A stretch of 64,000 bases of DNA. Origin: Gymnothorax reevesii (lineage: Eukaryota > Chordata > Actinopteri > Anguilliformes > Muraenidae). The stretch covers positions 31,365,111 to 31,429,110 of the forward strand of contig CM056592.1 of NCBI GenBank assembly GCA_029721435.1, written 5' to 3'. The position numbers were made by a program, and so were the translations under genes. The notes beneath the pieces were generated by a model. It made no database searches. It worked only from the letters and a program-made list of their open reading frames with translations, and was not told the origin of the DNA. This document shows positions 1 to 64,000 of this stretch, one piece after another; position 1 is the first letter of the stretch, and the number at the start of each line of letters is the position of its first letter.

Positions 1-250
1 ATGGCTAAATGATAGTTTTGGGGCTCAAGTTTGCCTCCTAGTTTTGTTCCTCCAGCCAGATGAGTCGGTGCTATTTGGCTTGACATTTTTTTCAAACATC
101 TAGTCGCTGCCTTGCTTGATAACTTGAAGGGTGGAGATGGCTGAAATTTTGAAAATTAATTCAGCGCACATTGCTGGCTGCCCCACAGCGATAAAACATT
201 CAGAACACAGTGCGTGTTTACTCTCACGCGCGATAAGTTACGGCACTGAA

Positions 251-410
251 GCCGCTTTCACACCAGACGCGAATCGAATTTTTCGCACTACAGATTAACT
301 TGCATTCAAAGTCAATGCCAAGACGTCTCGCGTGTATTCGCGTTTTTGCATTGACTTTGAATGTAATCTGTCGAGCGAAAAATTCATTTCGCGTCCGGTC
401 TGAAAGCAGC
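251..410. mobile_element. Palindromic foldback MITE
   Basis: The left arm (251-318) contains CTTTCACACCAGACGCGAAT and ends GCATTCAAAGTCAATGC. The right arm (348-410) begins GCATTGACTTTGAATG and ends in CTGAAAGC. The arms pair with scattered mismatches over about 60 bp around a 29-bp centre. Its type is unknown. It sits within locally duplicated sequence. Confidence 0.7.
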
Positions 411-414
411 TTAA

Positions 415-560
415 TGACCCGCAGTAAACCGCTTTGAAATGCGAGGTAAGTTACGGCAGAATGACAGGCAGTAAACTGCACTGAAATGCGCGGTAAGTTA
501 CGGCAGTAACGGCACTACAATGACCAGCAGTAAACCGCACTGAAATGTCTCGCGCTGCCC
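415..560 (+). repeat. Short tandem duplications (GCAGTAAACCGC...GGTAAGTTACGGCAG)
   Basis: Three related copies of GCAGTAAACYGC, a T/A-rich link, GAAATGCG and GGTAAGTTACGGCAG occur at about 420-560. A fourth partial copy lies at 232-249, left of the foldback. The array is imperfect and non-coding. Confidence 0.6.
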
Positions 561-3500
561 TCCCGTTGTAACGGTTTCCGCGCGTGCAGCTGCGACCCTG
601 AATGCGGTGTATTCAGATTCAGGCGCGGATAAATCTCCGCGCGACTCCTCCACAGTCGGTGGTCAGATGTCTTTGTAGCGATTGGGATCCTGGTCAGAGT
701 TTAAGAATGTGGGCCTTTGTGAAGCGCCCACTTTTTACGGCGCTGGAATTTATTTCGGTTGGGAAAGATAATGCTACTTGCAGTGCTAAATTCCTTCAGT
801 TGTGCTGCGCTGATGTTTTGTCGTTGCGGTGCAGCATTTAATCTGCATGTTATTGCGCGAGCTTCACTTGTAGGCCTATTACTGGACGTTCTATCAATTC
901 TTGGGGTTTTTTCCCCTCTTTTCTCTGATATTTGCTCTTAAAAGTTGAAAAAAAAGTGAAGGAAATATATCCGCCCACCCCCCTTTTTCAATCTTAAAGT
1001 CCAGTATGTATTCTAAAATGGGCATTTCTATCCTTTTTCTGGTTCCTAACCCAGTGTTCCCCAAATCACAGTCCTCCTGAGCCTCCATCCCTTTGACCTG
1101 CTAGTTTTCCGCGCCCTCTTTACCTAAGAGTCAAAAGTAAAGAAAGTCCAGCCAATCAGAGACCATATTTGTCCAATACTGGCCAGGAGGGAGAGGAAAG
1201 CGGGGTTGGATTTGGATCTGAAGGCCAGATTCAGCCCTATTATTCTAATCCCAATAACTGTTTAGAGTGGGGGGATGGGCGGAAGTGTTGCCAAAGTGAA
1301 TGAGTAAACAAGGCGATTTTTACCATTTCAATTGCATATAGCTGCATTAATAATCTAGAGAACGAACATTTTGGCGGGACATGCTAGAATGTTAGTTGGT
1401 AGATAAATGGGTCCGAGTTCTCAGTTTTGGGGTGTGCGTGACATTGGGCTTTCTAGCTGGTTTCTCAAAAAATGACTGATAGGAATTTTGAGACATTTTC
1501 AGTACTGGACATTTACTGAAGCAATTCTGATGAGCTACCATGATCAAGTCTACATAAGCAGTGCTAAAACTAGGATTTGCAAATATAGTTCCCATTCAGT
1601 TATGCTGCCCTGTTTTAACTGTAGGACCTTATCACATTAGATTTCCCCAATGGAATGTGAATGTAGGGTAGCTGCAGATGCTCTGAATCTCATGTAAGAC
1701 TGATTGTTCTCTGTTCGTTGTAGTGGAATAGAAACCGATGTCGTTGATCCCATGGAAGAATAGCATGTAAAACCGATGCTGTGAAGTGATGTGGAAGTCT
1801 TGCGCCTTGCTGGCCTTGAGTATTGTATGTTGACTTTCTTAAGACGTTTTTCTCCGCCCATTATTTTTCTGCAGAGTTCAGAATGGGTAGTGAGTCATTG
1901 TCCCATCATTACTCATTTAGTGTCCAGTGTTTTCTTTTTATTTAACTTCGAACAGTAATTATTATGGCATTTCAGAATCGCTGATTAAAAAATGCAAGCT
2001 GTTGCTGCAGCATTTAGGGTTTTTTGAGTTCAGCATCGATCAACAGTCAAATCATCTGGGGATTCCCTCACTTTCATTTCATTTACAGCTTATGAAATTA
2101 AAGTATTGCAGGCTTGGTGTATGAAGCCCTCGTTCCCTTTACGCTTTCCTGAGAAATTGGTAATACTCCGGTGTGCCAAGTGTAGAAAATTCCAGTACAA
2201 AATGAGTATGGAATGACAGTTTTGATATTGATTGTAAAATGAGGATAAATGTGTGGAAGATGCTATACTGTTGGTTATGGTGAAAGTCAGGATCAAGCCC
2301 TGTATCTAAGGTGGCTTGATTCATTGATCTGCTTTATGAGGATCCTCTATAGATCCATCAGTGAGGCCAAACAACAGTTTGCACAAACCCATCGACAGGT
2401 TAATTAGTATTTATTTATCAGCCTGGCGCTGGTGGAAAGAGAGCTTGGCTCATCCCTTTAAAACTTGCTGACGAGTCGTTCATCTCATTTTTTTTTCTGA
2501 AAGTGTGATGCCATCATAATTGGCTGAAATATTTGTCAGTCAGTACTGTAATGCTTTCGGACTCCGCTCTGTTGCTCGAACTTGTGCATTTCCACAGTTG
2601 CCTCCCTAAATAAGTGTCATTAAGCCACGTTTGGAAACATGTCTTTGCACTTCCTGCTGTAAATATTTGTGATGTTACCACTGGTTGAAAGTGCAAATAA
2701 TACTGATTTAAAGTGACAGGTTGAACTAGAATTTTCTGTGATTGTTCGCCTAAAGCTGCTAGAAGTAAGCCTAGTGTCTCAGGGCAGAAATGCACTTTCA
2801 CATTTTTACTGTTTGGATGTTCTTTATAGAAGTATTCCTCAGTTAAACAGAGTTTCAGATGTGATATTGTGAAACCATGAGAAAAACCCTCAGGGGTTTC
2901 GATGTAAACTAATTATGAAATTAGCAATTTCCTGAAGAGGTGTATTACATAACCTGGGGTACACAAGGTATCCTGTGCATCTCACTGATGTGACTGATTC
3001 CACAGCCCTGCTGTTCACTGCTTCCTGCCCTGTTCCCTGTTCAGGGTCAACAGAAGTGCTGTAACACTGGAGCACTAGAGCTGCTGGACATGCAGAGGAA
3101 GTGACATCACGTTTAACAGGAGTGTCATAAATTTGACATGGTACTGCAGCAGGAAGTGCTGACAAACGAGTGCTTCTGTTTCATGTAGTTCTCATGTCGC
3201 CCTCTGGATATGATACTGTGCTCAAACTCTTCAGAGTCACTTGCGGCAGCTCACTGTGAAGCACTCGTAATCACCTTGCCATGCCGCCTCAAACTCTTAT
3301 GTCACTCTGTAATTTTTTTGACATCATTTTATTGACTGGAGGTCTGGACAGCAACGAATAAATCTGTGCATCTGTTAGCCTTTCTGTTCGCATGTCTTTT
3401 TGGTGGCTGTGTTCCATTCAGATTATTCTCTCTCCACTCATCTTTGAGAGACGAGGTGTAGTTTGTGATGAGAAGGGTGACAGAAATGGTTTGTTTTGGA

Positions 3501-3871
3501 TGCCAGGTTGAGTCTTTGTGGTATCCATCTTAAAATAAATGCTGGTAATCAGTCCCTGCCACATTATATGGAGCACCGCATGGGCAGGGGTCAGCCACTG
3601 CTATGTGTGTACTGTATCAAACTTTTCTTTATGTGGTACCTTACTGAACCTCCATAACCGAAGTTAGAAATCCTCATATGGGTACTTCCTACCACCTATT
3701 TCTATGCAGACTCCACTGTGTAGAATATTTCTTTCTGGCTACACTGTTGATATTTTATTTTTATCCAGCTAACTCCTGTCCACTCTGGCAGGAAGTGTTG
3801 TGCTACATTATTGTTGAAGGCAGGTCACTGAGGGAAGGCCATGAGGTCTTGGCCCTATGAAGGCCAAGGCC

Positions 3872-3898
3872 GAACCCTAAACCCTAACCCCTAACCCT
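3872..3898 (+). repeat. Short telomere-like CCCTAA run
   Basis: About four tandem copies of CCCTAA/CCCTAAA. This is too short to be a telomere; it is an interstitial telomere-like microsatellite in an intron. Confidence 0.6.
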
Positions 3899-6599
3899 TC
3901 TGGTAGGTTCTTGTCCCGTACAGGCTGACACAGGAGGTCAGAATCCTCCTTTAGCTCTCACGCACTGGAAGGCAGTGGCTGCAGACTGCGAGGAGCCTGT
4001 CACCAGTTTTTGTCGCATGACCAGGAAAGCACAGAGCTGTATAATTAGGCCGCAAACAAATCCAGAGCTGTAGATGAGGGTGAAAGTGTGGGCAGGTGGT
4101 GTGCTGAATCATGGGTAAATTTAACTTATTATTCAGCCTTTGGCAGTGTCTCACTAAATCCTGTGAGTTGATGCTATGTTGAAATAAGAGTATATTTATA
4201 CTTGTGAGGTTCTAACCCCTCCAGTGTTCAAGAACTCCTTTACTTTAAAGTGGCAGTAGTGATAGACCCTCGCATTAAAGGTCCCCTGTCATGTCACCGG
4301 GTTGCGCTGCCAATTGGTCATTACGAGTCATTTCAAAATCTGTTCCTTTGTGACATCACACGAAGGGAAGTGACTGCTCAGAGGCATGAAGGACTGATCA
4401 AAGTATGCCGACCAATCAGGGCCTTCATTACTGCTGGTGGCGTTTCTCCCCCTTGCGATCTCACAAAGGATGAATTTGAAAATGACATGTAAGGGCTTAT
4501 TGGCTGTGCTCGTGATGTCATGATAGATGTCCTTTATAAAATCACATTCATTGCAAACTAACTTAATGATGTGATTTATGTGGTATGTGCAAGGGCTAAC
4601 TTAATGGCTGTGATTTTTGCGATGAACATGGAGAAGGTCTTGTGGAAACGGACCTGTCAGACTGTGGTAGGAGCCGATACTGTGAGTGTCTGTGGGCTGT
4701 ATAAAGTATGCGTTTCCTGTCAGAGAGTAATGTATAATATTCCCTCGCATCATTTCATGCATTCTGTTGTCCAACTTTTCCTCTGTAACAGGTGCTGAAT
4801 TGGGTGAAATGAGTGGGTTTGTGCTTTCAGGAGAGTCCAGGTGAAAAAGATGTGGTCCTGAGGTTTGGCGGGTTTGTGGTTGTATGGTGTGGGATTGTGC
4901 TCTGCCTGGTTTACTGTTCCTCTGTAAGAGTGCATCACAAAGTGCCTTTTGTAAGTGGTCATCAGTGTCGGAGTTGCACATTCCAGCCATGATTTGATCC
5001 TCTCTTTGTGGCTCTTTGTCTTAATATGTAGTTGAGGCAAAGATTTTTAAATTTAATTTTTTTTGTACATTACTGCATTTCTGTGCCGAGTTAATGCGCT
5101 TAATTACTGCAGCGTGCCCTTCAGGTTCAGCAGAGCTCATTGTGTCTCATCAAAAAAACCTGCTGCCAGAAAGTTCTAGAAAGAGGGCCTGTGTGCACTG
5201 GAACACTGTTGTAACAGGATGGCCTCGGTGAGAAATATCATCAAATTCAGTTGGCCTTTGTGGTCATTTTATTCTGGGATGTACAGCATTGTAAAAAATT
5301 AAATGCTGTTAATTAGAGTGTTTTTACACTTTTTCTGCTAAACTTTCAGTGACATTCATGATTGAGTGATAAAGAACGTTCCGGAGCCCCCTTCTGTTTG
5401 CCTGGAGCTCGTTCCCTCACAGGTGGATGAATTGGCAGAAGGTGGTAGCCATGGTAGCCGTGGCTGTTGTGGCCTTTGTGGGATGGCATCAGTGCATGGC
5501 GCTGGGCAGAGTCCAGCGGCCGGCGGGCATTGATTGTTGTGGGTAAGGGGATCTCCTGCGGTCCTCCAGACGGCAAGTGGGGTCGAATGACGCGGCTCCT
5601 AACTGCCGCGGAGGGAAACCACATCGACTCGTCTCGCTCACGGCAGTTTCACACAGTGTGGCCTGTGTGTGCACTGTGCATTGTTTAAAGCGAACTGTAA
5701 ATGCTGGACTCGGATCAGTTCATTATCATCCTGTGGCCCCACAGTCCATCTGTTACCCTGGCCTGCAAACAGCTGCTCATTTCAGTTCTGTGCAGGACGG
5801 GGTAGGCAGGGTTTCCGATGCTCAGGGGAGTCTGCGGACTTCACTCTTCACATGTGTCCTCGTTATAAGGTGTGCTGGGGTTTTCCGCTCGAGTTCAGCT
5901 GTGTTTTTATGGAAATTAGCTGCTTCAGACTAACTTCAGTTGCCGAGAGCACTCAGCACGGGTTCAAATATTGTTAGCTTGTTATTATTAACTAAAACAT
6001 CATTTAATTTAATCAGATTTTCCTCATTTCTGGCTCATACATATTGTATTTTAATAGTCCATGAACTCACTGGCTCTTATGCCTTTGGTTTCGGCTCTAG
6101 AACATGTTAAATTTTATGAAATGTGACTGGGAGACTCATTTAGTCATTCTCTTTCCTCATATCTTGAACAATTCATTTTATTGTCCTTAAAAACTGTGAG
6201 GGAACTGAACGCTGCTTACATATGCTGTGAACTGCCGCACGTCATGTTTACTGACTGTGGAAAAAAATGTACTGTGGGTCGTCTCATGGTTGTCTGATGT
6301 GATGCTGGGCCCTGCTCTTCATGTTATCCAAAGGGCTGATGTAATCCTTCAGTGGAGGTGAAATATTTCACTCCTCTACTAGTTAGACTTGTCTCTGGTT
6401 TTCCATTTTAAAATTTTCTCCTGAGCATATACAACGTAGATTGTGTCATCTGTGTGTATTTTTGAACAGTTTAATAATGGTTTCCAGTCGTCCCCTGGCA
6501 AACCGAATGTAAACTGAGGTGTTACTCGTGTTTCCTGCTCACTCCCTGGTCGATGGTCTGTTCGGGACAGTAATCGGCAGAGCCACAGGCTGCCAATGC

Positions 6600-7315
6600 G
6601 AGGCTTTGGCTCTGAGTGTGGAGCGCTCAGGGGTCACCCCGCAGGACACGGGGTCACTCGCTGAGACTGGTGCTGCTGAGTGTGGAGGACACACGGGCTG
6701 CTGTGTGGGACTCTGGGTCACGTGCTGTGACCGGTGCTGCTGAGTGTGGAGCGCTCAAGGGTCACCCCGCAGGACACGGGGTCACTCGCTGAGACTGGTG
6801 CTGCTGAGTGTGGAGGACACATGGGCTGCTGTGTGGGACTCTGGGTCACTTGCTGTGACCGGTGCTGCTGAGTGTGGAGCGCTCGAGGGTCACCCCGCAG
6901 GACACCGGGTCACTCGCTGAGACTGGTGCTGCTGAGTGTGGAGCGCTCAGGGGTCACCCCGCAGGACACCGGGTCACTCGCTGAGACTGGTGCTGCTGAG
7001 TGTGGAGCGCTCGAGGGTCACCCTGCAGGACAGCGGGTCACTCGCTGAGACTGGTGCTGCTGAGTGTGGAGGACTCGCGGGCTGCTGTGTGGGACACTCG
7101 GTCACTTGCTGTGACCGGTGCTGCTGAGTGTGGAGCGCTCGAGGGTCGCCCCGCAGGACACCGGGTCACTCACTGAGACTGGTGCTGCTGTGTGGGACTC
7201 TGGGTCACTTGCTGTGACCAGTGCTGCTGAGTGTGGAGCGCTCGCAGGTCGCGCTGCGGGATACTGGGTCACTCGCTGTGACCGGTGCTGCTGAGTGTGC
7301 GGTCGGTCAGCGCTG
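6600..7315 (+). repeat. Imperfect 64-bp minisatellite
   Basis: About ten copies of a unit built from GGTGCTGCTGAGTGTGGAGC, GCTCGAGGGTCACCCCGCAG and GACACCGGGTCACTCGCTGA. The basic spacing is 64 bp, with longer variants carrying CGGGCTGCTGTGTGGGACTC. It is GC-rich and non-coding; both strands show chance ORFs. Confidence 0.85.
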
Positions 7316-7675
7316 TACAGTCCAGGCACCAGACTCCGCATGAGTCTCCTGTCTTGTCTCCTCCTGGCTGGAGAGGAGCAGCCCCTGGGTTTGGGGGCGG
7401 GGCTACAGTCTGAGGTGCTCTCGTCCTGTTTACACGTGTCGTGCTGAAAGGCTGCGGAGTGTTACTATGGTGAGGGGTGGGGTGTTGGTGGGAGAGTTGA
7501 AAATGATACTGTCAGTCCATAATAACACACCGCCTTCCTAGATGATTCACTCACTACCTCCCGCATGTCAGGTGGTCCCTCATAGTCCTATTCCAGTTGA
7601 GACAGCGGTCATGATGGTGTCGTGCCTTTGTGGAGGATGAGGGGCGGTGTGAGATTGCTCCAGTGACCTCCTTAA

Positions 7676-8319
7676 GGGGTGATCTGGGGTTAAATGGGCA
7701 AAATTAGATTATTTTTGGAAAAATATTCTATAATAACCCTCCTTTTAATGATCACTAATTGCTACAAGGATCAAAAACTGAACTCAACTTTTCAATGCGA
7801 TTTAATTCCTTTTCCGTTGATTTCCTAAGGTATTTATCCATGTTGCTCATGTTTGTGGCAGCCATAACTTCTTTATTTATCATTGAAAATCAATGAACTT
7901 TGGGCTGCAGATACTTTACTTCATTAGAAATTCAATGACATGGGGAAAGTTTGCCTATCTGTTACATACTTTGAATATTTTGAGTGTTCGTCAGATTCTG
8001 TGCAAAATAATTTCAAAATTTGAGTAAAATGCCCCAAAATCACTAAACTGATAATTTGGGCAAAGAATGGCTATGTCATTGCATTTTGGATAAGCATAAT
8101 GGTTTTTAAATAATGAAAGAAAAACTGAATTCTATCATAGAGTTAAAGAGGAATAGGTGCCAGAAGTTTTCTTCATATTTAATAAACCTGCTTGGTTACC
8201 ATGGCAACCGCATAAACAGAAAAATGCCAACTTTTACCTTTTTTGGTGGTTATTGCGCATACCTCTGTAGATCGGAGTTGTTTCCTGGTGTCATTTTTCA
8301 TTGAACCCCAGATCACCTC
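7676..8319. mobile_element. TTAA-flanked MITE, piggyBac-like
   Basis: The left end GGGGTGATCTGGGGTT and right end AACCCCAGATCACCTC are inverted with one mismatch. Both are bordered by TTAA (7672-7675 and 8320-8323). The length is 644 bp, the interior is AT-rich and there is no transposase. The TTAA duplication fits piggyBac. Confidence 0.88.
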
Positions 8320-8463
8320 TTAAGAACACTTCTCTGCCAGGAGCCGTCGCTTCATTTGCTCAGCTGGAGTTTAAGGCAAACAGCCTTTCTTTGCAGATCA
8401 TTGTAATTTCTGATTTCATTTGCGTTACTCCAAAGAGCTGTGCCCAAGTGAACTTTGGAAATT

Positions 8464-8539
8464 GTGTGTCTGTGTCTGTGTCTGTGTCTGTGTCTGTGTC
8501 TGTGTCTGTGTCTGTGTCTGTGTCTGTGTCTGTGTGTGA
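8464..8539 (+). repeat. (GTGTCT)n hexanucleotide microsatellite
   Basis: Twelve or so uninterrupted GTGTCT copies. ORFs reading Ser-Val or His-Arg repeats here are composition artefacts. Confidence 0.95.
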
Positions 8540-8993
8540 TTTTAATGTCTGCACGCAAAGTTCCGACTCTGGGTCTTTGCTGTTTACTTTGGACAGTTAC
8601 TTTGATTCTGGACTTTTTTTATTTTTGAAAGGCCTTAGATTTGTCACCTTTATTAACCCTTTTTTGCCCTGTTCTCTTTTTGGGTGTTGTGTCGTTTTGG
8701 TTAATTTGATTTGGTAGGGCTGTTCAACAAGTATTTAAGAGCTGGTACAAGTTTAGGGTTTCAATTTGTGACACCAAATGAAGTGTGCTGCAGTTTGTAT
8801 TGACTTAAGTTGTGTGTTATGAAGTGTGCAATACACTGAAAGCATTTATTAGTGTTTACATGCCTGCATGAGGCCAGTGCCGTGGCACGGAGTTATGGAA
8901 AGGAATGGACTGGCAGCACAGTGGATTCAGGGAGTTGCATGTTGAGCATATGGAGTTATTCCTGTGTTTGTCAGAATCTGATTGGTTTCTGTT

Positions 8994-9190
8994 AGGGCTG
9001 CACAATAAATCAAAATGTAACTCCTACAGTGCTGAAATTTATATTTTTTAAAAATGATCTTGTGCTTTGGAAAACCTATCATTTTGCGACTTATTTAAAA
9101 GAGCTCCCCTGTGGAGAGTCGCTACATGATAGGTTTTAAGCAGCTTTGATTTTGATATCTTGCATCAGAGTAACAATGGCTGAATTCAGT
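8994..9190 (+). repeat. Dispersed repeat containing a hairpin, copy 1
   Basis: It begins near AGGGCTGCACAATAAATC. It includes AAAACCTATCATTTTGCGAC (9070-9089) and the inverted GTCGCTACATGATAGGTTTT (9118-9137), which form a 20-bp stem around GAGCTCCCCTG. A diverged copy in the opposite orientation lies at 19060-19235. Confidence 0.65.
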
Positions 9191-11170
9191 GCTCTATAAA
9201 TCTTGAAAATGCTTGTAGTTGACTTCATGCATTAATCTTTGATTTAAACCCATCACTGACGCATCATTCAGTTTATTTGCGTGTCACTTTTTTTCTCTGT
9301 ATCGTGCTGCTCCAGTTTCAGGGCACTGCGAGCATTTTCCTGACATTCTGCCTCAATCATCCACCGCTGCTGTGCAGACTTTTTCAACACTGAGCAGATT
9401 GATCACTAACAGATTCCAGCACAAACCTGTGTGGGTCTCTGTCCCATAAGGACCAAGCATGACATAATCCCGTCTCCGGGCCTGTGCACAGGAAGTGGGT
9501 GGTGATGGGAGTTTTCTGGAATGTAAGCGCTTCCTGTGTTCCTCCGTCCCGTCAGGATGTTCATAGAAAACCTGTCTCTCTCTGCCTGACGTCACTTGAC
9601 CGTTGGACTGTGAGTGACTCCCGTTACTCTCCCGTCCTCCTTTCTCCACGCCCTGGAGTCGCCCGGCTGACTCGCTCCTGTCGAGGGGGCCACTGCTCTT
9701 GGGTGCCCTATTCTGTAGATGTTTCTGTCTAATCAGTGCGGAGTGTGTGATCTCCTGGCTATTTCTAGTTTGTGTATCTACAGCAATCGCCCTTTCTTTG
9801 CGTCAGGAGGCTTGCTGCTGTGCAAGTACTGCTTCAGTCTTTGAAGCTTTGGAGTCGAGCCGGTTATAATCCCGGGTCCTATGGTCCAGAGAGCCACTCA
9901 TAGGACACCTCCCTCTGGTGATGGGATTCTGCTGGATACGGTCACATCCGAGTTCCCGGCTCACGTGACTCGCATTGTGTGATATGACCAGTACAAGCAG
10001 TGTGTTTCTCAGTCAGTAACTGCAGTGTGAATTGGGCGAGTCGAAGCTGCGGAGGAGACCGGCTGTGACCGCATGTGTGTCTGTAGTTGATGATCATGAA
10101 TGTGCCTCCGCAGCTTTGCAGTGCTGTAAGAAAGCGTTCATCTCTTTCCCCATTTCTACTTTTTTTTTTTTTTTTTTTTACTGAAATGTTTCTGAGCATC
10201 AAACTGATTTTAATCTTCCACAGAAATGAACTGAGTAAATGCAAAATGCTGGTTTTAAATTATTTCAGTTATTGAAGGCAGTGGGCTATCTGACCTACCT
10301 GGGCCGATGTGAAGATGATTGCCCCCTCAGTTACTAAATCAACCAGGTGCTCACAAGTTGTAATAAATAACTGGGTTCAGTAATTCTCAACGTGCTCGGG
10401 GATGATTACGGCCAGCCCTGCTGAATCCAAACTTCACTTAAAGGTCTTCTGCTACCAAATTCCAAGTCAAACTTATTTTTTGTAAATTTTATTTCTGAAT
10501 TCGAATATGACCATGTTTTTGCCTAAAATTATTCTATAATGCAGAAATCTAAACAAAACGACTGTTTGGGAACACCCCTAGAAATTCGAATTTTTTTCAC
10601 AACTGTTCGGCAGTTTGGGTTTGACGTATACTCGGGAACACTCAGCCCTGCCCCCAACCCGGCATTCATAGATCCTGCATACAATCCTGACCTATACCCA
10701 GCGCGCTTCCTTTCAAATTGACCAACATTGTTCGCAAAAAGAATGCCAGTATACTGTTATGTTGTATGACTAATACGAACAATCAGAAGAAGAGAATATT
10801 TCAGGTGCCTAATGTATGCGATTTATAGCTATTTATTATTGCAAGGCAGTCACTCAGTCGTGAGATATGAAGGTGTGCACATCGCTGGTTTTCATATTAG
10901 CTGTAGGTTTAGCGTAGCGGAGTTTCCATTTCCCTGTCTTAATGTGTATCTTAAAGTTACGCATCAAAAAAAGTAGCCGAATGGAGAGGCCATTATTTGA
11001 AAATAAATCCTCTTTTTTTTTTTTTTTTTTTGCAAATCAAAGACTTTTTACATTCGCTTGAGGTGAATTCTTACTTATGTGAAACAGACTTGATGCGCAT
11101 ACTCTGAAATGGAAACACATTTTTCTAATTGACACTGATGAGGGTGAGAGTTGGCTCAGATAAAGAGCAT

Positions 11171-11217
11171 GCACATGGCTACTTAATGCACTTTATTCTG
11201 CATAAGTAGCCATGTGC
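11171..11217. other. Strong hairpin, 19-bp stem
   Basis: GCACATGGCTACTTAATGCA pairs with TGCATAAGTAGCCATGTGC with one bulged base and an 8-nt loop. No known RNA was recognised. Confidence 0.7.
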
Positions 11218-11308
11218 TTTCTCAGACTGTCCATATTCAACTTCTGCATATACTCCACTTAGCGGTAACGTGCCTTTTTTGATATTATCCAAGATCAGTA
11301 GCACGATA

Positions 11309-11380
11309 AAGGGGTCCAGTCTTGAACAGTAGGCAATGCCAGACTGTTTTCATTGCCTACTGTTCAAGACTGCACCCCTT
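11309..11380. other. Near-perfect 30-bp hairpin
   Basis: The left arm is 11309-11338, the right arm 11351-11380 and the loop 12 nt. Twenty-nine of 30 positions pair, including CAGTCTTGAACAGTAGGCAA. Its size resembles a microRNA precursor or a very young foldback. I do not recognise a known microRNA. Confidence 0.75.
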
Positions 11381-12590
11381 ATTTAAATTTAAAAAATAAA
11401 GGTGATGTGCTTGTATATTAAAAGCGCTGTAGAGCCCGCTGTCGAAGTCTGTGTCCTGGAAGTGGTCACTGCATGCCATGCCACTTGGCTCGAGTTAGTC
11501 TCACTTTCGTGGCCCAAAGTTGTCTTCGAGCCTTATCCTTAGGGAAAGTGTGTTGGCTTACTGCGTCATTGGTTGTTTTTCTACAACCCCCCAAGATGCA
11601 CTGACCTGGCATTCCTGAGTGTCTCGGGTGCATGTGATCATGCATACTCTGTTTTTTTCCCAATTTTTGGAGGCTGGCTGTAAGAATTGGCAAAGTGGCT
11701 AAAATGGTAATTCGTGAAAAAGTTTTTTTTTTTTTTTGTCGAAACGCTGTTCGCAGAACTAATGTTAAAATGTTTATCAAAGCAGTCCCTAGAACATGTA
11801 TCAAATTTAAATTTTCGGTGGCAGAAGACCTCTAAAGAGAACCTGCCTGGCAGTGTGAAGTAGTGGAAAAGCAGCACATGATGCTGCGTTATGAAGAAAT
11901 TTCAAGGTAGGCGGGCAGGGAGGAGCTTGTAACTATACTTGGGAGTAACAACTCTTTTTTTTTTTTTTTTTTTTTTTTATTTATTTATTTATTTTTTTTT
12001 TAAATGACATTTGGGTATGTAAGACAAAAAAACAATTTTGGATGGTCCTCACAGAGGGTTACGGAGTATTGCGGCTAATTGGTTTAAATTAGGGTTTACA
12101 GTTAGGGTTTGGTTAATGTTGGGGTCAAGCCCCCTTCCAACCAGTGGCGTCCAACCCCCTTCCAACCCCCCACCTTCCCCATTGTGAACAAAATAAATGC
12201 TAAATACATTTTTTTTGTGAGTGCCCCCTCATAAAACTGTTGTGCGCCCCTTGTTTTTTTTTTTTTTTTTTTGCTAAGGAACGCGGTAAATGTTTTGTGC
12301 CATTCATCCCCTCGATCATTTAGCCGGATTCTCAGCAAATTTGCGGACAGTTTTTGGCATGGCGCTTATCGCGGCATTTTTATAATGACGCGGAAAAACT
12401 TAAGCGTGTCGCAGGCCACCCTGCAGATTATAGTTTCGCATCAGAAGGGCTTTACAGATTTGGTACAAATCAATGCAGTATCCTCACAAGTATAGCTATA
12501 CTAACATGAGTATTCGGGTATGTCATTTTGCTCAGATTCTCGATTATGTGCCACCTTATCTCTTCTGCTCATCTGTTATTTCATCACTCC

Positions 12591-12858
12591 CCTGCGTGGC
12601 ACACCCTTCAGGAAAATCCTCCCCTACTATCCCCTGCGTGGCACACCCTTCAGGAAAATCCTCCCCTACTATCCTCTGTGTGGCACACCCTTCAGGGAAC
12701 TCCTCCCCTACTATCCCTTGTGGGGCGCACCCATCAGGGAGCTCCTCCCCTACTATCCCCTGTGTGGCACAACCTTCAGGGAACTCCTCCCCTACTATCC
12801 TCTGTGGAGCACACCTGTCAGGGAACCCCTCCCCTACTATCCCTTGTGTGACTGACCC
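12591..12858 (+). repeat. 42-bp minisatellite
   Basis: Six full units and a partial one of CCTGCGTGGCACACCCTTCA, GGAAAATCCTCCCCTACTAT and CC. The period is a multiple of three, so several frames on both strands stay open with 14-residue repeats. No start context, splice pattern or conserved domain supports coding. Confidence 0.9.
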
Positions 12859-13720
12859 TTCAGGGCTGTGGAAAGGGTGAATTTTGTGGGTGTCCTGCTC
12901 TGTTTGCTTGAACACTGAACTGGCTCTGGGCACTAAGTTGGGGAGTAGCAGAAGGAGCAGAAATTGAAGTTTCTTCTTGCTGTTTCCTGGCACTGATGTG
13001 CTCGTGTCCTCGCTTACCTAGGGGGTCGGGGGCTGCTGTTTCTCGGGGATGAATTGGCTCGCTAATGTGGAGGATGCATTAAAGGAATGTCTGGAAGAAG
13101 TGAACCATTTTAATTTGTGCTGAGGGCATCGGTGTAATGAAAGGCCAGGCTTTTTACATCAGTCCAACTGCCAGACGCCCGAGAAACTGAGTCGGCCGCA
13201 GTGCGTGTTTTCAAGAAAGTGTGTTTCATTTGGCAACTGAGTGAGTTGACCATTGCTGTCTCAGAACCTCTGGTTCCTGTGTTTATCTGGCTGGTGTAAT
13301 GCTGTAGTTCACCACCTCTGTTGACCACCTCAGGAATCTGGCTGTGAGGAACTGAATTCTGCAGTTGGGCTGAGATGCTGCTCTGTTAGAAAGGGACACG
13401 CATCAATGCAGCCTCTGTGATTATGGAGTCCACAATGATGTCAGTGTGTGGCTGGAAGAGCAGTGGGCTGTATTTGGCGTGTGGGTTTCCTCTGTCATAT
13501 GACTGCAATGCTCTGAGTCATGTGACCTCCAGCGGCAAACATGACTGGTCCCTGCTTTGCTGCGGGCGGGAGACAGGCCGCTCCCTCATGAGGCCTGGTG
13601 TTACAGCCCCCACCCATATGACCCTCCCATGTTGCTCGTGACTCCCTCTGCCCCAGCAGCCTAAACTCCAACTGCCCGGCTGGAGCAGCTGCGATGAGTC
13701 CCTCGCCCTCACTGCAATCT

Positions 13721-14642
13721 GGGTCATTCCATGTCAGGTCATCTGATACACAAAACATCTGTCACCATGTAGTCCTAGACTGCTTCCATAATTTCACATT
13801 AGATAAATACATATTGGTGATGAAGAAATCAGAAATTTCAGCTCATTCGGACCAAAAATAAATTTTTGGTGAATAATTTTCTAAGGATACTGTCCATCAA
13901 TTTTGTGATGTGCCTTTTGTTCAGGCAGTTCCATGTTTGGGTCCCCAAAGCACCCCCAATATAAACCCTAGCATACACGCTCTGGCATTTTTTTCCATTC
14001 ATCTGTGTCTGCTGAATATAAATCAGACTGAATTCACCATGAATTCATCACCAGCTGTGCTGTGAAGCTTCCACCAAATGTGGGGAAAAAGGCTAAACTG
14101 CTCCCGTTGCCACCTGTAAATCCCCGTATCTGCAGGGGCGCACCTTGGATTTTCTTCTATTTTTACCCGCGGCCGAAATATCGCCATCGGGTATTGCAAA
14201 GACCTTGTGTCAGTCTGTCTACGCAATAACTCCTTTCCTATTAATTTTAGGGCAATGAAATTCACAGGGACTGTTCTTGGGACATATAGCTTGGACAAGT
14301 TTGAAGATGGGTAACCTTGACCTACTTAAAGGGGTCAAAAGGTCACATTCTTTGTAAATGCAGTTTCCTTCATTACATCCACTATTTTCGTTGTAGCCGT
14401 GTAAAATTTACCGCGTGTATGTTCTGGATGTATGTTTAGACAGTTCTGAAATGTATGTCATTCAAGTCACATCAACAATTTTTGTTTTGTACCCTTCGAA
14501 AAGTATTCACCAAAAATTATTATTTAGTCAGAATGAGCTGAAATTTGTATGTGATGTATATTTATACAGCTGCACACAAAGAAATGGCAAAATTGAGGTG
14601 GTGGTGGTGAGACCCATCTGATGATCTGACATTGAATGGCCC
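13721..14642. mobile_element. MITE with long imperfect inverted repeats (GGGTCATTCC ends)
   Basis: The left end GGGTCATTCCATGTCAGGTC and right end GATCTGACATTGAATGGCCC are inverted. The similarity continues inward for about 170 bp, for example AAATTTCAGCTCATTC near 13835 and GAATGAGCTGAAATTT near 14531. ATCT borders both sides, so the duplication may be 4 bp or less. No transposase. A minus-strand ORF inside is not recognisable. Confidence 0.7.
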
Positions 14643-16914
14643 ATCTGTTCAGTGCTTCACTGACCCGGCTGCACTGGTGCTGGAACTAGAACAAACATTG
14701 GCCTGATTTCTAGGGGAAATGTGTTTCTTGCTGTGGTCATCAGGGCAGCTTGAGAGAGAATTTTTGTTGGGGTTATCTGCTCATGAGTTCTTCATGAACA
14801 GAAATACTGTATTATGTGATGGGTTCCTGACAGTAAATTGCTGACTGAAGCAGTTTTCGGGCTGTGGGTGGCTCGTTTGGGATGGTGGTGCACTGAGTAA
14901 GGGAAGGGCGGGGCTGTTTGTCAGGGGCTCTTTATTTAGAAAATGATCAACTTCAAACATGCGCGTGCTCGTGCCGCCCTTCTTTTTACTCGGTAACAAG
15001 TTGTTTCGTAAACATCGCTCCAGGAGGTGAGGATGTATAATCAGCCATCGAGCTACCAATGCAAAGACAGCTGTCGTGCAACTTTGATCTTGATAATTTC
15101 AAAACACTGGGAGGTAAAAAGTTGATGTGTGTTTGTGTGTGCGCGCGCGCATACAGGTCATGAGGGACACAGTGGTCACAGGGGAGTGTGGTTAGTTACA
15201 GTATTCTTCAGCTGGCATTATTGATCCCATGTTCCTCTCTTTTGGTCAGCTTTACATTTCCTTTGAAATGTTTGGCAGTGTTTCCTCCGCTGGATTACTC
15301 CAGAGGTCATGTTATGATTGTCCTTGTTTGAAGCTGAATGATGGTACTTGACTCCAGTCCGTTCTTCCTAATCAGCCTCATTCAGAAGAGAGGCTGGGCT
15401 GTACCTGCATGCGCAGAGTTTTCCTGTGAACATCCTGCATTGGTGAACTGGTGGGATTAATCGAGGCACCTGAGGCTGTGCGGTTAAAGCTTGGAGCCGT
15501 CTGTGCGTATTGCAGCCATTGCAGGTCCTCAGTTTTGCGTGTTTGCAGTGTTATAGCACATGAAGGGTGATGCGCTGGCATTAAGTTTGTGGTTCTGTCT
15601 GTGCATCGTATGTATTCAGCGTTAACATGGGCAGGCTGTGGGAGGCTCCTGCCGAGAGCATGTAACCCTCTCGCTGGTGCTGCAGAGAGCATCAACAGAT
15701 TGGTGACGGTTGGCTCTTCCTGCTGCTGTAGCCCCAGCTCCCTCCGTCCCTCTGCACCTGGGAGCCGCTCTGTTTCTGGTCTGAGCTGTTAAAGAGCTCT
15801 GCTTTTCCTGTGTGAGACTCACTGCCATCACCCTGTGCAGTTTAAACCACTCCTGACGACTAGTGCTATGTTGGTCCTCTTGGTGCAGGATTACTGTGAG
15901 GCAGTGATGTTGGCCCCTGGGTAGCCTGGGGCCCCACATTGCTCACTAGATGGATTTTAATGTTGAGTCACAGTGTGACATTAATTTGTATGTGACTTCT
16001 TTTGCATTGTTTTAGTTCTGGTTCCAACAGTCCAGTGTCTGTGGAAAATGAAAGGGCCTAAATTGACAAAAATAAGGTCCTCGATTTAAAAAAACAAAAA
16101 AAAAAAAAAATAAAAAAAAATAAGAAGTGTCAAATGCGTAACAGTTTTGTTTGAGACATTTTCAATAATTAAAGGGTTGAGACCCTACAAGGTGAATGTT
16201 GCAATCGACATGCTAAGGTTGAGCTACATCACCCACTGGTCTGAGATCAGCTAGTTCAAATTTCATGATGCCAGCTGTTCAGTTGTTCAAGATGGCACCT
16301 CGAGAGCATCATTAGTAATTCATGGACGTGGAGTGTTACATTATCATGTGTTCGTAAGAAAATCCGTATATTATCTCACTGAACAAAATGTACAGCTTCA
16401 ATTATTTCACTAGTGGACCTTACTGTACCCCCTGCTTGTGGGGGTTGACTGGAATCAGCCTGTCCATCCATCCGTATGTCTGTCTGTGTGTTGACAATTT
16501 TGTCTGGAGCTTGATTCCAAAATCACATGGATGTTTTTCAAACTTCGCATGCATTATCACCCCAAGAACCTGTGTACTAGCCATTTTTAAAGTGATCATA
16601 AATATTTCTTGGAGACTTGGCCATTTTCTGACTTTCAAAATTGAGCATTGGGGTGAATTTTGTCCAGAGCATTATTCATGAACTTAAGGGCAGGCTGTTT
16701 TCAGGCTTGGCTCACATTATTATCACAATAAGACCTTGTACACCTGCAATTTCGTTCATGATCTGACTCATTTTCATGGAGATTTTGACGTTTTTTGGCT
16801 TGGAAAATTCAGTACTGGGGGTATGATTTGTGTGCACAGTATACACTAATCTTTAGTGGAATGCCCTGCCGTATGTGAGGGGTCTGTCTGTTTCGGCTGG
16901 GACAGGCACACCTG

Positions 16915-17110
16915 GGCCCTATTGCACAAAGGCAGGATAAGGGATTAGCCCAGGATCAGCGTGGGATTAGCCTGATCTCAGCCCCATTTCGGTTGCACAG
17001 AGCGTGTGGGATAAGTCATGGCACTAGTTACTATGGAAACAAAGTCTGTGGAGCTAGCCAGCTCTGAAGCAGGCTTACTTACAGGCTAAACTCCTGCCTC
17101 CAGCCAATTT
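16915..17110. repeat. Possible MITE end (GGCCCTATTGCACAAAG)
   Basis: The stretch CTGGGCCCTATTGCACAAAG and the following GGGATTAGCC repeats are a terminus I have seen in many fish repeats. The opposite end was not found with confidence. Confidence 0.4.
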
Positions 17111-19059
17111 CACCGCACCTCAGTCAGCAGTCACCCAAACTGAAAATCACTGTCTTTAAAATTCATTCTAAATGATCCACTACACATTGCTATCTCACTT
17201 ATGGTAGGCCTAGAGTAATTATCTTAGAAACTTGTGACCATTGATGTCAATTAAATGGCCAATATTCGATCATTATATTCAAGTATCCATGTGACAGTGA
17301 CCATCACAATTCAGTCAGTCCCCCTTTCATGTAACATTTTAACCATTTTCAGAATCCGTCAGTATTAGATTTGTCTGTATTCTGCAGACTGCCATCTGAG
17401 TAGAAAATGAGCAGTGCTGGATGAAGTAGGTGACCGTGTTTCAGTGCGGTCTTAAATCGCTGCGGCAACACCTTACCTACAACACTGCTGCAATGTCCCC
17501 GTTTTATTCAGACTGCGACGGGTAAGGTAGTCTTTGCCTTAGCTCTGTATACCTGTGCAATGTCACTCGCTTCGCGATGCTGGAATCAAACAATTTCAGG
17601 TGACGCTATTTTCTGACATTAATATTTTACTTTTTCAATTTGAATACGCCTCCATCAGTCGTGATTAAAAGCAGAAAGTCAAGTCTAAAAACGTCCTCAA
17701 GATCCAAATATCATTTCAGAGTTTGCGCAGGTCCAAAAAAGGGCTTGTGGTGAAATTGTGGCCTGTTAGTAAAAATATGATTGTAAAAATTTGTGAGAAC
17801 TTGGGTTTGCCTGGCAGATCTCGTGTGCAGTTTCTGCCAGATCACATCATCAACAATATTAACAATGTTGGTATTCAACCTGCTGCCTTGTTGATGAACA
17901 TTTTCCAAATAAAAAGATTGCAAGTCATATCCTGATTGTAGATTAATAAACACTAATGCGATTTTCAGATGAGTCTCTTAAACTGGTTAAAGAGAAAGGC
18001 GGATAGTGACCACGGACGAGCTACGGTTAGTGAAGGAGAGGGCAGGGATGGTCAAATTGGCTTCGATAAATTTCTGTGTTAAGCCACCCCATTTTGCTAG
18101 TATCTTTTGTTGCAAAGAAAAGCTTAAAATCAATACAAAAATGGTACTTTGTGATGAGATCAAGTTCAACCATGGACATGCTTTATAATCAGCATCTAGT
18201 GTCAGCAGATAACTTGAATTTGTTGATTGTTTGGCAAGTTTTAATTTGCCCAGACAACGCACCACAAGTCCCTATATAAAGTGCAATTTTTCAACATTTT
18301 CTTCCGCGGGAGGATACCCCCGGACCCCCTACTGTTGCTGGGTTACCAACACACAGCACTGCTGCTACAAAAAATTCTAGGGGAAACACTGCTCCCCCAT
18401 AATCCCCCACACACTAACACACACTCTCATATAACCCCACCCACACTTACTCGCACACACACTCCCCTAATCCCACATACAGTGAGTGCAGGCTGCGCCG
18501 GTTTACGCCTCGGGACAGAGGCTCGGTGACTTTCCCGGTCGAATTGAGTTTACCGCTCATGACGTGCAAGACGTCGCCTCCGCTGTTGGATGAACAATAA
18601 CACGATCGCCCTTCAGATGAGTCAACATTACCATACAGCGTATGCTCTACACGGACTCTCCTCTGCCAGCCTCACTTCGCTTTACACGAACCCGCCGCAC
18701 ACGGCAGGCCTGCCTTCTGGTCCGCTCTCTGCTTACTGCCAGAACAGAGTGATGAAATAGCACTCTTGAGGAGCACGTGCGCTCGTATGCCGGAACATAA
18801 ACAAACACCAACACTAGCTGTGCTCCTGAGTTACTTTTACAGGCAGAACCATTCAATTATCAGTGAGATGGGAAGCGCTGTAGAGCCCTGCTGTAGACAA
18901 GCAGGGCCTGGAATTAACATTGATTATGAGCAGAACATGATCACTGAGCTGGTAAATATTTCTGTCATTGAGATGTAAAGGTGAAAGCAGAGAAGCTAGA
19001 CCCATCCATTTGACATTAATGTTCATGTCATTCGAACCTTTAAAGCGCCAAAGGTAGCT

Positions 19060-19235
19060 ATCGTTGCTCAATGATGCAAGATAACCAAATCAAAGCTGCT
19101 GATAACCATATAGTGATTTGTTTCCTGCAGGGGAGCTCTTTTAAACAAGTCACCATATGATAGGTTTTCAAAAGCAGAAGATAATTAAAATACATTTAAA
19201 AATGTATTTCAGCACTCTAAGGGTTAACCATCTAA
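19060..19235 (-). repeat. Dispersed repeat, copy 2 (inverted relative to 8994-9190)
   Basis: CAGGGGAGCTCTTTTAAACA and ATGATAGGTTTTCAAAAGCA match the reverse complement of the copy near 9060-9120, as do AGCAGCTTTGATTTGGTTAT and AGTGCTGAAATACATTTT on the other strand. Confidence 0.6.
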
Positions 19236-22200
19236 ACAGCACAGTTCAATCAGCAGTCATGTGTTTATTCTGAGCACCTGTACAGGTGTGGAAACTTTGA
19301 CGCTTGCAACTGACAAGATGCACATGCACCCGGAGCAAAGAGTCAAAATAATGAGGACAGCCCAGCAGTCATTACATATTCCTGTTTTGCACACAATAAA
19401 CAGGTTACACTGGCATTTTAAAGTACAGCTCAACAAACGCTGTTATACTACCACACCAGTACTTCTGTAAAGGTCAGAGTCACAGCAGAGCTGGGGTTTG
19501 TACACTCTACTTGCATGGAACAGGATACATGCAGTTACATGCCCTGATCTAATCCTGACAGTCACTGCTACAGATCTTGAATGAGGTAGAATCTCAGCTC
19601 TCATAGAGTAGAATCAGCTGTGACTGCTTGTTAACAGTCTGATTGACAGCAGACACCCACACTCGCCCTTTCTAGATAAGGCTCGGAAAACCCCTGCATA
19701 CAGACCAATGAGTTCTACCTCATTTGCCCAAAATCACAAGACACTTCCCTTGGGAAATTCAGTTACTAAATTTGCTACATTCTCCTCATTAAAATTTGAT
19801 TAGTGAGCACCCATCCATTTAAGTCAGGTATAGCTACATGGGTGTAAAAGAGCCCTGTAGTCTGAAAATAGCCCCCGAAAATCCAATGATTCGGTGCCAA
19901 AATTTTCAAAAATCCCACACTGGAAAAGATGCTCGATTTCAGCACACAGGATTTGAGTTCAGTCAGAATCAGCCAGTCACGATCAGCGCTTGTAAGGCCA
20001 TGCAGCAAGCGGACCATGTAGGCCGACCAGGACACCAACTGCCCCGAGCCGGCAGATACCCGTCTCGCTCGCAACTATATACAGCACGAAGCACGGGCAC
20101 TTCATTTATTAACAAGATTCATCAGAAAAGGACACATCCCCCCGGCCCCCGCAATCTCTTTATTTAACCCCTTTGTGCAGAAGCCAAATTTGGCTATTTA
20201 TGGGTTACCCACTTTAATGCTGTATAATTCAAGATTTAAGCTTCACAAAGAGGAAAAATGTGGCTCAATTCAGGAAAGACACTTACAGCATTTAGAATTA
20301 CATTATATTTCAGTTTATTTTCATGATTTTGGTAGAGAAAATGAGCAGCAAACATAAAAAATCTTCATGAGAATTCACCATTGAAATTGCAAAAAAAATA
20401 ATTCTGACGATTGAAAAACTGCTGGGGCTTAAAACTATACATTTCTGGTATCATAAACTCCTTGAGCACAAGTAGAATTCATCTTCAACATTACATTCTA
20501 GATTACCTACATGCTATTAGCCAAATTATACAGCTACCCAAGTGTCTCCCCAAAGTCTCAAAATGATTTGCTGTCAAATCATTAAAATAATCATGTATTT
20601 AACACAATTAAAGCTTTAAGGCATGAAATTTAATATGAACGAATGATTTTCTGGTTGAGTTTAGTATGAATTTATCAATATCAGTGCAGTTGAATATCAG
20701 TGGTCACAAGTAACCTCTCCAAATATGAAACATGCCTTTTCTCCATAATAAAGTTTTGAGTTTTGGCCATTTTTCTTCAAAGCCAGCACAAACACACATT
20801 AAATAAACTGCTAATTAAACGGTCAGAACATTCACCCTGTAATGAAAGCTACCAGTCCCCTCTTCAAAGCTCACGAACCCATTTCAACACTTACAAGGAG
20901 CAAGTACACCTCACTAACACAGTAATATCTGAATTCTGAAATATACCTTATTTTAACTGAACAGACACTCCACTTTCAGGGAATATCAAATCCATTGCGT
21001 CTCCCGATTCAAAAGAAACGTGCAATGAACGTACCGGGGGTCCACACCAAAATGCACGGGCAGTTCGCGTTTTAAACAGGAAAAAAACCTCGACATTCGA
21101 CTTTGTTGAGTACATATACATTCCGAAACAGAAAAAAAAAAAATAGCAGCCTGACCTTTTTCGTGAATCCCTCCTCCAGAGACATTGACTGTATAAAATA
21201 GAGACCGATGTATCCAGTAGCAAGGACCCTCCGGTCCTGTTTCATTCGAAATAATTCCAATTGAGCATATCGTTCTCATTTAAATCCTGTAATGTAACTG
21301 AACACTTCAACGCCAGTTTTGCGAACCGATTTTCTATAAATCCCGTCTATTTTAGCCGCGTAATGTGCATAACGTAGACGGGATACAACCGAGCCTGCTC
21401 ATACGCATTGGTTTGTATGCTCTGTGTTTGTCCAATCAATGTGTTTCACTTACTCTAAAATGTTTAAACACTCGGGAATTGGATAAGAAACGAGCCAATC
21501 AATACATTGTTATCAGGGAAACTTCACGAGGCCATGAAGTGTAACTCTACAATTACGCAGAAGAGCTTGAGTGTATGGTTGAGTGATTGGCTATCAACGC
21601 CAGTACTCGGGTGGATATAAGGAAGCGCTGGATTTGGCAATGAAGGAATCTACGCGTAAATCCACGGTAGGGAACTACAATTTTTTTTGTATGGGACAAC
21701 TGTAATAGGCAATAGAATGTGAGAGAATCAATACCATGTCGATTTTTTTGCCTCAGAAAACTGATTTTTATGAACTACTAATTGGAATACTGTTAGCTCA
21801 CTGTGGCTAAACTGGTTGCTACTAAGGATAACGATTTTTTCTGTGTCAAGATATCGTTTTTTCAAACTGCTGAATCGACACTATGGGCAAGGATACTGAC
21901 CAGTTTGCACATCAGGCTTAGCTGAGGAGTTTAATTCATGCAGCTCTCAAAAAACAGGGAGTGGAGTGAACTTCACCGTATTCAGAACCGCGTTCGAGGT
22001 CTGCTTGCTTGTGAACATTCAATAACTGATCCGGGGGTGCCATCTAGTGATCGAGTACAGTAACAGCGTACTTCCAATTTGCAGGTCTATAGACGCGGGC
22101 ATCTACATCTGCAGAAAGGGGTTAACCAATCAGCTGACTTCACGGTTTAAAAATTCCAGAAGTTATTGAGTGCAGAAACAATCTCCATCAAACAAACCTC

Positions 22201-24106
22201 AGAAATCCCAAAATATCAAAACCTGTCTAGTGCCTGATTAATACACGCAGCAGGTTTCGTTGAAAAATACTGAACGGTATTTGAGTTCTGCTGCAGAAAC
22301 TAAATGATTACCGCAGGACAGGGAGACTGACGGATAGACAGACATACTGATGACGAGATCCCCCAGATTACACGGAAGGAGGATTAAACGATCTTTTGTC
22401 AGACCGTCACAGCACTCGTGAAATCAGGCACAAGTAAAAGTCGTTGGTAAAAGGTGCAAGTCAAGAGCATGTTGTCCACTGTAAGTGTAAAATTATTTGT
22501 GGAATCATGTTTAGAGGAATAGACACATGGACTGAGTTGGTACATTTATGTTACGTTTCTAGCTTGGCTTATAATGGGCTTCAGTTCTCTGAATCTCTAT
22601 TTTCTAGAAGCATTACAGGAAGGATCCACGATTCCTCCTGAAGCATTTTCATAGACTTTAAAACCCTTCACATTTGCTCAAATGTCGTGTTGTTTCTGCA
22701 TTATCACTGGGTGCAGTTTGTTCGAGCAAATCTCTCTTCACTTTCTAAAAATGGAGGTAATTTTTTTTTTTTTTTTTTTTTTTAAACCAGCAAGATTGTT
22801 TTCTATTACATAAAAAATTCTGCCCTTTTTCTATCACTTTCCTTCACTTTCTCCAAGGGTGTCATTTTCATCAACCCTTTTTGGCCTGAATGCAACCTTC
22901 GGCAAAAATTCCATTCTATATTTTTTCCCTCGAGTTGATTATGAAACTAATACGCCATTAATTAAATTAATTTAACCAAATCTGTCTGAGCTGTGTTCCG
23001 TTAAGCGTAAATCTAATAAACAAAAATTATTTTGTCATATCTGCAATTTTTATTTCCTATAAAGTAAAAAAGCTGGATGAACATTCTCGAAGCGTGGTGA
23101 TTGTACATTTTTAGCCAGAGGTGGCAGTAATGAGCAATGACGGCCATCGCTGTGTGCAGAGGCCTGACATTAACTCACTGAAGCTCTTACACCAGATAAA
23201 TAAGATCTGCACACCCTAAGTGGGCTCGGTAACTGCACCACACGTCTCACTCATGCCTCAGATATTTGAAAGCCATTGTAGACGCTACATTTCTGAATAG
23301 CCTCAGAAACATACTCATCTCCCTCGTATAACAATGTTCTATTCCCAAAAGTTGTTTTGTGGTATAAATTAATTGTGCTCCACACAAAGAACAGATAACC
23401 TTAAGTACATGAAAGCGTTAAAGGGTTTTAATCCCCTCTGCTCTAAGGGTCAGTGAAAATATGCAGGTGCCTCTGAATCCCTGATCTAATGGCCAGTGAG
23501 CTGGTGGATTTATTTCTGTGTAGATGTTGGTCAGTGGAGAGGAGGAGCTGGTCACTGTGAGAGCAGCACTTTATGATCCAGGCTGTGAGGGAAAATAACA
23601 GGGTCCCTCTGAAAATTACTCATCATACTTTCACCAAACTGCCAGGCAACAACACAGGCTACTGCACACAGTGAAGATCGGCACTCCTCACACGTCCTTA
23701 AAGGGGCAATAAGCAAATTCGCTTCACTGCTAGGTTTGCTGTAGTGCACTGCCTGTAGACCAAAACACAATGCGTCATGAGCCACACCTCCCTCTACCTC
23801 TGCTATTTGGCAGAATGACGGGCCAGTTTGTTTCCGCGGCGTTATTACTCAGTACATCTAACCTGAAATGCTCGCGAAACTGCAGATTTGCGATAATTGC
23901 AAGTGTCTGGTGAGTAGCCAGTCAGCCAGCTAATACAACCGTAACGCCTGGCCCATTGCTGGGAGCGAGCCACTAACAACTCAAGCTCCGATGAGCCCAT
24001 GTTACGATAGTAACATTAAATTTAATTTAATCAACATAGCGATATCTGCCTAACATTACTGTAACACTAATTAAAGCAGACATTTGACTTTATGTTGTTA
24101 CTTACC

Positions 24107-24314
24107 TGTCCAGGAGAAGAGCTAGCTCTGAGTCTAATTGTAGCGCCTTTAGCTCTCGCAGTGCTCTCCACCTTGGAGATGCAAGGCTAATATTAATCCG
24201 GGTTCTGTCCCTTTCTTTATCCGGCAACTTCTTTGCCAATGATAGTTGTTTCTTTAGACGTAATTTTGGATCCTGCTCGTCTTCAGGTGAACGTTTCGTT
24301 CCGCTCTCCGCCAT
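24107..24314 (-). other. Antisense exon-like ORF, probably transposon-derived
   Basis: On the minus strand, ATG at 24314 opens MAESGTKRSPEDEQDPKLRL and continues through NISLASPRWRALRELKALQL to ELALLLD. It runs into AG|GTAAGT, a perfect splice donor, near 24106. A charged start, R-I-N-I, P-R-W-R and an L-L-L-D end resemble the first exon of multi-copy fish proteins often linked to DNA transposons; I cannot name the family. The flank on the left contains a repeat-like block beginning TTAAAGGGGCAATAAGC at about 23699. No continuation exon was recognised. Confidence 0.5.
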
Positions 24315-24665
24315 TTCACTTTTTAAAAAATGTGCGCTGCCACTGCTCAGTGGCTGTATGAATGCATTCTCGGGAAGGAGGAGGTGGCGATTCACATGAA
24401 CGTACATAAAAGCGCAGCCGGACCGGGCTTGTAAACAAGGGGCTGGAGATCAACACAGAGAGCGGGTGTGTGACGTCCTGCTAACCTCCAGATGAAATTA
24501 AACCTCTCGTTCTTCACATAGCCATTTTTGCAATGAAAATGATGCATTTCTGCTTGATAAGTAAGAGTGAGAGCCTTACAAAGATGATACACCAGCAGAA
24601 TAAAGCCGCCCTGAAATGTTGACAGCAGCTACATATTTTTTAAAATGCCCCCCACAACATTTTAA

Positions 24666-24999
24666 AGCTGGATTTATGGTTCTGCATCAAACAGACGCGA
24701 ACGTGAACCCCCACCGCAGAGCCTCTGTGTCGCCCGCCGTGCTCCTCGAATATTTTCTAACTGCACAACAAAGCAACGCAGACAGCAAGGGCACTGATTG
24801 GTCCACTCTACTTGAGTCCCATGCGATTTCCCGACAGGTCCTTCAGAAACCTAACGTTACCTCGCGGTTCGTCGGGGAATTGCTTCGCGGCACAGCAAAA
24901 CGCAAACGACCTCAACGCAGAACTTCGAAAGTTCCACGACGGCGTCGAGGCGACGGCGTGCCCTTTGCGTGGAGTCGACGCAGAACCATAAATCCAGCT
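24666..24999. mobile_element. PIF/Harbinger-type MITE (TAA target duplication)
   Basis: The ends AGCTGGATTTATGGTTCTGC and GCAGAACCATAAATCCAGCT are perfect 20-bp inverted repeats, bordered on both sides by TAA (24663-24665 and 25000-25002). The 334-bp length, 3-bp TAA duplication and this terminus fit Harbinger-type MITEs common in fish. The interior is CpG-rich, giving spurious ORFs on both strands. Confidence 0.9.
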
Positions 25000-25353
25000 T
25001 AAGGCTGTCAAAGATAACCCCAGGAAAAATAAAATCCTACCCTGCCACTCATCAATAATTTTAAGGGGAAAAACACAAAAACATAAATCTAGTGGCATGT
25101 TCTGGTGAAAACATCCCAATTTAACAGAATATTCAGCAAAATTACAGCCCTGCACTTCAACACTCATCCAGATTCAAGTGTCAGAATCTCAAATAAACAG
25201 GATTCAGCAGAAAGGGCACCTCCTCTGTACGCACACACACACACTGGAAAATAAACCAGTGCAGATACCCATAGTCTCAACAATTTCATTCCCCTCCAGT
25301 TCCCATGCAAAGTTCCCATGCAAGAAATTCCTGAAATCTCGCAGCCCAAGTTG

Positions 25354-25402
25354 TGTGCGTGTGTCTGTGTCTGTGTCTGTGTGTGCGCGCATGTGTGTGT
25401 TG
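25354..25402 (+). repeat. (TGTGTC)n/(TG)n/(CG)n microsatellite
   Basis: A short purine-pyrimidine alternating tract, including GTGTCT copies and CGCGCG. Non-coding. Confidence 0.8.
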
Positions 25403-26641
25403 CTCTTAAGGACCATGCTACACCCCGAGATCTCTGCACCAGTGCCGCTTCGGTCCCAGCACACACACGAGCCGCTCGAGCGGCACCACTTCATAACAGC
25501 CTGTGAGCAGTGAGCCGCCGCTCTCGTGTCTCCTGCACACCTTTGAGGAGCAGTTAACGCCACATCCCTCATCTCTGCACTGAAAGGGTTAGTGTGTGTG
25601 ACGGACACACAGGGGGCTCTGCAAGCGTCAGTCTGCATGTTTAACACAAACACATGCTGGGAGGCCTGTTCCGTATTTCACACGCCCATCAGATGCGCAG
25701 AAGCACACAGTCGGGGCACCAAGCAACAGAAGCGAAGAGTATTTGGCTTAAGTCAGACATAATTACTGACGGTGATTAAGAAACATCAAATGAAGACGGG
25801 AGAGAAATGAGCTCCAGTTACTTCAGCCCCACAGGCAGCTGTGAGAGCGAAAACGGAGGCTCAGATAATCGCAGGCCTGACTGCTGTGGGCTCTCAGTGA
25901 TCTGCAGTCCTGTGACTGCGTTCCTCTCACCGCATCAGCTGCGCATCACCAGGGTCCGCATGATCACACCCTGTGCTGCCCTAGAGGCACCACACCACAG
26001 AACAAGAGTCATTCCCTAAGTTCAGCACGTACAAACACTCCCCAGTTAAAATCAGAGTCTAGGTTTTACCATGTAGACATCCACCCAGAAAAATAACTGC
26101 CTGCCTGGGCACATGAGCTGCTGTTCAACAGAGCTGGTTTCAGTTCTGAGTTGCAGCCTCTATTTTTGGAATCTTGTTCCCCTCGGTCATGTGTGGGAGC
26201 AGCGCTCACATGATGAGTGTAAAAGTGCTGACCTCCGGCAGGATCGTTACATTTGTGTTAAGTATTGATACAGATTTCATAAGCCTCCTATGAAGGTCTG
26301 TTGCTGTGCTTTGTGTCTGTGGCTTTATTTTTAATAAACTCTTCACTGTACAACATGCGCTTACTTTTGACTTTCACTAGTGACTTTAGTACAGCCACAG
26401 TGTTATGGCACCGTATACAACCTCTTTAGTGGGCAGTTCCAAGGTATTTTAACAAAATAGCCCTTCCGTGACCAGACTCTTAAGGGGGCCGCCAAGCCAA
26501 TGTTGACATGGAGAATAAAAAAAAAAAATTGAATTATGTGTTATGATTGGTCATTATAAGTGGAAAACTCATTGTAATATATGTAAAAATGTAAATAATT
26601 ATGTATATATGCATAATATATTGAAATGAGTACATTGAATA

Positions 26642-27715
26642 GTCCCCCCAGGAATCCGTGATTCCGCGATCGCGGAATTTACCGCAGATTTCAAAGCCCT
26701 CCGCGGAAATCAAAGCAAGCCGCGGAATATAAGGCTAGGTGCAGAATTTTATATTTTACATGTATTTTTCATACATTTTCCGGGGATCTAAGACTCACAG
26801 CTGGTGCTGCCGGTTACGGAAACTGATTTTTTTTTTTTTCTGCTGTATGCAGCATAAACTATATAAAAAGATGGACGCAGCACCCTTATTTGAAAAAAGA
26901 AGCCCATGTGGAAGTGCCGTAGAAAGGCATTCTATTTAATGGCCAGCAGATGTCGACGTCAGTGGTTGCAGAAAGAAGTTCAATGCAATAGAAGTCTATG
27001 AGAAAATGATCCTACTTTCCGACCTGATTTTTCACATCATTTTATGTTAGCTATAGCAAGTTTCAGGTCTCCTATGATATATCATGACATTCATTTTTGT
27101 GAATTATGGTCCCATATAAACTAGATTAAAGTATAAAGCCAGAATATGCTTCTGGGGCGTCGCTATCCTCTGGTCCTCGTCCGATACGGTCAGATCCAGA
27201 GCCACGTTCCTCCCCGGATCTTCGATTCACTTCTTCATCTTCGAACCAGTGGGTGACATCACGGTAGCTTCATCCATCTTTTTATACAGTCTATGGTATG
27301 CAGTAAAGTTTACAATATCCTGAGGATACAGTGAATAGTGTACACTTTGTTTAAATCTTTACTTTGATCTTTGGCACTTGTTCAGTTACTAAGCCTCGTT
27401 CACCCATAGTTTGGTGAAATGTTTTGCACTTTATAAGTTATGCAAATAAATCTGCTCAAGAGGGACAAAAAGAATATTGATGCTGCTTATTTTATAACCA
27501 CAATGTTTCGCACTGTTTTGGTATTGCAGATAATTTCATAAGAGAATTTTTGCTTCATTATTACATAAATTTGCTTTATAACTGGTCATTTTAGGTTTTT
27601 TTTAATGCCCGCGGAAAATCAACTTTCAAGCCGCGGAATCAAGAATTGCTCTCTGCGGAATCAGGAGTGTTCTCCGCGGAATCAACACTTTTTCTCCGCA
27701 GACTCCTGGGGGGAC
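26642..27715. mobile_element. Middle nested element with GTCCCCCCAGGA inverted ends
   Basis: It lies inside the TTAA element. The inverted ends are GTCCCCCCAGGAATC and GACTCCTGGGGGGAC, with one mismatch, and both are bordered by TA. Subterminal CCGCGGAA-type repeats occur near both ends (26670-26730 and 27608-27700). The TA border suggests Tc1/mariner-type target choice, but ATTGAA also occurs just outside both ends, so the duplication is not fully settled. No transposase is visible; it is non-autonomous. Confidence 0.75.
26853..27295. mobile_element. Innermost hAT-type MITE with perfect 8-bp target duplication
   Basis: The termini CATAAACTATATAAAAAGAT and, at the right, ATCTTTTTATACAGTCTATG are inverted copies (about 21 of 23 positions over the full ends). 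GTATGCAG is duplicated exactly at 26845-26852 and 27296-27303. An 8-bp duplication and a length of 443 bp fit a non-autonomous hAT element. I recognise the terminus as a common fish genomic repeat. It contains no transposase. Confidence 0.9.
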
Positions 27716-30433
27716 TAATTGAAACTAATTAATACTATTGCTGTCATTCCGTGACAATTTGCCTCTTGCAATTCTGTGACATTGACTTTTTGAAATTTCT
27801 TGCCCATAAAGCAGGGTTAAAGTCAATTTTTGTTTCTATAACTTACAGTATTAACAAAAAACACCTTAAATATGAACATATTGAAGTTTCATAACTTAAC
27901 TATGACAGGAACATCATTTTCTGAATAGTTAAACACAACATTTAAAAAAACCACGTCAATTTTGTGTAATTCCGTGACGGAGTAGTTTTTGCTTGTTTCT
28001 TCTATGAAAATTTCTCAAAAAATATATTTTGACTAAATAATATTAAAGAACAAGTTAATACCTTCAATATGACACATCATACTTGATTTTATCTTATTTA
28101 GTTGTAGAGTTACAACCCAAAAAGTAGTAGGACTGTAATTCCGTGACAGCTTGGCGGCCCCCTTAATCGTCCTCCAAACAAAATTTCTGTTAATGTATTA
28201 AAAAGTGTTTTTTTTTTTACAATTTATGGGTATAGTAGTGCACTACTGTTGTACATTCGGGAGGAAAAGGCTCCGTTTTTCCCTGCATTTCTATTTGGGG
28301 ATCATTTTAGTGTCTGTCGCGGAGTGGACATTTTGTTGACAGTACCTCAGAATTGCCCAAGTGCTTAGTTACCCAAGACCAGTGTGAAACCGGGATGGTC
28401 CTTTGCCTTTATGCAGCGGTTTTCTCACTGACCGCTGGTGAGACAGAACACTGTGCATTAAAGAGAGGGACAGCGTAACCATGGTGACGCATGTCAGCGA
28501 TGTTACCCCTGAACACTCGCCAGACAGCTGAGCGGACCGAGAAGGAAGGAGATATGGATTTTGGCTGGCCGCTCACCTCAGATTCACCTGCTCGTGACGA
28601 GTGTCGTGATGTTAAATGGCTGCGGAGAGTTAAGACCTTAGTTTAATTATTTATCAGGGAGACGGATGTACATACCTCATGTTCCCACAGTACGTCAGAA
28701 ATGTAATAGTGATGAGAAAAGGGCATTAAGAACAACAAGACTGGCTATTTCTGTTTCTCCTGTTTGTGACGTGAGCCCAACACTACAGACAGTGCAGAAC
28801 CGTCTTACTCTGCATGAAGCCTGGTTCAGAGTTTCTGCTGCGTCTTTATGACTGAGCTGTTCCGCACCGTCGCCGCATGCTGTGTGCAAAACACTTCCTC
28901 ATACCAGTGCAGTATTAACCAGTTTGAGGAGCACAGTGCAGTTTTGGCATCGGTTCCGGCTACATTCAAAATCACGGCCTCAAATCATTTAATGTACTTT
29001 CTCATGCATTTCTGCCTGTGAGTGCTGTGACCACATGGACTCAGGATTATTATGGAAAATGTTTGTCCAGTTTAGGTTTAGCTGGGAGATGGTTGGGATG
29101 CTGTGTTAAGTGTTCATTAAAACAGAAAGCACTGATTTCTGAATTGACTTTGACTCGTATTTCTTTGTAGACTGTGTGAATAGTCTGGCCTGCCTCCAGT
29201 CTTGACGTGTCAGAAGTAGCCATGCGGTCATGCACCGTTAGACACGTTTGCAGAAGGACTGGAACATGATGACATCTGAAACACTTAATCACTGGTGTCT
29301 TCAGTCTTGAGTGTTTATTAAGTGCAGTGCAAATGAATGGGGACATTACAAACTGGCCAGTACTTTACTGTCCCAACTTTTAAAGACTTTGTTCAAAAAA
29401 TCAGAATTGAAATAAGTGCTTATTCTGAAAAATCAACAAAATTAATGTGGTGAGACATGAATGAGTTGATGTGTTTTTTTTTTTTTTTTTTTTTTAATTG
29501 TAATACAGAATTTGCAAATCACTGCTCTTATTTTAGTTTTAACTTGGTTCAACATCCCCACCCAAGTTTTTCTGATTTTGGGTTTATACTACATGTATAT
29601 TGGTGATTGCTGATTACAATTCTGACAGTGTCTTGCATTTGGCACTTTGATCATTCATGTACAGCTTGTCTCTGCTCTCTCCTTAAATTTAAAGGACTCT
29701 GTGCTTCGCTAGGCTGAGCTAATCCTCCATTTTGTGCTTTGACTGCATGAGAACAGTTAGCGCTGATGCTGCTTCACTGGTTGTATTCCATAGGTATCAG
29801 TCAAGGGAATTTTATTGCCCTCCGTGGCTGCAGAAGTGTTAAATGCTTGAATAACTCCCCCTGCATCTCCATATGGGCACTGATGTTGGCTGTGGAAGAG
29901 CTCCTGAGCTTCTCTAATGTAGACGGCGTTTAATATCAACACCACTTTTGCGTAATGTTTTGCTCTCCACCTCAGTGTTGGAGATGTGTGTGAGGTCATG
30001 GCCACTAACTCCAGCCTCGCCCCGCGTTCATCTCCAGTGTTTTGTTGTCATGTGCTGAAGGCCTGGGCCCTGGAGCTGTCCTGCGGTCTCGCTGGGTCAC
30101 CGGGGCTCGGCACCGGCTGTCTCTGCTGCCGACACCACAGCAAAACTAACGACCGCTTGACCTGCCTTATTCTCTCTGAGGGCGCAGTGCATTCAGGCTC
30201 GCAGCTCACTGGGCGTATGTGAAAATGCAGGACTGTTAGATTCTGCTGGATCACTGCGCTGAGATAAACCTGGAGCTGAGATTTAGTTTGTATGTCTCTG
30301 ATAAGTTAAACCCGGAACTCAAATTTATCAAGCTCATGTAGAACTTCCTGTCCACAGTGGTGTGTTTATGGAAATGTTATCTGTCCTGTGTAAACATGAC
30401 ACGTGCTGCTGTTTCTCTCTCTGTCGCGAGCAG

Positions 30434-30554
30434 AAGTTCATCGAGTTCGAGGACAGTCAGGAGCAGGAGAAGAAGGATCTGCAGAGCCGTGTGGAGACGC
30501 TCGAGTCGCACGCCCGACAGCTGGAGCTCAAGACCAAAAACTACGCAGACCAGA
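30434..30554 (+). CDS. spag9: spag9 (JIP4) coding exon, coiled-coil part 1
   Basis: The exon follows a pyrimidine-rich tract ending in GCGAGCAG and stops at CAGA|GTGAGT. It is 121 nt: 40 codons plus one base. It reads [17 protein letters not shown] and continues to ...[10 protein letters not shown], which I recognise as JIP4 just after the RH1 region. The favoured form is JIP4 rather than JIP3 because of [12 protein letters not shown] (JIP3 has EDALEQEKKELQ). The segment is part of the long N-terminal coiled coil that makes the scaffold a parallel dimer and helps link JNK modules and cargo to kinesin-1 and dynein. The exon ends in phase 1, and the leftover A is completed by TT of the exon at 39078 to give Ile. 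Exons for the preceding N-terminus (RH1 domain) are not visible in the window. Confidence 0.95.
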
Positions 30555-30589
30555 GTGAGTCATACTCCCAGTGTTTTGTACAACAGCAG

Positions 30590-30657
30590 TCACTCGCTCG
30601 CTCGCTCGCTCACACACACACACGTGCACACACACACACACACACACACACACAGCG
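30590..30657 (+). repeat. (CTCG)n then (AC)n microsatellite just inside the intron
   Basis: It begins about 35 bp after the donor at 30554, with four CTCG copies and about 25 AC dinucleotides. Variation here may differ between alleles. Confidence 0.9.
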
Positions 30658-31026
30658 TTAATGCTCCTCTGTACCCTGCTGCTGGTACTCCTTAGTGGAG
30701 GACGTGGCCTCAGGCGGAGTACAGCTCGCGCTCCTGTCAGGTGACTTGGGTTGTATTGCACCTGCAGGCTGGTGCAGCTCATGTGAGGGGTGTGTGATTC
30801 TGTCCTGTTCAGATCTGCTCATTATGTAACAGGGTTACAGCACAGGGCAGGGGATGGGCTGATGGGTGTAAAGGAATTCAGTGATGATGAAACACCTCCC
30901 CCCCCAACCCTTCGAGGGCTCGTTCTGCTGGGTGGGTCTTCTAATCCCACATGGCACGTGCTCATGTGATCATGTTCGCCTGATCTCAGTCGCCACACCT
31001 GCCCTGGTGCCGCAGAGCCTCTGATG

Positions 31027-32149
31027 CCCCTTTTCCACCCAGCTGGTTGCAGTACTGGTTCGGAGCCAGAGCCTGACTAACACCGGTTCTTTGCTTTTCC
31101 ACCGCTGAAGCACCAACTCATTGCCGATCTAGAGCCGCGCCGATTAAGTCAGGGAGTGGGGGCGGAGTTTTAGTGACCAACAAGACCAGCGCAAACCCTG
31201 TACTGCCTTTCTTAAAACAACAGCCCAGCAAGTATAGTCTGCTTTTGTTGTCAAACAAACAAAAATGGAGAAGGCTTAGCCAAAGGCATCCCCAATATAC
31301 CCCCTTTGTAAGGAATTGGTCGCACTTCCTGTCTCCTAACTGGACGCGATCGTGTAAGTATTTTGAGCGTTCTGCTCGCAGTAAGTGTTGGAATATACAA
31401 GCATCTGTCTTGCTTCTTCAGGCATTTTTTCCTACGCCGCTAACGTCTGTATTGAGGGCCAACTGCAATTAACAGTGATGTCCAATATATAACATCTCGA
31501 CGTAACTGTTTATTGCAGTCAGCTCTCGATATTGAGCATTACGAATGAGTTCGTTTGCTGTCTCGGATGTTCGCGAATTACCATAATTGGCATGAGAGAG
31601 TTTCAAGGGCATTTCGAAACAAAAACGACATTATAGATCAATCAAACGTATGAAGCTGGATTGAAATACGACAGGTGCTCATTTGTTTTTCACCTGTCTG
31701 CATCTTTGCGAAAAGATAATACGGATAACATGTTCCTATTATTACACCTTACTGGTGCACAAGGTTTCGGTATTTTGAACATGCAAGGACAACACAACAT
31801 ACGGTACACATTTAATGTTTGCACCTTAATTTTCCGCTTTTTAAATATCTGATATTAACCCCGTGGAAAATCATGGCAATCTCCTTTCCCCTTCTAAAAA
31901 ATGATAAAACCTTGCTGACAATTATAGTGTTACTGAGCATAGCACTGTGTTTTAATTTTTATTCATGGTTTCCTGCAGTCCATACTGTACTTTGTATTGC
32001 CAGATGTACTGATGTTATACAGTGACATAATTGTGTGGCTCTGATTTGGCTCCTGGCTGATGGAAAAGCAAACAGGTTCTTAGGAGGTTCGTGGGTTGAA
32101 CCACCCAAGCACGGCACCGGCACCAGGTTCTTTCTTGGTGGAAAAGGGG
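31027..32149. mobile_element. Inverted-repeat element with CCCCTTTTCCACC ends
   Basis: The left end CCCCTTTTCCACC and right end GGTGGAAAAGGGG are perfect inverted copies, followed inward by matching GGTTC/GGTACC-like stretches. The interior of about 1.1 kb has no transposase. I recognise the terminus as a common fish hAT-like repeat, but no clean 8-bp duplication was found. Confidence 0.6.
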
Positions 32150-33775
32150 TTTGACTGAATCTGTCTGCATCACTGCGTCTTTTTTTACATTTTCTCCATT
32201 CCCATCCTGCAAATAATGCTGTAATGAAGGAATCCTGTGAGAATTTCTGATTTGTTTTGCTTGGAGAGATTCCTGAGTGGAATTTAAGTGGAAATATGTA
32301 CACGTGTACAAATAAAAAATAAAGACCATCTCGGGTGCAAAACGAGAAATGGAATGAGAGCGCTTTCAGGTTTTTTGTTTTATAAACTTAGAGTTTGTCT
32401 GTCCTCAATGATACCCGCACATTGTCAGAAAAATGTTTCATTCACAAGGTGTCCTGCATTTCGCAGAAAAGATCAACAATGGTGTCATTTTCCTTGTTAG
32501 CTTGTGGAATTACCCCCAGTGCAGATGACTTGTGCTTGATGGTTTAAATGAGAAGAGCTGGCAATGCGTGTCCTCAGTTTAGAGTCACAGTCGATTACAG
32601 TATGTTTCACATCGTTAGAGTAATTTCTCCTCTAACCACAATTTGGCGCACTGGCTACACCTCGTAGAGTTGAGTGTATTTGGAGTTGATGATTTGTTAA
32701 TGAAGGAAAATGATTGAAATCAGGTTTAGGGCAATCAGCAGTGAAACGGCTCTTATCTCTGAGGCTGCCCCTAATGTGGACAGGTTCTGTGCTGATTAAT
32801 ATGGTTATCATTTTAACGCATTAAACTCTATCAGTCCACACCTGACATGCAGACATTATTCTGACTGCCTGTTCCCGCCCGCAGCAGAGTATGCTTGTCT
32901 AGGGTTCTAAGGAGCCGCAGGGTTCTGGAGATTATCCCCCACCGTGCGATTAGCGCGAAGCAGGGGATATAGCATTGGGCTCCCTCTGTACGTACGTAAG
33001 TCCGTCCGTCCGTTCGTACACATAAAATTTAGGAGGCGGGGAATATTGCCATGCTAGTGGCAAACACTTTCCATCCTGTAACTTGTATCACTGCATGCTG
33101 TCAGCTCAGTTGCAGATGTAAATATGAGGGTGTTGAGTTTGTAAGGAGGTGGAATCAGAGTAAATATTGGCCTGTTCGCTCGTGTGCATCTGTGCTGAGG
33201 TAATCGTCTCCTCTCCAGCTCTCTGTCTCTACAGCTGACTCACAGTTACTCGGTGCACCTCGTCGCCGTGACGCCACTGAGCTCTCCGTCTTGGTCACTG
33301 TGCTTTTTCTGTCTCTGACCTGCTGTTCCGGACAGACGGTAAAAGCTCTGCTCCGCAGTTGCCCTGGGCACTGATGCGTGTCCTGCTTCAGAAATAGTGC
33401 ATTTGACACTGCTCTTAAAACACTGGAGCGGACCTCTGACGCCCGCTTGATGTTATAGAGCAGAGAATGCGTAAATACAAACGTCAGCCATGAATAGTTA
33501 GTTCCACCTCAAAGGTCAGTCCCCTTGGTGTTTCTTGTGCTCAAAAATCACTGTCATTTCTGTTCCTCGTTCTCACAAACCGTGAGAATAAAGTTTCTTT
33601 CTAAATTTTTCTTCCCAGTGTTACTATTTTCTTTTTCTCATGAAACACAAAGGTCTGCTAATGAACTTGCTGCACAGACTGACCAGAGAAGGTATCCTGT
33701 TGAATTGTCATGTCTGTACTTCGAAACCACCCAAAACCACCACTGCTGGTTTGCTTTGACAGGGGAGGCCTTGTG

Positions 33776-34505
33776 CGATCAGGGCTGTCCCCGGGATGTG
33801 CCATCAGGGCTGTCCTCGGGATGTGCCATCAGGGCTGTCCTCGGGATGTGCGATCAGGGCTCTCCCCGGGATGTGCCATCAGGGCTCTCCCCAGGATGTG
33901 CCATCAGGGCTGTCCCCGGGATGTGCCATCAGGGCTGTCCCCGGGATGTGCCATCAGGGCTGTCCCCGGGATGTGCCATCAGGGCTGTTCCCGGGATGTG
34001 CGATCAGGGCTGTCCCCGGGATGTGCCATCAGGGCTGTCCCCGGGATGTGCCATCAGGGCTCTCCCCGGGATGTGCCATCAGGGCTGTCCCCGGGATGTG
34101 CCATCAGGGCTGTCCCCGGGATGTGCCATCAGGGCTGTCCCCGGGATGTGCCATCAGGGCTCTCCCCGGGATGTGCCATCAGGGCTCTCCCCGGGATGTG
34201 CCATCAGGGCTGTCCCCGGGATGTGCCATCAGGGCTGTCCCCGGGATGTGCCATCAGGGCTCTCCCCGGGATGTGCCATCAGGGCTGTCCTCGGCATGTG
34301 CCATCAGGGCTCTCCCCGGCATGTGCCATCAGGGCTCTCCCCGGGATGTGCCATCAGGGCTGTCCTCGGCATGTGCCATCAGGGCTCTCCCCGGCATGTG
34401 CCATCAGGGCTCTCCCCGGGATGTGCCATCAGGGCTGTCCCCGGGATGTGCCATCAGGGCTGTCCTCGGCATGTGCCATCAGGGCTGTCCCCGGGATGTG
34501 CCTGT
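33776..34505 (+). repeat. 25-bp minisatellite, about 29 copies
   Basis: The unit is GGGATGTGCCATCAGGGCTG then TCCCC, with G/C or T/C variants. The period is not a multiple of three and no unit contains a + strand stop in any phase. All three + frames are therefore open, giving ORFs of 345, 265 and 240 residues. This is a property of the unit, not evidence for a protein. It lies in the 30555-39077 intron. Confidence 0.95.
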
Positions 34506-34744
34506 AAGGCTCAGCTGAAGTGTTTCTCAGGTACAAGTGTTTATGACTGCACAAGGAGGTGAGGAATGAGGTCAGATCCTGCCACTGAGTCTATCCGCAG
34601 TATCCCCTCTGTCTGGGGTCATGGGGTCAGGTCTCTGGGTCTCCTCCGACTGTCCCATCCCGAGCCCCACAAGTCCTGTTCTCCCTCTGTCAGTCAAACA
34701 GAATTTTCGCGAATCTGAATTATCGGTTCATATTTTCTAGCTTG

Positions 34745-34806
34745 AACGTTTGTGTGGCTGTGTGCGTGTGCGTGTGCGTGTGCGTGTGCGTGTGCGCGTG
34801 AGTGTG
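34745..34806 (+). repeat. (GTGTGC)n microsatellite
   Basis: A run of GTGCGT/GTGTGC repeats in the same intron. Confidence 0.85.
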
Positions 34807-36034
34807 CGCTCAGAAAGGGATAATATTTAGAAATTTAGCTGCAATGAGAAACTGTGCTATGACATCCTAATTTGATTGATGTTTTTTCTTTGGCGAGCTA
34901 TGACTCTGTATGTTACCTGAAGAGAGAGCAAGGGTTGGTATTTAAGAAGACTGCATGAGTGTCATATGCCTGAAATGAAGAAGTTGCTGGAACTTTATAT
35001 ATTGTTGCTGAAGTATTTAGTAAATGTTGTCTAGATTTGCTGCACTTGGTCTGTTGGTTGTGTGGAGGGTCAGCAGTGCGGTGGCCTGCCTGGTATGATT
35101 TAAACTGTGCTGCTAATCGGGAGATCACGCTCTTCAGTAATCTCTAAATCAAGCCCATTTTAAAACAGTTTGAAAGATTACAGGGTTTCCTGTGTTTGTA
35201 TCCACTGGGATAAAGGAGCTGGCGGTTTTCCTGCAGAACAGACGACCCCTCGTGGTCATTTCTTTTCATTACAACAAATGGGAAATGAGTTTGCGTGCGA
35301 TACATGCCTCCGTGTCCCCAACCCATAGAAATGTAAATTATTTTGTAAATATATTATCATTTTCCATGCATGTAATTTATTTTGCCACATTTGTTAGCGC
35401 ATATACTGTGTGGTTACTGAAGTCGTTCTCATCTGAAGCATTTTAATCTTTCAACTGCTGCTGCCATTTTAAATGGAGCCCTTTCAGTGACTCATTTTTT
35501 TTTTTTACTGCATTTCAACAATGCAGTTTTCTTTTTACTGCAAATTAATAACTCTTTTGGCCTTCAGTTTGTTTGATTCGAAGGGACCATCATCGCCGGT
35601 GATTTGATCATTTGAAATTTGAAGTAATTGAATATTTTTATAGTATCAAATTGAATGCTTAGGCATTGTTTGGACAATGTTTAGAAAATTCATAGTGCTT
35701 TTGGTTGGATTTTCAGCATGTCCTACTCTGGATGTCTGTCCTTGCAAACGGTAGGATATCTGACGCAAGCTGAACTAACGCTGCAAGTCCATACCGCTCC
35801 CCTTTAGTGCACATCACTCTGTTCGTGTCCTGCGTTTGAGGTGCGAGGCCCAGGAATGGTCCAAACAGTTTTAATTGGTCAGAGGTGAAGGCAGACGCTG
35901 GTTGCTGGTGTATCAGAATGACCGACTGAGCAACAAGATTTTCAAGGTGAAAAATTTTTCACGGTATGGCTTTAAATATTTCACTCTGGATTTTCCCCTC
36001 AACTGAGTTCTACAAGTTAGTGTTTGGTCTTAGG

Positions 36035-37507
36035 CAGGGGCGTGTTTAGGGCCTGACTACTGGGCTATAGCCCAGGGTATTTTTTTCTCTCACCCAGGGT
36101 CTTTTCTTACAGTTAAAAAATAAGACTGGTATGAACTTTGAGCTCTTGCAACCACTGAGTCTTTCACCTATACTGTACTAATTTATTCACGGCGTGCGTT
36201 AGAAAGTTACCGTAGTTACCGGGACGCTTGTTATGTCTGTTTCATTCTCATAAAAGCCTCCCCCTTCTACCCGTATGTAGTATGTCCATGTTTGCACCCA
36301 CTAAGTACAATTATCGGGACCCCAAAGAAATAGACTACAAATCTATAACCACATCATATTTATCGTACTCTAATGAAAATAAATAAATAATTTTGCGCCT
36401 GGACCAAGCAGTCACTGATTTCATACATGCTGTGTGAATTATCCTCAACATGCGGGAGATCATACATCAGAGTGGAAGGGAGCATCCAATCTGATCCATC
36501 ATGATGGCAGATAAGAGATTGATGTTGATACGAGCCATGCGTCCAGTGGTAAATAGTATTATTTGGCTTGCTCGTATCAACACCAATCGCTAACCTTCTA
36601 TCCTAAGGGATTAGATTGGATGCGCTCTTCCACCCTGGTCTCAAGTCCTGCATGTGCATGATTATTCGCACAGTATACATGAAGTCGGTGGTCCGGGTGC
36701 AAGGTGATATATTTTCATTAGAGTACGATAAAAATGAGAAAAGCTGCAGTTCTTGGATCTAAAGTCTATTTTCTTTGGGGTTCCGATAATCAGCCAGCTG
36801 TCAGTTGAAAATTATTTTGTTGATTGTAGCAGATGTTCAAAATACTGGCTCAGAAACTGTCTTCCCCAATATACTCCAGTGACCATCATAGGCTTATCAG
36901 CGCAGTGCGTCACGAACAGTCCACGGTCACAAAGCAGTCTGACATAGTCTTCACTTTCTGATATCACGAAATTTGCGCTCTGATCCGCAGTATTAGTCAC
37001 CGAAGCCAAGGTCTAATAAATAGACTGTTGGACTTCTGCAGCAGCACTTGCTATTTAGCGTATTGCGGAGCACTTTAATCGTGATTGTCAGACGAGCATT
37101 TTAAAACTTGCTGCGTACACAACTCTGCTGACAGAGGCATGTTTGAATCGGTTTTAATGCGTTGCCATTCTCACTGATGTCTGAGTACAGCCGTGCTGTG
37201 ATTGGCTGTTGGCACGTACAATGGTACCACAGCCTGTACCAGAGCTGTGATTGGCTGATGTACGTAATGTTACCAGCCGACCTGCAGAAAAAAAAAAATT
37301 ATGAAGAGACTTCAACCAGCTGCTGACTGTATCTTGAGTGATTTTAGAATTTTTTTTTCTTCGTTAAAGGGTGTGAATTTTCCAGTGTTCTCCAGTCCGC
37401 TTTGGTTTGGTGGTAAGTTGAGGGTTTCTGTGTCGCAGCTCACGCGCACACTTCTCTCCTCCCTCTGGCTAAGCCCCGGATCTCCTACCATCCTAGATCC
37501 GCCCCTG
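36035..37507. mobile_element. Non-autonomous hAT-type element (CAGGGGCG ends, 8-bp TSD)
   Basis: The left end CAGGGGCGTGTTTAGG and right end CCTAGATCCGCCCCTG are inverted copies of the hAT CAGGGGCG terminus. The 8-bp target duplication GTCTTAGG is perfect (36027-36034 and 37508-37515). At 1473 bp it is too short for, and shows no, hAT transposase ORF. It carries an inserted long foldback at 36310-36790. It lies in the intron between 30554 and 39078. Confidence 0.9.
36310..36790. mobile_element. Long inverted-repeat (foldback) element inside the hAT element
   Basis: The left arm (about 36310-36535) begins ATTATCGGGACCCCAAAGA. The right arm (about 36565-36790) ends TCTTTGGGGTTCCGATAAT. The arms match as inverted copies over about 215 bp, including ATTTATCGTACTCTAATGAA against TTCATTAGAGTACGATAAAA. 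No clear target duplication was found. A cruciform or long hairpin is possible. Small differences between the arms show it is old. Confidence 0.75.
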
Positions 37508-37639
37508 GTCTTAGGTACCTGTCAAAAGACTAATACTGAACCTTTATATATTAAAGAAATGTTTCATTTTTCATTTACTGGGCGTATTGCATGGCCTTGG
37601 GCAGTATATGCATTGTTATTCATTTTTTATAACATAACA

Positions 37640-38807
37640 TGAATGAGGGACACTTGAATGTTTTAAAAAGCGCCGTGAATGCTGAAAGGTATATAAAGGT
37701 TTGAGAGCAACATACAGTACAGGCCAAAAGTTTGGACACACCTTCTCATTCAATACGTTTTCTTCATGACTATTTACTGTGCAGATTCTCACTGATGGCA
37801 TCAAAACTATGAATGAACACATGTGGAATTATGTACTTAACAAAAGAGTGTGAAATACCTGTAACTGAAAACATGTCTTATGTTCTAGTTTCTTCAATGT
37901 AGCCACCCTTTGCTCTGATTACTGCTTTGCACACTCTTGGCTTCTCTTGATGAGCTTCAAGAGGTCGTCACCTGAAATGGTTTTCACTTCACAGGTGTGC
38001 TTTGTCAGGGTTAATTAGTGAAATTTCTTGCCTTATCAATGGGGTTGGGACCATCAGTTGTGTTGAGCAGAAGTCAGGTTGATACACATCCGACAGCCCT
38101 ATTGGATAACTGTTCGATACATACATAATTCCACATGTGTTCATTTATAGTTTTGATGCCTTCAGCGAGAATCTACATTGCAAATAGTCATGAAAATAAA
38201 GGAAACGCATTGAATGAGAAGGTGCGTCCAAACTTTTGGCCTGTACTGTATGCTCCCCTCCAGACGAGATCTATTCCAGGGAAGGCCTTGTGTATTTCAG
38301 CAGGACAATGCAAAACCACATACTGCAGCTATTACAACCGCATGGCTTCGTAGCAGAAGAGTCCCTGTGCTGAACTGGCCTGTCTGCCATCCTGATCTTT
38401 CACCGATTTGAGAACATTTGGCGGATAATTAAAAAGTCCGTCAAAGGACACCCAAAACTCTCCAGCAGCTGGAAGCCTGTATTAAAGTGGGATCAAATTC
38501 CAATGGCTAAAGTCAAGAAACTTGTCTCCTCAATGCCCAGACACTTACGCTCTGTTAAAAAGAAGAGGGGATGCTACACCATGGTAATCAGGCCCCTGTT
38601 CCAATTTTTTTGAGACCTGTAGCAGCCATCAAATTTGAAATGAGCTAATTTTGTGCATAAAATTGTTACATTTCTCAGTTTCAACATTTGAAATGTTATC
38701 TCTGTTGTATTGTGAATAAAATACTGGCTGGTGTGATTTGAAAGTCATTGCGTTTTGGTTTTATTCACAATTTACACTTTGTCCCAACTATTTTGGAATT
38801 GGGGTTG
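37640..38807 (+). pseudogene. Degenerate Tc1/mariner element, 3' half, with broken transposase
   Basis: From about 37665 the sequence reads as the middle of a Tc1/mariner transposase. It is interrupted at 37714 by another element and resumes at 38249. The stretch after the interruption includes FQQDNAKPHTA (second catalytic Asp region) and LNWPVCHPDLSPI. An extra T then breaks the frame just before the E-N-I-W motif at about 38410. The right terminus reads GTCCCAACTATTTTGGAATT then GGGGTTG, bordered by TA at 38808-38809. The 5' half and left terminus are missing. It cannot encode an active enzyme. Confidence 0.8.
37715..38248. mobile_element. 534-bp non-autonomous Tc1-type element with long inverted ends
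   Basis: The left end CAGTACAGGCCAAAAGTTTG and right end CAAACTTTTGGCCTGTACTG are perfect inverted copies, and the similarity continues for roughly 110-120 bp. TA borders both ends (37713-37714 and 38249-38250). The flanks join to one continuous transposase reading frame if the element is removed, so it inserted into an older mariner copy. It has no ORF of its own. Confidence 0.92.
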
Positions 38808-39077
38808 TAAAAAGACCTTTTGCAAGAAACCTGGCTGTTAAGAAATTATTCTGAGGGATGATGGCAGTTTTGTGTGTAAGATTGCGGAGAAGCTGAAGAT
38901 TCCTTACAAAGATCTGCTCTGTGGTGTCATGTGCCGTTCGGGACTGACCGCTACATAACATTCAATACCTCAAATAAAGTTCCAATTTATCAAAAAAACA
39001 AACGGATCAGGAGTTATTTGGTACAGTATATAAGAAGGTAATTCAGCGTTGAGTAAGCGAGTCCCTCTGTCTCTCAG

Positions 39078-39148
39078 TTGGCAGGTTGGAGGAGCGGGAG
39101 GCAGAGCTGAAGAAGGAGTATAACTCCCTGCACCAGAGGCACACGGAG
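39078..39148 (+). CDS. spag9: spag9 (JIP4) coding exon, coiled-coil part 2
   Basis: The exon starts after CTGTCTCTCAG and ends at CACACGGAG|GTGAGA. It is 71 nt: two bases completing a split Ile codon, then 23 codons. The translation GRLEEREAELKKEYNSLHQR continues with HTE and is nearly identical to the vertebrate JIP4 coiled coil (SRLEEREAELKKEYNALHQR). Acidic and basic residues alternate and Leu sits at heptad spacing, as expected for a coiled coil. It ends in phase 0. The preceding intron is 8.5 kb and the following one 3.2 kb. The 3' end of a degenerate mariner element lies about 270 bp upstream of the acceptor. Confidence 0.95.
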
Positions 39149-40504
39149 GTGAGACGCTCGGCGGAGTGAAGCGACGAGTCCTCAGGTGTCCCGTCGTGGG
39201 CCTGCATCACTGTCCCCGTCGGCAAGAGCACGGTCTGCTGCTGTGACAAAAAAATAATAAGCTGAGGTTGCACAGCAGAGCATTGGGGAAAATGACAGTT
39301 CACACATTTTATTGGATTTATGAACAGTGAGCACCATAAATCATTGGACAGTTTTTATTTTGGTTCTGTGGCCCGGCATTGAGAGTTTGGATGGATATGA
39401 TGACTGAGTTTGAGGTGCTGACTGTCAGGTGTTCATCTGTGCAGGATGGACTGTTAAGTTCTGATATCTTTTCCTCAGAAGCTGACCCCCTGCATTTTGG
39501 GTGGTGAAACACAATGTAAATTAATACAATCATCATAATTTTTAGCATTTGGTCTCTCATGCTTTGCATGCAATGATTGCTTTCAGCCTGTGACACATTA
39601 ACATCACCAAACGCTGTAACTCCTCCCTGGTGATGCTCTGCAGTCATCTTCACTTCCTGCTTGTTTCTGTCCGTCTTGCCTTCGGTTTCCTTTTCTGCAT
39701 GTAAACAGCATGTTCATTCGCTTTCAGAGTCTGAATCCGAAACAGAACCAAAATTTCAAAATGTGTCACTGGGCACTGAATTATGGTGCTCATTGTAGGC
39801 CTAAAAAGCTGTTTGTATCTTTTCACCATTTCAGTGGGGGGTTTTTTAAGCAGTGAGTCAGTGTATTCATGTTGCCATGGAAACAAAGCGCTCTTTTTTT
39901 TTTCTTTTTTTTCCCATATTGTAGTGACAAAAGAAGCCCAGAAGGTGGCAGCGATTTAAAACATTTACAGGAAGGGAATAATTGTTTTGCTTTGTGATTG
40001 GAGGAGCTCCTGTACAAAAAGATTGTGATATTAAAGGCCTGTAAACTTTCAAGCATCGAATTCAACCTCTTGAGCTACCTGTGTGCCATGCAGCTTCAAA
40101 ACTGTTCACATTGCGCCCAAGCTGGCCTGAGTATTCTGAGATGACGCATCCAGAGTGTTTAACTGCACTCTGTGGACATGGGGTTGAAATTTACTATTTA
40201 CCTCATGACACTTGCAATATTTTACCATGTGGCTAAAATGATTTGCTAACGGATGCCACCTGGAGTTTCAGGTCGCTGCATTCACTGACTCTCTCCTTAA
40301 TCCACCCTTTGTTATACTGGTGATGGTGAAAAACTACAGGCTGCTGGAGAAAGCAGGGGAGATGGGCTCGGCTCTTCACCGCTGAAGCATGTTGCGATCT
40401 GTCCTCTCCAGTCCTGTTGCTGCCTGTTCGTTAAATACTTGGTGCAACACTTGTGAAACGGAAGGAAACATTTCCCTGGCCATTTTCATGCCAATAGTGT
40501 GCTG

Positions 40505-41170
40505 TATTATATATTATATTTATACTAGCTGCTACCCGCTTTGTAGCCCATTATTTTGTCGCTTTTAGACCGCATGAGGGAGAGAAGCCGCGTCTCCAAT
40601 TGCCACTTGATTATTCTTGAATTGGAGAATGTGTTTAATCAAGGGAAACCATCAAGAATCAGCCAGGACTAATTTCTGTCAATAATTGCCGCCGAATTTT
40701 CAGGTGTAACGCCAGCCCTGCGAGTGTTCAACTGTCAACTTTGAATTTGGGAGCTGTCAAGTTCGACTAATGAGAATGCTGCATTCGTGGATGAACGCGG
40801 TGCCCTGTCAAAAGCCTGGCTTTCGTGCAGGCTCTCTTATCACTCCCTCAGCCCCATCGCAAGCAAGATGGCCTGCTCGCAGGTTACCTCAGCGCACTTT
40901 TTTAAGGACACTGCGGCTCTTGGCGGTGCAACCGGATATTGCTACGCGCATCAGGTTATATAAGTTTACCCGCTACCCAGAGTGAAATTGCCATTTTTTT
41001 TTTGCGTGCATGACCGTTTTTCAAAAATCGGGCAACGTCTAGTCCTTCCTGGTGTCCAAGTGGATATTCACACCAAATTTGGTGATAATCGGTTGAGAAA
41101 TGTAGGAGAAAAACGTGTACATACACACAGACAGACATCGACCTCAAATTTATTATAGATAGATAGAATA
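40505..41170. repeat. Unclassified interspersed repeat with retroposon-like 3' tail
   Basis: It starts near TATACTAGCTGCTACCCG and ends GACAGACATCGACCTCAAAT, then TTATTATAGATAGATAGAAT. The phrase about GGTGATAATCGGTTGAGAAA is typical of degenerate fish repeats. The short GATA tail suggests a non-LTR retroposon 3' end. No reverse transcriptase is recognisable. Confidence 0.45.
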
Positions 41171-41214
41171 TAGAAGAATAGAGGATTATAGAATAGATAT
41201 GCCGTCAAGATGTA

Positions 41215-41218
<4 letters not shown>

Positions 41219-41298
<80 letters not shown>
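41219..41298. repeat. (TA)n microsatellite
   Basis: (GT)n followed by about 36 TA dinucleotides. It can extrude as a cruciform and is probably hypervariable. Confidence 0.95.
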
Positions 41299-41299
<1 letters not shown>

Positions 41300-42396
41300 C
41301 GGTAGTTTCATTTGTTACGCAAGCTTTGTAGCCAGTCCACTCTCTGGCCAGTCTGTTTCTGATGTTGGCTATTCAGGCACAATTATTCTCAGATTTTTGA
41401 TCTGCACGCCACACATTTACTGCGCTGTCAGTTGCTAAATAGAGGATCGTACATGAGTAGGTGTGTCATATGAAAGCTATGAAAAAAGTTGAGTAGAGTT
41501 TGTATTCCTTGTGAGCTTCAGCAAGCAACAAACCTAAAATTTTGTCAACGCGTTTTATAACTGTCATATGACACGACCGAGAGTAAACGATTCTGTTAAT
41601 CAAATAACTGAATTGCGTAATTGAATAGAAAACAAATGTAATTTCTATCAGCGCCTTAATGCGAGTTCTAATTATGTTAACACTGAGCTAACTCCAACAT
41701 CGTGATACTTCGTCAATTAGAGTCATAGACATTGACGTCTGAACTAGCCATGGTTTTTAAATTCACAGTCAGCTGAGTAGCTAGCTGCCGGTAGCTCGCT
41801 AGTGAGCAAACTAATGTTACACAGTGGTTATGGGAAAGGTACAGCATGCAGGCTTAAAACTAACTGAGCTGTGAGATTGGTATTCGGCTGTCTCGGTACA
41901 GCGCTAAGCCATACGGATTTAAGCAACGTTACACTTTGTTTTCAGTTTGGCTAAATATTAAGAGTGTGATATTACGCAGAGCAGATTTATTTTATTTTTC
42001 TCCCCCAAGCTCTCGGCTAATGAAATTTTTGCCTAAGTATCGCAAGCTGGGCTCTGGGGAAAAATAGTGCAGTCATGTGATAAAGTATTTTTACCACATA
42101 TAAAGTGTCTAATGAAATCCCTGGAATTGTCGAGAACCCTCAAGTCCGCCCCAGTGAATCTCTAATCAGAAATATCCAGGCCTTTTCACTGTAACAAGTG
42201 ATGTGTGATTGAAAAATCAACTGGAAGTAGGATCTGGATTTACTGGAGCATTTTCTTTGTTGCCTGTGCAGTTTAAAAAGGCCACTGGCAGTTCAGCTGT
42301 TGTTGGATCGCTCCACTTCACCCGGCGGAGATTTGTAATGCAGATGAGTTTGGCGCGAACGCACTCATTCAGCTGGCTTTGTTGTGTTCATTTCAG

Positions 42397-42491
42397 ATGA
42401 TTCATAACTACATGGAGCACTTGGAGCGCACAAAACTGCCTCACCTGACGGGAGGGGAGGTTCCTGAAACAGCCACGCTGAGCAGAGTTCG
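42397..42491 (+). CDS. spag9: spag9 (JIP4) coding exon, coiled-coil end before MAPK-docking motif
   Basis: The acceptor is TTGTGTTCATTTCAG and the donor is GTTCG|GTAAGA. It is 95 nt: 31 codons plus two bases. It begins MIHNYMEHLERTKLPHLTGG, matching JIP4 (MIHNYMEHLERTKL...), and then diverges as this linker does among vertebrates. The leading Met is internal, not a start. The remaining CG joins G of the exon at 52107 to make Arg, the first basic residue of the MAPK-docking motif. This exon belongs only to the long isoform; the short isoform begins downstream at 46498 and skips it. Confidence 0.95.
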
Positions 42492-44334
42492 GTAAGAAAT
42501 AACCGCTTTCTGACGTGACATTTAACCCTTTCAGTACTAAAGGCACTCCACTATTTCCAAATATGATATCGGGACACACGAGTCCCAGAAACCCTTGCAT
42601 TTGGGCCAATTCCGTATTAGAGTCGCAAAAATAACGTATATTCAATGGGTAACTGATTCGTATTACTGTGTTCTAGGGCTGCACGGTTAATAGATTGCAA
42701 TTATTTTAAGCGCAGTAAAAGTATTTGCCACTTTGAGGCAGTCAGACAAGCTTGGTTATTACCTATTACCTATTTCTATGACCCATACCTAATGCGGTCA
42801 TTTGGAATGAGAACTGATTTGAAGTCCGCTAATTACCAGCGAGATTGGACAGCCTCCATCGCCTTGGCATAATTAGCTCACCTTAAATCAATTCCTGTCT
42901 ACTTTGCCTAACCTGCAATCAAGCAGTTTATTCAGCCAACTGACTAATCAAAACCAAAATGTGGCCAATAATGATCAAGAAGAGATGATGAGAAGCAGAC
43001 TTGACTGAATTTGCGGGGCAAATAAGCACAAGCTGGTCTGGAGCTGAACTCTATTTTAAATGTGTACCGTAGCCTCTACTTCTACAGAACTGGATTTTGA
43101 AGGTGCTCTCGGAGCCCGATGCATGTGCAGTGTGTAGGCTCTTCCTGCGCACACGTATGTGAATAGGTTGGAATCAGGATGTGGCTGTTTGGCCCTGGTG
43201 AGCACTTCAGAGAGCTGTGACTCAATCCCGACCGGAGCAGGCAACCCTACTGTTGTTGGCCAACTTGTGGTCGTCTGTTGCCTCGGCACATTTCCTGCTT
43301 TAAATGGTCTTATTCATCAATACCCCTTACAGTGTGCACTTTATAAATCTGCCATTGTCTTGGCCCGATTGATCATCACCTCTGCAAAGCAGGTCGTGTT
43401 CTTGCCATTGTTGGTTTGTCTGTCTATTTGTGTTCAAGGTAACTCTACAAGTAATGAACGGATATATCTGTAATTTTGTGGGTGGGTTGCTATTAAATCA
43501 CGGATGGACCCTGTTGATTTTGAACGCGATCGGTCAAACAATATGGCCGCCACTTCAGCCATCTTGAAATCCTATGTTGCAGATACCTTAAATTTCTCAA
43601 GAGCCATGTTCACTCAGCGAGATTTCGACTGTGCTGCCCTGGCGGAGGTTTGCGCTCTGTGTTCCTTGCTGTCGTGCCATCCATGGCCTGTGAGAGATCT
43701 TGTTTACATCTGTATCAAGGCAATTTTTGTCATTGCCAAGTTGCCTCTTTTCCCTGCAGTCTGTTAGTCAGCATATTTATGCTTGGATGCGAGGGCTGTA
43801 TAGTGCGCCGTATATGTTTACAGTGCATGCTGGGATACGGTGGCTGTATAGGGTCATTCCATCCCAAATCACCAAGAATGTGAGAAGTGCCACAGGTCAC
43901 TGTCTCAGAAAATTCGGTTGAAGCACAACCCAAGGAATGAATGTTTGCAAAATTTCAGGTCTGTAAGTGCAGTAGTTGCTGAGATATGGCCATTTATATT
44001 TTAAGGCATTTTTTTCCATTTTTGCGAAATGCATTTTTGACCAAATTTTGCTGCTCATTTACAGTAAAGTAATGATGCTGCAGGGTTGTAATCTCGCACA
44101 TAGGGCAGATTTTTCCTGACTTTTTCATTTCTGGCCTTATAAAAGGTATATCTTCAGTCCCTCATCTACTGACCACCCAAAATAGAGAGGAGCTGATTTT
44201 GCAAAATGATGCTGTACCTTTGCAGTACTGCAGAGGGAGAAAAGCTCATTTTCTAGATCAAGAAGCAGGAAAATGCACAAACATCCAGAGCAAAAGTTCA
44301 CAGGTGCTCCACTCTATGGGACAATGTAGAAAAA

Positions 44335-44530
44335 AGAACTAAAGTCCTCACACTGTTTTCATAGCTCCCCCAGTGAGTTTAATATCCACAATGTTTCGGC
44401 CTACGTGGCCTTCGTCAGGTGCACTTCCAAACAGGTTTGTTTGGAAGTGCACCTGACGACGGCCAAGTCGGCCGAAACGTTGAGGATATTTAACACTCTT
44501 GGGGAGCTATCAAAACAGTGTGCAGACTTT
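44335..44530. mobile_element. Head-to-head inverted repeat with CTGACGAAGGCC...GGCCGAAAC motif
   Basis: Two arms of about 92 bp face each other around GGTTT. The right arm contains TGTTTGGAAGTGCACCTGAC, CTGACGA at 44453-44459, a GGCC/GGCC stem and GAAAC, ending ACAGTGTGCAGACTTT. The left arm is its near-exact inverted copy. I recognise the motif as a frequent end of vertebrate retroelements, possibly Penelope-like, whose terminal repeats can be inverted and hammerhead-like. The family assignment is tentative. Confidence 0.6.
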
Positions 44531-45428
44531 TATTCATTTTCTAGATCTGAAATTTTTCATGATGTCTAAACTGATGTTTACGCACGTGTGCAAGCAGTCA
44601 GAAGTTTAAATTACCATTTTTTTCCAGCTCCAGTGGCTTATTTATATTTAGTACATTTTACTTTTTCCCAAAAACTAGCCCATATTTCACCACTAAAAAG
44701 TACTGGATGACAGTGACTGACGGCCTTGAAATTTTTACCATGAGGGTCAGTCAGGGTCCGGTGTTTCCATGGTGCTCTGTGCTGTGATCTGAGGCCTGTG
44801 TGCTGGGCATCGCTGTTCTCAGGAGATGCTGGTTGTTTTGCCTCTGGCATCGGTGAGAGTTTGCCAGTGCCGTGACGCAGTGCTCGAGAGCCGCAGTTCT
44901 GCAGTGTCAGTTTCTCCTGCGCACGGAGGGTTCAGTCTGAAACCGTTTGTGCTGGACGGCCTTTTCCCCCTCTCTTAATGGCTTTGGCTGTATGCACTAG
45001 CAGGAATTATTTCTTGGAGCACAACAATCTCTCTTTCAATTCATATTTGGGCTGTATATACATTTAACACAGTTATATTCCTGTCTCTCATGGAGTCTGC
45101 CTTGGACTTAGTAATAGGGGTTTTGTTTTATTGCTGTATTCAGTGCTGTAGCCTCCTTTCGGGGGTTAATAGTTTGTGTGAGAGCTCTGTCGTGCTTTAT
45201 TCTCGTTTGTAGCGCTTGCCTGTGCCGTCACAGAGGGGGGAGGAGGGTTGTGTCCCGAATCCGTCCATCTGCTTGCCAGCAGATTATTTAAATAAATCGT
45301 GATTACGGATTCTCAATCTTATGTCATTTCATTATGCAACACGATTAAATCTGGCGATTGGTGATGCATCACGTGACCTAAAGACCACATCGCAACACTG
45401 GGGAAAAATACTGTGACTGATGCAGGGG

Positions 45429-45461
<33 letters not shown>

Positions 45462-45476
45462 TGAGAGATCAGCAGG

Positions 45477-45511
<35 letters not shown>

Positions 45512-45605
45512 TGAGAGATCAGCAGGGGATCTGTATGTGATCAGCAGGGGGTGTGTGTGTGTATGTGTAAGATCAGCAGGGGATGATGTGTGTGATCAGC
45601 AGGGG

Positions 45606-45649
<44 letters not shown>

Positions 45650-45740
45650 TCAGCAGGAGATTTGTGTGTGTGTGTGTGAGATCAGCATGGGATGTGTGTG
45701 TGATCAGCAGGGTGTGTGTGTGTATGTGATCAGCAGGGGA

Positions 45741-45773
<33 letters not shown>

Positions 45774-45845
45774 TCAGCAGGAGATTTGTGTGTGTGTGTG
45801 TGTGTGTGAGATCAGCAAGGGATGTGTGTGTGAGATCAGCAGCGT
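45429..45845 (+). repeat. Compound (TG)n / GATCAGCAGGGG array
   Basis: About ten blocks of (TG)n alternate with (A)GATCAGCAGGGGAT. This is a minisatellite whose units contain a microsatellite. ORFs of alternating Cys-Val are artefacts. It lies about 250-650 bp upstream of the alternative promoter. Confidence 0.9.
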
Positions 45846-46079
45846 CCTCTGTGAGGAGGAGTGTTTGAGTCTTTAAAGCCCATGTATTGTGCAGATGTAC
45901 TTCATGTTAGTGAAACACAGGTTTCTGACAGTGTGTGTAATGGTGCCCTGCGGTTGTGAGCTGGTGTATCTCACTGCTGCGTCTGGTGAGTGACCTTTTA
46001 TCACATCTCTCTGTTCAGCACTGAGTCTAATAATCTAATCTAACTCTAATAACGCTGTCCTCTCTCTCCAGCCAATGAG

Positions 46080-46497
46080 CTGAGAGGAAAAGGAGTATTT
46101 AACTAGCCTTCTGTGTGGTGCGCCTGGTGTGGGGAAGGGAGGGAGAGAGGGAGTGAGCGAGGGGGGGCGGGGGGGACCACGCTGAAGAGCGGAGAGGAGG
46201 CAGTATTGTGCGCGTCTGTTTTGGACGGAGCGAGTGTGAGGCGGAGGTACAGAACAGGAGAGGGAGACTGTGGAATAAAAGCGATTGCGGGAAGCTCGTT
46301 ATAGCGGACACAGGGATGATGTCACCGTCCCCCTTGCTGCGGAGTCGAGCGGTGTGTTGGTTCATCGTCCGCCGTCTACGCTGACGGGATTGTTGTCGTT
46401 TTGGCGGAACTGGACCTGGCAGGCGTCGGCGCTGTCCCGGACGCCCCCTCCCCCGCCCCTCCCAGCGCTCGGAGCTCCACCATGCCAGCGCACCGCC
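46080..46497 (+). promoter_or_regulatory. spag9: Putative internal promoter and 5'UTR of the short spag9 isoform
   Basis: This is a G+C- and CpG-rich block, unlike the AT-rich introns around it, lying just upstream of the alternative first coding exon. Two AT-rich boxes could place transcription starts: TATTTAA at 46096-46102 and AATAAAA at 46274-46280. Runs of G resembling GC boxes lie near 46160-46175. The coding frame is open back to about 46285 but has no in-frame ATG before 46498. Out-of-frame ATGs lie at 46315, 46318 and 46482, so a small overlapping upstream ORF could reduce translation. The promoter role is inferred from composition and position; no transcript start is visible. Confidence 0.55.
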
Positions 46498-46658
46498 ATG
46501 AGCCCCGGCTGCATGCTGCTCTTTGTGTTCGGATTCGTCGGCGGCGCTGTGGTCATTAACTCCGCCATCCTGGTGTCTCTGTCGGTGCTGCTGCTCGTGC
46601 ACTACGGCGTGTCCACCGGCCTCCCCGCGCTCACGCAGGCGCTGCCCGCAGCCAGCAG
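46498..46658 (+). CDS. spag9: spag9 alternative first coding exon (short isoform, hydrophobic N-terminus)
   Basis: ATG in CACCGCCATGA opens 53 codons plus two bases and ends at AGCAG|GTACCG. It reads MSPGCMLLFVFGFVGGAVVI and continues with a long hydrophobic run, then HYGVSTGLPALTQALPAAS. From memory, the short human SPAG9 isoform (first described as a sperm antigen) begins with the same residues for about 35 positions. It then runs through STGVPALTQ into the shared KERPISLG sequence. The final AG plus G of the exon at 52107 gives AGG (Arg), restoring the shared frame exactly. Residues about 6-35 form one likely transmembrane or signal-anchor helix. This form lacks RH1 and the first coiled coil, so it should be membrane-tethered and unlike the motor-adaptor form. 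The frame stays open past the donor, but the C-rich sequence there is intron. Confidence 0.9.
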
Positions 46659-46809
46659 GTACCGGCGGGGGCTGTCCGGCGTCTCCTGTCTTTTTCTCCT
46701 CTCCGTTCCCCCTCTACTCTCCATTCCTCCCTCACCACTCTTTCTCTCGCTCTGTCACTCTTTTCCTTTTGCTGCCGCTTCTCTCTTTGCAGTTGTGGAC
46801 ATTTCTCTC

Positions 46810-46810
<1 letters not shown>

Positions 46811-46845
<35 letters not shown>

Positions 46846-46864
46846 CCTCCCTTTCTCTCTCTGT
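46811..46864 (+). repeat. (CT)n microsatellite
   Basis: A CT dinucleotide run in a C/T-rich stretch just downstream of the alternative first exon; intronic. Confidence 0.85.
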
Positions 46865-48210
46865 GTAAAGTACTGTCGGCCCTTGGCAGTGAGGCCTGGT
46901 TTCTGTCAGTCGGGATGGAGATCCTCTCTGTGCCCGTCGTTATAGCTCTTCACACGGGACTCGCCGTTTCGGCGCCGGCGAAGCTGCCATTTGGAGGCGT
47001 TTCAGAACGACTCCTCACCTCTGCCGATTGGAGTCGGCGCCAGCATTTGTCAGCCGTAAATATTTAACCGGAAAGAGTGTGGCTACAGTCTGCTGTCATC
47101 GTCTCCCATAACACGAGCGAGATGTCCTGCGTGTGACCTCTCTGTTGGTCGGGGCGTCGCTGCAGCTTTAGGGTTTCTGTGGTGTCATCGCTGCTGCTGC
47201 GCTTAGGTCTTCATGCCTCTGTAAACGTCAGTAAGGTCTAACGGGGGCATTTCTTTGAAAAATGAAAGTATTATAATTGTAGCAGACTATCTGTTTGTCA
47301 TTTGACAAGATATTTTCTGGATGTTAGTAAGTTGAAAATTGAGTTTAGCATGCAGCATTCATAAATGGGCAAATCAACATTCTTAGGTTCCAGTAGGAGT
47401 CTCATGCTTTAATTTGGGGATAATTTGGTCAGGTTATGGTTTCAGCCTTGACATTCGCTCCCTGATAAAGGTACGGTTACACAGGGGAACATCAGAACTC
47501 GCAGCCCTTTACGGAGTGTGAGGTAGTTTGGTGCCTTTCTGTGAGAGACTGGGCTCGGTCCTGTGAGGACATGATGAATAAGCTGCGGTCCTACTGCCAA
47601 GAGGACCTGGCACTGACCTGAGAACAGGGGAAATGGTCACATTCTGTGCTAATGTTGGTACATATGAATGACTGTTCCCTGGAGTGAAAGTGTGAGCTGG
47701 ATGATGATTGGAGGGGCTAAGTTTGGCTGAGATGTGCCTCATCTGACTGTAGTCCCGTCTGCTCATGTCCTGGTCTGATGTCAGCCTTGTGTTGGGCTCA
47801 GAGGGGCTGAGATGGGACCTGCTCTTGGATTCATCTCGGTGAGAATGGCGCAGTGAGGCTCGGGAAGTGCCTTTGTGTTCCGAATGCAAAGCAGGGTTAT
47901 TTTGGGCAACATTGCGTCAACCCTCAGGAAGAGCATTGCATTCTGGGAAATTGGTTAAAGAGGCCCAAATCACCGGCTTGGATCTCTTCATTCAGCTGAA
48001 ATGACCATGAGATGTTTGTGCACCTGATGGTCGATCAGTTTCTTCTGTATTCTGAGGTTCTGAGTGCTCTCGATTGATTGGGGAACCGGCTTTATCTGGT
48101 CCAGCTGCGGTATTGATAAATACATGGGACCGGATCTAAACATCAATACAGCAGAGGCTCTGATGCATTTCAGGTTTGGTCTTCGTTAGTGGTGTAATAT
48201 CATCACAAAT

Positions 48211-48890
48211 CTTCTCACAGGCGCATATAATGTCAGGTGTCATATACCGTCAGTAAAAAGCTTCTCACAAACGTGTATAATGTCAGGTGTCGTATACTGT
48301 TAGTACAAAGCTTCTCACAGGAGTGTATAATGTCAGGTGTCATGTACCGTCAGCACAAAGCTTCTCGCAGGCGTGTATAATGTCAAGTGTCGTATACCGT
48401 CAGTACAAAGCTTCTCGCAGGCGTGTATAATGTCAAGTGTCGTATACCGTCAGTACAAAGCTTCTCACAGGCGCGTATAATGTCAGGTGTCATATACCTT
48501 CAGTAAAAAGCTTCTCACAAACGTGTATGTCAGGTGTCGTATACTGTCAGTACAAAGCTTCTCACGGGAGTGTATAATGTCAGGTGTCGTATACAGTCTC
48601 GCAGGCCTGTATAATCTCAGGTGTGGTATTCCATCAGGCACAGGTGTGTATAATGTCAGGTGTCGTATACCGTTAGCACGAAGCTTCTCGCATGCGTGTA
48701 CAATGTCAGGTGTCGAACATTGTCTCGCAGGCGTGTATAATGTCAGGTGTTGTATAGTGTCAGACACAGGCGTGTATAATGTCAGGTGTTGTATAGCGTC
48801 AGACACAGGCGTGTGTAATGTCAGGTGTTGTATAGCGTCAGACACAGGCGTGTATAATGTCAGGTGTCGTATACAGTCAGACACATTGCC
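48211..48890 (+). repeat. 50-bp and derived 40-bp minisatellite
   Basis: The units begin CTTCTCACAGGCGTGTATAA, then TGTCAGGTGTCGTATACCGT, then CAGTACAAAG. The first six are 50 bp. Later units are shortened and end as 39-40-bp copies (GTATAGCGTCAGACACAGGC). ORFs on both strands are by-products. It is unrelated in sequence to the array at 52240. Confidence 0.92.
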
Positions 48891-49665
48891 CTGGCACTTA
48901 GAGCACTGGTTGTTGCAAATGTACACTTTGGTAGCATTAGCTGCTAGTTAGCTGTATAACACAACGAACAAACACCGATGTAAGTGCATAAATATTCTTC
49001 ATATCTCATTGGCTGCATTGAATTAAAAGGTTAAGGGAAACTTCAGTCTTTGGGTCTCCTTTAAATCCACTCCTCAAACATTACTATTAATACGTGACGT
49101 CCTTAATTCCGTATGAAACCAAGTGCTCCAATTCTTTTGGCAACTGATATGTGCCGCTAATAAAAAAACCCAACTACAACCGTGTCTTAAACATTGGCTC
49201 TGCCTTGACAACACCAAAAAGATCCCATTAAAGCACTGTTATCTTTAATCAAATTCCTCTTCAACAACGTAAATTATTTCTTAAATTAGCAGAAGGTAAA
49301 TGATTCTTATTTTAATTCTGAATATTAAATGAACTTAAGCAACATGACTGCTTGTGATGGCAGCTACATTAACCTTAAGGGAAAACTTAAGTGAAAAGCT
49401 AGTCTTGGAGTTTAAGGGCAGCCCAACCCTGGTCGCCCACCCTTGCTGGTGCTGGGTGCTTATTATGAGCTGAACACAGTCAGCAGGTTTGGCTCTGTTG
49501 TGTTGCGTGGAGCGGCAGCGACATACGCTTGCATGTCATAGGGCGAGAGCAGAACCTGAGCTGTGCGGGAACAGGAGGAAGGCGATGGAGGGAAGGAGAG
49601 TGCTGACGCACCCGCTGTTCATCCTTCACTGCAGACTACCGGCCAGAGGGAGTTATTTCCATTAA

Positions 49666-51653
49666 AGGGGACCTATTATGCTGATCCATCTTTTAATACA
49701 TAGTAGTAATGTTATAATGTTGGTTGTCCAAACTCAACCTCTTCAAAGTTTCTGAACATAAGATACAGGGTTTTTGCCGTTATCCAAGAACGTGATTTCC
49801 TCTCTGAACAGCTCCTTCACGAAATCTGGGCAAAACCTGATGTGAGGTTGTGCCATCCAATTAGTACAGACCTAGCCAGAGCCAATCACTGCGCTGGACC
49901 TGCCCACACCGGAAACTATTCTAGCGGGCACTAACAACGGCAGATCATACTATGCCTTGGTAGCGTCTACACTTTTAGAAATACTAAAGAAGAACCACAG
50001 ATCATTTGTGGTGCAATTTTGTCAGTATCTCTCCCAAAGCTGCTTGTCCGTTTACTTTTGGATGCGAAGAAAAACAAATATTTCTCTTCCAAAAGATGGT
50101 GCCACCAGAAATCAGTGGGTAACTTTTTTGTTTGCTGGCAGCAAACAGCCACAGCCAAAGGGAACGTTAGCTGTTTGTGCTCAGCATTTCACCAAAGACT
50201 GCTTTGTTAATAAAGGATAATTCGACACAGGATAAGCATTTCAGCTGCTTCTCAAACCTGAAGCGGTTGCATCGATCAAGCGCTTGGAGCCACAAGCTGT
50301 AAGTAACCATATAACAGCAAATAATGTAAGTGAAGCTAACGTGTTACGGGTGGCTAGCAGGACCGCTTGCGATAGTTGGCACTAACAACTGGCCTCAAAG
50401 GCAGGTTTTGTAAAATATCTGAAGATAAGCCTTTATCGGTCGTGACTGTCCATGACTCACAGACACACAAGCTGTAAGTTGCATTTACTGCATTAGCATA
50501 CCTGACGTGATAGCCAGTTGATTGTGGCTGTAGCACAGCGGCTAACGTAGCCAAGTTACTGTTGCTAATGTTTGGGTCCTAAATATGCAAGAGTGATAAT
50601 CAGGGGAAATTCTACAGAAGGTGTGTGAACATAAACCTCATTTGAAGCTAACTTTTATTACTTGTTTGTAATTTGGATGCTTGGTACAACTTTTCACAGT
50701 GACAGAACTTGCTGTCTGTAAAGCCTGTATTGCAAGGGTTTGCCTCTGTGGTTATGACCGCTCGGTTACCAGCTACTCCATGCGAGTTTGCATGCCGTGC
50801 TAATTAAAAATGCTCCTCGCCTGGTTAGCTTTTATATGCAGTAATTCTGATTGGTATGCTTGTGTTACTTCGGTAAGCATCAATGTGGCAGTTTCATCAT
50901 AACGTAGCCCAATTGTAGCCACTACAGCTAGTGATCATAGGGAAGATTCAGTGACTTTCATCACTAAAATGGTCACAAATGGAGCCTAGGTTTGTGTAAC
51001 TGACATCTAGGAAGTCGCATCTGAACTTTCATTTGGTGACATTCAACTTATGAAGGTCAAAATCGACAGTGAAATTACAATGACTTGTGTCACCAAAATG
51101 GTCACAGATTGAGTCAGGGTTTGTACAGAGACATTTACTGTCCATTTACTGACTTTACCTTCTGTGACCTTCAAAGTTCACAATTGACGTATTGAATTGT
51201 CAGTGACTTGTATCCCCAAAACTGATTCAGCACTTAGGATTGTATAACAGGAGGGCTGAAAAATGTATGTGAACTTTTATTTAGTGACCTTTGCGTTGAC
51301 TTTCAAGGATTCGAATTTCAAACCACATGAAATTTTCACAACTTGTATCATCACTATAAGATTACTTGCCTGTAAGCTACAGGACCCTCTGTCCAATTTT
51401 TAAAAATTTAATCTCTGTAACATTTTAAAATTATTATTGACATTATAATTTGGATCAAATATTCTGAAGAATCCGCTTGAGCTTTGCTCAGCGTCTGATG
51501 GAGCTTTGAAACAATCAAACCCTTAATCTGTCTGTAAGCAGGACAGGTAAAGTTATGTGAAATAACATTTGTAAACATATTATTTCAAATAATTTAAACA
51601 TGAAAAAGCCCATTTAAGAGGAATACCTTCTCTATTAAAACTATGGCTCCCTT
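49666..51653 (+). mobile_element. Kolobok-like DNA element with THAP remnant (TTAA borders)
   Basis: The left end AGGGGACCTATTATGC, preceded by TTAA (49662-49665), is a terminus I associate with abundant fish repeats. The right end CTATGGCTCCCTT, followed by TTAA (51654-51657), is a diverged inverted copy (about 10 of 14 positions). A THAP-domain-like reading frame lies just inside the left end. TTAA target plus THAP fits Kolobok; P-type elements also carry THAP but make 8-bp duplications. The right boundary is the weaker one. Confidence 0.6.
49957..50217 (+). pseudogene. THAP-domain fragment of a transposase
   Basis: The frame reads ...ISLPKDGATRNQWVTFLFAG, then SKQPQPKGTLAVCAQHFTKD, then CFVNKG and a stop. 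The spaced Pro, the Trp and the C-x-x-H-F pattern followed by a hydrophobic residue are typical of the second half of a THAP zinc-binding domain. The first Cys pair is not intact, because the upstream frame has stops after ATGCCTTGG. It is a decayed transposon exon, not a host gene. Confidence 0.65.
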
Positions 51654-52106
51654 TTAAAAGCCTGTATGCACATGCTTGGTGTGACAATTTTGAAACCATC
51701 TTCATGTTTGGTTTAACATGGTCTTTATCATAAATATCTCAATCCAAAACATAATCATGATGCTATCTACTTTTATTGAGCTCAGAGCAAAGTTTTGGTG
51801 AGCTGGCACATGAGGAAAGTAAGTGTTGGGTGTAAGATCCAAAGGAAAGAGATCACAAACTGGTTTATAATTAAAAATAAAAAATTCACTCCTGTTTTGC
51901 TCATGTACGGGGGCGGAAACATCTGTGTTCAGCAGGGCACAGATTCTCAAGCTTGTTTTATAACACTATAGTTCTGATAGTAATTTAGTTAAAATCACCT
52001 TCGTATTGGCAGAGGAAAAAAACAATCGTTGAGCAGTCCTTCAAGAGTTGATATACGATCCGATTGAAAAGATGACATCTGAAGATCTTTATTCTCCTGT
52101 GGGCAG

Positions 52107-52260
52107 GAAAGAGCGGCCCGTGTCCTTGGGCATCTTCCCTCTTCCCGGAGGAGATGCTGTCCTCTCGCCTGAGGAACGCAGGGAGCCTGTAGAAACCCCC
52201 GGAACAGACACCTGGAGATACAACGTCCTCAGCCACCCGCGCTCCAACACCAGCCTCAAG
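52107..52260 (+). CDS. spag9: spag9 shared exon with JNK/p38 MAPK-docking motif
   Basis: The exon follows TTCTCCTGTGGGCAG and ends at CTCAAG|GTGAGC. It is 154 nt: one base plus 51 codons. It reads KERPVSLGIFPLPGGDAVLS and continues to ...LSHPRSNTSLK, clearly matching JIP4. With the Arg made across the splice junction, the start forms a D-type docking site: basic R-K-x-R, then hydrophobic L-x-I-F-P-L. In JIP3/JIP4 this binds JNK and p38. Two upstream exons can supply the Arg: CG|G from 42397-42491 or AG|G from 46498-46658. The last 20 bases of this exon resemble part of every unit of the 50-bp tandem array that begins at its donor. That array may disturb splice-site choice. Confidence 0.95.
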
Positions 52261-54540
52261 GTGAGCTCCCACCAGCCTGTCACTCACTCCACTCTAACAC
52301 CTGTCTCAAGGTGAGCTCCCACCAGCCTGTCACTCACACCGCTCCAACACCTTTCTCAAGGTGAGCTCCCACAAGCCTGTCACTCACACCGCTCCAACAC
52401 CGGTCTCAAGGTGAGCTCACACCTGCCTGTCACTCACACCGCTTCAACACCTGTCTCAAGGAGAGCTCACACCTGCCTGTCACTCTCACCGCTCCAACAC
52501 CTTTCTCAAGGTGAGCTCCCGTCAGCCTGTCACTCTCACCGCTCCAACACCTTTCTCAAGGTGAGCTCCCACCAGCCTGTCACTCTCACCGCTCCAACAC
52601 CTTTCTCAAGGTGAGCTCCCTCCAGCCTGTCACTCACACCGCTCCAACACCTGTCTCAAGGTGAGCTCCCTCCAGCCTGTCACTCACACCGCTCCAACAC
52701 CTTTCTCAAGGTGAGCTCCCACCAGCCTGTCACTCACACCGCTCCAACACCTTTCTCAAGGAGAGCTCCCACCAGCCTGTCACTCACACCGCTCCAACAC
52801 CAGTCTCAAGGTGAGCTCCCACCAGCCTGTCACTCACACCGCTTCAACACCTGTCTCAAGGAGAGCTCCCACCAGCCTGTCACTCACACCGCTCCAACAC
52901 CAGTCTCAAGGTGAGCTCCCACCAGCCTGTCACTCTCACCGCTCCAACACCTTTCTCAAGGTGAGCTCCCACAAGCCTGTCACTCACACCGCTCCAACAC
53001 CGGTCTCAAGGTGAGCTCACACCTGCCTGTCACTCACACCGCTTCAACACCTGTCTCAAGGAGAGCTCACACCTGCCTGTCACTCTCACCGCTCCAACAC
53101 CTTTCTCAAGGTGAGCTCCCGTCAGCCTGTCACTCTCACCGCTCCAACACCTTTCTCAAGGTGAGCTCCCACCAGCCTGTCACTCTCACCGCTCCAACAC
53201 CTTTCTCAAGGTGAGCTCCCACCAGCCTGTCACTCACACCGCTCCAACACCTGTCTCAAGGAGAGCTCCCACCAGCCTGTCACTCTCACCGCTCCAACAC
53301 CTTTCTCAAGGTGAGCTCCCACCAGCCTGTCACTCACACCGCTCCAACACCTTTCTCAAGGAGAGCTCCCACCAGCCTGTCACTCACACCGCTCCAACAC
53401 CAGTCTCAAGGTGAGCTCCCACCAGCCTGTCACTCACACCGCTTCAACACCTGTCTCAAGGAGAGCTCCCACCAGCCTGTCACTCACACCGCTCCAACAC
53501 CAGTCTCAAGGTGAGCTCCCACCAGCCTGTCACTCACACCGCTCCAACACCTTTCTCAAGGTGAGCTCGCACAAGCCTGTCACTCACACCGCTTCAACAC
53601 CTGTCTCAAGGTGAGCTCCCGTCAGCCTGTCACTCTCACTGCTCCAACACCTTTCTCAAGGTGAGCTCCCACCAGCCTGTCACTCACACCGCTCCAACAC
53701 CTTTTTCAAGGTGAGCTCACACCTGCCTGTTACTCACACTGCTTCAACACCTGTCTCAAGGAGAGCTCCCACCAGCCTGTCACTCTCACCGCTCCAACAC
53801 CTTTCTCAAGGTGAGCTCCCACCAGCCTGTCACTCACACCGCTCCAACACCTTTCTCAAGGAGAGCTCCCACCAGCCTGTCACTCACACCGCTCCAACAC
53901 CAGTCTCAAGGTGAGCTCCCACCAGCCTGTCACTCACACCGCTCCAACACCTGTCTCAAGGTGAGCTCCCACCAGCCTGTCACTCACACCGCTCCAACAC
54001 CTTTCTCAAGGTGAGCTCGCACAAGCCTGTCACTCACACCGCTTCAACACCTGTCTCAAGGTGAGCTCCCGTCAGCCTGTCACTCTCACCGCTCCAACAC
54101 CTGTCTCAAGGTGAGCTCCCACCAGCCTGTCACTCACACCGCTCCAACACCTTTCTCAAGGTGAGCTCCCACCAGCCTGTCACTCACACCGCTCCAACAC
54201 CTTTCTCAAGGTGAGCTCCCACCAGCCTGTCACTCACACCGCTCCAAGACCTTTCTCAAGGCGAGCTCCCACCAGCCTGTCACACACCGCTCCAACACCT
54301 TTCTCAAGGTGAGCTCGCACAAGCCTGTTACTCACACCGCTCCAACACCTTTCTCAAGGTGAGCTCGCACAAGCCTGTCACTCACACCGTTCCAACACCT
54401 GTCTCAAGGTGAGCTCCCACCAGCCTATCACACACCGCTCCAACACCTGTCTCAAGGTGAGCTCCCACCAGCCTGTCACTCTCACCGCTCCAACACCTTT
54501 TGCAAGGTGAGCTCCCACGAGACTGTCAATCACGCCATAC
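52240..54540 (+). repeat. 50-bp minisatellite grown from the spag9 exon 3' end and its 5' splice site
   Basis: Forty-five complete units (mostly 50 bp; two of 48 bp) and a partial 46th run from 52261 to about 54540. A unit is GTGAGCTCCCACCAGCCTGT, then CACTCACACC, then GCTCCAACACCTTTCTCAAG. The last 20 bases match the authentic exon end at 52241-52260 (GCTCCAACACCAGCCTCAAG), so the array is a multiplied exon/intron junction. Of 46 unit starts, 36 keep AAG|GTGAGC (including the real donor), nine have GAGAGC and one has GCGAGC (54261). A 600-bp higher-order copy is visible: 52311-52910 resembles 52911-53510 unit for unit. The 67-residue ORFs inside the array are by-products of a period that is not a multiple of three. 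Confidence 0.97.
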
Positions 54541-55179
54541 AGGTCTGTAGTAACCTTCCTACCATCCTGTTCATTTTATTTCATCCCTAATTTGGCATTC
54601 CTTACTATAATTAGGAGCGTAACAAGCAGGCGGTGAGCTTTTTTTGGCTTGCAATGATAACCCTCAGAATGGCCGATCCCCAGGAACAGGGTTGGTCATA
54701 TTTCTTTACAGGACCTGGGAATTTCACCATCAAAGTGGTGTCTTTGTTATTCTCTTGACCTGGTTTTCTTTATGTGAATTCAGCGTTCCTCTTGGTTAGG
54801 ATTCCTTTTAAAATTATTTTTCTTATTATTCTTCCTCTTTTCCTGCATGTAACTCCTCCTGTAGTTTTTCCAATGCCAAATGTCAAAAAATATGCTGCAC
54901 AATTTCATCGGCTGTGCGTATTGACAGCCATTGAAATCTCCCAGCAGTCTGTGATGTTGAAGACCTTCTGGGTTGTAATTCTTGTGAGGATGATTTGTGG
55001 ATTGATGCGTCCTGTGATACCATAATGCCTTCTTGTAGCCTCTCTAAACAGTATGACTATGCACCAATAACTGCTTTGACATAGTTACTGCCATGGTAAT
55101 GCATCTGGACACTGGGTTGCATTTTTGCTGGTGAGAATTTAGTCGTTAAGTTTAAGGCTTATTACCTCCGTTTTCATCT

Positions 55180-55855
55180 CAGTTTGTTTATTGGTTTGTT
55201 AGTTTGTTTGTCTGTGAACAGAATAACTCAAAAACTTGGGGGTGGATTTGGATGAAATTTTGTGGTAGGATGAAATGGGTCAAGGACAAACCAATTCACT
55301 TCTGGTGCATGTGCATCAAGGGTCAAGGTCAGGGTGGCCTTAGTAGTGACCCTGGGTTTGTGTGTAGCCGGCGTAGCATTAGGACCCTGAGGTGAGCAGG
55401 AGAGGAAAGAGGGCATGAGTTAATGGCGATCTGCATGCATTCTGTGAGTGGATCGCGTATTTGGCTTTTAAGTTTTCGGTAAGTTTTTATTCATTTTTCT
55501 TTTTTGAAATGTTCTTGAATGCTATTGTGACTTTTTTGTCTCGATTATAAAATGCTCTTGACGAAATTCGGAGATATTTTTTTACTTGAGTATTTTCCAT
55601 TCTACACAGTTCCTGGGTTTCCGCAGCCCATTCGTCAATCCGTCAGAAGACCAAAATAAATCTGAACAGACGAAGAAAAAGCCGTTGCTCGTTGATTTGG
55701 ATGAAATTTGGTGGAAGGGGGACCTATGGGCCCAGCGCAAATTGATTAACATGAACATTGTACGATCACAGTCAAAGTGATGGTGGATGATTCAAGTTTG
55801 GCCAATACTGATAGTGCTATTAGCGGAGGGATGCGCTCCACTAGTATCTCTCTCT
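55180..55855. repeat. Degenerate interspersed repeats (GGATTTGGATGAAATTT modules)
   Basis: Two stretches, at 55190-55400 and 55600-55850, share GATTTGGATGAAATTTNGTG followed by GGTCAAGG or GACCTATGG phrases. They look like old copies of one family seen widely in fish. A similar style of sequence occurs at 16400-16860, 14120-14340 and 43380-43690. Class unknown. Confidence 0.45.
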
Positions 55856-56396
55856 AGTATTAAGTTTGGTGGATGAATCCTGTCTCTTGGCTCCTCAAAT
55901 GTGCTGTGTGTGTTTAGCATGTCAGGAGCCTGTGTTCTGTCGGAGAGACGAGGCCTTTGAGGGGGAGGTCTGTCTCGGGGTGTTTTGAATGCCTGAGTGG
56001 GGTTCGCTGAGGTCGGCCGGAGGAGTGGGCATCGGTGGCGTGTTTGTGGGTGCTGGAACAGGGGCGTGTCTGAGCCAAAACATCAGTTTCCTCATTGGAC
56101 GCTCGAGCGCCTCCTGACCTGTCACTCAGAGTTCAGGCTGCCCTGCTCCTGATGAATATTCATTAGAGCAAAGCGCTCATTGTTGTCAGTTCGCGTTATT
56201 TGCATTTGTGTGGTGGAATTGGGGAAGATGCTCTGTTTGGAAAATTTTCAGAGAATTCTGAATTCAAAACTTCTCTTCTTTCACTGTGCTCATGAACAGA
56301 CCAGCAGGCGCACATGCTGTTGAATGCTAACAGGACAGAAATCGGTCACAAAGAGCGATGTCGCAAAACAGGAACCGTTTCACACCTGAAGATGTA

Positions 56397-57795
56397 CAGT
56401 GCTGTGAATAAGTATTTGCCCCCTTCCTGATTTCCTATTTTTAGAAAGGCTTGAAGATCTTAAAAAACAACACATCATGCTGCAATCTAAAGAAATTCAA
56501 GAACAGATGAGAAACAAAGTCATTGACATTTATCAGTCTGGAAAGGGTGACAAAGCCATTTCTAAGGCGAACCATGGTGAGAGCCATTATCCACAAATGG
56601 AGAAAACTTGGGACAGTGGTGAACCGTCCCAGGAGTGGCCGCCCTACCAAAATTACTCCAAGAGCGCATCGACTTTTCATTCAAGAGGCCACAAAAGAAC
56701 CCAGAACAACATCTAAAGAACTGCAGGCCTCACTTATCTGCGTTAAAGTCAGTGTTCATCACTCAACAATAAGACAGAGACTGGGCAAAAAATGGCATCC
56801 ATGGGAGAGTTCCAGGGCGAAAACCACTGCTGACCAAAAAGAACACAAAGGCTCATCTCACTTTTGCCAAGAAAAATCTTGATTGTAACGTCTTTATTGA
56901 GATCTCTTCAGCAGTGTAGTATTACAGGCCCAGTCCCTGCTAAGGGAAATAACCCATTACCAGATACATGCAAAGCCACATGCTACACAACGTGCCACCC
57001 ACATTTAAAGCTAGGTCACTAGGAGACAGTTGGTGCAGGGTGAGAGGCACACAGTGCTAATAGTGTTCATTAGCAGGACAGTACATTTGAAGATCCCCAA
57101 GACTTTTGGGAAAATATTCTGTGGCCTGACGAGACAAAAGTTGAACTTTTTTGAAGGTGTGCGTCCCATTACATCAGGCATAAAACTAACACAGCATTTC
57201 ATAAAAAGAACATCATGCTAACAGTCCAGAATGGTGGTGGTAGTGTGATGGTCAGAAGCTGCTTTGCTACTTCAGGACCTGGACGACTTGTCATAATTGA
57301 TGGAACTATGAATTCTGCTGTCTACCAGAAAATCCTGAAGGAGAATGTCCAACTCTCAGATTGTGATCTCGAGCTCAAGCGTACTTGGGTTATGCAGCTG
57401 GATAATGATCTGAAACACACCACACCAGCAAGTCCACCTATGAATGCTTGGAAAAAAAACAAATTGAAGGTTTTGGAGTGGCCTAGTCAAAGTCCGGACT
57501 TAAATCCGATTGAAATGCTGTGGCATGACCATTCAAAAACCCTCCAATGTAGTTGAATTAAAACAATTCTGCACAGAAGAGTGGGCCACAATTCCTCCAC
57601 AGCGATGTTGTTGTCGTGGAGGGTGGCACAACCAGTTGTTATGATTAGGTGCAATTGCTTTTTCACATAGGTCCAGGTAGGTTTAGATAGCTTTTTCCCT
57701 CAATGGATGACCTCATTATTTAAAAACTGCAAGTGTGACAAATATGCCAAAAAATTAGAAATTAGGAAGGGGGCAAATACTTTTTATCCGCAGTG
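56397..57795 (+). mobile_element. Full-length but inactive Tc1-like transposon
   Basis: The left end CAGTGCTGTGAATAAGTATT continues TTGCCCCCTTCCTGATTTC. The right end is GAAATTAGGAAGGGGGCAAA then TACTTTTTATCCGCAGTG. They are inverted, imperfect and bordered by TA (56395-56396 and 57796-57797). The 1.4-kb length fits Tc1 elements of about 1.2 kb plus an internal insertion of about 0.2 kb. The transposase inside is broken. Confidence 0.92.
56505..57556 (+). pseudogene. Broken Tc1 transposase
   Basis: The N-terminal DNA-binding part is readable in two frames at 56505-56880: RNKVIDIYQSGKGDKAIS, then RPRSGRPTKITPRAHRLF. The catalytic part follows at about 57090-57556: W-P-D-E-T, then GGGSVMVRSCFATSGPGRL, MQLDNDLKHT and SPDLNPIEMLWHD. 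The DDE residues are therefore recognisable. Several frameshifts and about 205 bp of unrelated sequence (about 56885-57090) between the two halves destroy the ORF. Confidence 0.9.
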
Positions 57796-60400
57796 TAGAT
57801 GCTCACTGGAATGTGTGCCTTGCAGGGACAAATGAGGAGGACCATATTTACCCAGTTTTTTCGGTGGTTTGTGTTTGCACCCGTGTCAGCAGTGTAGCAC
57901 AAAAACAATGTGATCAAATCACACCAAATTTTCAGGCTGATTGTGCAACGGGCCCGGAGCTCCTGATAAAATTCCGAACCTAGTTTGGTGACTGTCAGAA
58001 TCACTGGAAGACCGGGGAGGGTATGCTGTGTTGCAGCACTTGTTGATTTTGGATTTTAGATCAACTTCTACTCCCAATTTGGCTGAACCATTTACAGTCT
58101 GACATTTTTTATCCTCTGTCTTTCATATGAAAAGCTGCTGCTGATTGTAGTTGCTCCAGAGAGGACATGGGGTGGCATTGCGGTTTAGTCTAAGCGAATC
58201 TTTACTGGTCTACAGGAATTATTCGCTGAGTGACCTGGGCTCACCCAATGGCAGCAAAAACTTGCACTCCAATCCTTTCAGAAAGGAGTTATCCGCTGCC
58301 TTCAAGCCCTCTTTAGTGTCAGTTATACGTAACAAATGCATTAGTGAAGAGAATAGGGCTGCACACTGACCGTTGTCTGACAAAACTAAACTGTTTATAT
58401 TTCAGAATTTGTTTTTGGAACTCTGTCTGATTCTGAACTCTGTTTGCTGCTGTTTTTACTGGCTTTAAATGACCAAAGGTTTTCTGCAGTCTTGTCGCAG
58501 CCAGTGTGTGAAATGCTGAGGCAGGAGAGACTGTTGTTTTTGTCATGTAGTGCTTTTGTTGCTCGCTCAGGAGATGGAAGCCAGGCTGTAGCTTTGTGAT
58601 TGGTGGGTTTGTGCTGTCATGGCAACATGAGGTAATGATGCCCCTTTAAAGTATGCAGGGGGTTACAGACAGACCAGTATGTCCTGGCGTGGCAGGCATT
58701 GCTTTGCGCGGTCAGATGTTTATACAGCTCATGATATTGGCCGATTTGATGTTGTTTTAAGTGAATTATTTGCACTATTTGTGTAAATGGTGTGTGTTTC
58801 AAGGTGACTTGTGAACTGAAGGGTTCCCACCGAGGCGTTAACCTCTAATTCCGTGGAAAGGATTTAAAAACGGGGTATTTGATTTGTTCAATTTATTTGC
58901 AAGTAGAGGTTAAATCTAATGTGACCAAGAGACTTTTTTTTCGTTAGATAAAAGAACTGTGTCTCCTTTGTGCTGCTTAAAAACCAATCAAAACTGGAAT
59001 ATCCCACAAAGCTGTCTGATTGTTGTAGCTTCTCTGACTTTTTATGCTGCCTGCAGTGCTGGCAGACAGTACCGGCTTTGTTAACATCGCGGGCTTTGTT
59101 CTGGAAAAGAACTGCGACGTGTCAAAGTTGAATATTTGATTATATAAATTTCGGCAGCCACTAAAAATACATTTTTCCAGCTGATGACTACCATTCAAAA
59201 CAAAATATTATGGTGAATGTGCCTGCTATGCACTTTTTTTCTGTTGTTCACTTTGCACAGATTAATATTTGCACTGGTATGGGAAATTCTGTCCCTACAG
59301 ACTGTATGGACATTTTTGTTTCAAAAGAATTGAGACACTAATGCAGTGGTATTATTCCTTTATGAAATGTGTTGCTGAATTCCCTCCCATCTACAGCCAT
59401 TGATCGCAGCACTGAAGTCGGGACTCGTTTCAGGGTCGCCTGTGCTGCCTCCCCAGTGTCGGCTGAAGACGTCTCGCTTTCCTCGTCAGGATCCATTTTC
59501 ACTTATCCAGCGGTTATTCATACAGAGGAACAGGCTAAAAATAAATCCTTTTCTCTGTCAAAGCAGAGGCTTTATAAAGCCGTTTTCTTTGAACAGTGAT
59601 GATGAAAAGATGAATGAATAACCACGAGTGTAGATGAAGTGTTTTGTTTCATAGCTGCTGTTATGTTCCTCTGTGTGGGCAGGTCCTGGAGCCTCGGCCT
59701 TCATTTGTGCCTGTGAAAGAGGGGGTTAGACTTCCTTAACGATCAGCCATGTTACTGTGACAACCTGTCTCTCCTTTGTTAGACTCAGGGTGCGAATCAC
59801 ACGCACGTTAAGATTTTGTGCTGCATGTTGTGCCAGCATCCGTTTAAAATGTTTATTTTACTGCAATTCTCTTCCTGACCAGTTGGAGGCAGAAGAATCA
59901 CTCAGAACGAGGGAGGGTAAGAGTTCTCAGGAGTCTTGGGGTGGTTCGCTGGCTGACGAACGCAAGGTAGTTGGACCTGTAGTGACAGGAGTAAAATCAC
60001 GTCCCTAGGAGTGATCAGTCTGCCTCTGGTGTCTGTGGCCTATAGCTGTCTGTGCTGCCTGTCACTTCATGAGCGCCGTGTCTGTGTTCGTCCGAACCGC
60101 ATGTCGCGCTCCGACTGCTGCATGCACCCATGCAGGTGTTGAATTTGGCTCCTCCCATTTCAGTTAACCCTTTCCTGCTCCAGGGTAAGGTAATCATAAG
60201 TACGTATATTTCATGTCCTCGATAGCTGAAGAGAAGTTTTGTTTTTTCGGCCTTTTGAAATGTGCCCGCGGGGCAAAAAGGTAACCCTTTGATGCCTGTC
60301 AGAAAAAAATGCTATTTTCTGGCTTTGTTTTGACACAATGCATATTGTTCAAAATGGAACATTTTTTTAAGAGGGTTGGTGCCAAAGGGCTGGTTTATTA

Positions 60401-61013
60401 AGGCGCTTTCACATGCGTTGTGTGACGGGTATACAACAGGTCTACAACAGAAATGTGAGGTAATTTGTGAGACGATCGTGAGCATGTCCTACGAAATTCA
60501 TGTATTCTTCGACGGGAAAGGCTGTCATAGGCCCTCGTCATAGAATTTTGAACATGTGCAAAACTTTTTGAGCATCATAGGTGATTCTCTATGTTTGGCG
60601 CATTTCGTAGGTCAATCGTGCTGTGCCCTACGAGGTTGTGCGACTGTCTTACACTACAAACCTACGAATATCTTCTGATTTTTGGGGTCATCTGAGGTCC
60701 TCATAGTCTTTGGAATTTCCAGCAGTAGACCTATGGACATCCTGTGCTAAACCCATCAAAGTCCTTCGACGTTCAACCGTAGTACGTCCTTTCTGCGTCC
60801 GTCATGAGTTAAGCGAACGATTACGGTTCTATCTACAGTTGTCTTGAAATTTTTTATTTGGCATATATTCCTACGACGGTAGTACGACACATTGTTATGG
60901 GACCGCTACTATGCGACCTTCAAATCCTTCTCTCTTGAACCTACGTCAGTCCCGTCTGTCGCGGACCTGCTAAAATTATACAACATGGAGTCACACGACG
61001 TATGTGAAAGCCT
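60401..61013. mobile_element. Inverted-repeat MITE (CTTTCACATGCGTTGTGTGAC ends)
   Basis: CTTTCACATGCGTTGTGTGA near 60406 and TCACACGACGTATGTGAAAG near 60991-61010 are inverted copies with few mismatches. The interior is unusually rich in TACGA/TCGTA motifs. There is no transposase, and the exact ends and target duplication are unresolved. Confidence 0.6.
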
Positions 61014-62049
61014 CTTCAGCTTGTATATCAAATAATGCCTAAAAAAAGGGGAAGAGCAGTGCTTATTTCCCAAGTAATTTTTACTTCTCTTGATGGATGT
61101 TTTGAAAAGACAAACACTTGGGTTGCATGCAGTCAGTGTACGTTGCCTGGTCAGCCATATTGCATGGTACATTACTCTCACTGCTCATCCTCGGTGTGAT
61201 CGTCAAACATCAAGCACTAATCTGTAGACGCATCTCACGAGCACTAAAGCATTAACTCTGCGCACTTAATAGAGTAGCCTAGCATTGTAGCTACAAGTTT
61301 CACGGCGTATGTTTTGATTTGTGTGCCTCTGGTCTAACAGTGTCCAGTAAGTGCATCCGTCCTGTGGTAGAACAGGAGGAGGATCTGTTTGTATGTCGAG
61401 CATCTACCTGTTACAGTGGATGGTGCGATGGGAGATGGCACGTTTTTGGTGTGGTTTTGGTCCACTGTGCCGTGTATTTTTTTTTGCTTCTGTCGTCTGG
61501 AATCAGTGCTCTGTGTGTGTGTGTTTCCTGTGTAAGCAGTGTATATTCATGTCATGCCTAATGCCGTCCTCAGGAAGTGCATGTGTGGGCATGAGCTGAT
61601 CCCCTTTTCCGGCTGAAATATTCGGCCATTTTGGGCCAGAGTACTGTGGCTTCTTGCTGCACAGATTTAGGAGAAACGCAAGCTCTCATGAAATGTTTGG
61701 AATGCTATCAATCATGCAGCCGAGTCGAGCACTTTAGACACTCCCTCAGTTAAATACTGTAACTCTCCAAAAACACGTCCCAAGTTCACTATATGCACAT
61801 CCTCACACTCTATCGCAGCTCTGCACCTTGTGAGGGAAGAGCCTTAATAAATAGGCATTGGGTTTCCGCCTCTGATGTTTAATGGCTGTGTGTGTGTTAT
61901 CTGGCTTCATGTCGTGTTCGAGTGCGGTTCGGAGCACCATGTCGTGGCCTGACTGAGGCCACTGTGTCTGACATGAGACCTCCCCGGGTCTCGAGCCTCA
62001 GGGCTGCTCCTCTGTGTGACGCTGTGATGCCGATTGGCTGTCGCTGCAG

Positions 62050-62206
62050 GATGAGCTGTCCGATGCCACGCCCGCCCCCTCAGACGCGGCCCCGCCCCTT
62101 GCGGACGCGGCGCAGAAAGCGCAAGCCGAGGGGCTAAAGAAGAACCTGAACACCAGCAGCGGGAAACCAGACAGCAGCAAGAACATGGACGTGCCGGGAG
62201 ATCCAG
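62050..62206 (+). CDS. spag9: spag9 coding exon, variable Ala/Pro-rich linker
   Basis: The acceptor is TGGCTGTCGCTGCAG and the donor is GATCCAG|GTGCAC. It is 157 nt: 52 codons plus one base. The start DELSD matches JIP4 exactly. The rest (ATPAPSDAAPPLADAAQKAQ..., ending SSKNMDVPGDP) is low-complexity and diverged, as this disordered linker is in the family. Phase 0 at the start and phase 1 at the end agree with both neighbours. Relative to my memory of mammalian JIP4 and JIP3, the usual (I/M)EVQV-x-QE-x-RNVS stretch after the KNM/KHI position is absent. I see no separate small exon for it in the 654-bp intron that follows. Confidence 0.88.
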
Positions 62207-62860
62207 GTGCACTTCCTGTCTCGCACTGCCATAGCAACCGATGCTAAACCTACAGCAAACTCCCAGCAGCCCAATTTTGGGGAAAAAAATTGGCACATTC
62301 TGGAAAATGCAAAGTCAAAATGAAAACAAGTGATTTCAAAATTCCTGTTCGACAGTGGTGTCCACCCCTGTTCCTGCGGCGCCGCCGTCCTGCGGGGCAG
62401 AGATGTCAGACTGCTCCTTAAAGAGGCAGACGGGCTGCAGGGTTAACCCAGCAGAGCAGCAGCTCACCTGATGCAGCTCATTTCATCAGGTTTTCTCAGC
62501 CTGCACAGATGATTCGCTGTATCAGGTGAGCTTCTGCTGGGCTGCAATGGGAACCCGGGGCCCCTCGGCCCTTTTACAGACCAGCGTGTGGCCCCTGTGT
62601 GGGTTTCACTCCAGCCCTGCTTCAGCCCGACTCATTCGGCTAATTAGCAGCTCGTCATGATCTCTATTTGGGTAATGATATGTGCTTTACTTTGGTTAGA
62701 GTGAGAACCTGCAGGCCGGCAGCTCTCCAGAGCAGGGTTCGAGACCACTGTCTGCCATCCTGAAAACACTATGACAGTGTGGTATGGTTTTTTAATCTCA
62801 AAATGTATCGCGCTGCTGTTGGTGTAAATGCCCCCTGTGAAAATGTCCGCATTTTTCTAG
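62207..62860 (+). other. spag9: spag9 intron, 654 bp
   Basis: GTGCAC donor and TTCTAG acceptor, phase 1. The donor is weaker than the others (GTGCAC rather than GTRAGT). No missing small exon was found here. Confidence 0.85.
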
Positions 62861-62954
62861 ATGCATCTGAAAATGCCCCGAAGTCGGAGGTGCAGGCCAT
62901 AATCGAGTCGACTCCTGAGCTGGACATGGATCTGAGTGGCTGTAAAGGATCCAG
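62861..62954 (+). CDS. spag9: spag9 coding exon (KSEVQAIIESTPELDMD)
   Basis: The exon follows CCGCATTTTTCTAG and ends at GGATCCAG|GTGTGA. It is 94 nt: two bases finishing an Asp codon, 30 codons, then AG. It reads ASENAPKSEVQAIIESTPEL, then DMDLSGCKGS, matching the strongly conserved JIP4 segment; two residues (KD) after DMD in mammals are missing. The function of this conserved acidic stretch is not established to my knowledge. It lies between the docking motif and the second leucine zipper. The frame remains open into the intron for some codons, so the end was set by the donor and by agreement with the next exon. Confidence 0.93.
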
Positions 62955-63100
62955 GTGTGAAGTGCGGCGCAGAGCCTCTGTTAAATCGCACGACCCGTAG
63001 AGACTGTCCCAGCCGAAATGTTAATATATATGAGCATGTTTCTCTCTAACCTCCCTGCTCCTGCTGAATGACGTTCAGAAATGGCCTTCCTTACTTTCAG

Positions 63101-63222
63101 CACGCCCACGAAAGGCATCGAGAACCTGGCATTTGACCGCAACACAGATTCTCTGTTTGAAGAGCTGTCCTCCGCTGGCACAGACCTGATAGGAGATGTA
63201 GACGAAGGAGCGGACCTGCTGG
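63101..63222 (+). CDS. spag9: spag9 coding exon (start of region before second leucine zipper)
   Basis: The exon starts after CTTCCTTACTTTCAG and ends at CTGCTGG|GTAAGA. It is 122 nt: one base, 40 codons, one base. It reads [20 protein letters not shown], then [20 protein letters not shown], almost identical to vertebrate JIP4. Next in the family comes GMGREVENL and the second coiled coil, which binds kinesin light chain and ARF6-GTP; that exon is outside the window. The intron on its left is only 146 bp, the shortest seen here. Confidence 0.95.
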
Positions 63223-64000
63223 GTAAGACTCTCCACTCTGATCTGAGATCAGCTAGCTGTTGAGGAGATACGAGACTTTGTTCAAGAACAGGAACATGAT
63301 CAAATTATATTCAAGTTCATCTGATTTGCTGTCGACAGATAGTATTCTGATCTACTGCATGCGCTGTTTGTGATGGTAACTGTTCACTGCCATCCTGTAT
63401 TGGAAATTTTTGGTAGTTTGCGGTGGCGATCTTGAAGGACATCGGACGAGAGTGGTAGAACGAAACCGTAATAAGAAATATAACATGAAGAACATGATTG
63501 CTGGTGCAGCAATCACTTTTAAACTGATAAATATTCTTTGGTAATCAGTTTGGCTCAACTCTGATTGTAAAACTGTTGAGTTGTTGAATATGGTCAGCAG
63601 TTTTGTTCTGGTATGAGATCGCTGGGGATTTGGCCTCACGCACACTAAAGCTCTATGGCTCTGTAAAGGCTGAATGAATGAACATTGCATTTATATAGCG
63701 CCTCCTCATGGACACTCAAAGTGCTTAACAGTCATGTGGGCTGAACTGAAGGCCTGAATGTGGAATCCTTCCTCTTTTCCTGTCTGTCTTTAACCCTTTT
63801 ATCCTCTCTGTACAAATCCTCTGCTCAACTGTGTGTGTAGTCTGTGGCTGTAGTGATGTGTGCAATATTCACTGGAAATATACAGTACTCCGGGTTAGAG
63901 AAATGCATCTTGCATTCAGAACTTGGCTGGAGGCTCTCATCTGTCCAAGACGCAATTTTCACAAAGAGCCTGAAGTACAGTGCTGCCCCGTTGTATTTGG
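63223..64000 (+). other. spag9: spag9 intron, continues past the window
   Basis: GTAAGA donor, phase 1. No next exon (expected to begin with the GMGREVENL coding region) is present before the right edge. No repeat was identified except the common phrase TTTATATAGCGCCTCCTCAT near 63690. Confidence 0.8.

Follow-up and report, generated by a model that had tools for sequence, protein, structure and literature searches.

Here, we describe a minisatellite seeded on an exon-intron junction of a putative SPAG9/JIP4 gene in Gymnothorax reevesii, which places an array of further splice donors directly behind the true 5′ splice site. The array lies on the + strand at positions 52240-54533 of the window, that is, the whole 64,000-nt stretch of DNA that was analyzed. 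It belongs to a known kind, from which it stands out by a longer unit, numerous intact donors, and alternatives that are all non-productive. We consider it likely that exon definition picks the first donor and that the array is mainly a tolerated passenger.

The host gene is probably SPAG9/JIP4, a better name than JIP3. The tblastn query was a human JIP4/SPAG9 sequence not taken from a database, which is weaker than a database test. It recovered six exons at 53-90% identity and a SPAG9-type alternative first exon at 80%, all collinear and on the + strand. JIP3 was the sole solved relative in a PDB search (E = 6e-56), with an alignment that was gapped and diverged over the ...PRSNTSLK end of the exon that carries the junction. 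Because JIP3 diverges over this exon end, JIP4/SPAG9 is the preferred name. A Pfam search of the joined exons returned just Sipho_Gp157, at 17.8 bits and under its cut-off of 28.6.

Two upstream exons lead to the junction. The long isoform has a coding exon at 42397-42491 (+ strand; MIHNYMEHLERTKL...SRVR; tblastn, edges read). The short SPAG9 isoform has an alternative first coding exon at 46498-46658 (+ strand; from the ATG, MSPGCMLLFVFGFVGG...; tblastn E = 1e-26, edge read), with the donor CAG|GTACCG at 46659. Both (donors 42492 and 46659) join, in the same phase, a 154-nt exon common to the two isoforms at 52107-52260 (+ strand; KERPVSLGIFPLPGG...PRSNTSLK; tblastn E = 9e-16). This exon is bounded by AG at 52105-52106 and GT at 52261-52262 and was read as ending in phase 0. 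From the same-phase joining of both upstream exons, we infer that the donor at 52261 is constitutive. Edges were also read by eye for an exon near 30.4 kb (30434-30554).

The next recognized coding exon (62050-62206, + strand; DELSDATPAPSD...) was missed by tblastn and read by eye. It is in frame from donor 1 only and closes the host intron. The intron therefore stops at 62049; an initial sequence-only reading had proposed mapping RNA across 52107-62206, and 62206 is the end of this exon. The host intron (52261-62049) is 9,789 nt long (2,273 + 7,516 nt), and the introns upstream of exon 52107-52260 measure 9,615 nt in the long isoform and 5,448 nt in the short one. Human JIP4 presumably carries VSNSPEPQKAVEQ at the position of the host intron. 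A search of this intron for a similar microexon gave 197 candidates with a best score of 10, which were taken as chance, and no small exon was recognized there. Within exon 62050-62206, TRF also detected a short 20-bp duplication (62071-62111).

The array has a period of 50 bp, 46.0 copies, and 92% matches, and its TRF score of 3818 is the highest among the 34 rows for the window. Its unit consists of 21 nt of exon end and 29 nt of intron start, and the last 21 nt of exon 52107-52260 are the seed of the repeat. Cutting the array at AAG|G yields 46 junctions, the first at 52261 and the last at 54507. Thus, an array of about 45 junction copies, as proposed by the sequence-only reading, is confirmed by both TRF and decomposition. 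Decomposition likewise agrees with its count of 36 AAG|GTGAGC starts among 46: the junctions comprise 36 GTGAGC, nine GAGAGC (units 5, 11, 13, 17, 21, 23, 25, 31, and 33), and a single GCGAGC (unit 41). All 36 GT donors, including the true one (AAG|GTGAGC, 52261-52266, + strand), have the 9-mer AAGGTGAGC in common. This leaves 35 identical 9-mers behind the true 5′ splice site, matching the approximate number previously suggested.

Two further details of that description hold in part. A spacing of 50 bp applies to 43 of the 45 junction intervals; the other two, at units 41 and 44, measure 48 bp. The supposed copy of the last 20 bases of the exon is a close likeness and not an exact one, since the unit consensus (CACCTTTCTCAAG) differs from the real exon end (CACCAGCCTCAAG) at 3 of 21 positions. 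These mismatches lie at -9, -8, and -7; at the last of these, every one of the 45 copies carries T in place of the C of the exon.

The consensus is lost after 12 nt of unit 46, where the last junction copy (54507-54544, + strand) gives way to ordinary intron and can serve as a proxy for the ancestral intron start. The presumed ancestral junction, made up of the exon tail and the head of this last unit, matches the unit consensus at 43 of 50 positions. Elsewhere on the + strand, ungapped comparison with the consensus reaches at most 25/50 matches, and no exact 12-mer of it occurs outside the array on either strand of the window. The resemblance of the unit at the SPAG9 junction is not chance, and the proposal that the minisatellite was seeded on a real exon-intron junction stands. 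An Rfam search at gathering scores gave zero matches, and in a list of ORFs of 90 aa and more, none longer than 99 aa lies wholly within the array.

The array shows a defining feature of minisatellites, namely a unit of ~10-100 bp in many imperfect head-to-tail copies. Its 45 units fall into 24 types and show a higher-order period of 12 units (600 bp): units 3-7 are identical to units 15-19, and units 10-13 to units 22-25. Of the 31 pairs of 50-bp units that are 12 units apart, 10 are identical; every other lag between 1 and 24 gives 0-4 identical pairs. This block recurrence is ordinary minisatellite behavior, as in block duplication. The 12-unit repeat could also stem from mis-assembly, in which case the real genome would lack the array or carry it at a very different length. 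We regard this as very improbable, given 24 distinct unit types, a length of only 2.3 kb, a window free of N, and clean flanks. The copy number in the assembly may nevertheless be off.

The window is rich in tandem arrays, which form seven regions that together cover 8.0% of its bases, and six of the seven touch no known exon edge. This list was made by hand from TRF rows with the shorter rows left aside, and the check covers exon edges from 30.4 kb onward. Inspection of the shorter rows by eye found none that holds a known exon edge; the duplication at 62071-62111 is inside its exon.

Only the first junction is predicted to be productive. In a spliced model, junction 1 alone gives an uninterrupted frame across the three following exons, while all 45 later junctions (35 of them GT) lead to a premature stop. 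With junction 2, the stop falls in the following exon, 72 nt short of the end of that exon. From junction 3 on, transcripts include an in-frame TGA at 52312-52314 (+ strand; ORF 52033-52314), which is made by the second donor itself. The sequence-only reading had anticipated both this TGA and the non-productive outcome of later donors. Nonsense-mediated decay is the usual fate of transcripts with premature stops, and later-donor transcripts are expected to be removed in this way. Since every later junction is non-productive, heavy use of the array should be costly.

We predict that donor 1 wins, because the exon is short and has long introns on both sides. This prediction draws on minigenes that were built for exon definition (Carranza et al. 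2022, PMC9225289). In the parts of that paper available to us, five constructs set two strong donors of identical sequence against each other at a distance of 52 nt, with introns of 365 nt on either side, and all five used the upstream donor exclusively. Database events with donors of near-equal strength and long introns on both sides also favored the upstream donor, while short introns let the donor closest to the downstream acceptor prevail, a result for which Reed and Maniatis are cited (PMC9225289). When both donors were weakened, larger exons were mainly skipped and smaller ones kept the upstream preference; before the filter for equal strength, ~60% of human alternative-donor events favored the downstream donor (PMC9225289). 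The minigenes described there are like the SPAG9 array in having identical competing donors at nearly the same spacing and introns on both sides. They differ in being engineered and carrying two donors, whereas the SPAG9 array has 36 donors in a natural gene. The array need not trouble the spliceosome, as exon definition is expected to pick the upstream one of identical donors.

The following history would account for these observations. The sequence shows a tandem duplication of ~50 bp across the SPAG9 exon end and intron start, and ordinary minisatellite turnover inside the intron would then have produced ~45 copies. The original exon and donor stay intact at the 5′ edge of the array. With a short, 154-nt exon between long introns, the spliceosome would define across the exon and take the first donor, which is nearest the upstream acceptor, as the published minigenes suggest. 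U1 probably binds the copy donors now and then, though they would seldom be used. Any leaks would yield premature-stop transcripts, with removal by nonsense-mediated decay expected.

An alternative is that the array acts as a length-dependent poison switch, in which sizeable use of later donors yields decay-prone transcripts and copy number sets SPAG9 output. The 35 extra donors with the 9-mer of the true site would provide the means and the 45 premature stops the effect, and human IFI6 does use downstream repeat units as donors, in the available text of PMC4526556. Against this, the comparable minigenes used the upstream donor exclusively in the available text of PMC9225289, the GT is gone in 10 of 45 copies, and only copies 2-4 would give exons of near-usual size (204-304 nt). 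There is also no sign that donors are conserved among copies, as set out below. We therefore consider such a switch unlikely.

The pattern of variation bears on any function of the copies. Within the donor 9-mer, copies vary at +2 alone (T to A in nine units, T to C in one), and this essential T is lost in 10 of 46 junctions spread through the array. Because the sole variable donor position is the indispensable +2 T, we see no sign that the copy donors are conserved, and the array of this one assembly gives no indication of purifying selection on them. Variable columns number 1 of 9 in the donor 9-mer and 18 of 41 in the rest of the unit (Fisher P = 0.13, a generous value since the copies are related). 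Fewer variable donor columns would fit weak constraint. The roles of buffer, decoy, or length-dependent regulator floated in the sequence-only reading thus find no positive evidence, with the +2 T lost at these 10 junctions.

Splice sites, the donors of the array included, were scored with approximate matrices rather than MaxEntScan, and the scores used cover recognized exons other than the one near 30.4 kb. By this measure, among the 4,316 GT sites on the + strand of the window, 38 match or exceed the score of the true donor; the array donors account for 36 of them and two lie elsewhere. In RNAduplex, pairing of U1 with AAGGTGAGC has an energy of -9.6 kcal/mol, compared with -4.8 or -5.2 kcal/mol for the GA and GC forms.

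U1 protects introns from premature cleavage and polyadenylation. The array could thus be a landing pad for U1 snRNPs, which would help define the exon or shield the 9.8-kb intron from such cleavage. The 36 sites that pair with U1 at -9.6 kcal/mol, and an array that supplies 36 of the 38 top-scoring GT sites, would suit this role. However, the 7,516 nt beyond the array contain three AATAAA and one ATTAAA, versus three and seven, respectively, in the 5,448-nt upstream intron, so there is little for U1 to protect against. In addition, the +2 losses are scattered through the array, and in local folding the donor 9-mers, the true donor included, are seldom wholly unpaired (~3e-7 to 2e-3 over three folding-window sizes). 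A U1-binding role thus seems improbable, somewhat more so than a switch set by copy number.

Each intact copy is also a potential acceptor, which would allow self-erasing, recursive splicing. In this scenario, splicing from donor 1 into copies would remove whole units, and a late-donor transcript could be re-spliced to the correct mRNA. Splicing of donor 1 into an intact copy rebuilds AAG|GTGAGC, so the event would leave no trace in mRNA. Of the 242 AG|GT sites in the window, 37 fall within 52201-54559 (36 junctions and one just past the array). The copies have a median acceptor score of 3.4, in the 82nd percentile of AG sites (approximate matrix); 21 of 46 junctions score 4.8 and one scores 5.4, where the true exon end scores 0.2. 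These values lie near the two weakest of six recognized acceptors, at 62861 (4.6) and 62050 (5.5), but the other four are higher, at 6.4, 8.0, 10.0, and 10.6. The gain in acceptor score further depends on about three changes at -9 to -7. AAG is a poor acceptor end, and an intron of 50 nt is generally too short for vertebrates. Fission yeast genes are described as splicing across two or four copies of a 24-bp AGGT repeat in the portion of PMC4974935 available, which lends the scenario a precedent. We nonetheless give it very little credence for the SPAG9 array. A mixed account also seems improbable, though less so: copy number would act as a dial, with donor 1 yielding protein, the other rungs yielding decay-bound transcripts, and splicing within the array erasing some errors.

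Hairpin masking of the copy donors was considered and rejected, as the accessibility result changed with the folding window. Masking of the copies and not of the true donor would explain tolerance. The altered copy tail lets CACCUU...AAGGUG close a longer stem around the donor, and 16-nt folds have energies of -3.6 kcal/mol for the exon, -5.1 for the TTT type, and -5.8 for the TGT type. GT copies with a 9-mer no less accessible than that of the true donor numbered 24, 4, and 1 of 35 for folding windows of 60, 120, and 200, respectively. The corresponding numbers for 6-mer openness were 19, 6, and 3 of 35. When all copies were given the tail of the exon itself, the 9-mer counts became 31, 5, and 10 of 35.

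Minisatellites that supply donors have a precedent in human IFI6 (6-16, G1P3). The IFI6 minisatellite has 26 repeats of 12 nt; according to the RefSeq summary, it begins near the end of exon 2. Its 12-nt unit means that alternative use stays in frame, a feature that is perhaps specific to that case. In contrast, the SPAG9 array has a 50-nt unit, and none of its 45 alternatives is free of a premature stop. Like the IFI6 repeat, it begins where an exon ends, and a donor consensus recurs in its units from 52261 on. The title of Turri, Cuin and Porter 1995 (NAR 23:1854; cited in PMC4526556, PMC2572611, PMC2915984, and PMC3618361) presents the IFI6 minisatellite as a source of multiple donors. The claim that no such example had been described therefore falls. 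According to the available text of PMC4526556, two repeat units lying downstream serve as donors in IFI6 isoforms, so leakage has precedent. For IFI6, donor use within the repeat has been reported on the basis of RNA, whereas the SPAG9 array is known from DNA.

Two other systems invite comparison. In the Rogers model, introns are gained by tandem AGGT duplication, and the accessible text of PMC4974935 lists ATP2A1, the fission yeast genes SPOG_01682 and SOCG_00815, and a potato RdRp. As in the SPAG9 array, a tandem AG|GT is a potential donor and acceptor, and the potato case spans an intron-exon boundary; however, those cases gain a new intron, while the SPAG9 array multiplies an existing donor inside an existing intron (PMC4974935). 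Introns 1 and 3 of Sparus aurata GH contain polymorphic minisatellites (PMC3045353). These are also intronic arrays of a fish gene and vary between individuals; unlike the SPAG9 array, they carry no report of junction seeding or donor content in the portion of PMC3045353 available. Among the matches listed from the open-licence literature, we found no further junction minisatellite with donors, nor did the available portions of PMC12783039, PMC3039753, PMC11506328, and PMC8724738 describe one.

The SPAG9 array amounts to a natural competition in which 36 donors sharing one 9-mer follow a single exon at nearly regular intervals. RNA across this locus would bear on whether nearness across the exon or nearness across the intron decides the choice of donor, and on how far such a preference reaches. 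Near-exclusive use of donor 1 would mean that exon definition withstands 35 competitors; otherwise, array length would be a heritable control of SPAG9 output. The case also indicates that a junction-spanning minisatellite can traverse a gene without evident break.

Several other elements occur in the window. The host intron that carries the array also contains a decayed Tc1-like transposon (56511-57556), with Pfam matches to HTH_32 and DDE_3 above cut-off and to HTH_Tnp_Tc3_2 below it. The intron just upstream harbors a minisatellite with 50- and 39-bp periods (48205-48885), located 3.2 kb before exon 52107-52260. Its consensus unit also holds TCAGGTG, with no known exon edge there. A THAP-domain-like fragment lies at 49876-50220 (22.9 bits; Pfam cut-off 23.9). 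At 413-506, a 47-bp unit occurs twice, and its consensus includes a strong donor-like GAGGTAAGT, with no exon recognized at that position. An intronic 25-bp unit is repeated 29 times at 33772-34502 (95% matches); all three + frames are open there, with ORFs of 252-354 aa, which is probably a chance effect of the composition of the unit. Finally, a TG-rich array with GATCAGCAGGGGAT blocks occupies 45430-45808. It precedes the ATG of the alternative first exon by ~0.7-1.1 kb and is thus perhaps near the promoter of that exon.
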